This document shows positions 1 through 64,000 of a stretch of 64,000 nucleotides of DNA, piece after piece. This DNA is from Methylophaga sp. GTDB lineage: Bacteria > Pseudomonadota > Gammaproteobacteria > Nitrosococcales > Methylophagaceae. Position 1 is the stretch's first letter, and each line of letters starts with the position of its first letter. The DNA is taken from NCBI GenBank assembly GCA_002706095.1, contig PAJP01000021.1, positions 248,001 to 312,000 of the forward strand, read 5' to 3'. The notes under the pieces are model-generated. The model made no database searches and had not been told where the DNA came from. It saw only the letters and a list, made by a program, of their open reading frames with translations. The position numbers were made by a program, and so were the translations under genes.

Positions 1-837
1 TTTGCTCATGTACCTACAGATATTGCTATGTATGCCAGTATGCTCTCGGGCATATCTTTCAGCGTGACAGCCCATGCCAATGATATATTCGAGCGTGGTT
101 TATTGTTGGATAAAAAAGTGGAAAGATCAGGTTTTTTTGCCACGATATCAGATTTTAATCGTCACTATATTCAGCAAACTTATCAAGTTGATCCTGACAA
201 GTTAGAGATTATTCGCTGTGGTGTAGATAGTCGCGTGTTCACTCGTAAGTCTTCAATAGCACTATCAAGCCCGGTACGTATAGGTGTTGTTGGTAGGCTG
301 GTAGAGAAAAAAGGGATTGATACGCTTATTTCTGCTCTGGTTATCCTAAAGACTCAATTTTCTGATTTTACTGTCGAAATAGCTGGGTCGGGTCCACTGG
401 AAGAAGAGTTAAAACAGCAAGTTACACAACTTGATTTGAATGACAATGTCGTATTTCTGGGGCCATTGCCTCATGATCAGGTCGTCAAATTTGTCAGAGA
501 GTTGGACTTATTTGTCTTACCTTGTAAAAAAGATAAACAGGGCGATATGGATGGTATTCCTGTTGTATTGATGGAAGCGATGATGGTGGGGACTGCTGTC
601 ATCTCATCTAGAATTTCCGGTATCCCAGAGCTTGTGATTGATGAGGAAACAGGTAAATTAATTGAGCCAGGTAATAGTGAGCAATTAGCTGGGGCTATAC
701 TCGAACTGATAAAGGATGAAGCTTTACGGGGAGCGCTCATCAGTCATGCTGAGAAAAAAGTGCAGCAGGAATTTGCACAAGATATTAACGCTAAGCGTTT
801 AGAGACACTATTTGCTGAATCAATTGGTAATCAATAG
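1..837 (+). CDS. GT4-family glycosyltransferase, 5' end cut by window
   Basis: The reading frame is open from base 1, so the start lies upstream; 278 residues are visible and an internal ATG at 28 is not the real start. The visible part holds the end of the N-terminal Rossmann domain (an S-V-T-A-H-A-N-D-I stretch typical of GT4 enzymes) and the whole C-terminal GT-B domain: a G-R-L-V-E-K-K-G donor-site segment near 310 and the D-G-I-P-V-V-L-M-E-A loop near 550-580, which carries the conserved acidic residue for the nucleotide sugar. It probably adds a sugar to a lipid-linked exopolysaccharide repeat unit on the cytoplasmic face. The next gene's ATG directly follows the TAG, suggesting translational coupling. 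Donor and acceptor sugars cannot be told. Confidence 0.87.
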   Translation, partial: FAHVPTDIAMYASMLSGISFSVTAHANDIFERGLLLDKKVERSGFFATISDFNRHYIQQTYQVDPDKLEIIRCGVDSRVFTRKSSIALSSPVRIGVVGRLVEKKGIDTLISALVILKTQFSDFTVEIAGSGPLEEELKQQVTQLDLNDNVVFLGPLPHDQVVKFVRELDLFVLPCKKDKQGDMDGIPVVLMEAMMVGTAVISSRISGIPELVIDEETGKLIEPGNSEQLAGAILELIKDEALRGALISHAEKKVQQEFAQDINAKRLETLFAESIGNQ

Positions 838-1557
838 ATGCAGAAACAGGGATGGTTTTTTAGGCGACGCTTTATGCTTGTTCCCACTATATGGTCAGTC
901 ATCATTTTTATTTTATTATCGCTAGCTATCGCCATACTTTTTATACACAATGTTGCGTTTTTTTTAGCTAAACAAGCGCCTGTTGAAGCTAATATTCTGG
1001 TTGTAGAGGGCTGGCTTGAGCCAGATGCGCTCAGCCAGGCTTATGCAGAATATAAATCTGGCCACTATGATCTAGTGATCACCACGGGGGGGCCTGAAGC
1101 GAGAAATTTTACCGATCAGTTTGATTCTTATGCAGAGCAAGCGGCTCATCAATTGAATTTGTTAGGTCTGAGTATGGACAGTCTTAAGGTAATTCCAACG
1201 CCTGCTTCTGCTCAGGATAGGACCTATCTCAGCGCAGTGATGGTACGAAAGTTTATTGAAGCAGAGCCTTTAATAGACAAGATGAAAGGGATTAATGTGT
1301 TTTCAGCTGATGTGCATAGTCGCAGAACCCATTTTTTGTACAAACAGGCATTTGATGCTTTAGCTATTCCTATCGGTATTATCAGTGCATCTCCTGAAGA
1401 ATTCAGATTAGCCAATTGGTGGCAAACCAGTGCTGGAGCGAAAACGGTATTAGTTGAATTTATCGGCTGGGTGTATGCACATTGTTGTTTTGAGTTACCT
1501 GCCAAGGGTTCTCACCAAGAAATGTGGGGATTAACTCGTGATGAGACTCAAAAATGA
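838..1557 (+). CDS. YdcF/ElyC-type DUF218 membrane-anchored protein
   Basis: This 239-residue protein has one N-terminal membrane segment (about residues 14-40) and then a DUF218-like alpha/beta domain. The fold's hallmarks are visible: a hydrophobic strand ending in V-V-E-G-W-L (residues 55-61), the strand L-V-I-T-T-G-G-P that carries the glycine-rich loop, and an S-A-D-V-H-S-R-R-T strand-loop near residue 160. Family members (SanA, ElyC, YdcF) act in envelope or polysaccharide biology but have no settled biochemical activity. Similar genes recur in exosortase/EPS clusters, which fits this location. Its ATG abuts the upstream stop and its TGA overlaps the next gene's ATG, so it is translated as part of the operon. 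A run of seven G at 1086-1092 lies within it. Confidence 0.75.
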   Translation: MQKQGWFFRRRFMLVPTIWSVIIFILLSLAIAILFIHNVAFFLAKQAPVEANILVVEGWLEPDALSQAYAEYKSGHYDLVITTGGPEARNFTDQFDSYAEQAAHQLNLLGLSMDSLKVIPTPASAQDRTYLSAVMVRKFIEAEPLIDKMKGINVFSADVHSRRTHFLYKQAFDALAIPIGIISASPEEFRLANWWQTSAGAKTVLVEFIGWVYAHCCFELPAKGSHQEMWGLTRDETQK

Positions 1558-2675
1558 CTAATATTTCCACGTTTCCTGGCATTCATGAGCGCCATAAACA
1601 GCATGTTTTGATGGGGCTACCTTTCGACTTTCTCAGTATTACTGAATCCGCAAAGCTGATTGAGCAAGCCATTTCATCAAACAAACGCTGTTTTCTCTCC
1701 ACACCGAATATCAACTTCACCATTGCAGCTCACGAGGATGACGCTTTTTATCAATCTGTTGCTGTAAGTGATCTGTCTGTTATCGACGGCATGCCTTTGG
1801 TGTGGTTGGCCAAGCTGATGGGATTACCCGTCAAGGAACGCGTAGCTGGCTCTGACTTATTTCAATTTTTGTCTGACACACATCGAGAAAAACCGATTCG
1901 GGTGTTTTTCTTCGGTGGCGAACCAGGTGTTGCCGAACAAGCTCATGAGCAACTCAATAGCTATTCTAAAGGTATGGTCAGTGTTGGATTTTATGATCCA
2001 GGCTTTGTGAGCATTGAAGAGATGAGTCAGGATCACATTATTGAGCAAATCAACGCTTCTCAGGCAGATTTTGTCCTTGTTGCCTTGGGTGCTAAAAAAG
2101 GTCAGGCTTGGATTATGAATAATATGGCTAATCTGAATGCGCCCGTCATTAGCCATCTAGGAGCGGTGATTAACTTTGTTGCAGGTTCGGTGAAACGTGC
2201 ACCAGAAAAGTGGCGAAAACTTGGCTTGGAATGGTTGTGGCGGATTAAACAAGAGCCGAATTTGTGGAAGCGTTATCTTAAAGATGGTTGGGGCTTGGCT
2301 TTGTTATTACTCACCAAGCAACTTCCTTATTATTTTGTTGATAAGAAATATAAAAAAAGTAAAAGTCACGAGAATACCGTTAATTGGCAACCAAATACTC
2401 AGACACTGCTTCTTACGGGCTGTTTTCAGTCAACTAACCTTGAAAAAATGGACGCATTGATAAATACGACATTATTAGCCAATCGTTCTCAATTAAAAAT
2501 TGATTTTGCTAGTGTCAGTTATATTGATAGTGCATTCATGGCGAGACTATTAACGCTCCAAGGTAAGCTTTATTCGGCTGGTTCTGAGCTTCTCATATTG
2601 AATCCACAGCAGAAAATAAAACGATTGTTGTCATTAGCTGGCGTTTTAAAACGATTCAAGGTAATCTCAGGTTAA
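1554..2675 (+). CDS. WecG/TagA/CpsF glycosyltransferase fused to a C-terminal STAS domain
   Basis: Residues about 18-255 form a GT26 (WecG/TagA/CpsF) domain. Visible landmarks are the S-T-P-N-I-N-F segment, the S-V-I-D-G-M-P-L-V-W motif with its conserved Asp, the F-F-F-G-G strand-loop and V-A-L-G-A-K-K-G-Q. These enzymes add the second sugar, often N-acetylmannosaminuronate or N-acetylmannosamine, to an undecaprenyl-linked glycan. Residues about 280-373 are a second domain that reads as STAS: a L-L-L-T-G-C-F strand, then K-I-D-F-A-S-V-S-Y-I-D-S-A-F-M with the D-S pair at the usual phosphorylatable or binding position, then a helix and a L-L-I-L-N-P strand. Family members normally end near 250 residues, so the tail is an addition. 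The start overlaps the DUF218 stop by four bases (ATGA). Confidence 0.85.
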   Translation: MTNISTFPGIHERHKQHVLMGLPFDFLSITESAKLIEQAISSNKRCFLSTPNINFTIAAHEDDAFYQSVAVSDLSVIDGMPLVWLAKLMGLPVKERVAGSDLFQFLSDTHREKPIRVFFFGGEPGVAEQAHEQLNSYSKGMVSVGFYDPGFVSIEEMSQDHIIEQINASQADFVLVALGAKKGQAWIMNNMANLNAPVISHLGAVINFVAGSVKRAPEKWRKLGLEWLWRIKQEPNLWKRYLKDGWGLALLLLTKQLPYYFVDKKYKKSKSHENTVNWQPNTQTLLLTGCFQSTNLEKMDALINTTLLANRSQLKIDFASVSYIDSAFMARLLTLQGKLYSAGSELLILNPQQKIKRLLSLAGVLKRFKVISG

Positions 2676-2707
2676 TTTATATTAAGTAAAGGCAAGGAGC
2701 AGGCACA

Positions 2708-4240
2708 GTGTTGAGCTATCAAAAAGCAAGTGTATTTATCGTCACGCTTGTGTTGGCTTTTATTACCTACTGGGGGGGGATTGCTGAGGCAGTAAGACGT
2801 TGGAATGTGCAGGAAGAGTATAGCCATGGTTTTCTCATACCATTAGTCAGCCTTTACATTCTATGGGAGAAAAAGAACCTGATTCTCTCTTCGGTCACTC
2901 GTCCCATGTGGAGTGGCTATTTTTTAATTCTTCTTTCACTTCTTGTATATATTCTTGGTGAGCTGAGCGCGTTATTCATCCTGATCCAATATTCATTTGT
3001 TATGACATTGGTAGGTTTGTCTATGATTTTCCTGGGCAAAGCCAGTCGTTACACACTCGCGCCTATCTTATTACTCTTATTTGCCATACCGTTACCTTAT
3101 GTCATTGAAGTGGTTCTGACGGCGAAGCTACAGTTGGTATCTTCTTGGTTAGGGGTCCAGGTTATCCGTTTATTTGATATTCCTGTTTATTTAGAAGGCA
3201 ATATCATTGATCTGGGGGTCTATAAACTTCAGGTAGTGGAAGCCTGCAGTGGATTACGTTACCTGTTCCCGCTAATGAGCTTGGGCTTTATTGCTGCATA
3301 TTTCTATCGTGCCAGCTTTTGGAAAAAAGCCGTGATTTTTCTCGCTACGATTCCTATCACGATATTGATGAACAGCTTTCGCATTGGCGTGATTGGTGTA
3401 TTGGTTGATAACTGGGGTATAGCTCAAGCAGAAGGCTTTCTGCATGATTTTGAAGGCTGGATCATCTTCATGGCTTGTGCGGGTCTACTTGCCTTACTGA
3501 TTTGGTTAATGGAAAAGCTGACTACAGGCAACTCTTTTGCCGATGTATTTGGTGTAGAGCAATACTCAAACACAAAATCCATATTCCAGGAGGAGGACAG
3601 TAGCTCATCATCCCGGAATATGGTGATTTTTAGTTTGACTGTGTTAACTCTTGTCTCAAGTTTTGGCGTGACACATTACATCGACAATCGCCAGGAAATT
3701 ATTCCAGAGCACAACGCTTTAGTGAATTTCCCAATGAAGCTGGATGAATGGACTGGTTATCAATTGCCACTGAATAATGAAGTTGAGACGAAGCTGGCTA
3801 TGACGGATTATTTATTAGCCAACTATCAAAATGCACAAAAGCAAACCGTCAACTTCTATGTGGCTTATTACGAAACTCAAAGGAAAGGCGAATCGCCGCA
3901 TTCACCACGTGTCTGTATCCCTGGCGGTGGCTGGGAGATTGCAGCATTTGACCGAATTGAAGCAAATGGCCATCCAGCTAATCGCGTCATTATCAAAAAA
4001 GGCACACAAGAACAGCTGGTTTATTATTGGTTCCAAGGGCATGGACGTATTGTGGCTAATGAGTACATCAATAAGTGGTACTTATTACAAGATTCAATTA
4101 TAAAAAACAGAACCGATGGCTCGCTAGTAAGAATGGTAACAATGGTAGCGGATAATGAAACTGTCGCTCAGGCTGAACAACGTTTGTTGTCATTTATGCA
4201 GGTCGCCGAGCCGAAGTTAAAACAATATATTGCAGAATAA
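2708..4240 (+). CDS. Exosortase with fused C-terminal EpsI domain (XrtA/XrtD type)
   Basis: A 510-residue polytopic membrane protein. Residues 1-285 are the exosortase core, with about eight membrane segments and the three conserved catalytic positions: Cys180 in E-A-C-S-G-L-R-Y, Arg225 in N-S-F-R-I-G and His246 in L-H-D-F-E-G-W. Exosortases are transpeptidase-like enzymes that cut a C-terminal sorting tail (PEP-CTERM and relatives) at the inner membrane. Residues about 300-505 form the periplasmic EpsI (DUF3485) domain, here joined to the enzyme. The start is GTG, with AAGGAG about ten bases upstream; a TTG codon follows it. I could not decide between XrtA and XrtD; the length and the E-Y-S-H-G-F-L-I-P-L segment lean toward XrtD. 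No substrate with a sorting tail was found in this window. Confidence 0.88.
   Translation: MLSYQKASVFIVTLVLAFITYWGGIAEAVRRWNVQEEYSHGFLIPLVSLYILWEKKNLILSSVTRPMWSGYFLILLSLLVYILGELSALFILIQYSFVMTLVGLSMIFLGKASRYTLAPILLLLFAIPLPYVIEVVLTAKLQLVSSWLGVQVIRLFDIPVYLEGNIIDLGVYKLQVVEACSGLRYLFPLMSLGFIAAYFYRASFWKKAVIFLATIPITILMNSFRIGVIGVLVDNWGIAQAEGFLHDFEGWIIFMACAGLLALLIWLMEKLTTGNSFADVFGVEQYSNTKSIFQEEDSSSSSRNMVIFSLTVLTLVSSFGVTHYIDNRQEIIPEHNALVNFPMKLDEWTGYQLPLNNEVETKLAMTDYLLANYQNAQKQTVNFYVAYYETQRKGESPHSPRVCIPGGGWEIAAFDRIEANGHPANRVIIKKGTQEQLVYYWFQGHGRIVANEYINKWYLLQDSIIKNRTDGSLVRMVTMVADNETVAQAEQRLLSFMQVAEPKLKQYIAE
2772..2779 (+). repeat. Run of eight G inside the exosortase gene
   Basis: Eight consecutive G follow T at 2771 and encode Trp-Gly-Gly at codons 22-24 of the exosortase. 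Homopolymer G tracts can slip during replication, and a one-base change here would truncate the protein after about 25 residues. An equally long run occurs in the housekeeping gene nuoM (24315-24322), so length alone does not prove phase variation. Confidence 0.9.
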
Positions 4241-4249
4241 GGTAGGGAT

Positions 4250-6640
4250 ATGAAAGCGAGTAAACGTTTATTACTGGTGTTGATGCTGGGAATGGCAGCT
4301 GGCTGTGGCAGTTCAGCTGATAGCGCAGCAGATTATGTAGAAAGTGGTAATGAGTTTTTTGATAATGGAAACTACGATAAGGCTCGACTGGAATACAAAA
4401 ATGCTATTCAGATAGATCCCAGACAAGCAGAGCCCTACTATCGACTGGCATTGTTAGACGAGCAAAACAAAAACTGGAAACAAATGTTTGCCAACTTGAC
4501 CACTGTTGAGCAGCTTGATCCCAATCACGTTGATGCTCAGATAAAGTTAGGTAGATTATATCTGCTCGGTGGAAAACTTGACGAGGCGACAACACGAGCT
4601 GATAAAGCATTATCAATAAAACCGGAAAGTTTTGATGGTCGAATTCTGAAAGCGTCTATTCTGGCGAAAGAGCAAAAATTTGATGAAGCATCAACATTGC
4701 TTGCTGAAGTATCAAAGGATTATCCAGAACATAAAGATATTCTTTCACTGGAGATTTTAATTTTAAAAGATAAAGGTGACCTACCAGCAGCACTGGCAAA
4801 AACAAAACAGGCAGTTGAAAAGTATCCCGAAGATATGTCGCTTCGTTTGATCGAACTCAGCTTGTATAACGACATGAAAGATTTTAAAGGCATGGCGAAT
4901 GTCTACGAAGATATCTTGGCTCGTAAACCTGATGAACGTGAAGTGGTCATGTCTTATGCCAAATTGCTGCTATCAAAATTAGATAGATATGATCAGGCTT
5001 TAACGCTTCTGCAAACCTTCCTAAAAAATCATCCAGAGGATAATGAAGCTCAGCAATTCTTATTAGGTTTAATTAACCAGAAAAACCCACAAGAAGCGTT
5101 ATCAAAACTCGATGAGATGATTGAAGCTGATCCTGAGAATTATGAGTTACGCTTCGCAAAAGCCGCGTTGTTAGACAAGAACGGTGATGTTGAAGGTTCT
5201 GTCAAAGAGCTCAATGATATCATTAACGAAGATCCGCAAGGTATCAATGGCAATGAGGCTCGTGTCATGCTTGCGTCATATTACGCATCACAGCAGGATT
5301 TCAAAAAAGCACGTGAGCTGGCTCAAGCTGTTTTGGATGTCGCGCCAGAAGAAAGTGGGGCATTGCTGGTCAGAGCAAAACTGGACTTGATGGATGAAAA
5401 ATATGATCAAGCGGTGACTGACCTGAGAACAGTGTTAAGAAACTCACCTGATTCAGATGAAGCCATGATCTTGCTGGCGCAAGCGTATCAAAGACAGGGT
5501 TCTGATGCGCTCGCAGAAGATAGCTTCAGACAAGCATTAGCAGCCAATCCACATAACGCCACTGCAGCATTAACAGTGGCAGGGTTGTTAGTTAACGAAA
5601 ATAATTATGACAAAGCTGAGCAGGTTTTAGTCACCGCTTTAGAGAAAAACCCTACAAACGCCACTTTACTACAGCAATTGACTGAAGTCAGAATTCTGAA
5701 AAAAGACTGGCAGGCGGGTATTGAAACCATTGATCTACTTAAAGATCAGCAAGGCGATACCTTACTTTCTTATCTACTGTCTGGGCAATTGTACGAAGGG
5801 CAAGGCGACTATGCTCTGGCAAAAGCTGAGTATCAAGCGGCGCTTGAATTAGCTCCAAATTCAAGTCGTGCGATGCAAGGTCTGGCAACCTCGATGGAAG
5901 CGTTGGGAGAAAATGAACAGTTAGAAACGTATCTGAACAATTTCAACCAACAAAATCCTAACTCTATGAATGGATTTGCAACACTGGCCATTCATTATTT
6001 CAGAGTAGAAAAAGCGGAACAGGCAATCGATATTCTTGAATCAAAGCTTGTCGAACAGAAAAGATGGACGCTGGGTTACTCTTTATTAATCGACTATTAT
6101 TTGCGGAATGACAAGTTATCCGAAGCGGCAAATATACTGAAAAAAGCCGTTGATAATGTCGATGACAATATTCGATTCTCATTACAGCTAGCCTCCATTG
6201 AAGAATCACGTGGCAATTATGCTGAGGCACGTGATCTATATGAAGGCATTCTTGCAAAAAATAATAATGTCGATATTGCTGCCAATAATCTGGCCAGCTT
6301 ATTAACGGATCGGTTTGAGTCGCCTGAGAACTTAAACCGCGCTTTGGAAATTACCCAACGGTTTAAAACGTCAACACAACCTTATTTCCTCGACAGCTAT
6401 GGTTGGGCTAATGTGAAATTAAATCAGCTGGATGAAGCTAAGCCAGTACTTGAACAGGCGGTAGCATTAGAGCCCAATGTCGCTGTATTTAATTATCACC
6501 TAGGTGTGTTACATGTAAAACAAGGTAATAGTGAGCTAGCAAGACAATATCTGAACACGGCTAAACAGCAAGCATCACAAAATAATGAAAGTGACTTAAT
6601 AGTGGATATTGATTCAGCCATCAGCTCACTGAACAATTGA
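4250..6640 (+). CDS. prsT: PrsT-like TPR-repeat lipoprotein of the exosortase/EPS system
   Basis: A 796-residue protein with a lipoprotein signal peptide: K-R at residues 5-6, a hydrophobic stretch, then lipobox A-A-G-C with Cys19. Residues 30-790 are almost all tetratricopeptide repeats, recognised by recurring A-x-x-x-Y-x-x-A-L and D-P-x-x-x-x-A patterns (for example N-Y-D-K-A-R-L-E-Y-K-N-A-I near residue 47). It is expected to be a periplasmic lipoprotein scaffolding polysaccharide export or protein sorting. Proteins of this size and layout next to an exosortase are the PEP-CTERM-system protein PrsT. The start is preceded by AGGTAGGG and lies nine bases after the exosortase stop, so the two are co-transcribed. 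Inner or outer membrane location was not resolved. Confidence 0.85.
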   Translation: MKASKRLLLVLMLGMAAGCGSSADSAADYVESGNEFFDNGNYDKARLEYKNAIQIDPRQAEPYYRLALLDEQNKNWKQMFANLTTVEQLDPNHVDAQIKLGRLYLLGGKLDEATTRADKALSIKPESFDGRILKASILAKEQKFDEASTLLAEVSKDYPEHKDILSLEILILKDKGDLPAALAKTKQAVEKYPEDMSLRLIELSLYNDMKDFKGMANVYEDILARKPDEREVVMSYAKLLLSKLDRYDQALTLLQTFLKNHPEDNEAQQFLLGLINQKNPQEALSKLDEMIEADPENYELRFAKAALLDKNGDVEGSVKELNDIINEDPQGINGNEARVMLASYYASQQDFKKARELAQAVLDVAPEESGALLVRAKLDLMDEKYDQAVTDLRTVLRNSPDSDEAMILLAQAYQRQGSDALAEDSFRQALAANPHNATAALTVAGLLVNENNYDKAEQVLVTALEKNPTNATLLQQLTEVRILKKDWQAGIETIDLLKDQQGDTLLSYLLSGQLYEGQGDYALAKAEYQAALELAPNSSRAMQGLATSMEALGENEQLETYLNNFNQQNPNSMNGFATLAIHYFRVEKAEQAIDILESKLVEQKRWTLGYSLLIDYYLRNDKLSEAANILKKAVDNVDDNIRFSLQLASIEESRGNYAEARDLYEGILAKNNNVDIAANNLASLLTDRFESPENLNRALEITQRFKTSTQPYFLDSYGWANVKLNQLDEAKPVLEQAVALEPNVAVFNYHLGVLHVKQGNSELARQYLNTAKQQASQNNESDLIVDIDSAISSLNN

Positions 6641-6671
6641 TAACGGATAATAAGTTAAATCGGGAATTTCA

Positions 6672-8069
6672 ATGATACCTGTCGTAATGTCGGGAGGAAG
6701 TGGTACACGCTTGTGGCCACTTTCACGTAAGCATAAACCCAAACAATTTTTAAATTTGTTTGGTGATGACTCCATGTTTCAACAAACCATCCTTAGATTA
6801 GGTGGTTTGAATAATTCACCGCCTATAGTGGTGTGTAATGAGAGCCACAGATTCATGGTGGCGGAACAATTACTCGAAATTGATATTGAGAAACCCAGCA
6901 TTCTGTTAGAACCCGTAGGTAGAAATACGGCACCGGCAATTGTCAGTGCCGCTTTTCAGGCATTGTCACGTGAAGAAGACCCCGTACTTTTAGTGTTGGC
7001 AGCTGATCATGTGATTGCCGATATTGACGCTTTTCATCAAGCAATAAAGCTCGCTGAACAACAAGCTATGGTCGGAAATTTAGTCACATTTGGTATTGTT
7101 CCAACTTGCGCACATACTGGCTATGGCTATATTCAAGCTGAGGAAAAAGCCACGATTTCTGCTGTTCAGCAGTTTGTCGAAAAACCTGACTCCGCTACGG
7201 CTGAAGCGTATCTGTCCTCAGGTGATTATTACTGGAACAGCGGTATGTTTATGTTTAAAGCGTCAGTATTAATTGAGGAAATGAGCAAGTTTCATCCCGA
7301 CATCATTGAACAGTGTCGTTTAGCTGTTGCCAACAGTGAACAGGATTTAGACTTTGTACGCTTGAGTAAAGAGGCTTTTGAGGCCTGTCCATCTGATTCC
7401 ATCGACTATGCTTTAATGGAAAAAACACAAAAAGCAGTGGTGGTTCCTCTTGATGCTGGCTGGAACGATGTTGGATCCTGGTCATCCTTGTGGGAGTGTT
7501 CACAACAGGATGAGAACAATAATGTTCTCAAGGGTGATGTTGAAATACAGAATGTAAAGAATGCTTATATACACAGTGAGCACCGACTTGTCTCGGCTAT
7601 AGGTGTTGAAAATCTGGTCATTGTGGAAACAGCTGATGCGGTCATGGTTGCCAGCAAAGACCAAGCACAAGACATTAAAGACATTGTCGCCAAGCTAAAA
7701 AAACAATCACGTTCTGAAGCCGAAAATCATCGGCTTTGTTATCGACCATGGGGTTATTATGATTCCATCGATCTTGGCGAACGTTTTCAGGTCAAACGTA
7801 TCCGAGTAAAACCGGGGGCATCTCTTTCATTGCAAATGCATCATCATCGAGCTGAGCATTGGGTAGTAGTTCAAGGTACAGCAGAGGTGACCAGAGAAGA
7901 TGAAGTCTTTTTACTGTCAGAAAATGAATCCACCTTTATTCCTGTTGGGCAAAAACATCGATTGCATAACCCTGGTAGAGTACCTCTAGAAATTATCGAA
8001 ATTCAATCCGGTGGCTATCTTGGTGAAGACGATATTGTTCGCTTCCAGGATAATTACCATCGACATTAA
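6672..8069 (+). CDS. manC: Mannose-1-phosphate guanylyltransferase / mannose-6-phosphate isomerase
   Basis: A bifunctional type II enzyme of 465 residues, the usual length. Residues 1-340 are the nucleotidyltransferase, with the pyrophosphorylase signature S-G-G-S-G-T-R-L-W at residues 7-15 and F-V-E-K-P near residue 168; it makes GDP-mannose from mannose-1-phosphate and GTP. Residues 350-465 are a cupin-type phosphomannose isomerase domain with R-P-W-G-Y-Y-D and the metal-ligand segment M-H-H-H-R-A-E-H-W. The isomerase converts fructose-6-phosphate to mannose-6-phosphate. Together with the phosphomannomutase nine bases downstream it supplies GDP-mannose to the adjacent polysaccharide glycosyltransferases. 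Residue order matches AlgA/CpsB/ManC; which polymer uses the product is inferred only from the neighbours. Confidence 0.95.
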   Translation: MIPVVMSGGSGTRLWPLSRKHKPKQFLNLFGDDSMFQQTILRLGGLNNSPPIVVCNESHRFMVAEQLLEIDIEKPSILLEPVGRNTAPAIVSAAFQALSREEDPVLLVLAADHVIADIDAFHQAIKLAEQQAMVGNLVTFGIVPTCAHTGYGYIQAEEKATISAVQQFVEKPDSATAEAYLSSGDYYWNSGMFMFKASVLIEEMSKFHPDIIEQCRLAVANSEQDLDFVRLSKEAFEACPSDSIDYALMEKTQKAVVVPLDAGWNDVGSWSSLWECSQQDENNNVLKGDVEIQNVKNAYIHSEHRLVSAIGVENLVIVETADAVMVASKDQAQDIKDIVAKLKKQSRSEAENHRLCYRPWGYYDSIDLGERFQVKRIRVKPGASLSLQMHHHRAEHWVVVQGTAEVTREDEVFLLSENESTFIPVGQKHRLHNPGRVPLEIIEIQSGGYLGEDDIVRFQDNYHRH

Positions 8070-8078
8070 GCTATCTAA

Positions 8079-9569
8079 ATGAACATCCATATTGAACAGT
8101 TGATGTCAGATTCTGGCGTCAAATTTGGTACAAGTGGTACCCGAGGTCTTGTCAAAGACATGACAGATTTAGTGTGTTTTGCTTATACCTCAGCATTTTT
8201 GCAGCATTTAATTCACGAAAAGCAGATACAGAAAGGGGATCAAGTTGGTATCGGTGGTGACTTAAGGTCCAGCAGTCCACGTATTATGAATGCAGTGGCC
8301 AAAGCTAGCCAGTATTATAGTCTGCAGCCACTGAATCTGGGTTTTATTCCCTCCCCAGCAGTCGCCTTGTACGGAATTCAACATCATATGGCGACCATTA
8401 TGGTTACCGGAAGCCACATTCCTGATGATCGAAATGGTATGAAGTTTAATTTGCCAATTGGTGAAATACTTCAGGCTGATGAGCAAGCTATCAAACAACA
8501 ATGGGTTGATATTCCGGATGAGCTGTTTGATGACCATGGTGCATTTATCAAACAAGATGCTGTGTTAAGTGAGCCATCTTTCTCTGCTCAAAAACACTAC
8601 ATTGAGCGCTTTACTCAGTTTTTACCTGATAATTGTTTGGCAGGTATGACGATCGGTGTATATCAGCATTCTGCTGTGGGTCGAGACCTGCTGCAACAAA
8701 TCTTGTCGGCACTAGGAGCCAACACTATTTGTCTAGGCAGGAGTGAGCAGTTTGTCTCAGTAGACACTGAAGCTATTCGGTCTGAAGATGTCGAACTTGC
8801 TCAACAGTGGGCAAGCGAACATGCTTTGGATGCCATTGTGTCAACAGACGGGGATAGTGATCGACCTTTGATCAGTGATGAACATGGACGCTGGCTCAGA
8901 GGTGATATTGTCGGCTTATTAACCGCGCTCTACCTGGGGGCGGATATCGTGGTTACGCCTGTCAGTAGTAACTCTTGCGTGAACGCCGACTTTTTTGAAC
9001 AGGTGTTGCGAACACGAATCGGCTCACCCTATGTGATAGCAGCCATGCAAACAGCGGCTACAAACTCGCCTGAAGAAGGTGTCGTTGGATATGAAGCGAA
9101 TGGAGGATTTCTGCAGCAATCAGCCATTGAGCTATCAGGAAAAACTCTAAGTCCACTACCCACACGTGACGCCATCATTGTGATTTTAAGTGTCTTATTA
9201 CTGGCAAAACAAAGGCAACAGACAGTCTCTGAACTGAATGCATCGATGCCTGCGATTTATACCAGCAGCGATCGCCTGAAAAACTTCGCATTGGAAAAAA
9301 GCCGTTTATTGCTGGATACGTTAATAGTGGATAAGCAGATTAATAGCGAGCAGGTACAACAGTTGTTTCCTTTTATGGGCGAGATCAAAGCAGTGGATAC
9401 CACTGATGGTGTCAGACTATCTTTTGCAGATGATGAAATCATTCATATCAGGCCTTCTGGTAATGCACCTGAATTACGTTGTTATACTGAAGCTAGTCGT
9501 GAAGAACGAGCCATAGAGCTGAATCAACTTGCTCTGAAAGCGATGAGTGACTGGTCTGAATCTGTTTAA
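8079..9569 (+). CDS. manB: Phosphomannomutase / phosphoglucomutase family enzyme
   Basis: A 496-residue alpha-D-phosphohexomutase. The N-terminal S-G-T-R-G segment (near residue 20), the phosphoserine loop T-G-S-H-I-P (near residue 110; T-A-S-H-N-P in most relatives), the magnesium loop D-G-D-S-D-R-P (near residue 260) and a sugar-binding E-A-N-G-G-F loop (near residue 340) are all present in order. The C-terminal phosphate-binding R-P-S-G-N-A-P-E motif is intact. The enzyme interconverts mannose-6-phosphate and mannose-1-phosphate, the step between the isomerase and guanylyltransferase halves of the preceding ManC. The E-A-N-G-G-F loop fits a phosphomannomutase, but phosphoglucomutase activity cannot be ruled out. 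It is the last gene of the plus-strand cluster; no hairpin terminator was seen before the convergent kinase gene. Confidence 0.88.
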   Translation: MNIHIEQLMSDSGVKFGTSGTRGLVKDMTDLVCFAYTSAFLQHLIHEKQIQKGDQVGIGGDLRSSSPRIMNAVAKASQYYSLQPLNLGFIPSPAVALYGIQHHMATIMVTGSHIPDDRNGMKFNLPIGEILQADEQAIKQQWVDIPDELFDDHGAFIKQDAVLSEPSFSAQKHYIERFTQFLPDNCLAGMTIGVYQHSAVGRDLLQQILSALGANTICLGRSEQFVSVDTEAIRSEDVELAQQWASEHALDAIVSTDGDSDRPLISDEHGRWLRGDIVGLLTALYLGADIVVTPVSSNSCVNADFFEQVLRTRIGSPYVIAAMQTAATNSPEEGVVGYEANGGFLQQSAIELSGKTLSPLPTRDAIIVILSVLLLAKQRQQTVSELNASMPAIYTSSDRLKNFALEKSRLLLDTLIVDKQINSEQVQQLFPFMGEIKAVDTTDGVRLSFADDEIIHIRPSGNAPELRCYTEASREERAIELNQLALKAMSDWSESV

Positions 9570-9606
9570 TAAAAGTCTGTATATCTAAATGTTGATGGTT
9601 CCAGGG

Positions 9607-12240
9607 TTAGATAGGTCTTTCCAATGCCCGGTTAATGGTTTCAATTAATAATTCAAAGTTGACTGGCTTAGTCAGATAATAATCGAAACCCGCCTTCAAC
9701 CCTTTATCAATATCATGAGGCATGGCGTTCGCGCTCAGTGCAATCGTTTTGATGTCACGGGTGATCGCCGAACGTTTGAGTGATTCTAATGCCTCAAAGC
9801 CGTTCATCCCAGGTAAGTTAATATCCATCAGAATGACTGCTGGCTCATATTGTCTGGCTAATTCCAAGCCTATTTCAGCATCGCTAGCAGCGATAAGGTC
9901 AAACTGAATATATTGTCTAAAGACTCTTTTAATCAAATTGAGATTAGTTGGGTTATCTTCAATACATAAGATTTTGACGTGCTCTTTGGAGTCATCCTCC
10001 ATTTGTTCTGGTTCGTGATGTTCTGATGATAATAGAGAGCCGTTTGTCACCTTGGAACGTTGCAGTTCAATCCAAAATGTGGCGCCTTTGTCTTGCTCAC
10101 TTTCAAAGCCAAAGCGTCCGTTCATGAGTTTAATCAGCTCTCGGCTGATGACTAAACCAATACCGGTGCCCTGTATACCTGAGTTGTCTTTATCGAGACG
10201 ATCAAAAGGTTCAAACAGGCAACGTTGTAATTTTTCATCAATACCGTAGCCGGTATCCTGGATAGCAATACGAAGAGAGGATTTATAAGTACTGCTTATA
10301 ATAATCTTAATTTTGCCATTCGGTTTATTGTATTTGGCCGCGTTAGATAAAAGATTGAGTAACACCTGTTTGAGTTTAATGTGATCGGCTTTCACAAATA
10401 AAGATGAAATATTGGCTGGATATGACTCTTCAATATGCAGATTTAAAGACTGAATTTGAGTTTGTATAAAGGGAATAAGATCATCAATAAGTGGTTTTAA
10501 TTGCACATCTTCCACTGAGACTGACATATGGCCGCTTTCAATACGTGATAAGTCCAGTATGTCATTAATCAGTGAGAGTAGATGATTTCCTGAATTCTCG
10601 ATCATGCTGACCGATTCACGTTGATCTTCATTTAGATTATCTAGCTGTAAGAGCTGCGAGAAACCAATGATGGCATTGAGTGGTGTGCGAAGTTCATGAC
10701 TCATTTTTGCCAGAAATTCACTTTTTGCTTCATTAGCGTGCTTGGCCTGTTGCATGGCCTTGATTAACTCTTGCTGATATTGGTGACGTTCTGAAATATC
10801 CCGAATTACACCAATATAGAATTTCCGATGGCCAAATTGCATCGGACTGATGTTAAGTTCAATGGGAAATTCGGTGCCGTCTTTTCTGGTGGCAGATAAA
10901 GAACGCGTTCTGTGTATGATTTTAGGCTCATGAATATTGGCATGCTTAAGATAACTATCATGTTTATGCCGTTCATTTTTATCTATCAGAATGGAAACTG
11001 GTTGCCCGATAAGTTCCGCTTCCTGATAACCAAATAACAGACAGACAGCGGGATTCACCATGGTGATTTTTCCAACATCATCAATAGTGACAAAGCCATC
11101 ATCAGTCTGTTTTATGATGGCATCACGTTGTTGTAGTGAGGCAATGCGTTGTTGCGTTGAGCGGCGGTAGAAATAGGTACCAAATGCCGTCATGAAAATC
11201 ACAAATACGATGCTGATAACCACACTGAATAATAGGGAACGATAGAGTTTATAAACTTCGGCGACTTCTGTTTCCGTCACGATTCCCATATTCAGATGGT
11301 CATCCCAGCGCCAGCTACCGATGACTTTGACACCGCGATAATCACGATATCCTTTTAGGCTCACGCCCGTCTGGTGTTGGGTCAATGATTTCGCCATTAG
11401 CGTGAGCGGAGCATTGGCAGCAACTGGTTTTTTCTCAGAGCTTAAGAGATTAACGCCGGGATCTCGCACTTCCAGTGCCAATTCGCTTAATGGATGAGCT
11501 GCATCAATTAATCCGGCTTGGATAAGCTGCTTAGTAAACTTACTTTGAGTGAGCATTCGCCCATGTTCATCTATCGCGTAGGCTTGGCCTGTTTGCCCCA
11601 CTTGGTTCTCATGAAAAGCAGGGTTGAAAATCTTGTCGGGATCGATTTCGAAAGCAAAAAAAGCAACTGTTTTTCCAGCCCAATCATGAACGGGGGCAAT
11701 AAAGAGCATGGTTGGCGTGGGGTAATTCTGCCCAAGTGTTTTCTGCCATGAGCTTGAAGGCATAAAAGGATGGGAAGTGTAGACTGTGTTTGTCGGTAAA
11801 TCCGTACGGATGTTGAGTGGAAGTTGGACTTGATTGTCTTCATTTGCAAAGCCACTCACGCCCGATAAAATCATCTCGCCATGCGTTGAGAACAGCTTGT
11901 AGTCAAGGTAACCTTCATTGCTCAATATCGCTTTGATGTTGCCATCAACAAGTCGATATAAATCTTGTTGCATCACTTTGTTATCCTGCTTATTCGCTAA
12001 TAAAGCAATCTGTTGGATAACAGTGTTTTCTGCCCAGTAAAGGCTGTTACGTTGATGATTGGTGTAGGACTGTTTAACGCGATTGATGGAAGTGGTCAGT
12101 GCGGTATTGAGGCGTGTAGTCACGTCTTCCTGAATCAAGGAAAACAGGTGCGACGCAGCCACAGTGGCTGTTATCACTGCGACTAATAAAATAACGATGG
12201 CAACCACAACAGGTTTACTTAACCACTTACTCTTACTCAC
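9607..12240 (-). CDS. Hybrid sensor histidine kinase (Cache-PAS-HisKA-HATPase-REC)
   Basis: An 877-residue membrane kinase. A membrane helix at residues 10-32 is followed by a large periplasmic dCache-like sensor region (about 35-335), a second helix (about 337-360) and a PAS domain (about 375-495). The HisKA phosphoacceptor is His515 in S-H-E-L-R-T-P-L-N. The ATPase domain has N-A-A-K-Y-N, D-T-G-Y-G-I and G-T-G-I-G-L boxes, and the C-terminal receiver domain has its phospho-Asp at 806 in M-D-I-N-L-P-G. It would sense a small periplasmic ligand and signal through an internal relay. The start appears to be GTG at 12240; no in-frame ATG lies close by. No HPt protein or separate response regulator is adjacent, so the partner is unknown. 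It is convergent with manB and divergent from nuoA. Confidence 0.92.
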   Translation of the reverse strand: MSKSKWLSKPVVVAIVILLVAVITATVAASHLFSLIQEDVTTRLNTALTTSINRVKQSYTNHQRNSLYWAENTVIQQIALLANKQDNKVMQQDLYRLVDGNIKAILSNEGYLDYKLFSTHGEMILSGVSGFANEDNQVQLPLNIRTDLPTNTVYTSHPFMPSSSWQKTLGQNYPTPTMLFIAPVHDWAGKTVAFFAFEIDPDKIFNPAFHENQVGQTGQAYAIDEHGRMLTQSKFTKQLIQAGLIDAAHPLSELALEVRDPGVNLLSSEKKPVAANAPLTLMAKSLTQHQTGVSLKGYRDYRGVKVIGSWRWDDHLNMGIVTETEVAEVYKLYRSLLFSVVISIVFVIFMTAFGTYFYRRSTQQRIASLQQRDAIIKQTDDGFVTIDDVGKITMVNPAVCLLFGYQEAELIGQPVSILIDKNERHKHDSYLKHANIHEPKIIHRTRSLSATRKDGTEFPIELNISPMQFGHRKFYIGVIRDISERHQYQQELIKAMQQAKHANEAKSEFLAKMSHELRTPLNAIIGFSQLLQLDNLNEDQRESVSMIENSGNHLLSLINDILDLSRIESGHMSVSVEDVQLKPLIDDLIPFIQTQIQSLNLHIEESYPANISSLFVKADHIKLKQVLLNLLSNAAKYNKPNGKIKIIISSTYKSSLRIAIQDTGYGIDEKLQRCLFEPFDRLDKDNSGIQGTGIGLVISRELIKLMNGRFGFESEQDKGATFWIELQRSKVTNGSLLSSEHHEPEQMEDDSKEHVKILCIEDNPTNLNLIKRVFRQYIQFDLIAASDAEIGLELARQYEPAVILMDINLPGMNGFEALESLKRSAITRDIKTIALSANAMPHDIDKGLKAGFDYYLTKPVNFELLIETINRALERPI

Positions 12241-12472
12241 CTGAAATGATGTACCTTTTTATTTTTATTATGAAAGTGTCAATGCCATTTTGTTGGCATA
12301 ATCAACCAAATTTAAAGCAGCGGCTATTCGAGCACAAACATTCCTATCCTGTCCAGTATTAAAGCCGTTCTCAAAATCATGATTTAACGCATATTGTGAC
12401 TTCTCATTGACGTTTTTAGTGTGTAGTATCGAGGATGATGATTACATCAAATATTTAAGAATGTAGTCAGGG

Positions 12473-12501
12473 GCATGAGTAGAGACGCGAGTCCCTCATG
12501 C
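12473..12501 (+). promoter_or_regulatory. Hairpin in the nuoA leader with a GNRA-type loop
   Basis: The seven-base arms GCATGAG (12473-12479) and CTCATGC (12495-12501) are perfectly complementary. Inside them GAC (12484-12486) and GTC (12491-12493) pair around the tetraloop GCGA. The element lies about 18 bases upstream of the nuoA ribosome-binding site and has no U-run after it, so it is not an intrinsic terminator. The rest of the 293-base gap (12241-12533) between the kinase and nuoA must hold the nuo promoter, but I see no convincing -35/-10 pair. A regulatory role for the hairpin is inferred. Confidence 0.4.
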
Positions 12502-12533
12502 TGAATTGTCGAGACATCCGAAGGAAGCACAGC

Positions 12534-12890
12534 ATGCTGGAGAATTATCTCCCGATTTTGTTGTTTATCATCATCGGCATCGGTTTTGGTGTTCTGCCAT
12601 TGTTGGCCGGCTTTGTATTGGGGCCTCGGCATCCTGACAGTGAAAAACGATCAGCCTATGAATGTGGATTCGAGCCTTTTGAAGATGCCCACATGAAGTT
12701 TGATGTTCGTTATTATCTTGTTGCTATTCTTTTCATCATTTTCGATTTAGAAATTGCATTCCTTTTCCCATGGGCCATCGTTTTAGATGAGATCGGTGTG
12801 TTTGGTCTCGTGGCCATGTTCCTATTTTTAGGCATTCTGGTGGTTGGGTTTGTATATGAATGGAAAAAAGGAGCGCTGGAGTGGGAATAG
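12534..12890 (+). CDS. nuoA: NADH-quinone oxidoreductase subunit A
   Basis: A 118-residue membrane subunit with three transmembrane helices and the conserved loop Y-E-C-G-F-E-P, whose Cys is exposed in the deactive state of mitochondrial complex I. F-D-V-R-Y-Y-L and the acidic F-D-L-E helix are also present. It sits at the junction of the peripheral and membrane arms near the quinone channel. An upstream in-frame ATG at 12498 would add twelve charged residues; ATG 12534 is preferred because GAAGGAAG lies just upstream and the protein then begins M-L-E-N-Y-L-P, as in relatives. It opens the operon nuoABCDEFGHIJKLMN. Confidence 0.95.
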
Positions 12891-13363
12891 AAGGTGTTCT
12901 CGAAAAAGGCGTTGTCACCACATCGGCTGACAAACTCATTAATTGGGCAAGAACCGGATCTTTATGGCCAATGACATTTGGTCTGGCCTGTTGTGCAGTA
13001 GAAATGATGCATGCCGGGGCGGCACGTTACGATTTGGATAGATTTGGCATTGTATTCAGAGGCAGTCCACGTCAATCGGATGTGATGATTGTGGCTGGCA
13101 CGCTGGTAAACAAAATGGCACCTGCTTTGCGTAAAGTCTATGACCAGATGTCCGAACCACGCTGGGTTATTTCAATGGGCTCCTGTGCCAACGGCGGTGG
13201 TTATTATCATTATTCTTATTCCGTTGTTCGTGGCTGCGATCGGATTGTCCCCGTCGATATCTATGTGCCAGGCTGTCCACCAACTGCTGAAGCTTTACTG
13301 TATGGCATATTACAGCTGCAGAAAAAAATTCATCGTACTAACACCATAGCCAGACAAACCTGA
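12881..13363 (+). CDS. nuoB: NADH-quinone oxidoreductase subunit B
   Basis: A 160-residue subunit carrying the terminal [4Fe-4S] cluster N2, which passes electrons to quinone. The ligands are visible as the adjacent Cys pair in L-A-C-C-A-V-E, then G-S-C-A-N and V-P-G-C-P-P. The start is taken as GTG 12881, giving [10 protein letters not shown], the usual NuoB beginning. AAGGAG at 12868-12873 is correctly spaced for it, and the gene then overlaps nuoA by ten bases. The in-frame ATG at 12860 would add seven unusual residues. Confidence 0.95.
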
Positions 13364-13378
13364 TAGCGACCTGTTTTT

Positions 13379-14038
13379 ATGATGCAAACCTTAAAAGCCA
13401 AACTAGAACAGAATTTTTCAGATGCGTTACTGGATTGTGAGCTGGTTCGAGATGAAATTACTTTGCATGTGGCGGCTGAACACATTATTGAGGTTTGTAC
13501 GACCTTACGAGATGACTATCAATTTGAACAGTTGATGGACTTGGCCGGTGTAGATTACTCAGAGTATGGCGGGAGTAGTTGGGAAACCAAACAGTCGACA
13601 GAGTTTGGTTTTAGCCGGGCTGTAGATGGCTTGGGACATGCAGAACCCGTGACAGACGGGTATCGTTTTGCCGTGGTCTATCAGTTGCAATCCATTACAC
13701 ATAATCAACGCTTACGATTAAAAGTCAGATTGGCAGCCGAGCAACCCATTATAGACAGCGTGACAAAGGTATGGACTGGTGCTGATTGGTATGAGCGTGA
13801 AGCCTTTGATATGTTCGGCATTCTCTTTGATGGACATCCTGACTTACGACGCATTTTGACAGACTATGGTTTTGTCGGTCATCCGTTTCGTAAAGATTTC
13901 CCGCTTATTGGTAATGTTGAGATGCGTTACGATGAAGACAAAAAACGTGTCGTATATGAACCGGTCAGTATCGAACCCAGAACCTTAGTACCCAGGGTGA
14001 TTCGTGATGATAACCGTTATCTCAAGGATGAGAAATAA
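13379..14038 (+). CDS. nuoC: NADH-quinone oxidoreductase subunit C
   Basis: A 219-residue peripheral-arm subunit (the mitochondrial 30 kDa protein). The signature [20 protein letters not shown] is present near residue 140. It packs against NuoD close to the quinone site. It is a separate gene here, unlike the fused nuoCD of enteric bacteria. Two consecutive ATG codons (13379 and 13382) could start it. The stop shares its last A with the ATG of nuoD (TAATG). Confidence 0.95.
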
Positions 14039-15291
14039 TGGCTGAGATAAAAAATTTCACACTCAACTTTGGTCCTCAACATCCGGCTGCCCATGGTGTC
14101 CTTCGTCTTATTCTGGAAATGGATGGAGAGGTGATAGTCAGAGCCGACCCGCATATTGGGCTGCTGCATCGGGGTACAGAAAAACTGGCGGAATCGAAAC
14201 CATTCAATCAGAGCATTGGGTATATGGACCGTCTCGATTATGTGTCGATGATGTGTAACGAACATGCCTATGTGATGGCCATCGAAAAACTGATTGGCAT
14301 TGATGTACCCATAAGAGCCCAATACATTCGGGTCATGTTTGATGAGATTACCCGGGTATTAAACCATCTGATGTGGTTGGGGGCGCATGGTCTGGATATT
14401 GGTGCGATGACGGTCTTTCTTTACTGCTTCCGTGAGCGTGAAGACTTAATGGATTGTTACGAGGCGGTATCGGGCGCAAGAATGCATGCTACCTATTATC
14501 GACCTGGCGGCGTATATCGCGATTTGCCCGACAAAATGCCTCAATATCAGGCTTCCAAATGGCACAACGACAAAGAAATAAAGAAAAAGAATCAAAACCG
14601 AGAAGGCAGTCTGCTCGATTTTATTGAAGACTTTACCCAACGTTTTCCGCACTGTGTCGATGAGTATGAGACATTATTAACTGATAATCGTATCTGGAAA
14701 CAACGCACTGTAGGCATTGGTGTGGTCAGTCCTGAGCGAGCACTTCAACTCGGTTTTTCAGGGCCGATGTTAAGAGGCTCGGGGATTGAGTGGGATTTAC
14801 GCCGTAAACAGCCTTATGAAGTCTACGACCAATTGGACTTTGATATTCCGATAGGTAAGGAAGGTGACTGTTACGATCGCTATTTAGTCCGTGTCGCTGA
14901 GATGCGTGAATCTAATCGTATTATTAAGCAATGCGTTAATTGGCTCAGAGCGAATCCAGGGCCAGTGATTGTTGATGACACCAAAGTCGCCCCGCCTAAA
15001 CGCAGCACCATGAAAAATGATATGGAAGCCTTAATTCATCACTTCAAACTATTTACCGAAGGTTATTGTGTGCCGGAAGGTGAAGTTTACAGTGCGATTG
15101 AACATCCCAAAGGCGAGTTTGGTATTTATATGATTTCGGATGGGGCTAATAAGCCTTATCGCGTGAAAATCAGAGCGCCGGGGTTTCCACATCTGGCAGC
15201 GATGGATGAAATGGCAAAAGGCCATATGCTGGCAGATGTCGTTGCCATTATCGGTACGATGGATATTGTGTTTGGTGAGATTGACCGATGA
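14038..15291 (+). CDS. nuoD: NADH-quinone oxidoreductase subunit D
   Basis: A 417-residue subunit (the mitochondrial 49 kDa protein) that forms the quinone-reduction pocket with NuoB. The N-terminal [14 protein letters not shown] motif carries the conserved quinone-site His, and [12 protein letters not shown] follows. It descends from the large subunit of NiFe hydrogenases but lacks their metal-ligand cysteines. The length is normal for an unfused NuoD. Start and stop overlap the neighbours by one and four bases. Confidence 0.96.
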
Positions 15292-15800
15292 CAGAGATGG
15301 TATTGACCGGACCTAAACAGACTTTATTCACTGAGCAACTGCGTGCAGCGCTGGATAAATGGATAGCTAAATATCCGATAGGTCGTGCTCAATCTGCCGT
15401 CATTCCATGCTTACATATCCTGCAGGAGGCTAATGGTGGCTGGCTTTCCAGAGCCATTATGGATGCCTTGGCAGAATATTTATCCATGTCGAATATCAGT
15501 GTTTATGAGGTGGCGACTTTTTACAGCATGTTTGAGCTGGAACCCGTCGGTAAGCACAAGATCAGTCTGTGCACCAATATCTCGTGCATGTTGTGTGGCT
15601 CTGAGGAAATACTCGAACATCTTCAGCAACGGTTAGCGATTAAGCCAGGTGAAACAACGAAAGACGGTTTGTTTACGCTAAAAGAAGTGGAATGTCTTGG
15701 CGCTTGTGTTGGTGCACCTATGTTGCTGATGGATAAGCAATACCACGAGTACCTGACCAAAGAAAAGATTGATGCCTTGATTGATGGGGTCCAATCATGA
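15288..15800 (+). CDS. nuoE: NADH-quinone oxidoreductase subunit E
   Basis: A 170-residue thioredoxin-fold subunit (the mitochondrial 24 kDa protein) that binds the [2Fe-2S] cluster N1a. Four ligands are visible: Cys in S-L-C-T-N-I-S-C (two, five residues apart) and in E-C-L-G-A-C (two, four apart). A second Cys pair (M-L-C-G) lies beside the first set. It docks on NuoF in the NADH dehydrogenase module. The ATG overlaps the nuoD stop as ATGA, and its own TGA overlaps nuoF in the same way. Confidence 0.95.
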
Positions 15801-17074
15801 AGCTGGATCAAGTGTGTTTTCGTACCAACCACCTTTCACCATCCTGGACACTGGATGCCTACCGACAGGTCGGTGGCTATCAGGTACTTGAAGATATCTT
15901 GAGCAATAAACTCAAACCTGAGTCTATTATTGAGCAGATCAAAAACTCGGCATTACGTGGTCGCGGTGGCGCTGGTTTCCCTACCGGACTGAAATGGAGC
16001 TTTATGCCCAGACGTTTGCCCGGTGATAAATATATTGTCTGTAATTCGGATGAAGGCGAGCCGGGGACGTGTAAAGATCGCGATATTCTCAGGTTTAACC
16101 CGCATCAATTGATAGAAGGCATGATTATCGCCGGTTATACGATTGGAGCCCAGACTGGATATAACTACATCCGCGGTGAGTTTTTTGAACCTATAGAACG
16201 CTTTGAGGCAGCGCTGGAAGAAGCCAGAGAAGCCGGCTATTTAGGTAAGGATATTCTCGGCAGTGGCTTTCACTTTCAGCTTCATACTCATATTGGCGCG
16301 GGTGCTTACATATGTGGTGAAGAAACTGCCTTACTCGAATCCTTGGAGGGGAAAAAAGGGCAGCCACGTTATAAACCACCATTTCCAGCTGGCTATGGTT
16401 TATATGGCAGGCCGACAACGATTAATAATACAGAAAGTTTAGCCTCGATTCCGGTGATATTGCAGCATGGTGCGGACTGGTTTCATGAATTAGGCACGCC
16501 AAATAATGGCGGCAGTAAGATTTTTTGTATGACGGGGCATGTTAATAAACCCGGTAACTATGAAGTGCCGTTAGGTACGCCGTTTGCTGAGCTACTGGAG
16601 TTGGCTGGTGGTGTTCGGCACGGTCATCAGTTAAAAGCCGTAATTCCTGGTGGCTCATCCACGCCGGTGGTACCAGCTGAGATTATGATGGGACTCGATA
16701 TGAGTTATGACGGGATTGCCAAAGGACGTTCCATGCTGGGAGCCGGGTCAGTCATAGTCATGGATGATTCAACTTGTATGGTAAAAGCACTGCAACGTAT
16801 TGCCTATTTTTATTATGAAGAATCATGCGGTCAGTGCACACCTTGTCGTGAAGGCACTGGATGGCTCTATCGGGTTGTGAAGCGCATTGAAGAGGGGCAG
16901 GGCAAGCAAGAAGATTTAGACCGGCTGGTGGATGTGGCTGAAAATATTAATGGCAATACCATTTGTGCTCTGGGTGATGCGGCGGCGGCCCCTGTCGTCA
17001 GTTTTATCAAACATTTTCGTGAAGAATTTCAATACCACATCGATCATGGTCGGTGTATGGATAACACAGCGTGA
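15797..17074 (+). CDS. nuoF: NADH-quinone oxidoreductase subunit F
   Basis: A 425-residue subunit (the mitochondrial 51 kDa protein) that binds NADH, FMN and the [4Fe-4S] cluster N3. The NADH loop [13 protein letters not shown] is near residue 55. The FMN segment [13 protein letters not shown] is near residue 83. The cluster ligands are in [12 protein letters not shown], with the fourth Cys in N-T-I-C-A-L-G-D. This is the electron entry point of the complex. Thirteen bases separate it from nuoG. Confidence 0.96.
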
Positions 17075-17087
17075 AGGCTGAGTAGAT

Positions 17088-19424
17088 ATGGTTAATATCG
17101 AAATCGACGGTATTCCACTGAAAGTGGACTCAACAAAAATGATTATTCAGGCTGCTGATGAGGCAGGTATTGATATTCCACGTTTTTGTTACCACAAAAA
17201 ACTGTCGATAGCAGCCAATTGTCGGATGTGTCTTGTTGAGGTTGATAAGTCCCGTAAAGCGCTGCCAGCCTGTGCGACGCCTGTGACTGAAGGCATGAAA
17301 GTATTCACTCATTCTAAAGTCGCGATTAATGCTCAACGCAGTGTGATGGAATTTTTATTGATTAATCATCCACTGGATTGTCCGATTTGTGATCAGGGCG
17401 GTGAATGTGAGTTGCAGGATCTGTCGATGGGATATGGCGAAGGTGTCAGTCGGTTTACAGAAGGTAAGCGTGTCGTCAAAGACAAAGATATTGGGCCTTT
17501 GATTCGCACGGACATGACGCGTTGTATTCATTGCACACGCTGTGTTCGTTTTGGTGTGGAAATCGCTGGCGTCAAAGAACTCGGTGCAACTGGGCGTGGC
17601 GAACATATGGAAATTGGTACCTATGTTGAGCACAGCTTGGTTTCTGAGTTGTCGGGTAATATTATCGATCTCTGCCCTGTTGGGGCGTTAACGTCTAAAC
17701 CTTTCCGTTACAAAGCGCGTGCCTGGGAAATGAAAGCCCATCCTTCCATCGCACCTCATGATGCCATCGGTTCTAATATTGAACTGCATGTCAGACAAAA
17801 TGATGTGATGCGTGTGGTACCGAGAGATAACGAGTCTATCAATGAGGCCTGGTTATCGGATAGAGACAGGTTCTCCTATCAAGGCTTGGCCCATCCTAAA
17901 CGACTTTCTGAGCCCATGATTAAAGTAGAGGGTGACTGGCAGGTCGTTGACTGGCAAACCGCATTGGAAACAGCGGTAAAAGGTTTACAAACCATTATCA
18001 ATAAACATGGCGCCGAAGAAATGGGCGGCATGATTTCACCGACAGCGACGCTGGAAGAAGCCTTTCTGTTCCAGAAATGGTTACGCGGTTTAGGTGTTGA
18101 GAATATTGACCATCGCCTGCGTCAGCAAGATTTTTCTGACTCTCTCGAGCAGTACGCAATAGAGAGCTGGACGTTGGCAGATGTACAGGACAGTGATGCG
18201 ATTGTGCTTATCGGCAGTCATATTCGGGCTGAGCAACCTATTCTTGCTCATCGTATAAGACAAGCGGCGATAAATGGTGCCGTGGTAAGTAATATCAATT
18301 TCTTTCTGACAGACTTGCTGATGCCGGTTGAGTTTGAAATGGCAGTGGATATCAAGGCCATGCTCTCCACCTTAGCGGGCATTGCCAAAGTATTATCGTC
18401 AATGACCAATGATGATGATGCATGGCATGCTCTATATCCGGAACGTACGCCCACTGCGTTTGAACAAAATGTGGCTATGCAGTTATCGAACGCAGCGACC
18501 GCCACCTTGATTGTGGGAGACTTAGCTAATCATCACCCCGATGCTGCAAAAATACGTGCTTTAGTCCAGAAAATTGCTGAATTGTCGGGCAGTCGCTGTA
18601 TGGTGATGCCATCTGCGAATAGCCAAGCTCATGTCTTTGCCAACACCTTACCTGGTAAGGAAGCGAAAAACAGTCTGCAAATGTGGCAACAGAGTCTCCG
18701 AGCTTACGTGCTGATGGGGTTAGACGCATTGCATGATACTGCTGTCCCAGCCATTGCCAAACAAGCACTAAAGCGCGCCAGTTTTGTTGTGGCACTACAT
18801 AGTTACGATAGTGAGTTTCTGAGACAAACGGCCGATGTGATTTTACCCATGGCCTGTTTTACTGAAACTTCTGGCACGTTTATCGGCCTGGATAAACAAT
18901 GGCAGCAGTTTGCTGGTGCGGTCGCGCCCAGAGGCGATAGTCGCCCTGGTTGGAAGATTCTGCGGGTATTGGGTAATGTCAGCCAACTAGAAGGGTTTGA
19001 CTATATCTCGTCACAGGACGTGGTGGATGAGGTTCGTCAGAAACAAGCGGAGAGAAATACTGACCCGGCTCCGCCATACATCCCCGATTCGCTTAACCTG
19101 GAATCAGACTTGATGATGATTTCTGAGGTGCCGATGTACCGGACTGATGCATTATTACGTCATAGTGAAGCGCTACAAAAAACACCAGAAACGCAACGTA
19201 TACAGTTTGCACGCATCAACAGAAAAGAAGCCGAAAAACACGGTTTAAATCATCAAACGCCATTGACGCTGACACAACAAGATAGTGTGATTCGACTGCC
19301 CTTAGAGATTGATGACAGTATTGCAGATGGTTGTGTTTATGTTGCAGCAACGACGGAAGCCGCTAGCCGTCTAGCCAGCCTGTTTGGACAGGTCGCTGTT
19401 TCTCAAAGTGAGGCAGCCATATGA
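17088..19424 (+). CDS. nuoG: NADH-quinone oxidoreductase subunit G, lacking the N7 ligands
   Basis: A 778-residue subunit (the mitochondrial 75 kDa protein). The N-terminal 2Fe-2S ferredoxin domain has C-R-M-C-L-V-E-V; then come the His/Cys N5 site ([10 protein letters not shown]) and the N4 site (C-I-H-C-T-R-C with D-L-C-P-V-G-A-L-T). Residues 215-690 form the molybdopterin-oxidoreductase-like domain, which binds no cofactor in complex I. The segment after the N4 site, where enteric NuoG has four cysteines for the extra cluster N7, reads [12 protein letters not shown] and contains no Cys, as in mitochondria. The TGA overlaps the start of nuoH. Confidence 0.94.
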
Positions 19425-20479
19425 TCGATATGTTTTTACAGGATATTTTGCCGAATCTATTTAAAATTTTACTCATTATTGTGCCTTTAATGCTATCAGT
19501 CGCCTATTTGACTTACGCTGAACGTAAAGTCATTGGTTATATACAAACGCGTATTGGTCCTAACCGAGTCGGTCCTTGGGGATTACTGCAACCGATAGCT
19601 GATGGCCTGAAATTGCTGATGAAAGAAGTCATCTTCCCGGCAAAATCCAATTTATATTTGTTTCTGGTTGCACCTGTTTTGGCAATAGGGCCAGCATTGG
19701 CTGCCTGGGCGGTGATGCCTTTTGATGATGGCATGGTGTTGGCAGATATTGATGCCGGACTGTTATATATCCTGGCGATTACTTCCATGAGTGTGTATGG
19801 GGTAGTGGTGGCTGGTTGGGCGTCTAATTCCCGTTATGCTTTTTTAGGTGCATTGCGTAGTGCTGCACAAGTGGTCTCATACGAGATTGCGATGGGGTTT
19901 GCTTTGGTCGGTGTGCTGATTGCGGCCGGTAGCTTGAACCTTGGCGAAATTGTACTGGCTCAACAAGGAGGTTTCTGGCACTGGTACTTCATACCACTGT
20001 TTCCTTTATTTATTGTCTATTTTATTTCCGGGGTAGCGGAAACAAATCGGGCGCCGTTTGATATTGCAGAAGGCGAATCAGAAATTGTCGCTGGTTTCCA
20101 TGTGGAATATTCCGGTATGGCGTTTGCCATTTTTTTCCTGGCCGAATACGCCGATATGATTTTGATCTCTATGCTGGCCGCGACCCTGTTTATGGGTGGC
20201 TGGTTGTCACCCTTTGATGGGATTCCTGTGTTGGAAAGTGCGTTTTCCTGGGTGCCTGGATTAGTCTGGCTGCTTGGGAAAACAGCTATCTTTTTGTTTA
20301 TGTACTTGTGGTTCCGAGCGACATTTCCTCGGTATCGTTACGATCAGATTATGCGGTTAGGCTGGAAAGTATTTATTCCTGTCACCTTGGTTTGGTTAGT
20401 TATTGTGTCGACGGCCCAGGTGTTTGATATCGGGCCATGGTTTACAGAAAGTCCAGTCATCACTGCGGGAGGGGGATGA
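19421..20479 (+). CDS. nuoH: NADH-quinone oxidoreductase subunit H
   Basis: A 352-residue membrane subunit (mitochondrial ND1) with about eight helices that form the roof of the quinone tunnel. Conserved loops are [20 protein letters not shown] near residue 32 and [16 protein letters not shown] near residue 205, both rich in the charged residues of the E-channel. It connects the redox arm with the proton-pumping arm. It overlaps nuoG by four bases, and its TGA overlaps the nuoI start. Confidence 0.96.
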
Positions 20480-20967
20480 TGTCAGGTCTCCGTCATTTTT
20501 TTAAAAGCTTTTTGTTGTGGGAGCTGATTCAGGGACTTCGTCTAACTGGGCGTTATTTGTTTGCCGGCAAAGTCACGGTGCAATATCCCGAGGAAAAAAC
20601 ACCACAGTCACCAAGATTCCGAGGACTGCATGCCTTAAGGCGCTATCCCAATGGGGAAGAGCGCTGTATTGGTTGTAAGTTATGTGAAGCGGTTTGTCCT
20701 GCACTTGCCATTACTATCGAAACTGAACCCAGAGATGATGGTAGTCGCCGTACTACACGCTACGATATCGACTTATTTAAGTGTATTTATTGTGGCTTTT
20801 GTGAGGAGTCTTGTCCGGTCGACTCGATTGTTGAAACACGACATTTTGAGTTTCATTTTGAAAACCGAGGTGAACAAATCATTACAAAAGATAAATTACT
20901 GGCAATCGGGGATAAATATGAGCCAGAGATTGCTGCGGATCGTGCTGCTGATGAACCTTATCGTTAG
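20476..20967 (+). CDS. nuoI: NADH-quinone oxidoreductase subunit I
   Basis: A 163-residue ferredoxin-like subunit with two [4Fe-4S] clusters (N6a and N6b), seen as [12 protein letters not shown] and [12 protein letters not shown]. It links the NADH module to NuoB. Two ATG codons in tandem (20476 and 20479) follow the purine-rich GGGAGGGGG. An upstream in-frame start at 20437 lies deep inside nuoH and is rejected. The C-terminal tail is somewhat rich in Ala, Glu and Asp. Confidence 0.95.
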
Positions 20968-20979
20968 GATGACAAATTA

Positions 20980-21579
20980 GTGGAAAAAATTATTTTTTAC
21001 TTCTTTGCAGCCATTTTAGTGTTTGCCGCCACCATGGTTATCACTGTGCGTAACCCCGTGCGTGCCGCTTTATTCTTGGTTTTAGCTTTTTTCACCAGTG
21101 CCGGTATCTGGTTAATGTTGGAGGCAGAATTTCTTGCTATCAGTTTGGTGCTGGTCTACGTGGGCGCGGTATTAGTACTGTTTTTATTTGTGGTGATGAT
21201 GCTGGATATTGATCTGGCCCCGCTGAAAGAAGGTTTTACACGGTATTTACCATTAGGGATTATTGTGGCTGCTGTGATTGTGGTGGAAATGATTGCCGTG
21301 CTGAATGCGCCTCAATTTGATATTAGTGACGCAGCAGCGACTGACGGCAGTAATACAAAAATGCTGGGTCGTTTGTTGTATACCGTTTATGTGTATCCGT
21401 TTGAGATTGCTTCTGTGATCCTGACCGTCGCCATTGTTGCCGCTATCACGCTGACATTACGTGAGCACCATCGTAAATTGCAGGACCCAGCCAAACAGGT
21501 GGCCGTTAAATCGACAGACCGGGTGAGAATGGTTGATCTACGCAGCAAAAAACAAGATGGAGGTGGCTCTGAACCATGA
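20980..21579 (+). CDS. nuoJ: NADH-quinone oxidoreductase subunit J
   Basis: A 199-residue membrane subunit (mitochondrial ND6) with five predicted helices. The third contains the conserved [13 protein letters not shown] pi-bulge segment next to the E-channel. The start is GTG at 20980, with AGGATGA upstream. The charged C-terminal tail (about residues 165-199) is longer than the membrane core needs and varies in the family. It shares ATGA with nuoK. Confidence 0.94.
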
Positions 21580-21881
21580 TTGTTTTATCTGACTATCTTA
21601 TTCTCGCTGCCATATTGTTCAGCTTGTCTTTAGCGGGTATCTTTCTGAACCGTAAAAATATCATCATTTTATTGATGTGTATTGAGTTAATGCTGCTAGC
21701 GGTCAACCTTAACTTTATTGCTTTCTCACACTTTCTCGGCGACCCCGCTGGTCAGGTGTTTGTGTTTTTCATCTTGACAGTGGCAGCAGCGGAGGCGGCA
21801 ATTGGGCTGGCCATTCTGGTGGTGTTATTCCGTAACCTCAGCACCATTAATGTGTCTGATCTGGATAGGTTAAAGGGGTAG
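21576..21881 (+). CDS. nuoK: NADH-quinone oxidoreductase subunit K
   Basis: A 101-residue membrane subunit (mitochondrial ND4L) with three helices. The conserved buried glutamates of the proton path are in [13 protein letters not shown] (helix 2) and in [10 protein letters not shown] (helix 3). Its length is standard. The start overlaps the nuoJ stop, and nuoL begins three bases after its stop. Confidence 0.96.
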
Positions 21882-21884
21882 GGG

Positions 21885-23831
21885 ATGCCACAGAGCTTAC
21901 TGCTTGCCATTGTTATCGCGCCGTTATTTGGCAGTATTGCAGCAGGTTTGTTTGGTCGTCATTTAGGCCGTTGCTGGACGCATCGCATTACAATCTTTTC
22001 AGTCGGTGTGGCTTTTTTCCTGTCCACCTGGGTATTAAAACTGGTGATAGTCGATGGGATGACATATAACGACACCGTCTATCAGTGGTTGCAAGCCGGC
22101 TCATTACAGCTTCAAGTCGGCTTTATGATTGATGCACTGAGTGCAGTGATGATGACGGTGGTGACCTTTGTATCATTGATGGTGCATATCTACACCATTG
22201 GCTACATGCACGATGATGATGGCTACTGTTGTTTCTTCAGTTATATTTCTTTATTCACGTTTGCCATGTTGATGTTGGTGATGGCAAATAACTTCATGCA
22301 GTTATTCTTTGGCTGGGAAGCGGTGGGGTTAGTCTCTTACCTACTGATTGGTTTTTGGTACAAAAAGCCGACGGCGATTTATGCAAACCTCAAAGCTTTC
22401 TTAGTGAATAGAGTCGGGGACTTCGGCTTTTTATTGGGCATTGCTGCCGTGTTGATGTATGCGGGTAGTCTGGATTATCTGGCTGTGTTTCAACAAGCAC
22501 CACAAATGGCAGAGCAAACAATCAGCATTTTTCCAGATACGGCTTGGTCTGTCATGACGCTGACTTGCATCTTGTTGTTTATCGGCGCCATGGGCAAATC
22601 AGCACAGGTGCCATTACATGTTTGGTTGCCTGATTCGATGGAAGGGCCGACGCCTATTTCAGCCCTGATTCATGCCGCCACTATGGTCACCGCAGGCATT
22701 TTCATGGTGGCGCGTATGTCACCGTTATTCGAGCTTTCTGAAACAGCATTGTCATTTGTGTTGATTATCGGTGCCATTACAGCCTTGTTTATGGGACTGC
22801 TCGGCTTGGTTCAAAATGATATCAAGCGTGTCATTGCTTATTCGACATTATCGCAGCTGGGTTACATGACTGTAGCGCTTGGTGTTTCTGCTTATGCGGC
22901 AGGTGTGTTTCATTTGTTGACTCATGCCTTTTTCAAAGCTTTACTCTTTTTAGCGGCGGGTTCAGTCATTATTGCCATGCACCATGAGCAGGATATGCGA
23001 AAAATGGGTGGGCTGAAAAAGTATATGCCCATCACTTACTGGACAAGTCTGATTGGTTCGCTGGCCTTGATTGGCTTTCCTGGTCTGGCTGGATTTTTCT
23101 CTAAAGATGCCATCATTGAAGCGGTGCATGCTTCCGAGTTAACCGGACATGGCTTTGCCTACTTTGCCGTGTTGTCGGGAGTATTGATCACGGCTCTGTA
23201 TAGTTTCCGACTGTTTTTTATGGTGTTTCATGGCACACCCCGATTTAACACTGACCATGGGCATCAGCCTAAAGAATCACCTTGGGTCGTCACATTACCA
23301 CTGGTTCTGTTAGCGATTCCTTCTGTGATTGCCGGTTATTGGATAGGCAGTATGGTTTACGGTGAGTTTTTTGCTGAGGCCATCTACGTGTCTTCTGCAC
23401 ATGATGTGCTGGCTGAACAAGCAAAGGACTTCCATGGCATTGTCAGTTTTATCATTCATGGCCTGACTGCGCTGCCATTCTGGCTTGCCATGGCTGGTAT
23501 AGTCATCGCCTGGTTTTTGTATCTGCGTCGTCCTGAGTTACCTGCTGTGATACAAGAAAAGGGACAGTTTATTTATCGTATTCTCATCAATAAATATGGC
23601 TTTGATGACTTTAATCAAACAGTCATTGCTGGCGGCTCCCGACATTTGGGACAGCTTTTATGGCGAATTGGTGATCGCTTGTTGATAGATGGTACGTTGG
23701 TGAATGGCACAGCGAAGACGGTAGCTTGGTGCTCACGATTAGCCAGACAGTTACAGACTGGCTATTTGTATCATTATGCGTTTGCAATGATCATCGGGGT
23801 GGGACTACTTCTCACTTTTTTTGTAGTGTGA
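21885..23831 (+). CDS. nuoL: NADH-quinone oxidoreductase subunit L
   Basis: A 648-residue antiporter-like subunit (mitochondrial ND5), the most distal proton pump. It has about sixteen helices, with the G-W-E-A-V-G-L-V-S-Y-L-L segment carrying the conserved helix-5 Glu, and K-S-A-Q-V-P-L-H-V-W-L-P-D-S-M-E-G-P-T with the pumping Lys. L-I-H-A-A-T-M-V-T-A-G is also intact. The C-terminal part should include the lateral helix that ties the pump modules together. Confidence 0.96.
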   Translation: MPQSLLLAIVIAPLFGSIAAGLFGRHLGRCWTHRITIFSVGVAFFLSTWVLKLVIVDGMTYNDTVYQWLQAGSLQLQVGFMIDALSAVMMTVVTFVSLMVHIYTIGYMHDDDGYCCFFSYISLFTFAMLMLVMANNFMQLFFGWEAVGLVSYLLIGFWYKKPTAIYANLKAFLVNRVGDFGFLLGIAAVLMYAGSLDYLAVFQQAPQMAEQTISIFPDTAWSVMTLTCILLFIGAMGKSAQVPLHVWLPDSMEGPTPISALIHAATMVTAGIFMVARMSPLFELSETALSFVLIIGAITALFMGLLGLVQNDIKRVIAYSTLSQLGYMTVALGVSAYAAGVFHLLTHAFFKALLFLAAGSVIIAMHHEQDMRKMGGLKKYMPITYWTSLIGSLALIGFPGLAGFFSKDAIIEAVHASELTGHGFAYFAVLSGVLITALYSFRLFFMVFHGTPRFNTDHGHQPKESPWVVTLPLVLLAIPSVIAGYWIGSMVYGEFFAEAIYVSSAHDVLAEQAKDFHGIVSFIIHGLTALPFWLAMAGIVIAWFLYLRRPELPAVIQEKGQFIYRILINKYGFDDFNQTVIAGGSRHLGQLLWRIGDRLLIDGTLVNGTAKTVAWCSRLARQLQTGYLYHYAFAMIIGVGLLLTFFVV

Positions 23832-23851
23832 CAAGGACGGACTAGGCATTC

Positions 23852-25363
23852 ATGTTGGCTCAACTTCCTTTACTCAGTCTCATTATCTGGCTACCTATTC
23901 TGGCAGGGATGATTAGCTTATTCCTGAATGAGCGTCCTTATATGAGTAAATGGTTGGCCTTAGCGGCTAGTAGCCTCACATTTGTTTTATCACTTGGGCT
24001 TTATCTAGGCTTTGATAAAGCCTCTGCAAACATGCAATTCGTTGAGTTCTATCCCTGGGTTGAGTCATTCAATATCAATTATCATCTCGGTATTGATGGT
24101 TTTTCTCTGCCCTTGATCATACTGACCACGATATCAACGATTTTAGTCGTTATCGCTGGTTGGCGTGTTATCGACTACCGTTTGAATCAGTATCTTGCCG
24201 CTTTCTTGATTATGGAAGGCTTGATGCTAGCGGTTTTTGCAGCGCTTGATGCCATTTTATTTTATGTGTTTTTTGAAGCGATGCTGATTCCGTTGTTTTT
24301 GATTATTGGCATCTGGGGGGGGCCGAATCGAGTTTATGCCACAATCAAATTCTTTTTATATACCTTCTTTGGCTCAGTCTTTTTATTAATCGCGTTGCTG
24401 TATCTGCATCATGTAGCGGGCAGCTTTTCATTACTTGATTATCATTCGGTCGCGTTGTCTATGACAGAACAAACGTGGCTATTTTTTGCTTTTCTGATCG
24501 CCTTCGCGGTCAAAGTGCCGATGTGGCCAGTGCATACCTGGCTACCTGATGCGCATGTGGAAGCACCAACGGGTGGTTCCGTTATTTTGGCGGCCATCAC
24601 GTTAAAAATTGGTGGTTATGGTTTTATTCGTTTTGCCTTACCTATCGCACCGGATGCCAGCATGGCCTTGGATTGGTTATTAATCAGTTTGTCTTTGATT
24701 GCTGTGGTGTATATCGGTTTTGTTGCTCTCGTACAGTCGGATTTAAAAAAGCTCATTGCTTATTCAAGTATTGCTCATATGGGGTTTGTGACCTTGGGCT
24801 TGTTTATTGTTTTTAGAATATTTTTTAATTCATCCACCGGGAGTGGCGCTGTCTTGGCTGTCGAAGGCGCGATGGTGCAGATGATTTCACATGGCTTTAT
24901 TTCAGCGGCCATGTTCCTGTCCGTTGGCGTGTTGTATGACCGTATGCATACTCGCGAAATCAGTGCTTATGGCGGGGTGATTAATACCATGCCGACATTT
25001 ACTGCATTTGCCGTGTTTTTTGCGATGGCGAATGCTGGTTTGCCAGGCACATCGGGTTTTGTGGGTGAGTTTATGGTGATTTTAGCCGCTTTTCAGGCAA
25101 ATTTCTGGTTTGCATTTTTGGCGGCAACGACCTTGATTCTGGGAGCGGCTTACACTTTATGGATGGTTAAGCGCGTATTTTTTGGTGAGGTCATGAATCA
25201 ACAGGTGGCTCAGCTGGAAGATATTAATACGCGTGAATTTATGCTGTTAGCCAGTTTGGCTGTCATTATATTACTACTGGGCCTATGGCCTGATCCCTTA
25301 TTAGATGTCATGCACGCTTCTGTTGAGAATTTATTAACGCAAGTGGCTCAATCCAAGCTATAA
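23852..25363 (+). CDS. nuoM: NADH-quinone oxidoreductase subunit M
   Basis: A 503-residue antiporter-like proton-pumping subunit (mitochondrial ND4) with about fourteen helices. Landmarks are the conserved Glu in F-Y-V-F-F-E-A-M-L-I-P, the Lys in A-V-K-V-P-M-W-P-V-H-T-W-L-P-D-A-H-V-E-A-P-T and the D-L-K-K-L-I-A-Y-S-S-I-A-H-M-G segment. A run of eight G at 24315-24322 encodes the conserved I-W-G-G-P. It lies 20 bases after nuoL. Confidence 0.96.
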   Translation: MLAQLPLLSLIIWLPILAGMISLFLNERPYMSKWLALAASSLTFVLSLGLYLGFDKASANMQFVEFYPWVESFNINYHLGIDGFSLPLIILTTISTILVVIAGWRVIDYRLNQYLAAFLIMEGLMLAVFAALDAILFYVFFEAMLIPLFLIIGIWGGPNRVYATIKFFLYTFFGSVFLLIALLYLHHVAGSFSLLDYHSVALSMTEQTWLFFAFLIAFAVKVPMWPVHTWLPDAHVEAPTGGSVILAAITLKIGGYGFIRFALPIAPDASMALDWLLISLSLIAVVYIGFVALVQSDLKKLIAYSSIAHMGFVTLGLFIVFRIFFNSSTGSGAVLAVEGAMVQMISHGFISAAMFLSVGVLYDRMHTREISAYGGVINTMPTFTAFAVFFAMANAGLPGTSGFVGEFMVILAAFQANFWFAFLAATTLILGAAYTLWMVKRVFFGEVMNQQVAQLEDINTREFMLLASLAVIILLLGLWPDPLLDVMHASVENLLTQVAQSKL

Positions 25364-25378
25364 AAAGGACAGCGGATA

Positions 25379-26812
25379 ATGAACTATCAAGTGCCAAATA
25401 TGTTGTTTGCATTGCCGGAAATGGTCATGCTGGCAATGGCCTGTGTTGTCTTGTTGTTTGTGGCTTTTACCGGTAATAAAAAAATTAACTGGAGTTATGG
25501 TCTCAGCCAACTCAGTTTATTCCTTGTCCTGCTGACAGTCATGCTGTCATGGGGAGAGTCAGGCACAACTTTCTCTGATACCTATGTTAAGGATGCTCTC
25601 AGCGACATATTAAAAGTAGCTATCTGTCTGATTAATATGTGCGTTTTATTATATTCCGTTGAGTATTTACGGGTACGCCAATTACTTCAGGGCGAGTTTT
25701 ATGTTCTCGCTTTATTTGCGACGCTGGGTATGTTCATTATGGTGTCAGCGAATCATTTTCTGACCTTATATCTAGGACTGGAGTTACTATCTCTCTGCCT
25801 CTACGCGATGGTCGCCATGCATCGAGACTCTGTGATGGCTACCGAGGCTGCAATGAAATATTTCATTTTGGGTGCAATCGCTTCAGGGATGCTTTTGTAT
25901 GGCATGTCCATTATTTATGGCATTACAGGTAGCTTGATGTTGCAGGAGGTGGCAACGGCCATCTATGCTTCATCGAGCAGTGATACGATTCTGAGCTTTG
26001 CTCTGGTTTTTGTCATTATTGGCATTGGCTTCAAATTTGGTGCTGCGCCATTTCACATGTGGCTACCTGATGTGTATCACGGGGCACCCACCGCCATGAC
26101 TCTTTTCATTGCTGCTGCCCCTAAAGTGGCCGCCTTTGCTTTGTTGATTCGATTATTAGTGGATGGACTGATAGACTTACAAACCTATTGGCAACCGATG
26201 CTGATGTTGATGGCTGTTTTATCGATGATAATCGGTAATCTTGTCGCTATCGCACAAACCAATATTAAGCGTATGCTGGCTTATTCAACGATATCTCATG
26301 TTGGTTTTTTATTGATGGGTGTGTTGTCTGGGACTGAAGCAGGGTATGCCGCATCACTTTTTTATACATTAATTTATGCATTGATGACCTTAGCGACGTT
26401 TGGTGTGGTTTTACTGATGAGTCGTTATGGGTTCGAGGCGGATAATATTGATGACTATAAAGGGCTGAGTTCACAGCATCCATGGTTAGCCTTGTTAATG
26501 ATGGTTTTGATGTTTTCAATGGCCGGTATCCCACCATTAGCGGGATTTTATGCCAAATTAGGTGTGATAAAAGCCGTCGTTGATGCTGATATGCTGGCCG
26601 TAGCATTAGTTGCCGTGGTGATGTCAGTCATTGGTGCTTTTTATTATTTACGGGTAATCAAAGTGATGTATTTCGATAAAACAGATGAGACATACGCATT
26701 TAATTACTCTGGTTCAGCGGCGTTTGTATTGAGTATTAACGCACTGTTGGTACTGGTATTGGGGATATTTCCTGGCTTATTAATGTCGATTTGTTCGACT
26801 GTTTTTTCTTGA
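25379..26812 (+). CDS. nuoN: NADH-quinone oxidoreductase subunit N
   Basis: A 477-residue antiporter-like proton-pumping subunit (mitochondrial ND2). The conserved pieces are G-L-E-L-L-S-L-C-L-Y-A (helix-5 Glu), G-A-A-P-F-H-M-W-L-P-D-V-Y-H-G-A-P-T and N-I-K-R-M-L-A-Y-S-T-I-S-H-V-G. It completes the set of fourteen nuo genes, all in canonical order and with no insertion. Confidence 0.96.
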   Translation: MNYQVPNMLFALPEMVMLAMACVVLLFVAFTGNKKINWSYGLSQLSLFLVLLTVMLSWGESGTTFSDTYVKDALSDILKVAICLINMCVLLYSVEYLRVRQLLQGEFYVLALFATLGMFIMVSANHFLTLYLGLELLSLCLYAMVAMHRDSVMATEAAMKYFILGAIASGMLLYGMSIIYGITGSLMLQEVATAIYASSSSDTILSFALVFVIIGIGFKFGAAPFHMWLPDVYHGAPTAMTLFIAAAPKVAAFALLIRLLVDGLIDLQTYWQPMLMLMAVLSMIIGNLVAIAQTNIKRMLAYSTISHVGFLLMGVLSGTEAGYAASLFYTLIYALMTLATFGVVLLMSRYGFEADNIDDYKGLSSQHPWLALLMMVLMFSMAGIPPLAGFYAKLGVIKAVVDADMLAVALVAVVMSVIGAFYYLRVIKVMYFDKTDETYAFNYSGSAAFVLSINALLVLVLGIFPGLLMSICSTVFS

Positions 26813-26820
26813 GGAATAAG

Positions 26821-27123
26821 ATGTCTATCTGGCTTATGTTAGGGCTGTTTCTTGTGTTGGCTAACTTACCGTGGATTGGTGATCGTGTTTTTTTTGTTTA
26901 TCCACTGGAACATAAATCAAACTGGATAAGACTTTTTGAGCTAACGGTGTATTTTTTCATTAGTCTTGGTATCGGTATCGCGTTTGAAATTCGGTTTGCT
27001 GGTGAGGTGTATACACAAGGCTGGGAATTTTTTGTGACGGTCTTGAGTTTATTTCTGGTGTTGTCAGTGCCGGGGGTTGTATATCGTTACCAATGGTTGC
27101 CTATGCAATATAAATTCAAATAG
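26821..27123 (+). CDS. DUF2818 family membrane protein after nuoN
   Basis: A 100-residue hydrophobic protein with three likely helices and the conserved motifs A-N-L-P-W and P-G-V-V-Y-R-Y. The start is ATG 26821, preceded by GAGGAATAAG. The longer frame from 26791 would run into nuoN and add residues without support. DUF2818 genes commonly sit directly after nuoN, notably in Betaproteobacteria, so a role in complex I assembly or stability is plausible but unproven. It is the last gene before the operon terminator. Confidence 0.85.
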   Translation: MSIWLMLGLFLVLANLPWIGDRVFFVYPLEHKSNWIRLFELTVYFFISLGIGIAFEIRFAGEVYTQGWEFFVTVLSLFLVLSVPGVVYRYQWLPMQYKFK

Positions 27124-27189
27124 CACTTGCATATCCCGCAAATGCTTTAACATCATGCTGACATTAGCAGCGTGTAAATTTATCGAATG

Positions 27190-27217
27190 GCGACATATAG
27201 CACTTTGTCGCTTTTTT
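27190..27217 (+). terminator. Intrinsic terminator of the nuo operon
   Basis: GCGACA (27190-27195) pairs with TGTCGC (27206-27211) across a ten-base loop and is followed at once by six T. It lies 67 bases after the DUF2818 stop and before the EF-G gene. The remaining gap to 27318 holds a short inverted repeat at 27244-27258 but no gene. Confidence 0.75.
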
Positions 27218-27318
27218 ACTTATAAATGTGTGCATATACAAAGATTCTAGTTTAGAATTGGCGGGTTTAACTCCGTGTAAATGCACGAATTGTTCATTCA
27301 AATAATAGAGACAGGATT

Positions 27319-29409
27319 ATGGCTTCTGATTTATCCAAGTACAGAAATATAGGTATCTTCGCCCACGTTGATGCGGGTAAAACCACAACAACTGAGCGTA
27401 TCCTGAAACTGACCGGTAAAATTCATAAAACTGGTGAGGTTCACGAAGGTGAATCAACTATGGACTTCATGGATCAGGAAGCTGAACGTGGTATTACCAT
27501 TCAGTCTGCTGCTACCACATGTGCATGGAAAGGTCACCGTTTAAACGTTATTGATACACCAGGACACGTTGACTTCACTATCGAAGTATATCGTTCTTTA
27601 AAAGTACTGGATGGTGGTATCGGTGTTTTCTGTGGTAGTGGTGGTGTTGAGCCTCAATCAGAAACCAACTGGCGTTATGCCAACGAATCAGAAGTATCAC
27701 GTCTGATTTACGTCAACAAACTTGACCGTATGGGTGCGGATTTCTACCGTGTTGTTAAGCAAGTTGAAGACGTGCTTGCAGCTACACCGCTAGTTATGGT
27801 TCTGCCAATCGGTATCGAAGACGAGTTCAAGGGTGTGGTTGATCTGCTGACACGTAAAGCATGGTACTGGCCTGACGAAAAAGATCCTGAAAACTACAGC
27901 ATTGAAGAGCCACCTGCAGAGATGGCTGATCAGATCGAAGAATGGCGTGAAAAACTCGTTGAGACGGCTGTAGAGCAAGACGACGACTTAATGGAAAAAT
28001 ATCTGGAAGGTGAAGAACCTTCAGTTGATGACCTGAAAAAATGTATTCGTAAAGGTACATTAGAATTAGCCTTCTTCCCTACATATTGCGGTAGCTCATT
28101 CAAAAACAAAGGTCTTCAGTTAATTCTGGACGCGGTTGTTGATTACCTGCCTGATCCAACTCAGGTTGATCCTCAACCAGAAGTGGATTTAGAAGGTAAC
28201 GAAACAGGTAAAGTAGCGACTGTTGATATTAATGGTCCATTACGTGCATTGGCATTCAAAATTATGGATGACCGCTTTGGTGCACTGACATTCGTTCGTA
28301 TCTACTCTGGTGAAGTACGTAAAGGTGACACGATCCTGAATACGTTTACCGGTAAAACTGAACGTGTTGGTCGTATGGTGGAAATGCATGCGAACGATCG
28401 TAACGAGCTAGACTACGCTCATGCGGGTGATATCATCGCTATCGTTGGTATGAAAGACACGCAAACAGGTCACACTTTATGTGATCCGAAAAATCCAGCA
28501 ACACTTGAACCAATGGTTTTCCCAGATCCCGTTATTTCTATCGCCATTGCACCTAAAGATAAAGGTGCTGCAGAGAAGTTAGGTATCGCTCTGGGTAAAA
28601 TGATTAAAGAAGATCCATCTTTCCGTGTTGAAACAGACCAAGATAGTGGCGAAACCATCATGAAAGGTATGGGTGAGCTACACTTAGATATTAAAGTAGA
28701 TATCTTGAAACGTACTCATAACGTTGATGTTATTGTTGGTGAGCCTCAAGTTGCTTACCGTGAAACTATCACACAACGTGTTGAAGACAGCTACACTCAC
28801 AAGAAACAATCAGGTGGTTCTGGTCAGTTTGGTCGTATCGACTACATCATCGAACCAGGTGAACCAGGTAGTGGTTTTGCTTTTGAATCAACGGTTACTG
28901 GTGGTACTGTTCCTCGTGAATTCTGGCCAGCAGTTGAAGGTGGCTTCAAGAAAATGATGGATAAAGGTGTATTAGCTGGCTTCCCATTACTTGACGTTAA
29001 AGTGAATTTATTTGATGGTGCATTCCATGCTGTTGACTCATCTGCTATCGCGTTTGAATTAGCTGCAATGGGTGGTTTCCGTCAATCAATTCCTAAAGCG
29101 GGCCCACAATTACTTGAGCCAATCATGAAAGTTGACGTGTTCACACCTGAAGATAACGTGGGTGATGTTATCGGTGACTTAAACCGTCGTCGCGGTATGA
29201 TTAAGTCTCAGGATGCAGGTGCAACAGGCGTTCGTATTAAGGCTGAAGTACCTTTGAGTGAAATGTTTGGTTATATCGGTTCACTTCGTACAATGACATC
29301 TGGTCGTGGTCAGTTCTCTATGGAGTTCTTGCACTACATGCCATGTCCACGTAACGTTGCTGACGAAGTGATTAAAGAAACAAAAGAGCGTGAAGCTGAT
29401 AAGAAATAA
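27319..29409 (+). CDS. fusA: Translation elongation factor G, probable type-2 paralogue
   Basis: A 696-residue ribosomal translocase GTPase. The G-domain motifs are all intact: A-H-V-D-A-G-K-T-T (P-loop, residue 15 on), R-G-I-T-I-Q-S-A (switch I), D-T-P-G-H (switch II) and N-K-L-D (base recognition). The later EF-G domains II to V follow at normal length. The segment [21 protein letters not shown] differs from the str-operon EF-G of enterics and resembles the second EF-G (FusA2/FusB) of pseudomonads. The gene stands alone, away from rpsL-rpsG-tufA, which also suggests a paralogue. Codon choice is visibly biased to GGT, CGT and GAA-type codons, as in highly expressed genes. It has its own hairpin terminator. 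Confidence 0.9.
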
Positions 29410-29429
29410 GCGATTATTTCTGAAGAAAT

Positions 29430-29461
29430 AAAAAAGGGCTGATTTATCAGCCCTTTTTTTA
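29430..29461. terminator. Bidirectional intrinsic terminator between fusA and the UPF0210 gene
   Basis: GGGCTGA (29436-29442) and TCAGCCC (29447-29453) form a perfect seven-base stem around TTTA. Six A precede it and eight T follow, so it can end transcripts from both convergent genes. Confidence 0.92.
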
Positions 29462-29471
29462 TGTCTCAAGT

Positions 29472-30845
29472 TTAGTTAACTAAACTTTGTATTGGTGAGG
29501 GGATTCGTCCACCCAGGCGAACAAAACGATTTTCATGGCTACCCATATTAACAGCCATGACTGGGCCTTCACCTAGCAGGCCACCATAAACCACATGATC
29601 ACCTGCTTTTTTCCCTGGTGCAGGAATAAGGCGAGCGGCAGTGGTTTTTTTGTTAATCACACCAATCGCCATTTCATCGGCAATGATGGCTGAGATCATT
29701 TCTGCAGAGGTATCTCCAGGGATAGCCACCATATCTAAGCCAACCGAACAGACAGCGGTCATGGCTTCCAGTTTTTCCAATGACAAAGTACCGTTTACGG
29801 CGGAATCAGCAATGGTCAGATCTTCACAAACGGGTATAAAGGCGCCGCTCAGTCCACCGACATGAGAGCTGGCAAATGCGCCACCTTTTTTAACGGCATC
29901 ATTGAGCATAGATAAAAAGGCGGTACTGCCTGGCGCTCCAATTGCTGGAAGCCCAATAGCTTCAAAAATTTCACCGACACTATCATTTTTATTGGGGGTA
30001 GGGGCGAGTGAGAGATCAACGATACCAAATGGTAATCCCAATAATTGAGCGACTTCACGACCAACTAGCTCGCCAGCGCGTGTGAGCCTTGCTGCAGTTT
30101 GTTTGATGACATCCGCTGCACGGCTTAAGTCCATACCGTCTTCTTCTTCAAGGGCTCGTTCCAGAGCCGCTTTAACCACGCCTGGACCGCTAACACCGAC
30201 ACTGACTACAGCATCCGCTTCACCCACACCGAGATAAGCGCCAGCCATAAAAGGTACGTCTTGCGGGATATTAGCAAAAACAACGAGTTTAGCCGCTGCC
30301 AAGCCATCATCTTTGGCTGTCATTTCTGCCGCTTGTTTGATGATGACGCCCATATCTTTGATGGCATCCATATTAATACCAGCACGTGTACTCGCCACAT
30401 TAACAGATGAGCAGACGCGTTGACTTTCAGTCAAAGCTTGCGGGATGGCATTAATGAGTGCTCTGTCACCATGGGTCATGCCTTTTTCCACCAGTGCAGT
30501 GAAGCCACCAATAAAGTCGATACCTAATTCTGCGGCAGCTTTATCAAGCGTGAGTGCGATTTCCACCATTTGATCAGAATTAAATGGGGCAGCGACAACG
30601 CCAATAGGGCTAATCGATATACGTTTATTAGCTACTTCAATGCCGTAGCGTCTTTCAATGCGATTACAGGTGCTAACAAGATTGCCTGCAATGCGGGTAA
30701 TTTTGTCGTAGATTTTGCGTTTAAAGGTATTAATGTCATCACTGACACAATCAGCCAGACTGATCCCTACGGTCACAGTACGTAAATCCAGGTTCTCTTC
30801 ACGTACCATTTGCAAGGTAGAAATAATATCTTTGGGATTAATCAT
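29472..30845 (-). CDS. UPF0210 / DUF711 (PFL-like) family protein
   Basis: A 457-residue cytosolic protein of the UPF0210 family, whose fold is distantly related to glycyl-radical enzymes (hence the 'PFL family' name). Recognisable pieces are the N-terminal T-V-T-V-G-I-S-L-A-D-C, R-I-S-I-S-P-I, and a glycine-rich V-S-V-G-V-S-G-P-G-V-V. The family has no established reaction. The typical partner is a small ACT-domain protein, and one lies immediately upstream (38-base gap), so the two are probably co-transcribed. AGGAC precedes the ATG. Confidence 0.87.
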   Translation of the reverse strand: MINPKDIISTLQMVREENLDLRTVTVGISLADCVSDDINTFKRKIYDKITRIAGNLVSTCNRIERRYGIEVANKRISISPIGVVAAPFNSDQMVEIALTLDKAAAELGIDFIGGFTALVEKGMTHGDRALINAIPQALTESQRVCSSVNVASTRAGINMDAIKDMGVIIKQAAEMTAKDDGLAAAKLVVFANIPQDVPFMAGAYLGVGEADAVVSVGVSGPGVVKAALERALEEEDGMDLSRAADVIKQTAARLTRAGELVGREVAQLLGLPFGIVDLSLAPTPNKNDSVGEIFEAIGLPAIGAPGSTAFLSMLNDAVKKGGAFASSHVGGLSGAFIPVCEDLTIADSAVNGTLSLEKLEAMTAVCSVGLDMVAIPGDTSAEMISAIIADEMAIGVINKKTTAARLIPAPGKKAGDHVVYGGLLGEGPVMAVNMGSHENRFVRLGGRIPSPIQSLVN

Positions 30846-30883
30846 TTTATGTCCTGATATGAACGAGTCGGAATATAGCGTAT

Positions 30884-31450
30884 TTAGTTAAGTATATTGC
30901 TGACAGAATCAAAAATTTTACGATGTTGTACACTGACCTCGAGATCGAGTCGTTGGGATATGTCTGCCAGTGCATCGCGTAAATCATTCATGATGGTGGC
31001 TTTAGGCACATCAATTTCAAAGACCATTAAATTGTCCATTGGGTTTTTACCCCCTTTGAAAATGGCTTGCATATTGGTGATATTGACACCGTGTTTAAAG
31101 AGCTGCCCAGCCACTTCAGCGACAATGCCTTGTCGATCAGGGCCTATCACCGTGACGATATAGGGTTGTACTTCAGGTTTATTTTGATACCAATCTGAAG
31201 CTTGTTCATTCCAAGGATGAACACGGATAAATAAACCCATCTGTTTGCAGTTTGCTTCTAACGCGGATTGAAGATCATCACAATTTTCATCGTGTGGAAC
31301 ATCGACCAGCAGTAGGGCACCAAAAACCGAGTTTAAGAGTGTTTGACTTAAGTTTTCTATATTGCCGTTACGCTGATTTATCACATCTGCAATCACAGAC
31401 ATAATGCCAGGTTGATCACTACCCAGAACAGAAATTAATACTTTATTCAT
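30884..31450 (-). CDS. GcvR-like protein with two ACT domains
   Basis: A 188-residue protein made of two ACT domains: residues 1-80 begin V-L-I-S-V-L-G-S-D-Q-P-G-I, and residues 95-180 begin V-T-V-I-G-P-D-R-Q-G-I-V-A-E-V-A. ACT domains bind amino acids and control partner proteins. The two-ACT layout is that of GcvR, the repressor partner of the glycine-cleavage activator GcvA. No gcv gene is near, and the gene sits in front of a UPF0210 gene instead, so it may serve that protein. No DNA-binding domain is present. Confidence 0.78.
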   Translation of the reverse strand: MNKVLISVLGSDQPGIMSVIADVINQRNGNIENLSQTLLNSVFGALLLVDVPHDENCDDLQSALEANCKQMGLFIRVHPWNEQASDWYQNKPEVQPYIVTVIGPDRQGIVAEVAGQLFKHGVNITNMQAIFKGGKNPMDNLMVFEIDVPKATIMNDLRDALADISQRLDLEVSVQHRKIFDSVSNILN

Positions 31451-31522
31451 TTTTCACCTTAGAGATGTCGCTAAGAGCTAGCACTTTATATGATCGCAAT
31501 ATTGTCTGGTATAGACAAACAC

Positions 31523-31549
31523 AAAAATGCCGGGAGAAGTCCCGGCATT
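31523..31549 (-). terminator. Intrinsic terminator after the Pmp3-type gene
   Basis: On the minus strand a nine-base stem (ATGCCGGGA with TCCCGGCAT, 31527-31535 and 31540-31548) closes a four-base loop and is followed by a run of five T (A at 31523-31527 on plus). It lies about 50 bases beyond the stop of the 52-aa gene. The stretch from here to 31450 shows nothing else. Confidence 0.85.
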
Positions 31550-31599
31550 ATCGTAACATCTAATGTGGCTGTATTGATTAGAACAGCATCATCAGAGTA

Positions 31600-31758
31600 C
31601 TAACGTTTGGCAATAATCCAGACTGCGTGAACAATACCCGGGATATAACCCAGAATAGTTAAAAGGATATTGAGCCAAAAAGCACCACCCAAACCAACTT
31701 GTAGAAATACACCAAGTGGTGGTAACAGAATGGCAATCAGAATTCGAATTAAGTCCAT
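31600..31758 (-). CDS. YqaE/Pmp3 family small membrane protein
   Basis: A 52-residue ORF read directly from the minus strand: it starts M-D-L-I-R-I-L-I-A-I-L-L-P-P-L-G-V-F and ends A-V-W-I-I-A-K-R. It has two hydrophobic helices; the first contains the family's L-P-P-L-G-V-F motif, and the second follows the N-I-L-L-T-I-L-G-Y-I-P-G signature. GGGAG lies seven bases upstream of the ATG (AAGGGAGTTATT on the coding strand). Pmp3/YqaE proteins are stress-induced membrane peptides thought to affect membrane potential or salt tolerance. A strong terminator follows. The location after an osmo-adaptation operon suits such a role, but that is inference. Confidence 0.93.
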   Translation of the reverse strand: MDLIRILIAILLPPLGVFLQVGLGGAFWLNILLTILGYIPGIVHAVWIIAKR

Positions 31759-31785
31759 AATAACTCCCTTTTAATCATCGTTGTT

Positions 31786-32247
31786 TTAGTAGGATTGAAA
31801 TAATGCCGTCCAGATTAAGCTGATAATCCAGACAGCAAAGCTTATCGCTAAGACAATTATGGTGATTAGAATCACAATAAAAGCGATATTTTCCAGCAAC
31901 GTTTTGCGATACACCTGCTGGGGTTGTTGCTCATACTCATGGAGAAGAGCGACATTCTTCTGGTTGGCTTTCCAGATAAAATCAAACACATCACCAATGA
32001 CCGGTATGGCGCCGATGGTGGTATCAATAAGCATGTTAATCACCATTTTGATGAGAATGGTTCTTGGTACACCCATTTGATGGGCCTGATAGATAATGAC
32101 ACTGGATAATAAGCCACCAATAAAATCACCTAATCCGGGTATCAGACCAAAAAAACCATCCGCACCAATTTTAAAGCCACCAGGTAAGGTGATGGATTCA
32201 TCAAGAAACCAGCTTAACTTATGTATAAAACGTGTTTTCTTACTCAT
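31786..32247 (-). CDS. DUF4112 domain membrane protein
   Basis: A 153-residue protein. The DUF4112 core (about residues 5-105) shows the repeated glycine-proline helical hairpin pattern F-F-G-L-I-P-G-L-G-D-F-I-G-G and T-I-G-A-I-P-V-I-G-D-V-F-D-F, and a hydrophobic C-terminal helix follows (about 118-150). No function is established for the family. The start overlaps the stop of the lipid kinase gene by four bases, so it belongs to the opg operon. K-A-N-Q-K-N after the second repeat is typical of the domain. Confidence 0.85.
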   Translation of the reverse strand: MSKKTRFIHKLSWFLDESITLPGGFKIGADGFFGLIPGLGDFIGGLLSSVIIYQAHQMGVPRTILIKMVINMLIDTTIGAIPVIGDVFDFIWKANQKNVALLHEYEQQPQQVYRKTLLENIAFIVILITIIVLAISFAVWIISLIWTALFQSY

Positions 32248-33149
32248 AGGGCCTCATCTGAAACAGGTATGACAACATTCAAACTATCACGTTGAAAACG
32301 GTATTGTAGTGGCGGTTTCAGTTTTATTAACTCACCATCCACTGCTACAGTAAGCCATTTCTTACGTGAGTGCAGTGTGACGTTAAACTCGTCGAGAATG
32401 GTGGTTTCTATCATTTTTGCTTTTGATAGTGGATCCACACCCATTAACATCGCACTAAACGCCAGTTTAATAGCCGACCAGCTATTATTGCAGCGTACAA
32501 CAATCAGGTGGAGACCGTCACGTCCCCCTGTTTTTATTTGTCCCATAGCGGGTATTTGTAGATCACGCTCACCCACCCCGACAAATAGAAGCGGCGTTTT
32601 AATTTTCTGCTGATTAAGAATGATATTGGCATGTCTGAAGTGATATAACCTTCTGATACCAGCCAAAAGGCTGGCCAACAAATATTGCATTTTTCGTTCA
32701 AGGTATTCACGTGTGCGAACGAAGGTCACATACGCACCAACCGAGCTGGTATTCAAAAATAAATAGTCATTCACATAAGCAACATGGGTACTGAAAGCTT
32801 GACCTTGTATCGCGAGCTCCAATGCTGCGTGAATGTCCGTCGGGATCAATAAACGTTTAGCAAAATGATTGAGTGTACCGCCGGGAATGATGGCAAGTTC
32901 TGTTTGACTGCCAATCGTTAAACCTGCGGCTAGGGCCAGTGTGCCATCACCACCGGACACGATAATCCGTTTTTGCTTGTTTGCAATAGCCTGTTTAATC
33001 GCCGTTTCTATTTCAGATGCTGAGAGCGTATGAAGTGAAATGGCTGAATGATGCGCGAGCATCTTGATGACTTCCGGTGCTGTTCCGGCATGTTTATTGA
33101 CAAACGTCAGTATTTTTTCAGGCTGACCGGTGTTGTTATCATTGTTCAT
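32244..33149 (-). CDS. Diacylglycerol kinase-catalytic-domain lipid kinase (YegS/DgkB-like)
   Basis: A soluble lipid kinase of about 301 residues. The ATP-binding G-G-D-G-T-L motif follows a R-I-I-V-S strand (near residue 70), then I-P-G-G-T-L-N-H-F-A-K, and the C-terminal beta-sandwich has V-A-V-D-G-E. Members phosphorylate diacylglycerol or related lipids. The frame is open to 33227, but the upstream gene ends at 33139. ATG 33149 is chosen because the protein then begins twelve residues before the I-L-T-F-V-N strand and overlaps the upstream stop by eleven bases; ATG 33161 is the alternative. Being in an operon with opgGH, it may return glucan-derived diacylglycerol to phosphatidic acid. 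Confidence 0.86.
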   Translation of the reverse strand: MNNDNNTGQPEKILTFVNKHAGTAPEVIKMLAHHSAISLHTLSASEIETAIKQAIANKQKRIIVSGGDGTLALAAGLTIGSQTELAIIPGGTLNHFAKRLLIPTDIHAALELAIQGQAFSTHVAYVNDYLFLNTSSVGAYVTFVRTREYLERKMQYLLASLLAGIRRLYHFRHANIILNQQKIKTPLLFVGVGERDLQIPAMGQIKTGGRDGLHLIVVRCNNSWSAIKLAFSAMLMGVDPLSKAKMIETTILDEFNVTLHSRKKWLTVAVDGELIKLKPPLQYRFQRDSLNVVIPVSDEAL

Positions 33150-33933
33150 GCCAGCCGCCATTATCACGATAAAAAGTTTGTGTCGCTGATAATTGAAACT
33201 CATCCTGATGCCAGTGGTGGCGGGCAATGGTTAATGTGGATTTATCACCACGAATGATATTAAAACTATTGGCATGTTCGGGTAAGAGTCTGTCCGAAGT
33301 AGTTGTGCCAGCATGCGACACAATGATGCCATCCACCACACGACAATAATCAACATGCACGTGTCCACTCAGTATCAGATCCAACCCTGTATCTTTGAAT
33401 GATGCCAATGCTTTGTCACGTCCACCAATTAAATGTCTGGCTTCATACTCAGGTGGCAGCCAGAAAGGATGGTGAGCTACCAGTAATTGAAGTTGATGTT
33501 CAGGCGCCTCCATAACTTGCTTTGTTATATGCTTGATTTGTGACGAACTGATTCTTCCGCGGGACCAGTCCATATAGAAGCCTGCTTTTCTGGCAGTATT
33601 AATGCCAATCAGCTGATAGTTGTCATTCGTATACTGAGCCTCAAGCTCCCTCTGAACCCATTTATGCCATTTCCGCCAAGGCCAAAAGAAGCGTTCGATA
33701 ATTCGGAAAGTACTAAGATCATGATTGCCGGGGATGATGAAATAAGGCGTGTTAATGTCGTTAAGGAAGTCAGCCGCCTGTTGGTATTCTTTTTCTGTCG
33801 CTCGCTGTGTGAGATCACCACTAATGATAATCATGTCAGGCATTATAGACTCAATTTTCTGTTTTAAGCCTACTAAGACATCAGTGAGAATGCGTCCAAA
33901 ATGTAAGTCGGATATATGAACAAACGTGGTCAT
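33139..33933 (-). CDS. Calcineurin-like metallophosphoesterase
   Basis: A 264-residue protein with the full metal-ligand set of the family: H-I-S-D-L-H-F (residues 7-13), S-G-D-L-T (near 39), G-N-H-D (near 70), A-H-H-P (near 156) and S-G-H-V-H (near 195). Such enzymes are two-metal phosphodiesterases or phosphomonoesterases. The layout resembles the class III cyclic nucleotide phosphodiesterase/CpdA-like and lipid-hydrolase-like groups; the substrate cannot be read from the sequence. No signal peptide is visible. It starts 25 bases after opgH and overlaps the lipid kinase gene, so it is an operon member. Confidence 0.88.
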   Translation of the reverse strand: MTTFVHISDLHFGRILTDVLVGLKQKIESIMPDMIIISGDLTQRATEKEYQQAADFLNDINTPYFIIPGNHDLSTFRIIERFFWPWRKWHKWVQRELEAQYTNDNYQLIGINTARKAGFYMDWSRGRISSSQIKHITKQVMEAPEHQLQLLVAHHPFWLPPEYEARHLIGGRDKALASFKDTGLDLILSGHVHVDYCRVVDGIIVSHAGTTTSDRLLPEHANSFNIIRGDKSTLTIARHHWHQDEFQLSATQTFYRDNGGWHEQ

Positions 33934-33958
33934 AGAGAGTTAATTTTCAGCCTGATTT

Positions 33959-36073
33959 TTAATCATGATGTCTGACCAGACCATGGGTTTTCAGTTGTTT
34001 CACAGCAACCTCTTGCGACAGCAATGCAATCATCTCCACAGGCTCCAGTGATTTTTCCAGCTGATGCAAAGATGAAGCATGACGAATTTTCCACTCAGCA
34101 GTGACAGTCGGAGCATGGAACTCATCTGGTTTAGGCGCATCGATAAGTGGTAATTGGGCCAGATGCCATTTACACAGTTCGGCATGTTGATCCAAACACA
34201 TAAGCGGAGAATCAACAGGATCTTGTTGAGGCGTCTTTTTAATTTGCTCGATAAGGCTTTTCACAATAGTACTTGGCCGCTTTTCTTCTGGTGCCCGCAG
34301 CAGACCTAGAATCGTAAGAGGTCTGGCACGTTTTGCGCCACCACTTAACCATGAAAGTGGGATAGATAACATTAGTCCACCGGATATGGGTAACAACCAG
34401 TAGAACATTTCAATACTTAAGCTATAAGAAATGCCGGCCAGAATAAAACCGAATAGGGTATGACTGCGATGGGCACGGGTCACTTGTCCTAGGCTTAAAG
34501 CACCATCATCACGTGATTGCGGGTTCCAGCCGCTATCTTTTCCCATAAGGATATGACAGACAACACCAAACTGAGCGACCATCAAAATAGGCGCATAAAG
34601 GGCTGACATAATGGTTTCAAACAGGACGCTAAAAGTGAGTAAAATCGGGCCTCCAAATTGTTTGCAACGGCACCAGTTTACAAGAGCTGCAAACCAGCCA
34701 AACAATTTTGGTGCAAGCACAATTGCCATCGAGACGACAAACAAGTCCAGCGCCCGTTCAGCATCGAATACTGGCCAGAGAGGGAAGAGGGAGGGGTTTG
34801 CAAAATATTCGGGACGAACAAACTGTGCCTGCACAGCAATGGCTAAACCGACCATAATAAGTGAAAGCCAAAGCACCGCGCTCAGATAAGACATCATGCC
34901 AGAGAAAATATGCAGTCTGGTGGGAAAGGCTAAATCATGTGCGAGAAGTATTCGTCCATGTTGTAAATTTCCCTGACACCAGCGTCTATCGCGTACGATC
35001 ACGTCAGTTAGTGAAGGAGGCGCTTCTTCATAAGAATCCTGAATATCAGTATCAAATCTTACCCCCCAGCCAGCACGACGTAATAATGCTGCTTCTATAA
35101 AATCATGACTGAGGATATGTCCACCAAAAGGTGCTTTGCCTGGCAATATCGGTAGTGAGCATGATTCAGCAAAAGCCCGGGTACGAATAATGGCATTGTG
35201 TCCCCAGAAGTTAGATGAGAGGCCATGCCAGGCAGCCAGACCTTCGGCATAAATGGGGCCAAAACAGTGATTAGCAAACTGTTGTAGCTTGCCATATAGA
35301 CTACTGGCGCTGATGAGGGTGGGTAAGGTCTGAATTAAACCAACCCCAGGTGCTGCTGCCAATCTGCGCGATAGAGTCAGCATGCTTTGTGCGCTCATCA
35401 AACTGTCAGCATCCAGCACGATCATGGCTTCATAAGCACCGCCCCAGTTGCTGACCCAATGTGCGATATTGCCTGCTTTACGTTCCTGATTATTGGCTCG
35501 TCGGCGGTAATAAACAGGGCAGTCTTCATTTTGTGTTTCGAAGAGTTCAATAAAAGCTTTTTCTTCTGCAAGCCAGGCATTGGCCTGATTGGTATCACTT
35601 AAGATAAAAAAAGCATACTTGCCTGGCGCTTGTTTTAATAAGTCTTCACGCATGGCTTTAATGGCCGCTACGATTCGACCGGGTTCTTCTTTATAGACGG
35701 GGAATAATATCGCGGTTTTAAAATTGGGCTCAGTTTCGGCTTTTTTGATTAGTCTGGGTTTGAGGTTAATTAAAAAGCCTAACAAGGCTTGTGAAAAAGC
35801 AAAAGATATCCAGATAAAATTTAAACTGAATAAACATAAAAATACCCACTGTAATGAGGTAATGCTGTTGGTACTGAGGACACCATGCATCTCTCTAATC
35901 CCATAGACCGAAAGGCCAACTGTCACCAGCAAAATAAACAAGCGTGACAAGACGGTACTAAAGGATGTGAAAAAGGGGATGGAATGCTGGCGTAATGCCT
36001 GACCAGGCTCGTTAACACGATGTCTTGGCATATCCAGCGGTGCGCGTTCCGGTAAAACTTTGTGTGCTTTCAT
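33959..36073 (-). CDS. mdoH: Osmoregulated periplasmic glucan glucosyltransferase OpgH (MdoH)
   Basis: A 704-residue inner-membrane processive GT2 enzyme that polymerises and exports the linear beta-glucan backbone from UDP-glucose. Membrane helices are predicted near residues 45-65 and 75-105 and again in the 395-580 region. Between them lies the catalytic domain: V-L-D-A-D-S-L (UDP and metal ligands), the H-D-F-I-E-A segment and R-R-W-C-Q-G-N (the Q-x-x-R-W-type acceptor motif in this family). E. coli OpgH is longer (about 850 residues); the shortening is mainly at the N-terminus. Its ATG shares one base with the opgG stop (TAATG). Confidence 0.94.
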   Translation of the reverse strand: MKAHKVLPERAPLDMPRHRVNEPGQALRQHSIPFFTSFSTVLSRLFILLVTVGLSVYGIREMHGVLSTNSITSLQWVFLCLFSLNFIWISFAFSQALLGFLINLKPRLIKKAETEPNFKTAILFPVYKEEPGRIVAAIKAMREDLLKQAPGKYAFFILSDTNQANAWLAEEKAFIELFETQNEDCPVYYRRRANNQERKAGNIAHWVSNWGGAYEAMIVLDADSLMSAQSMLTLSRRLAAAPGVGLIQTLPTLISASSLYGKLQQFANHCFGPIYAEGLAAWHGLSSNFWGHNAIIRTRAFAESCSLPILPGKAPFGGHILSHDFIEAALLRRAGWGVRFDTDIQDSYEEAPPSLTDVIVRDRRWCQGNLQHGRILLAHDLAFPTRLHIFSGMMSYLSAVLWLSLIMVGLAIAVQAQFVRPEYFANPSLFPLWPVFDAERALDLFVVSMAIVLAPKLFGWFAALVNWCRCKQFGGPILLTFSVLFETIMSALYAPILMVAQFGVVCHILMGKDSGWNPQSRDDGALSLGQVTRAHRSHTLFGFILAGISYSLSIEMFYWLLPISGGLMLSIPLSWLSGGAKRARPLTILGLLRAPEEKRPSTIVKSLIEQIKKTPQQDPVDSPLMCLDQHAELCKWHLAQLPLIDAPKPDEFHAPTVTAEWKIRHASSLHQLEKSLEPVEMIALLSQEVAVKQLKTHGLVRHHD

Positions 36074-37629
36074 TACTCGCCTGCAAATAGACTGGGTTTA
36101 ATCCAACGGTAAAGCCATGTTTCACTGATAGGCGTGTCTTTATTCATCAACTGCAAACGTAACTCTGCCACATCAGCATCATCAGGTTGAAATCGGAGAA
36201 ATACGCGAGCACCATCAATGTTTGGATTAGCAATCAATTTAGTTGCAATGATTTTGCCGTGGTTACTAGAGGCATTCATACTGATGGTATTCAATTGATT
36301 CACATCAATACGACTAAAATCGATGATCATTTCTCTGCTGCCATCTTCAAATAGTTTTCCTTTAGCACTACGGACAATCTTTGTTTTTGATGGCATCGGG
36401 TTAATATCATTTAGCCAGATCAAGCGATAGTTATAGCTGAAGGTCTGACCTTTCTTTAATCCACCTTCCGGTCGCCAATAAGCGACAATATTGTCATTGG
36501 TATCAGCATTTGACGGTATCTCAAACAATTGAACCTGCCCCTTACCCCAGTCTTCAATAGGTTCTACCCATAAAGAAGGACGAAGCTCGTAGTGGGCTTC
36601 TAAATCTTGATAGTTCACAAACTGTCTATCACGCTGGATAAGCCCAAATCCCTTGGTATGCTCATCCATGAATCCGCTTATTTGCAGTGAATTGGGATTA
36701 TTCAAAGGCCGCCATAGATGTTCACCATTGCCTGTTTTTATGGCCAGAGCCTGTGAATTATGTACCTGTGGTCGATAGTCAGTGGATTTGGCAGGCACCA
36801 TACTGCCATGCAAAAACATAGACGTTAACGGGGCGAGACCGATGTGAGGAATATCGACGCGTGGAAATAGGGTGACTTTAATATCCATACGAGTTGGGTC
36901 ATTAGGATAAATACCGAATCGATATGCCCCGGTCACACTTTTACTATCGAGAAGGGCATGGACAACAATGGCTGTTTGGTCTTTTCCCGGACGTTCTATC
37001 CAGAAATGAGTGAACGTGGGATGTTCTTCACCTTTTGGTTCGGCCACATCAATAGCCAACCCTCTGGCCGAAATACCGTATAACTGACCTTTGGATACCG
37101 CCCGAAAATAGCTGGCTCCTTGAAAAATGATGAATTCATTCTTTTCCTGCCCCTTACTAAGAGGATAGTGAAGCCGGAATCCAGCATATTTACCTACTTG
37201 AGCAAGCGCGTTGGCAACCTCAGGATTAGGGACCTTGAATGATGACTCGGTAACATTAATAGGAACACTTTTTCCACTTTCGACAATATCGATATCGACG
37301 AGGTTTTTATACAAGAAACCTGGAGCAAAAAGCTGGATGGAAAATGGGGTTGGACTGTTGCCCCAGATGGCTGATTGTTGCTGAAACCGGATTTTTTGGT
37401 AAGTTTCAGCATCCAGTCGTGTGAGTGATATTGGCGCTTGTTTGGGATTTTTGAATGGTTTCTGAGCACGTTTTTTAGCTAAATCCAATACAGTCTGGTG
37501 ACTGAAGGTCACCTCTTTTTTATCTTGTGGAGAAGCAATGACGCTTAAGCTCAGTAGTAACAGAAAAGACATGCTTCCAGCTTTGAGCCAAGCCGATAAA
37601 AATGAACATCGATGATTAACAGTCATCAC
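36073..37629 (-). CDS. mdoG: Periplasmic glucan biosynthesis protein OpgG (MdoG)
   Basis: A 518-residue periplasmic protein with a Sec signal peptide (hydrophobic stretch at residues 18-31, cleavage likely after V-I-A-S). The body is the MdoG/OpgG fold, with conserved pieces F-E-I-P-S, W-I-E-R-P and Y-R-P-Q-V-H-N-S. OpgG is thought to add or shape beta-1,6 branches on the glucan made by OpgH. The first codon may be GTG at 37629 or the next codon ATG at 37626; AAGGAG at 37640-37645 is spaced slightly better for the GTG. OpgD is the close alternative, but the coupling to opgH favours OpgG. The 120 bases upstream should hold the promoter. Confidence 0.93.
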   Translation of the reverse strand: MMTVNHRCSFLSAWLKAGSMSFLLLLSLSVIASPQDKKEVTFSHQTVLDLAKKRAQKPFKNPKQAPISLTRLDAETYQKIRFQQQSAIWGNSPTPFSIQLFAPGFLYKNLVDIDIVESGKSVPINVTESSFKVPNPEVANALAQVGKYAGFRLHYPLSKGQEKNEFIIFQGASYFRAVSKGQLYGISARGLAIDVAEPKGEEHPTFTHFWIERPGKDQTAIVVHALLDSKSVTGAYRFGIYPNDPTRMDIKVTLFPRVDIPHIGLAPLTSMFLHGSMVPAKSTDYRPQVHNSQALAIKTGNGEHLWRPLNNPNSLQISGFMDEHTKGFGLIQRDRQFVNYQDLEAHYELRPSLWVEPIEDWGKGQVQLFEIPSNADTNDNIVAYWRPEGGLKKGQTFSYNYRLIWLNDINPMPSKTKIVRSAKGKLFEDGSREMIIDFSRIDVNQLNTISMNASSNHGKIIATKLIANPNIDGARVFLRFQPDDADVAELRLQLMNKDTPISETWLYRWIKPSLFAGE

Positions 37630-37749
37630 GCTGTATCTTCTCCTTGATTAGATAATCTGAAATACTTTTGGCGCATTAACTGATAAATGTAATGTACGCA
37701 TGACGGATCTTTATTGTCCATGCCACAGCGTTCAATGCAATGTCACAGG

Positions 37750-38718
37750 TTAAAGTGAGTCAGTTATTTCTGCATCTGCTGCCAGCGCATCGACTAACTG
37801 TTGCATGTCCTCAGGCAAATCGATTTGCCATGAGACTTCTTCGCCTGTTGTGGGATGCACAAAACCCAGCAAACCGGCATGTAAGGCTTGACGGCGGAAG
37901 TTATGAATAACCTCACGACACGTCTCGGTCATGCCTTTGGCTTGTTTTAAACGGCCGCCATAGACTGGGTCACCTAACAAAGGATGCCTGATGTGCGCCA
38001 TATGCACGCGAATCTGATGCGTCCGTCCGGTTTCAAGCTTACATTTGATCAGAGTATGAGCCCGATAACGCTGCTCGACACGATAATGTGTGACGGAGGG
38101 TTTACCTGTCGCACTTACGGCCATTCTTTTCCTATCAACGTTATGTCGACCGATAGCCTCATCAACAGTTCCACCCGCGGTAAAAACACCGCACGCTACA
38201 GCCAGGTATTCACGTTTAACTGTGCGTGCCTGCAGTTGCGATACCAGTGAGTTATGGGCTGTTAAGGTCTTGGCTATCATCAGCAGGCCCGTGGTGGCTT
38301 TATCGATACGATGAACAATCCCCGCACGTGGGATGTTGGCTAATTGGGGAGCATGGGCTAATAAGGCATTGACGAGCGTGCCTTGGTGATTGCCTGCACC
38401 AGGGTGAACGACCATGCCGGCAGGTTTGTTAATAATGATGACATCGTCATCTTCATAGATAATGTCGAGCGCGATGGACTCTGCCTGCCAGCTTTCATCC
38501 TGTACTTGTAGCTCTGTGCCGATGGTGACTCTTTCTCCGCCCTGAATGCTTTCTTTAGGTTTGAGAAGTTGTCCGTTAACGAGGACATCACCCGCTTTCA
38601 GCCATTTTGTCAGTTGACCACGAGAATATTCGGGAAACATTTTGGCTAAAGCCTGATCGATACGCATACCCATCAAGTTTTCCGGAATAATATCTTCTAG
38701 TTGAATTTTTTCTGACAT
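37750..38718 (-). CDS. rluD: 23S rRNA pseudouridine synthase RluD
   Basis: A 322-residue enzyme with an N-terminal S4 RNA-binding domain (about 15-75: R-I-D-Q-A-L-A-K-M-F-P-E-Y-S-R) and the RluA-type catalytic domain. The catalytic Asp is in H-R-I-D-K-A-T-T-G-L (near residue 140), and K-C-K-L-E-T-G-R-T-H-Q-I-R-V-H is the conserved second motif. RluD modifies helix 69 of 23S rRNA (positions 1911, 1915 and 1917 in E. coli numbering). The gene is divergent from the small cytochrome c. The Ile in H-R-I-D replaces the commoner Leu, a conservative change. Confidence 0.93.
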   Translation of the reverse strand: MSEKIQLEDIIPENLMGMRIDQALAKMFPEYSRGQLTKWLKAGDVLVNGQLLKPKESIQGGERVTIGTELQVQDESWQAESIALDIIYEDDDVIIINKPAGMVVHPGAGNHQGTLVNALLAHAPQLANIPRAGIVHRIDKATTGLLMIAKTLTAHNSLVSQLQARTVKREYLAVACGVFTAGGTVDEAIGRHNVDRKRMAVSATGKPSVTHYRVEQRYRAHTLIKCKLETGRTHQIRVHMAHIRHPLLGDPVYGGRLKQAKGMTETCREVIHNFRRQALHAGLLGFVHPTTGEEVSWQIDLPEDMQQLVDALAADAEITDSL

Positions 38719-38790
38719 ATAGACTTAGCTGGTGATTAAACCAGTATTATAACGTAGGCTTATAGCTGACGTTGGAATATGGAGCTAAAA

Positions 38791-39087
38791 ATGCGTTTTT
38801 CTCATTTTGTCATCGCTGGGGTGGTATTGCTTTTATCTCTGGTGGTTCACGCCGAGCCACGCAATGTCGCATTACTCGCCTCAGCGTGTGCAGCGTGTCA
38901 TGGTACAAATGGTCATAGTCAGGGTGGAACGCCTAGCCTTGCCGGACTTAATAAACATTACTTTATTCAACAAATGCTGGCATTTAAAAATGGTCAGCGT
39001 GATGGTACCGTTATGATGCAGCATGCAGCGGGCTATTCTGAGGAAGAAATACGCGCTTTGGCACACTATTTTTCTAATCAAAAATGA
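38791..39087 (+). CDS. Small periplasmic cytochrome c (class I, c4/FccA-like)
   Basis: A 98-residue precursor with a signal peptide (residues 1-22, cleavage after V-H-A) and a mature protein of about 76 residues. The single haem site is C-A-A-C-H-G, and the axial Met is probably in G-T-V-M-M-Q-H-A-A-G-Y. G-G-T-P-S-L-A-G-L and the Y-F-x-x-Q-M-L-A-F-K-N-G segment match one half of cytochrome c4 and the small cytochrome of flavocytochrome c. The ATG at 38791 is chosen over 38779 because GGAG sits six bases before it. It probably carries electrons to a terminal oxidase. Whether it partners the FccB gene at 60991 is open. Confidence 0.88.
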   Translation: MRFSHFVIAGVVLLLSLVVHAEPRNVALLASACAACHGTNGHSQGGTPSLAGLNKHYFIQQMLAFKNGQRDGTVMMQHAAGYSEEEIRALAHYFSNQK

Positions 39088-39906
39088 TTAACGTGGCTGG
39101 CACTGACTACAGAAATAAGTGGCTCTTTGCGCCTGCTTAATGAGACTGATTGGGGTTTGGCAGCGTAAACAGGCTAAGCCTTCTCGTCCGTATACATGAA
39201 GTTCTTGCGCAAAATAGCCTGGGTTTCCATCACTTTTTCTGAAATCGCGTAGGGTTGTTCCCCCGGCGAGTAGGGCTTTTTCCAAAACCTGCTTAATGGC
39301 CTCGACTAATCGAGATAGATTCTTTTTACTGATTTTTCCGGCAGGCGTACTTGGATGAATACCTGCCATAAACAGGGCTTCATTGGCGTATATATTACCT
39401 ACACCTACTACGACTTCACCATTCATAATAAATGTTTTAATCGGGCTGGTCCGCCCCTTAGCGCGTTGATGTAAGTAGTTGACATCAAACTGTTCTGATA
39501 GTGGCTCCGGACCTAGATGGCTGATAAGAGCATGCTGCTCATAAGGCTCGTTCGTCCAGAGTATGGCGCCAAAACGGCGAGTGTCAGTAAATCTCAATAC
39601 ATAACCGTTATCAAAAAAGATATCGACATGATCATGTTTATTGATGTGGTCATCATTATCGAGTACGCGTAAACGTCCTGACATGCCCAAATGGATAATC
39701 AATGTGCCGTTGTCACAATGTAACAACAAGTACTTTGCCCGGCGCTCTATACTGTTTACCCGTTGATCTTTAACGATGGATTCCAATCCTTCTGGAATCG
39801 GCCAGCGTAATCCTCGGTGACGTACCACCATTTTTGTGATGGATTGATTCTCAATAAAGGGTTGAATACCACGTCGCGTGGTTTCTACTTCTGGCAGTTC
39901 AGGCAT
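39088..39906 (-). CDS. mutM: Formamidopyrimidine-DNA glycosylase (Fpg/MutM)
   Basis: A 272-residue bifunctional glycosylase/AP lyase that removes 8-oxoguanine and formamidopyrimidines. The N-terminus M-P-E-L-P-E-V-E-T has the catalytic Pro and Glu. H-L-G-M-S-G-R-L carries the DNA-contact residues, G-N-I-Y-A-N-E-A is the helix-two-turn-helix, and the C-terminal zinc finger has four cysteines (C-L-R-C and C-S-Q-C). It begins two bases after the DUF4340 gene, so it is read from the Gld-like ABC operon. Its stop abuts the cytochrome c stop. Confidence 0.95.
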   Translation of the reverse strand: MPELPEVETTRRGIQPFIENQSITKMVVRHRGLRWPIPEGLESIVKDQRVNSIERRAKYLLLHCDNGTLIIHLGMSGRLRVLDNDDHINKHDHVDIFFDNGYVLRFTDTRRFGAILWTNEPYEQHALISHLGPEPLSEQFDVNYLHQRAKGRTSPIKTFIMNGEVVVGVGNIYANEALFMAGIHPSTPAGKISKKNLSRLVEAIKQVLEKALLAGGTTLRDFRKSDGNPGYFAQELHVYGREGLACLRCQTPISLIKQAQRATYFCSQCQPR

Positions 39907-39908
39907 GT

Positions 39909-40793
39909 CTATTCGTTAGTTTGAGTGGGCGTATTAGGTAATAGCTGGGAGCTCATCGCCATAGGGAAAATATATTCTAAGCTTAAATCTTGATTGGTCA
40001 GAATAAGGTTATTGTCAGTGGTCTGCATGATCAATGAAACAGGCCGTTTTTGACCTTCCAGCCAAAGTGTAATTTGAGGACCAGGTTTTGCCATTAACTC
40101 GGCTGATGTGACTTTCCTGACCTGAGTTGCATAGGCAAATTGCCAGCTATCTATCAACACCTTTAACGCATCACTTGTTAAGTTTTTATCATCAGATTGC
40201 CATTGGCCATTTGAGAGAGTTAGTTGCAGCGGTTCTGGATTATTCAGAGAGCGGGGCAGTGTGAGTTTTTCAATGTTTTTATGTTCAGCAATAAGCCTGT
40301 TATCAATAAAGCTATCAGCACTCGCAGTTAATAAGGGCATAACATCATCATCGATAAGATAAATGATGTGTTGATAAAGCACATAACGACGTTTACTAAT
40401 AGGCTCTACATCACCCAACGCAAAACTCTCATTGTTTAAGCTGACGATCACCGAGGGGGTATGGAGACCAAACTGAGCAAGCGACGAGGTATCCATGGGC
40501 TGAAACTCACCATGAACGGGTGTTTTTAACAAGCTCAGAATGAGATTGATGCGGGTTTGGCTGACAGGGGCAGGGTAAGGTGACATCAAGCGCCAGGATG
40601 CATTATCGCGGATTAGCTTGATATCATTTTTTTGTCGTTGTTGGATATCAATGGTATTGATATCAGCAGGATTTAGTGATGTTAATAATTGGACTGAATG
40701 ATCATTCTGCTGATTAGCGTTATGTTGAGAAAACCAGAATAAACCAACGACTAATAACAACAAAATAAAATTAGTGAAATAGCTGCTTTTCAT
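39909..40793 (-). CDS. DUF4340 domain membrane-anchored protein
   Basis: A 294-residue protein with one N-terminal membrane helix (about residues 6-24) and a large extracytoplasmic region with the DUF4340 beta-rich repeats, including W-R-L-M-S-P-Y-P-A-P-V and F-A-L-G-D. The frame is open further upstream to 40964, but ATG 40793 is the sensible start: it overlaps the stop of the GldG-like gene as ATGA and places the helix at the N-terminus. DUF4340 proteins usually follow GldG-like genes in these ABC clusters; their function is unknown. Confidence 0.86.
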   Translation of the reverse strand: MKSSYFTNFILLLLVVGLFWFSQHNANQQNDHSVQLLTSLNPADINTIDIQQRQKNDIKLIRDNASWRLMSPYPAPVSQTRINLILSLLKTPVHGEFQPMDTSSLAQFGLHTPSVIVSLNNESFALGDVEPISKRRYVLYQHIIYLIDDDVMPLLTASADSFIDNRLIAEHKNIEKLTLPRSLNNPEPLQLTLSNGQWQSDDKNLTSDALKVLIDSWQFAYATQVRKVTSAELMAKPGPQITLWLEGQKRPVSLIMQTTDNNLILTNQDLSLEYIFPMAMSSQLLPNTPTQTNE

Positions 40794-42163
40794 CGACGTT
40801 TTCTCCGCCACCACAGAGTGAGTCCAACTGTAAGGAGAAGTAATGGCATAGCAAATAAAAAGCCAAAACCGATAATCATCGATTCCGTGTTGGATAAGGT
40901 CAGTTGTGTACCAACACTGGTTTTTATTGGAATCGTGATAAGACCATCGTCTTCTACTAACCAATTCAGAAGACCTAATCCCAAATCCAGATTGGCTGCG
41001 TTACCAATGTAGCTATTCGCGACAAAGTCGGCATCACCGATAACGGCAATCCTTTGTGATTTATCGATATTGCTGTCCGTATCGCAGGTAATGAGCATGC
41101 CGAGTGAAACTGGGCCGGCCACATCAGCACCTTTATCGAATGTTTGCTGACTGAGGTTTGCTTGTGTAATGCTAGAAGTTTCCACCCAGGCATTAGGCTG
41201 GCTGTTCAAAAGATTGATATAACGCCATGGGTTTTCTGAGTTATCTTCAGCTATTTGGATGGCACTGGCTTCGGCCAGAATGGTGACACTTTTGGCGGCC
41301 TGACCGACAGGATGATTGGCATAGTCGGTAATCAGAACAAAGCGTGGGTCATCAATCCCCAGCATGCTGGAGTTAGGATCAAGTACCGTGCCTGGCACAA
41401 ATTCAATGCCTAATTTTTCAGCCAAAGCTCCCAACGACTTAGTCTGAGTTGGGTCTGCTAACCAGAGTAGATTGCCACCTTTGTCTAAATAGTCGCGAAC
41501 AATATTGATTTCACCAGGTAGCCATTCTTTTTCAGGGCTGGCAATGACTAAAGCCGCACTGTTGTCCGGGATGTCTGGTGTATCCAATAAGTTTTGTGAA
41601 CGGACTTTTATGCCTTGATTGCCTAGATTTTGTACCAGTGTACTCAAGCCAAAGTCGCTTTTATCATACGGACTGCGTTCACCATGGCCTTCAACAAATA
41701 TTAACCAGGGCTGTGATTGTCGGGAGACAGTGACCAAGGCATTGCTTAGTGATTGTTCGGACAGATCAAACACATGCTGTTTTTGTTCACCATGGCTGAC
41801 TACCATTTCACCTTGCTGTTGGATATTAAATTGTCTGACGATGTCAGGTGAAAAACTTGGGTCCACAAACTGTATGGTTAACTTATCGCTATGCTGTTGA
41901 TAGCGTTGTAATAATTCAACAATAGCAGCCCGGTATTCATAATCAGGACTCACAAAAACCTGGATAGTAATATTATCTTTTAGATTATCGAGAATCGCTA
42001 AACTGGTTTCAGATAGCGTATGTCTATGATTTTGTGTCCAGTCAAACTGCTTATTGGTGGCAATTGACAGCTGACCCAGTAAGACAACGGCAGCCAGCAG
42101 CAAAGCATAAAATATAACTTGCTGAAAACGAATGAGGAGTTGTGCGCGTTTGGTGATTTTCAT
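40790..42163 (-). CDS. GldG-like ABC-transporter auxiliary protein
   Basis: A 457-residue membrane protein with a helix at about residues 14-33, a large periplasmic domain (35-425) and a C-terminal helix (about 430-450) ending in basic residues. The periplasmic part has the GldG/ABC-type signature (R-H-T-L-S-E-T-S-L-A-I-L-D-N-L, then V-E-G-H-G-E-R and a G-G-N-L-L-W-L-A-D-P segment). It is named after gliding-motility genes, but homologues occur widely in non-gliding bacteria. It overlaps the DUF4340 gene and the permease gene by four bases each. The transported substrate is unknown. Confidence 0.86.
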   Translation of the reverse strand: MKITKRAQLLIRFQQVIFYALLLAAVVLLGQLSIATNKQFDWTQNHRHTLSETSLAILDNLKDNITIQVFVSPDYEYRAAIVELLQRYQQHSDKLTIQFVDPSFSPDIVRQFNIQQQGEMVVSHGEQKQHVFDLSEQSLSNALVTVSRQSQPWLIFVEGHGERSPYDKSDFGLSTLVQNLGNQGIKVRSQNLLDTPDIPDNSAALVIASPEKEWLPGEINIVRDYLDKGGNLLWLADPTQTKSLGALAEKLGIEFVPGTVLDPNSSMLGIDDPRFVLITDYANHPVGQAAKSVTILAEASAIQIAEDNSENPWRYINLLNSQPNAWVETSSITQANLSQQTFDKGADVAGPVSLGMLITCDTDSNIDKSQRIAVIGDADFVANSYIGNAANLDLGLGLLNWLVEDDGLITIPIKTSVGTQLTLSNTESMIIGFGFLFAMPLLLLTVGLTLWWRRKRR

Positions 42164-42906
42164 TGGTCTAGACGTTCTCTATCCAGTCGACGAACCGTCA
42201 GTAATAGAAAAGCAAAAATAATGAGTGCGAAGTAGCTGATATCCTGGGTATTGATTTGTCCCTGCATCATGGGTTCAAAGTGTTTTAACAACGACAGCCA
42301 ACTCAGTAATGAGAATTCAGTTGTGCTGTGACTGGCCCAATCTATAATCCAAAACAAAAATAAAATGGCAAAGGTACTGATAGCAGCGATGGTAGGTTGT
42401 CTGGTTAAACTGGACATATAAATGCCTACCGCGCTGAAGCTGGCGACTAACAAAATCAGACCAATAACACCTGCACTTAATTGATAAAAATCCAAAGTGG
42501 TACCAACGGCCAGGGAACAAATCATCAAAACAGTGAGTGATGCCATTATCAGGAAAAATGTCAGGGTACCTAAGAACTTACCAATAACGATATCAAACAT
42601 GCTCAGCGGTGCAGATGAGAGTAAAGGAAGGGTCTCATTTCTGCGTTCTTCAGCAAAACTGCGCATGGTCAACAAGGGACTAATCAGCAGGGCAATGATC
42701 GCAGCATTACTTAAGAGTGGCATGGCTACCAGTTCTGTGACCCCTGGGGCACCAGGAATAGCAGAAATGCGACTTTGGATACTGTTGAAATAATCCATAT
42801 GCGTTAAAAACAGATAAGCCAGCAATAATTGACTCAATGCCAAGATTACCCAAGCCAGAGGTGATAAGAACAAGCGATGTAATTCATTACGGGCGATGTT
42901 AAACAT
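42160..42906 (-). CDS. ABC-2 type permease, GldF-like
   Basis: A permease of about 248 residues with six predicted membrane helices and the N-terminal I-A-R-N-E-L-H-R-L-F-L-S-P-L-A-W pattern of GldF/NosY-type permeases. The R-S-F-A-E-E-R-R-N-E-T-L-P-L-L coupling segment is present. Start codons at 42921, 42912 and 42906 are possible; 42906 gives the usual short N-terminus and overlaps the ATPase stop, with GAAGAAG just upstream. It would form the membrane pore with the ATPase encoded in front of it. Confidence 0.88.
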   Translation of the reverse strand: MFNIARNELHRLFLSPLAWVILALSQLLLAYLFLTHMDYFNSIQSRISAIPGAPGVTELVAMPLLSNAAIIALLISPLLTMRSFAEERRNETLPLLSSAPLSMFDIVIGKFLGTLTFFLIMASLTVLMICSLAVGTTLDFYQLSAGVIGLILLVASFSAVGIYMSSLTRQPTIAAISTFAILFLFWIIDWASHSTTEFSLLSWLSLLKHFEPMMQGQINTQDISYFALIIFAFLLLTVRRLDRERLDQ

Positions 42907-43840
42907 GGGCATCTTCTTCACGAATGATTTTCATAAATACATCTTCTAAAGAATGCTGTTCGGGCATTAATGATGTGAGTGGCCAGTTATGTTCAACAGC
43001 CTCTCTTAAAAGGGCCTGTGTTGGATCATGATCTGGCAGATAAGAGAGTTTAAAATGCTGTTCATCTATCTTTACGACATTATTCACACCATTGATAGCA
43101 CTCAAAGAACCTATATCTACACTGTGTGAGAAACCAACTACAATAGCGGTTGATTGCATTTGTTCGGTTAACTTTTGCAGACTGTCATTAAATAATAACT
43201 GGCCTTTAGAAATGATTTGCACTCTGTCACATAACATCTGCACTTCGGGCAGAATATGAGTAGACAGAATGACACTATGTTCATTGGCAATATCACGAAT
43301 AAGTTGACGAATCTCCCGAATCTGGATGGGGTCGAGCCCAGAGGTCGGTTCATCTAAGATCACTACGGCTGGCGAGTGGATAATAGCCTGTGCGATACCA
43401 ACACGCTGCTGAAAGCCTTTGGATAAATTCGCAATTAATCGTTTGCTCACTTCTGTCAGACCACAGCGTTCTATCACTGTGTCGACTGCAGATTTTTGCT
43501 GTTTTTTAGCTATGCCATTCAGCCGGGCACAAAACTGTAAAAACTCAGTGACGGTATGTTCTTTATAAAGTGGTGGCGTTTCAGGTAGGTAACCAATACA
43601 GGCTTTAGCCTGTTTAGGGTCATCCAGTAAATCAATACCATTGATTATTATCTGACCATTATCTGGAGCGAGATTGCCGGTCAACATGCGCATTGTCGTA
43701 CTTTTGCCAGCACCATTCGGGCCTAAAAATCCAAGGACTTCACCTTGTTTAATATTAAAACTGACATTGTTCACGGCGGCAGTGTCGCCGAAAAACCGAG
43801 ATAGTTCTTTTGCTTCGAGTAAGAGTTTGGAATCAGTCAT
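42899..43840 (-). CDS. ABC transporter ATP-binding protein, GldA-like
   Basis: A 313-residue ATPase of the ABC-2 exporter class. It has Walker A G-P-N-G-A-G-K-S-T (near residue 39), a Q-loop in Y-L-P-E-T-P-P-L-Y, the signature L-S-K-G-F-Q-Q-R (a common variant of L-S-G-G-Q), Walker B V-V-I-L-D-E-P-T-S-G-L-D-P and the H-loop S-T-H-I-L. A C-terminal DUF4162-like tail follows (about 225-310). It begins five bases after the EAL-HDOD gene. The system looks like an exporter or membrane-remodelling device of unknown substrate. Confidence 0.92.
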   Translation of the reverse strand: MTDSKLLLEAKELSRFFGDTAAVNNVSFNIKQGEVLGFLGPNGAGKSTTMRMLTGNLAPDNGQIIINGIDLLDDPKQAKACIGYLPETPPLYKEHTVTEFLQFCARLNGIAKKQQKSAVDTVIERCGLTEVSKRLIANLSKGFQQRVGIAQAIIHSPAVVILDEPTSGLDPIQIREIRQLIRDIANEHSVILSTHILPEVQMLCDRVQIISKGQLLFNDSLQKLTEQMQSTAIVVGFSHSVDIGSLSAINGVNNVVKIDEQHFKLSYLPDHDPTQALLREAVEHNWPLTSLMPEQHSLEDVFMKIIREEDAHV

Positions 43841-43845
43841 GAATA

Positions 43846-45069
43846 CTAAATTGTATTAAGAGTCATAGTGGCCCACTCATTAGCTTCAATATAGGCATTG
43901 CTCAGCTTTTCCAATGAAGGCCCGTCTTCTGATGACTGAGACCAGCGGCCTTCACAGTAGTCGATAATGCAATTCAATAGTTGGCCTTTTATACCACCTC
44001 GACTAATTAGTGCAAGCTTTGATTCATTGCTTAGAGGGATCGAGTTAATAACCTCATTCATGGGCTTTGACAGCATCGTATCAATCGTTGAGAACAAGCC
44101 TAATAAAAAACCAGCCTCAGAATGACAGTCAAATTCAGGCGCTATCTTTTCTGCCATCTTGGCTCTGACCAACGTCACCTGAATTAGTTCTGCTGGTCCA
44201 GGACTCATCTCGCTCATGACGATTAATGTGGTCCATGTTTTTATCGCTTTTAGCCCTAAAATAACAAGGCCTTCACGTAGCGAGTTTATTTGTCTGGGAA
44301 ACCCAATAGCGGCTGAGTTAAGTAAACGTAGTAATTTTAGACTAAGGCCTGGGTCTTGGCGAATGATTGACTCGATCGTTTTAAATTCAATATCAGGATC
44401 TTGTAATTTGCTTAGCAGCTCCAGCAGTTTAAGCTTACTATCAGGAATAGGTTTATCTGAAATGATTTCTGGCCGACAGAAAAAGTAGCCTTGAAAATAA
44501 TCGAACCCAAGTGCCATACATAGCTCAAATTCAGATTTAGTCTCCACCTTCTCTGCCAGTAACTTAACCGGATATTCACGGAGTAGGGCAACATGTTGTC
44601 TTAACTCTGCTTCAGACAAGGCGAGAATATCCACTTTGATTATGGTGGCTAACTCGATAAGTGGACGTAAAGACTCATGGAAAATAAAATCATCAAGTGC
44701 GATATGGTAACCAGCTAATGCCAGCTTTTTTACGGCATGGATTAACTCGTCGTCAATATCAATATCTTCGAGGATTTCTAACACAACCCTTTCTCCACCA
44801 AATGGGATTGGGTCATCACTTAAAATGAAATTGCGGGTCAGATTAACAAATGCCAGATGTGTGCCGATTACCCGTTCTATCCCAAGCTCGAGAAAGCTGT
44901 AATTGATTACCCGGGTAGTCGCAATATCGCCGGAATAGCGCCCAATATCAGCAGATTGTTGGCTAGTGTTATTGCGAAATAATAATTCATAGGCATGAAT
45001 ATTATATTGACGATCAAAAATGGGTTGTCTGGCTAGAACGATGGAGGATAAATCAGCAACGTTGGTCAT
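43846..45069 (-). CDS. EAL-HDOD signalling protein (YuxH-like)
   Basis: A 407-residue cytosolic protein. Residues 10-205 form an EAL domain in which the first motif is Y-E-L-L-F-R (Glu28 kept), followed by V-N-L-T-R-N-F, V-L-E-I-L-E-D, A-L-D-D-F-I-F and L-A-E-K-V-E-T. D-D-F-G is replaced by D-D-F-I, and the motif context is that of the degenerate YuxH group, so cyclic-di-GMP hydrolysis is doubtful. Residues 215-400 are an HDOD domain (I-I-R-Q-D-P-G-L-S-L-K-L-L-R-L-L-N-S-A), a non-catalytic relative of HD hydrolases used in signalling. It is the first gene of the ABC operon, about 50 bases after the rpmG terminator. Confidence 0.88.
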   Translation of the reverse strand: MTNVADLSSIVLARQPIFDRQYNIHAYELLFRNNTSQQSADIGRYSGDIATTRVINYSFLELGIERVIGTHLAFVNLTRNFILSDDPIPFGGERVVLEILEDIDIDDELIHAVKKLALAGYHIALDDFIFHESLRPLIELATIIKVDILALSEAELRQHVALLREYPVKLLAEKVETKSEFELCMALGFDYFQGYFFCRPEIISDKPIPDSKLKLLELLSKLQDPDIEFKTIESIIRQDPGLSLKLLRLLNSAAIGFPRQINSLREGLVILGLKAIKTWTTLIVMSEMSPGPAELIQVTLVRAKMAEKIAPEFDCHSEAGFLLGLFSTIDTMLSKPMNEVINSIPLSNESKLALISRGGIKGQLLNCIIDYCEGRWSQSSEDGPSLEKLSNAYIEANEWATMTLNTI

Positions 45070-45119
45070 GAATTACAACTTAAAGAAATGAGTTGATATC
45101 ATAGTGTTAATGCAGGCAT

Positions 45120-45145
45120 AAAAAAACCCGCTAGTGCGGGTTTTT
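45120..45145 (-). terminator. Intrinsic terminator of rpmB-rpmG
   Basis: CCCGC (45127-45131) pairs with GCGGG (45136-45140) around TAGT; A-runs and T-runs flank it on both sides and extend the stem. On the minus strand it lies 24 bases after the rpmG stop. Confidence 0.9.
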
Positions 45146-45168
45146 CCAAAATAATATTGTGGGCAATA

Positions 45169-45324
45169 TTATTTGATTTTAGCTTCTTTATACATAACGT
45201 GTTTGCGCACAACAGGATCAAACTTTTTGATCTCTAATTTTTCAGGCATGGTACGTTTGTTTTTATCTGTGGTGTAGTAGTGACCAGTACCAGCAGATGA
45301 GACTAATTTAATTTTATCGCGCAT
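45169..45324 (-). CDS. rpmG: 50S ribosomal protein L33
   Basis: A 51-residue basic protein read directly from the minus strand: [19 protein letters not shown], then a K-N-K-R-T segment and a C-terminus of Y-K-E-A-K-I-K. This matches L33 of the large ribosomal subunit. It lacks the four zinc-binding cysteines of the C+ form. TAGGAGAG precedes the ATG, which lies eleven bases after rpmB, the usual order. Confidence 0.96.
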
Positions 45325-45335
45325 GTCTTACTCTC

Positions 45336-45572
45336 CTAAATTTTTTCGCCACGGGCGCGAATGTCAGTAAGGACGGAATCAATCCCTCTCTTATCGATGA
45401 TGCGCAGACCATGGTTGCTGACACGCAGCTTGACCCAGCGATTTTCAGACTCAACCCAAAAACGGTGTGAGTGAAGGTTGGGTAAGAAACGACGTTTTGT
45501 TTTGTTATGAGCGTGTGAAACATTGTTACCGCTCATAGGGCGCTTGCCCGTTACCTGACATACTCTGGCCAT
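45336..45572 (-). CDS. rpmB: 50S ribosomal protein L28
   Basis: A 78-residue basic protein, the standard length: [12 protein letters not shown] opens it, and [17 protein letters not shown] is the conserved core. One Cys at position 5 is usual. It is followed by rpmG and a shared terminator. The 125 bases upstream (45573-45697) should hold its promoter; TATAAA on the minus strand near 45650 is a possible -10 box without a good -35. Confidence 0.97.
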
Positions 45573-45697
45573 TTTAAAACCTGCTCCTGATACACTTTTA
45601 CCACAGGGCGCCGATTTTGGTCCCTGCCTGCATTTACAAAGCCGTACTTTATACCATACAAGACTATAGAAGTGTAGTGTAAATGTATTCGAATTTG

Positions 45698-46195
45698 CTA
45701 CAGCCCCATACTGCTGAGTTTCTCGCTGAGCATCTCTTTTGAGACACTACCAATTTTGCGCATCACGACATCCCCTTCAGCGGAATATAAAAAATGCGTT
45801 GGAGTGACGCGTACATTACTAAATGCATTTGCCAGTTCACCTGTTTTATCCCAAGTGATGGTGTAGGGAATTTGTTTTTCTATGCGCATCGCTAATAAAT
45901 GCTCAGGCTTGTCATGAGCCAACGCCACACTGATAACTTCTAAACCTTTGGGCACATATTCTTTATAAATGGCTTTGAGTTCCGGAAGTTCTTGCACACA
46001 AGCAGGACAGTCTGTCGCCCAGAAAATGACTAATAAAGGTTTGCCCTTGTAGTCCTGAAGTGAGTGGGTGTTTCCGTCTAAATCAGTGAAGGTCTTGTCC
46101 GGAAGGCCTTGTTGTCCTTGCACTGAATTAAAAATAAGTGCCGCGATAATGCCAAGAATAAGAATGCCAATGGCGGGTTTAATTATGTGTGTCAT
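45698..46195 (-). CDS. TlpA-like membrane-anchored thioredoxin-fold protein
   Basis: A 165-residue protein with an uncleaved-looking N-terminal helix (about residues 7-25) and a periplasmic thioredoxin fold. The active-site pair is W-A-T-D-C-P-A-C, and the cis-Pro loop is V-T-P-T-H-F. TlpA/ResA-type proteins reduce disulfides in apocytochromes or copper-centre proteins. The gene begins seven bases after the acetolactate synthase stop, so both are probably on one transcript, although no functional link is obvious. The C-P-A-C variant occurs in ordinary TlpA-family members. Confidence 0.87.
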
Positions 46196-46202
46196 CAGTT
46201 AT

Positions 46203-47834
46203 TTAAATCGTTAAAGTGAGTTGGCCTAATGCTTCTGTTAGTTTGAGGTTCTCTCGATAATCAACCGGGCAATCAATAACAGTCACGGTATTTCTGTCTA
46301 AAGCTTCTTTTAGAATGGGCATTAACTGCTCCGTCTCCTCAACTCTGACACCAACTGCACCAAAAGATTGCGCATACTGAACAAAATCCGGGTTGGTAAA
46401 TTGTACATGACTGGTCCGACCAAATTGGTTTTGTTGTTTCCACTCAATCAGGCCGTAACTGGCATCGTTCCATACCAGAATGACTATAGCGATACTCAGG
46501 CGCATCGCGGTTTCGATTTCTTGAGAGTTCATCAAAAATCCAGCATCCCCTGTCACGGCCACAACTTTACGTTGGGGATTGGCTAATTTAGCGGCGATAG
46601 CACCCGGTACGGCAATGCCCATACTGGCAAATCCGTTGGATATGATGCAGGTATTAGGGTATTCACAGCGGAACATCCGTGACATCCACATTTTATGAGC
46701 ACCTACGTCGCAGATGACAATGTCTTGTAAATCCATGGCTGTGCGCAGATCCCAGATGATTTTTTGTGGTTTCACTGGAAATTCCAGATCATCACGATGC
46801 ATATTCATCTCAGTAATCAAACTGTCTCTCAATGTACGCATCGCCTTGCCCTGGTGTGGGGTAGTGATGGCGGCTACACGATTGAGGCTATGACGAATAT
46901 TACCGACTACAGCCAAACTGATACTGTAGTGTCCATCCACTTCAGCATGAGTGGTATCTATGTGAACAATAGTACGATCACGCGATGGGTGCCAAAGATA
47001 TGGGTGGTACTCCACAATATCGTAACCAATACAGATAATGACATCGGCATTGGCGAAACCACAGTTGGCGTAGTCATTCGATTGCAGGCCCACACTGCCC
47101 AAGGCCATTGGATGACGGAAGGGTACGACGCCTTTTGCCATAAAGGTATTGGCAATAGGGATGCCCAGCTTTTCTGAAAATTCAGCTAGTTCATCACAGG
47201 CATTGGCACGAATAACCCCGTTGCCTGCCAAAATAATCGGGCTTTTAGCATTTGAAATAACTTCTGCCGCACGTTCGATTTCTTCTGCTGCGGGTTCGGG
47301 AGCCGTTGCATTTTTGACACGTAACGGCACATCATCAATGTCCATTTCGGCAATATTTTCAGGAAACTCAATAAAGCAGGCCCCGGTTTTTTCTGTTTGA
47401 GCGACTTTAAACGCTTTACGAACCACTTCTGGAATAACTTCAGGGCTGACAATACGCGATGCGTATTTGGTTATTGGCCGAAACATCGCTTCCAAATCCA
47501 GCACTTGATGGGACTCTTTATGGAGTCGATGCGTCGACGCTTGTCCGGCAATAGCAATGAGTGGGGCGTGATCCATATTGGCATCCGCGACACCCGTGAT
47601 GAGATTCGTTGCGCCTGGCCCCAGGGTAGCAATACAAACACCGGCATTACCTGTAAGTCGACCATAAACATCGGCCATAAAAGCCGCCCCCTGTTCATGG
47701 CGAGTGGTAATAAATTGGATAGATGAATCCAGCAATGCATCCATGACATCCAGATTTTCTTCACCTGGGATACCAAATATATATTCCACGCCTTCATTTT
47801 CGAGCGCTTTGACAAATAGCTCTGCTGCCTTCAT
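46203..47834 (-). CDS. Acetolactate synthase large subunit-like TPP enzyme
   Basis: A 543-residue thiamine-diphosphate enzyme. The catalytic Glu is in T-R-H-E-Q-G-A-A-F-M-A (residue ~48), and T-L-G-P-G-A-T-N-L follows. The TPP/Mg motif G-D-A-G-F-L-M-N-S-Q-E-I-E-T runs to W-N-D near residue 460. It lacks a neighbouring ilvN/ilvH regulatory subunit and resembles the stand-alone catabolic AlsS/IlvX-type enzymes, which join two pyruvates to acetolactate. No alsD decarboxylase gene is near. Another TPP-dependent carboligase of the same family cannot be excluded. The gatA terminator lies in front of it. Confidence 0.85.
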   Translation of the reverse strand: MKAAELFVKALENEGVEYIFGIPGEENLDVMDALLDSSIQFITTRHEQGAAFMADVYGRLTGNAGVCIATLGPGATNLITGVADANMDHAPLIAIAGQASTHRLHKESHQVLDLEAMFRPITKYASRIVSPEVIPEVVRKAFKVAQTEKTGACFIEFPENIAEMDIDDVPLRVKNATAPEPAAEEIERAAEVISNAKSPIILAGNGVIRANACDELAEFSEKLGIPIANTFMAKGVVPFRHPMALGSVGLQSNDYANCGFANADVIICIGYDIVEYHPYLWHPSRDRTIVHIDTTHAEVDGHYSISLAVVGNIRHSLNRVAAITTPHQGKAMRTLRDSLITEMNMHRDDLEFPVKPQKIIWDLRTAMDLQDIVICDVGAHKMWMSRMFRCEYPNTCIISNGFASMGIAVPGAIAAKLANPQRKVVAVTGDAGFLMNSQEIETAMRLSIAIVILVWNDASYGLIEWKQQNQFGRTSHVQFTNPDFVQYAQSFGAVGVRVEETEQLMPILKEALDRNTVTVIDCPVDYRENLKLTEALGQLTLTI

Positions 47835-47904
47835 CTGGCGGTTTCCTCATGCCCTGATTGATGTGTGCTGCAAGAATACCAGATAAGTGTCATATCTGAC
47901 CCAT

Positions 47905-47928
47905 AAAAAAGGGGCGGTGAGCCCCTTT
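47905..47928 (-). terminator. Intrinsic terminator directly after gatA
   Basis: On the minus strand AAAGGGGC and GCCCCTTT (47921-47928 and 47908-47915) close a five-base loop, followed by TTTTTT (A at 47905-47910 on plus). It lies ten bases beyond the gatA stop and separates gatCA from the acetolactate synthase gene. Confidence 0.88.
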
Positions 47929-47937
47929 AAAGTAGGA

Positions 47938-49392
47938 TTATTTGAACGCATCAGGAATACGTTGATGCCAGTCTGTTTCTTGTTGATAACGATGACCGAT
48001 ATTTAATAATCTCGCTTCATCAAAGTAGTTACCAATAATTTGTAAACCGACAGGTAAGCCCTCAACGAAACCAGCTGGAATAGACATACCAGGCAAACCA
48101 GCCAGATTGGTATTGATGGTGTAAATATCTTCCAGATACATCGCAACCGGATCGTCTGTTTTCTCACCAAAACGGAAAGCAGGATTGGTGGCTGTTGGTC
48201 CCATAATCACATCGACTTCTTTAAATGCTTCCTGGAAGTCATTACTAATAAGACGACGGCATTGCTGTGCTTTTAAGTAGTAAGCATCGTAGTAACCAGC
48301 CGATAAGGCATAAGTACCAATCATGATGCGACGTTTGACTTCTTCGCCAAAACCTTCGCCACGTGAACGGGTGTAGAGATCCATTAAGTCTTTCGGATCT
48401 TCAGCGCGGTGACCGAAACGTACGCCATCCATTCTTGATAAGTTAGACGAACATTCTGCTGGCGCTACGACATAGTATGTCGGCACAGCCAGATCCGTGT
48501 TGGGTAAGGTGATTTCCTTTAATGTCGCGCCCATTTTTTCATATGTCTTGATGGCCGCTTCTACCGTAGCGGCTACACGCGGATCGAGGCCTTCACCAAA
48601 ATATTCTTTTGGCAGGCCGATAGTTAGGCCTTCAAGTGAATCATTCAAACTCGCTGTGTAATCTGGCACATCACGATCGACACTCGTAGAGTCTTTCTCA
48701 TCAAACCCTGACATCACGTTCATCAGCCAGGCAGCATCTTCAGCACTGTTGGCCATGGGGCCAGCTTGATCCAGGCTTGAAGCGAAAGCAATCATGCCGT
48801 AGCGAGAAATACGGCCATAAGTGGGTTTCAAACCGGTCAGATTACACAGAGAAGAAGGTTGACGAATCGAACCACCTGTATCCGTACCTGTAGCAACGGG
48901 CGCTAAACGTGCCGCCATGGCTGCTGCTGAACCACCTGATGAACCACCAGGTACGCGGTCGGTATCCCACGGATTTTTTACAGGGCCATACCAGCTGGTT
49001 TCATTCGACGAACCCATAGCAAATTCGTCCATATTGGTTTTACCCAATGTGACCATGCCGGCCTGGTCAATCTTTTCGACGACAGTGGCATCATAGGGAG
49101 CAATAAACTTATCCAGCATCTTGGAAGCGCAACTGGTGCGAACACCTTTTGTACAGAAAATATCTTTATGGGCGAGAGGAATGCCAGTTAAAACACCAGC
49201 TTTGTTTTCTGCCAATAACTTATCTGCGGCTTTTGCCTGTTCCAGTGCTCGCTCTTCGGTCACAGTGATGAAGGCATTTAAAGTGCCGTTATGCTGATTG
49301 ATGCGGTCAAGATAATGCTGAGTGAGTTCAACACTGCTTATTTCATTGTTGTGCAGGGCTGCCGATAATTCTGAAAGTGATTTGTTATGCAT
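47938..49392 (-). CDS. gatA: Asp-tRNA(Asn)/Glu-tRNA(Gln) amidotransferase subunit A
   Basis: A 484-residue amidase-signature enzyme. The Lys of the catalytic triad is in L-A-H-K-D-I-F (near residue 77). [10 protein letters not shown] and [13 protein letters not shown] hold the cis-Ser and nucleophilic Ser. GatA releases ammonia from glutamine for transamidation of misacylated tRNA, working with GatB and GatC. It follows gatC by 18 bases. A strong terminator lies right after it, and no gatB is in this window. Confidence 0.95.
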
Positions 49393-49410
49393 GTGTTTGC
49401 CTGTGTTGCT

Positions 49411-49698
49411 TTATTCAATAACTTTAGGAACCAGATAGACACCGGCTTCAGTTTTAGGTGCAATCGCCTGAAATGCATCACGCTGATTGACTTCGGTCAC
49501 ACTGTCGGGGCGTAAACGCTGATGTGCATCGAGGGGGTGAGCCATAGGAAGTATGTCGTTAGTGTCAGCTGCGCTTAATTGGTCAACTAAATTAAGAATA
49601 TTATTCAAATCCCGTGCATAATGAGGAATATCATCTTCCTGTATCGACAGGCGTGCGAGGTGCGCGATTTTTTCTACATCGTGTTTATCTAAACTCAT
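49411..49698 (-). CDS. gatC: Asp-tRNA(Asn)/Glu-tRNA(Gln) amidotransferase subunit C
   Basis: A 95-residue protein with the GatC pattern [23 protein letters not shown] and V-Y-L-V-P-K-V-I-E at the C-terminus. It wraps around GatA and GatB to stabilise the complex. ATG 49698 is preferred over 49710; it gives M-S-L-D-K-H-D-V-E, and a GGAAC lies upstream. It is divergent from mreB; the 121 bases between the two starts hold both promoters, not clearly recognisable. Confidence 0.94.
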
Positions 49699-49747
49699 CG
49701 ACAGTTCCAAAGGTTAATTGCTTCAACAAAGCAGTAAGTTTAAATGA

Positions 49748-50866
<1,119 letters not shown>

Positions 50867-50888
50867 TGATTTTTAGTTAATAAGTCGT

Positions 50889-50927
50889 AAGACCTTTGCG
50901 AGTGTTATGCATTTGCGAAGGTCTTTT
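50889..50927 (+). terminator. Terminator or attenuator hairpin between mreB and mreC
   Basis: AAGACCTT (50889-50896) and AAGGTCTT (50918-50925) pair perfectly. The stem continues inward through a T-G wobble and two G-C pairs, leaving a loop of about eleven bases. TTTT ends it, followed by AG and another TTTT. It lies 22 bases after the mreB stop and 19 bases before the proposed mreC start, so partial termination would lower mreCD-mrdAB relative to mreB. Confidence 0.7.
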
Positions 50928-50945
50928 AGTTTTGGACGTTGAGTT

Positions 50946-51848
50946 ATTAAACCTTTATTTGCCCATACACCTTCTTTAAACACCCGGATGCTACTGGCGC
51001 TTGTAGCCTCTATCATGGTGTTTTTCCTTGATACGCGTCTGGATTACTTCAAACCTGTGCGTTCTTTGTTGTCAACGGCAGTCTATCCTGTGCAGGCGGC
51101 GGCATCGCTTCCTACAGATTTGAGTGAATGGGTCAGTGATTTTTTTCAGGATCGTAAACAATTACGAGAAAAAATTACCGTCATGGAAGCGAATAATATG
51201 TTGCAGAATATTCGCTTGCAGAAACTGCAGTCACTCGAACGAGAAAACATGCGACTCAAAGAGTTGTTAGGTTCATCATTTCGTCTGCAAGAACGTGTTC
51301 AAGTAGCAGAATTGCTGACCATAGATCTTGATCCTTTTTCTCAACAAGTCGTGATTGATAAGGGTGAAAATTATGGTGTGTATGTCGGGCAACCGGTGTT
51401 GGATGCCACAGGGGTAATGGGGCAGGTGACCGAAACCTCTGCCGTATCAAGTCGTGTTGTGTTGTTGACCGATCCAAGTCATAGCATCCCTGTTCAAATC
51501 AATCGTAATGGTCTTCGGGCTGTGGTCACGGGCCGAGGTTTAGGCGAGTACCTTCAAATGGATTTTCTACCACATAATGCGGATATTCGAGAAGGCGACT
51601 TATTAGTCACATCAGGGCTTGGTGGTCGGTTTCCTGTTGGCTATCCGGTAGGTAAAGTGGTATCCGTTGAGTTTCCTCAAGGTAAACCATTTGCTGATAT
51701 CAAAGTGGAGCCAGCAGCCAAGTTATCCACAAGTCGTGAAGTGATGTTAGTTCTGCCAGGCGAAAAAATTCAAACAGAGCGCACAACAACGAAACCAGCT
51801 GAGGAATCGTCATCAACCACGGAGGTCGACAGTGGCGACGACAATTAG
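50946..51848 (+). CDS. mreC: Rod shape-determining protein MreC, apparently with an ATT start
   Basis: MreC is a bitopic membrane protein that links MreB to PBP2: a membrane helix (about residues 15-33), a coiled coil (about 75-110), then beta-barrel domains with D-P-F-S-Q-Q-V-V-I-D-K-G and V-T-S-G-L-G-G-R-F-P-x-G-Y-P. From ATG 50988 it has 286 residues and lacks the conserved N-terminus. The frame stays open back to TGA 50940-50942, and the codons from 50946 read I-K-P-L-F-A-H-T-P-S-L-N-T-R, matching the M-K-P-I-F-S-R-G-P-S-L start of E. coli MreC. No ATG, GTG or TTG lies in that stretch, so ATT 50946 (300 residues) is the likely initiator. GGAC at 50934 is a weak ribosome-binding site. Confidence 0.85.
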   Translation: MKPLFAHTPSLNTRMLLALVASIMVFFLDTRLDYFKPVRSLLSTAVYPVQAAASLPTDLSEWVSDFFQDRKQLREKITVMEANNMLQNIRLQKLQSLERENMRLKELLGSSFRLQERVQVAELLTIDLDPFSQQVVIDKGENYGVYVGQPVLDATGVMGQVTETSAVSSRVVLLTDPSHSIPVQINRNGLRAVVTGRGLGEYLQMDFLPHNADIREGDLLVTSGLGGRFPVGYPVGKVVSVEFPQGKPFADIKVEPAAKLSTSREVMLVLPGEKIQTERTTTKPAEESSSTTEVDSGDDN

Positions 51849-52311
51849 GACCCGTAATGGTTTTGTGATTGTTATCACGCTCATCATTTCCATTATGTTG
51901 ATGCTGGTGCCGTTACCAGATTACGCGCGTTTTTTCCGGCCGGAATGGGTAGTGATGACACTCATTTACTGGGCGATGGCGTTGCCTCATCGTGTCAGTA
52001 TTGGTGTGGCCTGGTTTACAGGCTTTGTCATGGATATCACCATGGGTGGGATATTGGGTGTGATGGCTTTCAGCTATGCACTAGCTATTTATTTGATAGC
52101 ACGTTTCCATTTGCAGTTACGTCAATATCCACTTTGGCAACAAGCCTTAACCATTTTTTCTGTTGTGCTGTTGGTGGAGTTTGTTGATGTTGTCGCTACT
52201 CGAGCAACGTTGCACTGGGAAAGCTGGATGCCCGTGCTAACAAGTACGCTGTTATGGCCGGTGATGTATGCGATTCTGCGTAAAATTCGCCGTACATTTC
52301 AGGTAACGTGA
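51832..52311 (+). CDS. mreD: Rod shape-determining protein MreD
   Basis: A 159-residue polytopic inner-membrane protein with five to six helices. Conserved pieces are L-P-D-Y-A-R-F-F-R-P-E-W and G-F-V-M-D-I-T-M-G-G-I-L-G, typical of gammaproteobacterial MreD. The start is GTG at 51832, with GGAGG (51821-51825) at ideal spacing, and it overlaps the 3' end of mreC by 17 bases. It joins MreC and the RodA-PBP2 pair in the elongasome. Confidence 0.93.
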   Translation: MATTIRTRNGFVIVITLIISIMLMLVPLPDYARFFRPEWVVMTLIYWAMALPHRVSIGVAWFTGFVMDITMGGILGVMAFSYALAIYLIARFHLQLRQYPLWQQALTIFSVVLLVEFVDVVATRATLHWESWMPVLTSTLLWPVMYAILRKIRRTFQVT

Positions 52312-52318
52312 ACGTTAT

Positions 52319-54172
52319 ATGGCTTCAAAGTTTACGCTTAAAGATCATTTTCGTGAGAGTCGCCTTGTAAACGGACGTTTGTTATTCGCTGGTCTACTGT
52401 CAGTGATTATTTTTAGCATCGTGATCTTCCGGTTAGTGTATTTGCAAGTGTTTGAATATGAACACTTTGATTCACTCTCAGACCGTAACCGTGTGGATAT
52501 CGAGCCATTACCGCCCCAGCGGGGACTCATTTACGATCGTAACGGGGTCTTGCTGGCTGAAAATATTCCAACATTCAGTTTGGAAATGGTACCTGAAAAA
52601 GTCCCCAATCTTGATGAAACCCTGCATGAGTTGAGTCAATTACTCGCTTTGTCTGAGGAGGACATAGAGGCCTTCAAGGAACGTATGCAGCGTCAGCGCC
52701 GCTTTCACCATGTCGTGATCCGGCAACGACTCACAGAAGAAGAGGTCGCTCGCTTCTCTGCTAACCGTTATCGTTTTCCTGGTGTGGATATCGAAGGTCG
52801 TCTGATACGACATTATCCACAGAATAACTTGTTTGCACATGCTGTTGGTTACGTTGGCCGTATTAACGAGCGTGATATGCAAATCATCGATCAGAAAGAC
52901 TACAAAGGGACTTCTCAGATTGGTAAAACAGGCATTGAAAAGGAATACGAAGATAAACTACATGGCAGTGTGGGCTACCGTCAGGTAGAAACAAATGTTC
53001 AAGGCCGTATTGTACGTGAACTTCTGTCTGAACCCTCACAGTCAGGCGATGATTTATATTTAAACCTGGATATTAACCTGCAACGTGTCGCAGCGACATC
53101 ATTGGGGGACTACAATGGCTCAGTGGTGGCGATTGACCCACGCAATGGTGGGGTTTTAGCGCTAGTGAGCAAGCCTGACTACAATCCGAATTCATTCGTT
53201 TCAGGTATCAGTAGTAAAGAATACGGGGCGTTGAGGGATTCGCCTGAGAGACCGTTGTTTGATAGAGCGCTTCGTGGTCACTATCCACCTGGTTCGACAC
53301 TTAAACCTTTTGTGGCCTTGGCAGGACTGGAACTGGGCGTTGTCAATGAACGCTCTAAAACCTATTGTCCTGGATGGTATAGCTTACCAGGCAGTAGTCA
53401 TCGTTATCGCTGCTGGAAAAGTTATGGCCATGGTATGGTTGATATGAAAGATGCAGTAGCTCAGTCTTGCGACGTATATTTCTACGATTTGGCTCATGCG
53501 CTGGGCATCGATCGTTTGCATCATTTTCTTGATTATTTTGGCTTTGGCCATCGCAGCGGTATCGATTTACCCAATGAAAGTGAAGGTTTGTCACCATCGA
53601 GTGAATGGAAACGAGCCAGTCGAAATCAAGCGTGGTTTCCAGGTGAAACATTGATTTCAGGAATAGGCCAGGGCTTTAACCAAACTACACCCGTTCAGCT
53701 GGCTCATGCTACAGCGACACTGGCTATGCGAGGCATCTCAATGCAGCCACAAGTGGTGAGGGCAAGTCGCCCGGCTGGGCAAGCAGATATGAATCTCAGG
53801 AACAGTGAGATTATGAACAATCTGCCAATGCAAAATAGTCAAAACTGGGAAGCCGTCGTGCAAGCCATGGTTGAAGTGATCCACGGAGAGCGGGGTACAG
53901 CCAGATCAGTGGGGAAAGACATGCCTTTTAAAGTGGCGGGTAAAACAGGGACAGCCCAGGTATTCGGCATAGCACAGGATGAAGAGTACGATGCTGAAAC
54001 TCTGGAACGAAAGCTCCATGACCATGCTTTATTTATTGCCTTTGCTCCAGCCGATAAACCCGAGTTTGCTGTGGCTGTTGTGGTCGAAAATGGGGGGAGT
54101 GGTAGTAAAGTAGCCGCACCTATTGCTAGAAAATTAATTCAACAGTATTTTGGATTTGAAGTCGATGAGTAG
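52319..54172 (+). CDS. mrdA: Penicillin-binding protein 2 (peptidoglycan DD-transpeptidase)
   Basis: A 617-residue class B PBP with an N-terminal membrane helix (about 20-43), a pedestal domain (R-G-L-I-Y-D-R-N-G-V-L-L-A motif near residue 63) and a transpeptidase domain. The nucleophile is Ser326 in P-G-S-T-L-K; the second motif is S-C-D, as in PBP2 of enterics; the third is K-T-G-T-A. It cross-links new glycan strands during cell elongation. The stop overlaps the rodA start by eight bases. Confidence 0.96.
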   Translation: MASKFTLKDHFRESRLVNGRLLFAGLLSVIIFSIVIFRLVYLQVFEYEHFDSLSDRNRVDIEPLPPQRGLIYDRNGVLLAENIPTFSLEMVPEKVPNLDETLHELSQLLALSEEDIEAFKERMQRQRRFHHVVIRQRLTEEEVARFSANRYRFPGVDIEGRLIRHYPQNNLFAHAVGYVGRINERDMQIIDQKDYKGTSQIGKTGIEKEYEDKLHGSVGYRQVETNVQGRIVRELLSEPSQSGDDLYLNLDINLQRVAATSLGDYNGSVVAIDPRNGGVLALVSKPDYNPNSFVSGISSKEYGALRDSPERPLFDRALRGHYPPGSTLKPFVALAGLELGVVNERSKTYCPGWYSLPGSSHRYRCWKSYGHGMVDMKDAVAQSCDVYFYDLAHALGIDRLHHFLDYFGFGHRSGIDLPNESEGLSPSSEWKRASRNQAWFPGETLISGIGQGFNQTTPVQLAHATATLAMRGISMQPQVVRASRPAGQADMNLRNSEIMNNLPMQNSQNWEAVVQAMVEVIHGERGTARSVGKDMPFKVAGKTGTAQVFGIAQDEEYDAETLERKLHDHALFIAFAPADKPEFAVAVVVENGGSGSKVAAPIARKLIQQYFGFEVDE

Positions 54173-55298
54173 TAGCCTGCTAAGCGATAGAAGAAAGCCG
54201 CATCAGTGGCAATTCTCCACCATGTTGCGGCGATTTCATATCGATCCTCTTTTGTTACTCGGCCTGCTTGTTTTGTTGGGTGCAGGATTAATGATGCTGT
54301 TCAGTGCTGGTGGGCAGGATACTGGCATTATTATTCGTCAGCTGGTGAGAATCGGTATGGCAGTGACGGTTATGCTAGCGATAGCTCAGATTGATCCTGA
54401 CCGACTTCGCGATAATGCTTATCTGCTTTATGGCTTCGGCTTGGTTTTACTTATTGCTGTGTTGTTGTTTGGGCATGAGGGAAAAGGCGCTCAGCGTTGG
54501 TTGAATTTAGGCTTTTTCCGGTTCCAGCCTTCAGAAATTATCAAGTTGGCTGTACCTATTCTGGTAGCAGCCTATATTGCTGAACGGCCATTGCCTCCAT
54601 CCACATGGCGTATTCTCGTTGGGTTAGTGTTAATTGGTCTGCCGGCGTTCCTTATTGCGAAACAGCCTGATTTAGGTACGGCTATTTTGATTGCCAGTTC
54701 TGGGCTGATTGTCTTATTTTTAGCCGGCATCAGTTGGAAAATTATTATTGGCTTTTTAGTCTCCTGTGCCTCTGCTGCTCCTGTACTGTGGTATTTCATG
54801 CACGATTATCAACGCCGCCGCGTGCTGACTTTTCTCAATCCGGAAAATGATCCTTTAGGCGCCGGCTATCATATTATTCAGTCAAAAATTGCTATTGGCT
54901 CTGGAGGCTTATTCGGTCAAGGATGGCTACAGGGCACACAGTCGCATTTAGAGTTCTTACCTGAACGTTCTACAGATTTTATTTTTGCTGTGATCTCAGA
55001 AGAGTTCGGTTTGGTCGGTGTCGCAATTTTATTATTTGTTTATTTACTGGTCGCTAGCAGAGGACTATATATTGCCAGTCAGGCTCAAAGTAGTTTCGCC
55101 AGACTGCTGGCAGGAAGTATTTCTATTACTTTCCTTGTCTATGTGTTCGTTAATGTTGGGATGGTAACAGGATTGTTACCCGTTGTAGGGGTGCCGCTGC
55201 CCCTGATCAGTTATGGGGGCACGTCAATGGTGACCCTGCTGGCAGGCTTCGGTATCCTGATGTCTATTCATACTCACCGAAGGATGATGTCACCGTGA
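54165..55298 (+). CDS. mrdB: Peptidoglycan glycosyltransferase RodA
   Basis: A 377-residue SEDS-family polymerase with ten predicted helices. The conserved F-Q-P-S-E-I-I-K-L and K-Q-P-D-L-G-T-A segments are present, the latter followed by E-N-D-P-L-G-A-G-Y-H and G-V-P-L-P-L-I-S-Y-G-G-T-S. It polymerises lipid II together with PBP2. ATG 54165 is preferred over TTG 54150, since it lies closer to the end of mrdA and gives the usual short N-terminus. The TGA overlaps the GTG of mltB. Confidence 0.96.
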   Translation: MSSSLLSDRRKPHQWQFSTMLRRFHIDPLLLLGLLVLLGAGLMMLFSAGGQDTGIIIRQLVRIGMAVTVMLAIAQIDPDRLRDNAYLLYGFGLVLLIAVLLFGHEGKGAQRWLNLGFFRFQPSEIIKLAVPILVAAYIAERPLPPSTWRILVGLVLIGLPAFLIAKQPDLGTAILIASSGLIVLFLAGISWKIIIGFLVSCASAAPVLWYFMHDYQRRRVLTFLNPENDPLGAGYHIIQSKIAIGSGGLFGQGWLQGTQSHLEFLPERSTDFIFAVISEEFGLVGVAILLFVYLLVASRGLYIASQAQSSFARLLAGSISITFLVYVFVNVGMVTGLLPVVGVPLPLISYGGTSMVTLLAGFGILMSIHTHRRMMSP

Positions 55299-56272
55299 AA
55301 AAAACGCTATTTAGTTCTTTGCTGCTGCTTGCCAGTATCCATGTGCAAGCTAATGACCAATTACCAGGTGTCGATTCCTTTATCGATAAGATGGTAACTA
55401 AACACGGTTTCGATCGTGCTGAGTTAGACAATGTATTTGACCAGGTCGACGTCAAAGATGCCATTCTTAAGGCTATCTCAAGGCCGGCTGAAAAAAGTAA
55501 GCCTTGGTATGAATACCGAAATATATTTCTGACCGATTCACGTATCAATGGTGGCTACGAATTCTGGCAACATCATAAAGAAGCGCTGGAAGCCGCTGAA
55601 AAACAATATGGCGTGCCAGCAGAGATCATTATTTCAATATTGGGTGTGGAAACACGTTATGGTCAGCATATGGGGGGCTATCGTGTCATTGATGCTTTAT
55701 CAACACTGGCTTTCCGTTATCCACCACGCAGTCCTTTTTTTACCAGTGAACTGGAAAAGTTTTTAGTGCTAACTGAACAGGAAAAAATCTCTCGACTGGA
55801 TCCTGTAGGTTCATATGCAGGAGCGATGGGATTGGGACAGTTTATGCCAAGTAGCTATCTGGCGTATGCGGTGGATTTTGATGGTGATGGCCATCGTGAT
55901 ATCTGGACGAATCCGACCGATGCTATTGGTAGTATCGCCAATTACCTGAAGTTACATGGTTGGGTACCTGGTCAATCTATCGTGCATCGCACACGGGCGA
56001 GTAAACCACTTCCTGAAGCCATGTTAGCCAACGATCTCAAACCCGCATTCACTCGACAGCAGCTAAAAGAAGCTGGCTTTTCACTCTCCCAAGTGCCAGC
56101 GGCTGATGATGTGTTATCTGTGGTTGGTTTAACACAAGCTGACGGTGAGGAATACTGGTTAGGCAGACAGAATTTTTATGCGATCACCCGCTATAATCAT
56201 AGTCGTATGTATGCCATGGCTGTATATCAGCTGGCACAAGCTATTCGAGAAAAAATGGATAAGACCAAATGA
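55295..56272 (+). CDS. mltB: Membrane-bound lytic murein transglycosylase B
   Basis: A 325-residue transglycosylase with a signal peptide (about residues 1-19, cleavage after V-Q-A) but no lipobox Cys, so it is probably soluble in the periplasm rather than a lipoprotein. The catalytic Glu is Glu119 in G-V-E-T-R-Y-G, and A-M-G-L-G-Q-F-M-P-S-S-Y is the goose-type lysozyme motif. It cleaves glycan strands with 1,6-anhydro ring formation. The start is GTG, overlapping the rodA stop. Confidence 0.93.
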   Translation: MKKTLFSSLLLLASIHVQANDQLPGVDSFIDKMVTKHGFDRAELDNVFDQVDVKDAILKAISRPAEKSKPWYEYRNIFLTDSRINGGYEFWQHHKEALEAAEKQYGVPAEIIISILGVETRYGQHMGGYRVIDALSTLAFRYPPRSPFFTSELEKFLVLTEQEKISRLDPVGSYAGAMGLGQFMPSSYLAYAVDFDGDGHRDIWTNPTDAIGSIANYLKLHGWVPGQSIVHRTRASKPLPEAMLANDLKPAFTRQQLKEAGFSLSQVPAADDVLSVVGLTQADGEEYWLGRQNFYAITRYNHSRMYAMAVYQLAQAIREKMDKTK

Positions 56273-57099
56273 GTTTGAGTTCACACCGATTAGCGTTGTT
56301 ATTGCTAATCGGTTTTTTGACTTCATGTGGAGGTAAAGTTGGCGTTCTCGAGCAGGATAGTGCGCCCACACGCGTTCCGGATTTAAGTAATATTCCTGAT
56401 GCAGTACCTAAAAATGAACCATTAAGTAAATATGGTAATCCCCGTCAATATAAAGTTTTAGGCAAAAACTATTACACCTTAAGTAGTGCTGAAGGGTATC
56501 GTGAAAAAGGGATTGCATCTTGGTACGGTACGAAGTTTCACGGTCGCAGAACGTCGAGCGGTGAAATTTACGATATGTACAAAATGACCGCTGCGCACAA
56601 GACATTACCTTTACCGACTTATGTGGAAGTGACTAACCTTGAAAACGGTAAAAAAGCCATTGTGAAGGTGAATGATCGCGGTCCGTTTCACGAAAACCGT
56701 GTGATTGATCTATCATATAGCGCAGCAACTAAGCTCGGGATTATTGCTAAAGGAACTGGGCTAGTGGAAGTACGAGCGCTAACCACACCAGGTAAAGCCA
56801 CTGTGGCGCCTATAATCAAGGAAGCCGCACCTAAGGTGACCGCTTCGGTAAAGCCACTGAGCTCAGCAGAAATGTTCCTGCAAGTGGGGGCTTTCAGCAG
56901 CTTGAGTCGCGCTGAGCAAATAAAACGAAAATTACAGCATGAAGTCACTGGCGTCATTAGTATTACGCCATTTAAAAGTTCGCAGGGAACCCTATATCGT
57001 GTGCGTATAGGGCCAATAAGCAGCGTTGAACAAGGCGATAGCCTGGCGACGAAATTAGCTAATCTTGGTTATCCCAATTCGCACATTGTTATTGATTAA
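56269..57099 (+). CDS. rlpA: Septal ring lytic transglycosylase RlpA
   Basis: A 276-residue lipoprotein precursor: lipobox L-T-S-C with Cys20. The double-psi beta-barrel domain (about residues 78-170) has G-I-A-S-W-Y-G-T-K-F-H-G-R-R-T-S-S-G-E and V-K-V-N-D-R-G-P-F, including the catalytic Asp/His-type residues of RlpA. A C-terminal SPOR domain (about 200-275) binds denuded glycan at the septum. In Pseudomonas RlpA cuts such glycan. It overlaps mltB by four bases. Confidence 0.93.
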   Translation: MSLSSHRLALLLLIGFLTSCGGKVGVLEQDSAPTRVPDLSNIPDAVPKNEPLSKYGNPRQYKVLGKNYYTLSSAEGYREKGIASWYGTKFHGRRTSSGEIYDMYKMTAAHKTLPLPTYVEVTNLENGKKAIVKVNDRGPFHENRVIDLSYSAATKLGIIAKGTGLVEVRALTTPGKATVAPIIKEAAPKVTASVKPLSSAEMFLQVGAFSSLSRAEQIKRKLQHEVTGVISITPFKSSQGTLYRVRIGPISSVEQGDSLATKLANLGYPNSHIVID

Positions 57100-57123
57100 A
57101 CATTTAGATTCAGAGAGTTCAAT

Positions 57124-58272
57124 ATGCTGAAACACACGAAAGTTGTTTTATTTCTGTCCTTTTTATTCGCATTTACCCAGGTTTTTGCTGGTGCTATCAC
57201 ACCTCAACCTTCCGCGCCGAGCGTCGCGGCAAAATCCTACATTTTAATGGATTATGACAGTGGTCGAATTCTGGCTGAAGAAAACGCGGACCAAAAATTA
57301 CCCCCTGCGAGTATCACTAAACTAATGACATCTTATGTGGTGTCGCATGAACTGCATGCCGGCAACATTAAACTCGAAGATGAAGTGTTGATCAGTGAAA
57401 AAGCTTGGCGTATGCAAGGTTCACGCAGCTTTATGGAAGTAAACACCAAAGTCAGCCTTGAGTCTTTGATGCGAGGCATGATTGTACAGTCAGGTAATGA
57501 TGCTGCAGTTGCACTAGCTGAGCATATTGCGGGTAGTGAAGAAACCTTTGCACAGATGATGAATCAGTATGCGCAGCAGCTTGGTATGTACAACACCAAC
57601 TACATGAACGCGACAGGCTTACCTGATCCTGATCACTACACAACCGCACATGATATTGCGATTTTGTCGGCCGCCTTAATCCGTGACTTTCCTGAACACT
57701 ATGAATGGTATTCAGAAAAAGAATACACCTACAACGGCATCACACAGCACAACCGTAACAAATTACTCTGGCGTGATAACAGTGTTGATGGTTTAAAAAC
57801 AGGACATACCGAAGAAGCTGGATTCTGTCTTGCTGCCTCAGCAAAACGCGGCGATATGCGGTTGATTTCTGTGGTTTTAGGCACACGCAGCGAAAATGCA
57901 CGTGCTCAAGAAACGCAAAAGTTGATGAACTACGGCTTCCGCTTCTTTGAAACGCATCAGCTGTATAAAGCCAATACCGGTATTATCGATACTAAAGTAT
58001 GGAAAGGCGCGACGGATCAACTCGCTTTAGGTCTGACTAAGCCATTGTCTGTAACAGTACCACGTGGTCAATACGATCAACTAGAGGCGACTACCAATAT
58101 TCAGCAACCCGTCATTGCGCCTGTTACAGCCGGTACTGTGTTAGGTGAAGTGGAGATTCGTCTTGGTGATGAAGTGGTCGCTAAACAAGAATTAGTGGCA
58201 CTGAATGATGTTGAGCAAGGTAGCTGGTGGCGCCGTCTGATTGATGAAATCATGCTATGGATCTGGGGCTAA
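57124..58272 (+). CDS. dacA: D-alanyl-D-alanine carboxypeptidase (PBP5/6 type)
   Basis: A 382-residue low-molecular-weight PBP with a signal peptide (residues 1-23). The catalytic motifs are Ser63 in S-I-T-K, S-G-N near residue 123 and K-T-G near residue 224. Residues 280-360 form the beta-rich PBP5 C-terminal domain, and the last fifteen residues are the amphipathic membrane anchor (W-W-R-R-L-I-D-E-I-M-L-W). It removes the terminal D-Ala from peptidoglycan stem peptides. Twenty-four bases separate it from rlpA. Confidence 0.95.
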   Translation: MLKHTKVVLFLSFLFAFTQVFAGAITPQPSAPSVAAKSYILMDYDSGRILAEENADQKLPPASITKLMTSYVVSHELHAGNIKLEDEVLISEKAWRMQGSRSFMEVNTKVSLESLMRGMIVQSGNDAAVALAEHIAGSEETFAQMMNQYAQQLGMYNTNYMNATGLPDPDHYTTAHDIAILSAALIRDFPEHYEWYSEKEYTYNGITQHNRNKLLWRDNSVDGLKTGHTEEAGFCLAASAKRGDMRLISVVLGTRSENARAQETQKLMNYGFRFFETHQLYKANTGIIDTKVWKGATDQLALGLTKPLSVTVPRGQYDQLEATTNIQQPVIAPVTAGTVLGEVEIRLGDEVVAKQELVALNDVEQGSWWRRLIDEIMLWIWG

Positions 58273-58278
58273 GCAGTC

Positions 58279-59127
58279 ATGGCGACTGTCTTTCTGAACG
58301 ATACGTTTTTGCCTGCTGAGCAGGCAAAAGTATCTGTTTACGATCGCGGTTTTTTATTCGGTGATGGGGTTTATGAAGTCATCCCTGTATACGGTCGCCA
58401 GCCTTTTCGTTTAAAAGCGCATTTATCCCGGCTGCAAAATAGTCTGGATGGGATTCATTTAAGTAATCCCTTCGACGATGCGCACTGGACACAGCTCATC
58501 ACTCAGTTAATTGAACATAACGAGGGTGAAAATCAGGCCGTTTATCTACAGGTAACTCGAGGTGTGGCACCGCGTGAGCATGTCTTTCCGCAAGGGGTTA
58601 AGCCGACTGTCTTTATGATGAGCAATCCGCTTAATGCTGTCCCAAGCTTATATAAGACACAAGGAATTAAAGCAATCACGGTCGATGATATTCGTTGGCA
58701 GCGTTGCGATATCAAAGCCATTGCTTTGTTACCCAATACCATGCTGAGACAGCAAGCGCACGAGCAGGGTGCTGGAGAAGCCATTTTGATTCGTGATGGT
58801 GTGATGACTGAAGGCTCTGCCAGTAATAGTTATGCGGTTTTTGATGGCGTTATTTATACCGCAGCAAAAGACAATACAGTGCTGCCCGGTATTACTCGTG
58901 ATTTTGTTCTCGAACTGGCGGCTATGACCGGTATTCCAGTTAGAGAAGAATCGGTGACTGCAGATAGACTCACCCAGGCGGACGAGATTTGGATTAGCAG
59001 CTCAACGCGAGAGTTATTACCGGTGACGACTCTGGATGATAAGCCTGTTGGCCAAGGTCTACCAGGCCCAATATGGCAGACAGTAAATGAACTATACCAA
59101 CGTCATAAGTTGGAGATGAATGTATGA
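58279..59127 (+). CDS. dat: D-amino acid aminotransferase (class IV)
   Basis: A 282-residue PLP enzyme that moves the amino group between D-alanine and alpha-keto acids, typically giving D-glutamate. F-G-D-G-V-Y-E-V, V-Y-L-Q-V-T-R-G-V and the catalytic-Lys segment R-W-Q-R-C-D-I-K match D-alanine transaminases closely; E-G-S-A-S-N-S and I-S-S-S-T-R-E follow. Branched-chain transaminases share the fold but lack V-Y-L-Q-V-T-R-G-V. It sits six bases after dacA, whose product releases D-alanine, and overlaps the DUF493 gene. Confidence 0.9.
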   Translation: MATVFLNDTFLPAEQAKVSVYDRGFLFGDGVYEVIPVYGRQPFRLKAHLSRLQNSLDGIHLSNPFDDAHWTQLITQLIEHNEGENQAVYLQVTRGVAPREHVFPQGVKPTVFMMSNPLNAVPSLYKTQGIKAITVDDIRWQRCDIKAIALLPNTMLRQQAHEQGAGEAILIRDGVMTEGSASNSYAVFDGVIYTAAKDNTVLPGITRDFVLELAAMTGIPVREESVTADRLTQADEIWISSSTRELLPVTTLDDKPVGQGLPGPIWQTVNELYQRHKLEMNV

Positions 59128-59399
59128 GTGAACAAGAACAATCTGAGACATTATTAGAGTTTCCCTGCGACTTTGCTATCAAGGCGATGGGAGAAGCGAG
59201 TGAGGAGCTCGATAGCATTGTTGTCGAAATTGTCCGGCGCCATGTCGATGATATTGCCGAGGGTGCAGTCAGTCAGAAGCATAGCTCCGGTGGTAAATTT
59301 ACATCGGTCACGGTCACGATAAGAGCAACAAGTAAACCTCAGCTCGATGCTATTTACCAGGATTTGAGTGATCACGACGCTATCAAATACGTGCTTTAA
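59124..59399 (+). CDS. ybeD: DUF493 family protein YbeD
   Basis: A 91-residue ferredoxin-like (ACT-shaped) protein with L-L-E-F-P-C-D-F-A-I-K-A-M-G near the N-terminus and H-D-A-I-K-Y-V-L at the C-terminus. YbeD lies between dacA and lipB in many Gammaproteobacteria, the same order as here. The biochemical role is unknown; a regulatory role near lipoate synthesis is only suggested by context. It shares four bases with dat. Confidence 0.92.
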   Translation: MSEQEQSETLLEFPCDFAIKAMGEASEELDSIVVEIVRRHVDDIAEGAVSQKHSSGGKFTSVTVTIRATSKPQLDAIYQDLSDHDAIKYVL

Positions 59400-59404
59400 C
59401 GTTT

Positions 59405-60019
59405 ATGCAAATTAAAGATCTGGGGCTGGTGGACTACCAGTCTACAGTTAATGCCATGCAGTCATTCACGCTTGAACGTGATGCTGAGACTGAAGATGAA
59501 TTATGGTTGCTTGAACATCATCCCGTGTTTACCCAAGGCGCAAATGGTGACCCATCTCATATTTTGATGGACTCGACTATTCCCATTGTGACCACAGATC
59601 GTGGTGGACAAGTGACTTATCATGGTCCAGGACAATTAGTTGTGTATACCTTAGTGGATATACGGCGAGCCAAGATGGGTGTCAGACAGATGGTTACGCA
59701 TCTCGAACAAACAGTGACCAGCATCCTTGCTCATTATGATATCGATGCCTATGCCAGACCTGACGCGCCTGGTGTCTATGTCGATGAACAAAAAATTGCC
59801 TCTCTGGGCTTACGTGTTAAACGTGGGGCTTGTTATCACGGCCTTAGCTTGAATATTGATATGGATCTCGTACCTTTCAGTTACATTAATCCATGTGGTT
59901 ATGCGGGTATGGAAGTGATTGATATGACGTCGCTCGGTATTGATATATCAATGTCAGAAGCGAAACAACAATTTGTGTCTGCTTTTCAGCAACAGACACA
60001 ATTAGGAATAAATGCATGA
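59405..60019 (+). CDS. lipB: Octanoyltransferase LipB
   Basis: A 204-residue acyltransferase that moves octanoate from acyl carrier protein to the lipoyl domains. [14 protein letters not shown] is the active-site loop. The catalytic Lys is in [11 protein letters not shown], and the thioester-forming Cys is in I-N-P-C-G-Y-A-G-M. The length is normal. The start follows ybeD by five bases, and the stop overlaps lipA as ATGA. Confidence 0.95.
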
Positions 60020-60972
60020 GTGAATTAACAGACGGTAGACGTGACGTTCGCGCTTTAAAAGGCGAATCAAAGGTTTCCCGTATTCCCATTAAAATCGAGC
60101 CAAGCGAGCCAAAACGAAAACCAGAATGGATTCGGGCCAAATCGCATGGCAACCCTAAGGTTAAACATATTAAAGACATGCTTCGTGAGCACAAGCTGCA
60201 TACCGTCTGCGAAGAGGCTGCATGTCCTAATTTAGGGGAATGTTTTTCCCATGGCACTGCGACATTTCTGATTATGGGGAATATATGTACTCGACGCTGC
60301 CCGTTTTGTGATGTGGCGCATGGTCGTCCTGATCCATTAGATGAGAACGAACCAGCACATCTGGCAAAAACCATTGCTGCTATGCAACTGAAGCATGTTG
60401 TGGTGACCTCAGTCGATCGTGATGATCTACGTGATGGTGGAGCGGCCCATTTTGTTCGTTGTATCGATGAAATTCGTCAACAGTCACCGCAAACCAATAT
60501 TGAAGTACTGGTGCCAGACTTTCGCGGTCGTATGGATGTGGCGCTCGATATTCTGAAACAAAGTCCGCCGGATATCTTCAATCACAATCTGGAAAGTATT
60601 CCCCGCTTATATAAAGCGGTCAGACCTGGCTCTGACTACCAGTGGTCTCTGGATTTAATCAAACGATTTCAAGAGATGCATCCCGATGTGCCGACCAAAT
60701 CCGGTTTGATGCTGGGCTTGGGTGAAACCATCGATGAAGTCAAACAAGTGATGCAAGATCTGCGAGACCATGGTTGTCGTATGCTGACATTAGGCCAATA
60801 CCTGCAACCGAGCAGGCATCACTTACCGGTCGAACGTTTTATCACGCCAGCCGAATTTGATGATCTTGCCGTGGCAGGCAAACAAATGGGCTTTGAACAT
60901 GTCGCCAGTGGTCCGATGGTACGTTCTTCTTATCATGCCGATTTACAGGCACAGGGTGAGCATGTTTCCTGA
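60016..60972 (+). CDS. lipA: Lipoyl synthase LipA
   Basis: A 318-residue radical-SAM enzyme that inserts two sulfurs into protein-bound octanoate. The auxiliary cluster ligands are in [12 protein letters not shown], and the radical-SAM cluster is in C-T-R-R-C-P-F-C-D. The C-terminal R-S-S-Y-H-A segment carries the Ser that ligates the auxiliary cluster. It completes the lipoylation pair with LipB; the products serve pyruvate and 2-oxoglutarate dehydrogenases and the glycine cleavage system. Confidence 0.97.
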
Positions 60973-60990
60973 TTAGTGTGGAGAGTTATT

Positions 60991-62265
60991 ATGGCCATTA
61001 ACCGTCGGCAACTGATAAAGACAGGGATAACAGCCTCAGCTTTGGCTGCATTTCCCAACATGAGTTCGGCCATAATAACGCCTTCGAAAAAATCACAACG
61101 TGTTGTGGTGGTGGGTGGTGGCTTTGCGGGTGCCACGGCTGCCAAATACTTACGCATGTGGTCGCCGGATCTTGAAGTGATTCTGATTGAGAAAAAAACG
61201 GCTTTTGTTTCCTGCCCACAAAGTAATCTCGTGTTAAGTGGTCATCGAACCCTACAACAATTAACCTTTGATTATCACGGTTTGAGTTCTCACTACGGTG
61301 TAAAGATGATTCAGTCCATAGTCAATGCGGTGGATGTTGATAACAAAAATGTGCGTCTTGATGATGGCACAGTGGTAGATTATGACCGCCTTATCATTGC
61401 TCCTGGCGTGGATTTTATTTATGACCAGCTGAGCATTCTGACACCTGAGATTGTTGAGACTAAAATTCCGCATGCCTGGAAAGCTGGGCCGCAAACACAG
61501 TTGCTTCATGAACAATTAAAAGCGATGCGTAAAGGTGGTAAGGTGGTAATGACGATTCCACAAGCTCCATTTCGTTGTCCCCCCGGCCCTTATGAACGTG
61601 CTTGCCAAATCGCTTTATTTTTAAAACAACATAATCCTACAGCCAAATTAATCATTCTGGATGCCAATGGCGATATTGTGTCCAAAAAAGCGTTATTTAA
61701 GGGCGTTTGGGATGATCACTATGCCGACATCATTGATTATCAACCCAGTAATGGCATAGAAACAGTTGATGTTGATACGTTAACGGTTGAAGGTTTGTTC
61801 GATAAAGTCCAAGCCGACGTTCTGAATGTCATTCCACCGCAACGCGCAGGAAAAGTGGCTGAGTTGGCAGGTGTGATGAATGTCGATAAACGTTGGTGCG
61901 AGGTCGACTTCAGCACTTATGAGTCGACAGCTGTACCTGATGTACACGTGATAGGTGATGCCGTGGCAGCCACCTTGCCCAAATCAGGCCATATTGCCAA
62001 TGTGCAGGCAAAAGTCTGTGCCGCTGCAGTCATTGCTCTATTACACGAACAGGAAGTTGAACCTGAACCGGTGTTTGGCAATACCTGTTATAGTTTTACT
62101 GACGGCGAAAAAGCAGGCTATGTCGCGGCCGTATTCAGATATGATCCAAAGACGGAAAAAATGGCGGTGATGCCCGGCGGAGGAATAACCACCACCCCAA
62201 CACTGCTGCAAGGGGAGTTTGCTGATGCCTGGGCACACAATATCTGGTCAGATATCTTGAGATAA
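60991..62265 (+). CDS. fccB: Flavocytochrome c sulfide dehydrogenase flavoprotein subunit (FccB)
   Basis: A 424-residue FAD oxidoreductase of the sulfide dehydrogenase family. The N-terminus I-N-R-R-Q-L-I-K-T-G is a Tat signal, so it is exported folded. V-V-V-G-G-G-F-A-G is the FAD-binding loop. F-V-S-C-P-Q-S-N has the Cys that binds FAD covalently in Allochromatium FccB. The redox-active Cys pair is represented by F-R-C-P-P-G-P-Y-E-R and R-W-C-E-V-D. A C-terminal FCSD domain contains F-G-N-T-C-Y-S. The enzyme oxidises sulfide to sulfur or polysulfide and passes electrons to a cytochrome c subunit, which is not adjacent. ATG 60991 follows GGAG; the GTG at 60976 is rejected. Confidence 0.9.
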   Translation: MAINRRQLIKTGITASALAAFPNMSSAIITPSKKSQRVVVVGGGFAGATAAKYLRMWSPDLEVILIEKKTAFVSCPQSNLVLSGHRTLQQLTFDYHGLSSHYGVKMIQSIVNAVDVDNKNVRLDDGTVVDYDRLIIAPGVDFIYDQLSILTPEIVETKIPHAWKAGPQTQLLHEQLKAMRKGGKVVMTIPQAPFRCPPGPYERACQIALFLKQHNPTAKLIILDANGDIVSKKALFKGVWDDHYADIIDYQPSNGIETVDVDTLTVEGLFDKVQADVLNVIPPQRAGKVAELAGVMNVDKRWCEVDFSTYESTAVPDVHVIGDAVAATLPKSGHIANVQAKVCAAAVIALLHEQEVEPEPVFGNTCYSFTDGEKAGYVAAVFRYDPKTEKMAVMPGGGITTTPTLLQGEFADAWAHNIWSDILR

Positions 62266-62320
62266 CTCCATAAAATCAGTAGCTAATAACATCGGAGATG
62301 CTGCTCTACCTGCAATGCAG

Positions 62321-62326
62321 TATAAT
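62321..62326 (+). promoter_or_regulatory. Candidate -10 box of gltA
   Basis: A perfect TATAAT lies 50 bases before the gltA ATG in the 110-base gap after fccB. No good -35 box lies 16-18 bases upstream, so it may need an activator. It directly follows a small palindrome, CTGC-AAT-GCAG (62310-62320). Confidence 0.4.
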
Positions 62327-62375
62327 GCCAGCTTTTCCGATAATCTCCACCATCAAGATAATTATGAGGTTGTAG

Positions 62376-63533
62376 ATGAGTGATTTTTTACCAGGCCTGG
62401 AAGGTGTACCCGCAACAAAGTCAGCCATTTCATTTATTGATGGTGAAAAAGGCATACTGAGTTATCGAGGTTATCCTCTCGAAACTCTTGCTGAAAACAG
62501 TACATTCGAAGAGACCACACTGCTTTTGTTAGACGGTGAGTTACCGACTAAGAAAGCCTTAAATGATTTTTCCCAACAGTTAAAAGACAACTACCGCATC
62601 AAATATCATATTCGTCAGATGATGCGTCATTTCCCCCATACCGGTCATCCCATGGATATGCTGCAAACAGCGGTATCCAGTCTGGGCATGTTCTACCCGG
62701 GTACGGAGTGTCTGACAGACGCCAATAGCTGTGAAGACCTCGATTATGTGCGTAATATGACGGTGAATATCATTGCGCAAATGGCACCGCTGGTGGCAAT
62801 GTGGGAACACATCCGCAATGGTTGGGACCCTATCAATCCAAAACATGATCTGTCGGTCGCGGAAAACCTGTTGTACATGTTTAACGGTGAAGAACCGGAT
62901 CCTCTCATGGCTAAGATCATGGATGTGTGTTTGATTTTGCATGCAGAACACACCTTGAATGCTTCAACGTTTGCAGCATTGGTCGCGGGTTCGACACTGG
63001 CCACACCTTATAGCGTGATTTCCGCTGCCATCGGTACCTTATCTGGCCCGTTACATGGTGGTGCAAATCAACGCGTCGTAGGTATGTTGCAAGAGATTGG
63101 TTCTCCGAAAAATGTCGAAAGCTGGGTTGACCAGAAACTAAAAAATAAAGAAGTTATCTGGGGAATGGGGCATCGCGAGTACAAGGTTAAAGACCCTCGT
63201 GCCACTATTTTGCACAAACTGGTAGAACAGTTAGTTGCGGAACGTGGTGGTCATCTGGATGATATGTTCGATACCGCCCTAAAACTGGAAGAAGTCTGTG
63301 CTGATCGCCTAGGCCATAAAGGCGTTTACCCGAATGTTGATTTCTATTCCGGCATTCTCTACAGCGAAATGGGTATTCCTGAAGATGAGTTCACCGCGTT
63401 GTTTGCTGTAGCTCGTTCAGCGGGTTGGTTAGCGCATTGGCGTGAACAAATTTGTGATAATCGCATTTACAGACCAACACAAATCTATGTCGGTAGCGAT
63501 ATGCGTGACTACACACCGATTGATCAACGTTAA
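62376..63533 (+). CDS. gltA: Citrate synthase
   Basis: A 385-residue citrate synthase that condenses acetyl-CoA and oxaloacetate at the entry of the TCA cycle. The catalytic residues are visible as His in G-P-L-H-G-G-A-N, His in M-G-H-R-E-Y-K-V-K-D-P-R and Asp in N-V-D-F-Y-S-G. It is shorter than the 427-residue hexameric GltA of enterics and begins directly at the A-T-K-S-A-I-S-F-I-D-G core, so it probably lacks the NADH-sensing N-terminal extension. It is closer to the Gram-positive/cyanobacterial short type. Confidence 0.93.
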   Translation: MSDFLPGLEGVPATKSAISFIDGEKGILSYRGYPLETLAENSTFEETTLLLLDGELPTKKALNDFSQQLKDNYRIKYHIRQMMRHFPHTGHPMDMLQTAVSSLGMFYPGTECLTDANSCEDLDYVRNMTVNIIAQMAPLVAMWEHIRNGWDPINPKHDLSVAENLLYMFNGEEPDPLMAKIMDVCLILHAEHTLNASTFAALVAGSTLATPYSVISAAIGTLSGPLHGGANQRVVGMLQEIGSPKNVESWVDQKLKNKEVIWGMGHREYKVKDPRATILHKLVEQLVAERGGHLDDMFDTALKLEEVCADRLGHKGVYPNVDFYSGILYSEMGIPEDEFTALFAVARSAGWLAHWREQICDNRIYRPTQIYVGSDMRDYTPIDQR

Positions 63534-64000
63534 TTAGCTGATTACCGTTTTACTGGCTTCACCTTGTAGCTCACGTACTAGACGGGGCACAAGGTAGCCA
63601 GGCAATTGTTGTCTCAAGTTTTCAATCAAACTCACAGCAAGTTCTTCTTCCACATCAAAGTGATGCGCTCCGGCCACCTTGTCCAATAAATGCAGGTAAT
63701 AAGGCTGTACATCCACTTCATTTAAACGCTCACTTAAACCCACAAGTGCGTCTACAGAATCGTTAATCCCTTTTAACAAAACGGTTTGATTCAGTAACTG
63801 CACACCAGCTTGCCTTAAGTCATTCAGCACCTGTGCAGCTTCTTCATCAATTTCATTGGCGTGATTAGCATGAATCACCATCACCACTTTCAGATGGGTA
63901 TTTTGCAGACAGGCCAATAGTGAGCCGGTGATACGTTCTGGCAATACCACTGGCAGTCGGGTATGAATTCGCAATCGTTTTAAATGTGTTATCTGATTAA
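63534..64000 (-). CDS. epmB: EF-P beta-lysylation protein EpmB, C-terminal part only
   Basis: The minus-strand frame is open to the window edge; about 155 residues are visible, so the start and the radical-SAM cysteine cluster lie outside. An internal TTG at 63974 is not the start. The visible part begins H-L-K-R-L-R-I-H-T-R-L-P-V-V-L-P-E-R-I and has L-N-Q-T-V-L-L-K-G-I-N-D and P-Y-Y-L-H-L-L-D-K-V-x-G-A-x-H-F, all typical of lysine-2,3-aminomutase-like EpmB. EpmB makes (R)-beta-lysine for modification of elongation factor P. The gene converges on gltA with no gap, and no hairpin terminator was found between them. Confidence 0.9.
   Translation of the reverse strand, partial: NQITHLKRLRIHTRLPVVLPERITGSLLACLQNTHLKVVMVIHANHANEIDEEAAQVLNDLRQAGVQLLNQTVLLKGINDSVDALVGLSERLNEVDVQPYYLHLLDKVAGAHHFDVEEELAVSLIENLRQQLPGYLVPRLVRELQGEASKTVIS

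Follow-up and report, generated by a model that had tools for sequence, protein, structure and literature searches.

The mreC gene in the 64-kb stretch of Methylophaga sp. DNA analysed here ("the window") very probably starts at an ATT codon and, as judged from sequence comparison, AUU, AUC or AUA (collectively "AUH") is the prevailing and long-maintained mreC start in Gammaproteobacteria. In the following, ATG, GTG and TTG are referred to as standard starts, and the codon aligned with ATT 50946 of the window is designated the mreC column.

The mreC start region of the window

The mreC frame of the window runs from TGA 50940-50942 through GTT 50943, ATT 50946 and the codons AAA CCT TTA TTT GCC CAT ACA CCT TCT TTA AAC ACC CGG to ATG 50988, translating from GTT 50943 as V-I-K-P-L-F-A-H-T-P-S-L-N-T-R-M. 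As the original prediction had claimed, no in-frame ATG, GTG or TTG is present from TGA 50940 to ATG 50988, and an open reading frame listing with standard start codons puts the mreC start at 50988. Since TGA 50940-50942 is in frame, an in-frame start farther upstream is impossible. The 5' end of E. coli K-12 mreC reads ATG AAG CCA ATT TTT AGC CGT GGC CCG TCG CTA (MKPIFSRGPSL), so that ATT 50946 sits on the E. coli initiator codon; the alignment thereby also bears out the predicted correspondence with the initiator Met. The features of the start region are the following:

50934-50936, + strand: weak Shine-Dalgarno-like GGA, 9 nt before ATT (duplex energies in the family have a median of only -3.3 kcal/mol)
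50940-50942, + strand: in-frame TGA, two codons 5' of ATT (a stop at exactly that distance in 36/55 family loci)
50946-50948, + strand: putative mreC ATT initiation codon, at the column of the E. coli initiator Met (ATT/ATC in 55/55 family loci; onset of purifying selection; class-wide AUH)
50946-51848, + strand: mreC, 300 codons, from ATT to TAG (TIGR00219 match; PDB 7eft match)
50949-50987, + strand: conserved N-terminal codons KPLFAHTPSLNTR, which are absent from the product if the start is ATG 50988 (family pN/pS 0.25 versus 0.94 just upstream)

The extended product is MreC according to a profile search (TIGR00219, E 5e-63, residues 6-275, 212.9 bits against a cut-off of 92.75), and it matches the solved MreC chain PDB 7eft from residue 1. 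This assignment also fits the gene order, with mreC lying between mreB and mreD.

Conservation and coding constraint in Methylophagaceae

Across 55 Methylophagaceae loci, the mreC column holds ATT in 35 cases, ATC in 20 and ATG in none, with the first two bases invariant and the third either T or C. In 51 of these loci, the stretch from the in-frame stop to the conserved N-terminus offers no standard alternative to the AUH codon. The codon preceding ATT/ATC is not conserved (GCC, ACC, CCG, CTT, GTC, GTT and others). Coding constraint, expressed as pN/pS, amounts to 0.94 over the nine codons upstream, 0.25 over codons +1 to +13 and 0.38 over codons +14 to +59, and the step falls exactly at the ATT codon, which implies that the downstream mreC codons are translated and that nothing before ATT is translated in this frame. 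Together with the 55/55 occurrence of ATT/ATC in the family, this sharp onset of constraint lends strong support to the ATT start that had been predicted.

Start codons across Gammaproteobacteria

For a view beyond the family, 146 mreC loci outside Methylophagaceae, unselected and drawn evenly from Gammaproteobacteria, were compared as a class sample. At the mreC column, these carry ATC (40), ATT (29), ATA (17), ATG (19), GTG (2) and TTG (1), the remainder being unalignable or other; this corresponds to 86 AUH codons and 22 standard starts. Of the 86 AUH loci, 68 lack any standard start in the interval from the upstream stop to the conserved motif. Eight further loci have a slightly displaced AUH codon, approximately 17% of the sample (25/146) have a standard start elsewhere or an unalignable column, and in five a recognisable mreC start is absent. 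When counted by families (n = 109), 62 are AUH-only, 19 use a standard codon at the column, and the two never occur together in one family; what had been viewed as a local oddity of this genome is, thus, the condition of more than half of the sampled families. Likewise, 55 of 80 named mreC loci have AUH without a standard alternative. The codons that replace AUH at the aligned column are mostly other starts (ATG 19, GTG 2, TTG 1), while Val/Leu codons are few (e.g., GTT 2); hence, the column behaves as an initiation codon and not as an internal isoleucine.

Among named genomes, the 5' end of Pseudomonas aeruginosa mreC reads TAG GAG CGG ATC ATC AAA CCG CTA TTC, with an ATC start, and in P. putida, P. 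fluorescens and P. viridiflava GGAGGAGCGGCTT or AAGGAGCGGCTT precedes ATT AAA CCG. Methylobacter, Thiorhodococcus drewsii and Candidatus Thiodiazotropha also have AUH at mreC, while ATG occupies the column in E. coli, in E. coli-like loci and in Aeromonas. The GenBank mreC coding sequence of P. aeruginosa (L344, CP123788.1, 219-267) starts at a GTG lying 48 bases, or 16 codons, downstream of the ATC. Although labelled a "plasmid", the 1131-bp record resembles a piece of chromosome.

A few loci depart from both kinds of start. Two from another family of the same order (L201, L202) have TAT at the column and neither ATG/GTG/TTG nor AUH from the in-frame stop to the motif, with TGA directly before TAT in L202. 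GTT is found at the column in L168, L245 and L078; L168 lacks both a standard and an AUH mreC start and has a strong Shine-Dalgarno sequence (CGGAGG); perhaps a GUU start is used there.

The same method was applied to other genes and groups. For infC, it returned ATC/ATT starts across the class, as in mreC, including in the genome of the window (L218), where ATC comes right after an in-frame TAG (TAG AAC ATC GCT) and is served by a GAGG Shine-Dalgarno sequence. A lack of a standard start was found in 0 of 172 mreD loci. In 20 mreC loci from outside Gammaproteobacteria, the N-terminal motif is unalignable; a standard start precedes the aligned region in 19 of them, and the last has just a TTG at the region's edge. 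A class-wide artefact of the method was rejected on the basis of these mreD and non-gammaproteobacterial mreC results.

Locus counts are counts of sequences and not of independent events; on the tree, at least 10 exchanges between AUH and a standard start have occurred at the mreC column (272 loci), with AUH as the majority state. Among the 247 loci with ATN, the third base has undergone at least 64 changes, with a minimum of only 7 to or from G, while at four nearby fourfold sites of the same comparison 28-31 of 40-84 changes involve G; this points to selection against G at the third base. On this comparative evidence, the mreC start is one that has been kept non-AUG through long divergence.

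Shine-Dalgarno sequences

Outside Methylophagaceae, 96% of 121 AUH mreC loci have a Shine-Dalgarno duplex of -4 kcal/mol or stronger (median -6.5) at a spacing of 4-8 nt, mostly 5-8 nt, as compared to 41% of 27 orthologues with ATG at the column (median -3.2; P = 7e-7) and a background of 20% inside the gene. The mreB start was dropped as a control for spacing, the aligned Met being in some cases different from the true start. E. coli mreC combines its ATG with almost no Shine-Dalgarno sequence. The contrast between AUH and ATG loci suggests that Shine-Dalgarno strength and start codon compensate each other, as if mreC output were held at a set point. Methylophagaceae are an exception to the class pattern, with only 10% of loci reaching -4 kcal/mol and a median of -3.3; consequently, efficient initiation at ATT is explained less well there than in Pseudomonas. 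The window's own assembly yielded no 16S tail; in a same-species genome it is the usual ...ACCTCCTT.

Operon context

Around the start region, the window contains the following elements:

49820-50866, + strand: mreB, the upstream gene, with an ATG start; 79 nt gap to the mreC ATT
50889-50925, + strand: intrinsic-terminator-like hairpin of 17 bp in the mreB-mreC gap, with TTAGTTTT after it (compensatory changes in the family)
51832-52311, + strand: mreD, with a GTG start at 51832, its own GGAGG at 51821-51825 and a 17 nt overlap with mreC
52319-54172, + strand: mrdA (PBP2), downstream operon gene
54150-55298, + strand: rodA, downstream operon gene

The hairpin, which the original prediction had not mentioned, shows compensatory changes at 8 of 13 consensus pairs among 33 Methylophagaceae sequences and probably causes a fraction of mreB transcripts to end there. 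A search of 50800-51100 revealed no sigma-70-type promoter. A mini-ORF at 50907-50942 (MHLRRSFSFGR), which is in frame with mreC, begins within the hairpin and is not kept in the nearest relatives. The original prediction had further proposed that MreD, PBP2 and RodA are lowered together with MreC through coupling; such joint lowering is hypothetical, as mreD, though overlapping mreC by 17 nt, possesses its own GGAGG and GTG.

Alternative readings

Translation from ATG 50988, with the upstream 14 codons left untranslated, would agree with the choice of automatic callers, for which this is the first standard start, and with the annotation of the P. aeruginosa record at the equivalent downstream GTG. 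It is, however, very improbable given the strong protein-level selection on the 13 codons between ATT and ATG 50988 and given that only about half of Methylophagaceae have Met at 50988, some having CTG, TTA or CTT as this codon; moreover, E. coli MreC contains the stretch corresponding to the codons upstream of 50988. Slightly less credible still is a start at GTT 50943, with ATT as an ordinary isoleucine codon at position 2. Ile is invariant at the column once the standard-start group is set aside, and ATT, ATC and ATA would be expected of a conserved isoleucine, too; yet the codon before AUH is unconserved and in one locus (L085) is a TAG directly 5' of the ATC, the Shine-Dalgarno spacing suits the AUH codon as the start, and in E. 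coli and the other ATG orthologues ATG stands exactly at the AUH column. Stop-codon readthrough or frameshifting out of an upstream frame is, in our view, a highly improbable route to the N-terminus. A possible source would be the mini-ORF, a short frame opened by ATG that shares the mreC frame and stops at TGA 50940. The nearest relatives (L003-L005) lack its ATG and have an indel in this stretch, the position and identity of the upstream stop vary freely among mreC loci, and the end of mreB lies about 80 nt upstream of the mreC start. An ATG-to-ATT sequencing or assembly error, raised as a possibility along with the original prediction, can be dismissed for practical purposes, because 54 other family loci have ATT/ATC and AUH recurs class-wide; the very same ATT is found in an independent same-species assembly (L059).

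A different kind of alternative accepts the AUH start as real, but has it kept for IF3-responsive regulation, as in infC, instead of for a fixed low rate. For infC, initiation at AUU is under IF3 control (as cited in PMC9410913), and a non-canonical start can tie output to the growth medium, as for S. aureus ccpN (PMC13009471). The freedom of the third base among T, C and A and the variable Shine-Dalgarno strength favour a set point over a specific switch, however, which makes this alternative unlikely, though of appreciably more weight than those above. The ATT start itself is common to both readings.

Proposed mechanism and relation to known AUH starts

The most likely course of events is that the ordinary initiator tRNA reads ATT 50946, giving a product that would begin (f)Met-Lys-Pro-Leu-Phe, and that the weak codon sets a low, fixed rate of mreC initiation. 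IF3 would discriminate against the codon-anticodon mismatch at the third base and, thus, MreC synthesis would reach a small fraction of the AUG level and be low relative to that of MreB from the same operon. In most lineages, a good Shine-Dalgarno sequence would offset the weak AUH codon in part, with AUG orthologues mostly having a poor one; in Methylophagaceae, where this sequence is weak too, the terminator-like hairpin should also lower mreC mRNA. The rate is assumed from infC, pcnB and ccpN and may be about a tenth of that from AUG, as in the S. aureus examples. By analogy with these genes, the low MreC output and IF3 discrimination of the original prediction are plausible, and we consider it likely that the weak AUH codon throttles MreC to a low output.

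To our knowledge, AUU, AUC and AUA starts are known for only a handful of bacterial genes. The closest counterpart of mreC is infC, which, in the same genome and across the class, also has a conserved AUH and no standard start from the stop codon to the conserved N-terminus. The two differ in that the infC product, IF3, regulates its own gene, whereas mreC is without a known tie to translation, and in that mreC has AUG in several lineages. The ATT start of infC in Xanthomonas is backed by proteomics (PMC5559785). In E. coli, the AUU start of pcnB limits expression (Binns & Masters 2002, as cited in PMC9410913 and PMC1780047); like mreC, pcnB is a non-translation gene with a weak start codon, but its AUU is known from E. 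coli, whereas the AUH of mreC spans most sampled gammaproteobacterial families and not the E. coli lineage. In S. aureus, ccpN (AUA) and cvfC1 (AUU) combine a conserved non-canonical start with a strong Shine-Dalgarno sequence, and reporters yield approximately 10% of the AUG output (PMC13009471). These are other genes in another phylum, demonstrated by ribosome profiling and reporters, while the mreC start is known from sequence comparison.

AUH starts are, therefore, of a known kind, and the best reading is that mreC is a further gene with a weak AUH start, alongside infC, pcnB and ccpN. Its membership is apparently unreported: a literature search that took in few subscription journals found no report of a non-canonical mreC start.

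Implications

Beyond the single gene, we tentatively suggest, as a possibility for which the case is nearly balanced, that AUH is ancestral and actively maintained in gammaproteobacterial mreC as a class-wide translational set point. Under such a set point, MreC, perhaps along with the entire elongation machinery, would stay low compared with MreB and depend on IF3 activity, and so possibly on growth rate; in the lineage containing E. coli the AUH start would have been lost, with a near-absent Shine-Dalgarno sequence instead.

The AUH start probably hides the true mreC start from gene finders and, if real, would account for the clipped MreC N-termini in annotations, such as the P. aeruginosa record that is short by 16 conserved residues. 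With mreC, a cell-shape gene, the AUH-start genes would gain a very widespread member outside translation, present in dozens of gammaproteobacterial families, Pseudomonas included, and the finding would suggest that the rod-shape operon contains a dosage device.
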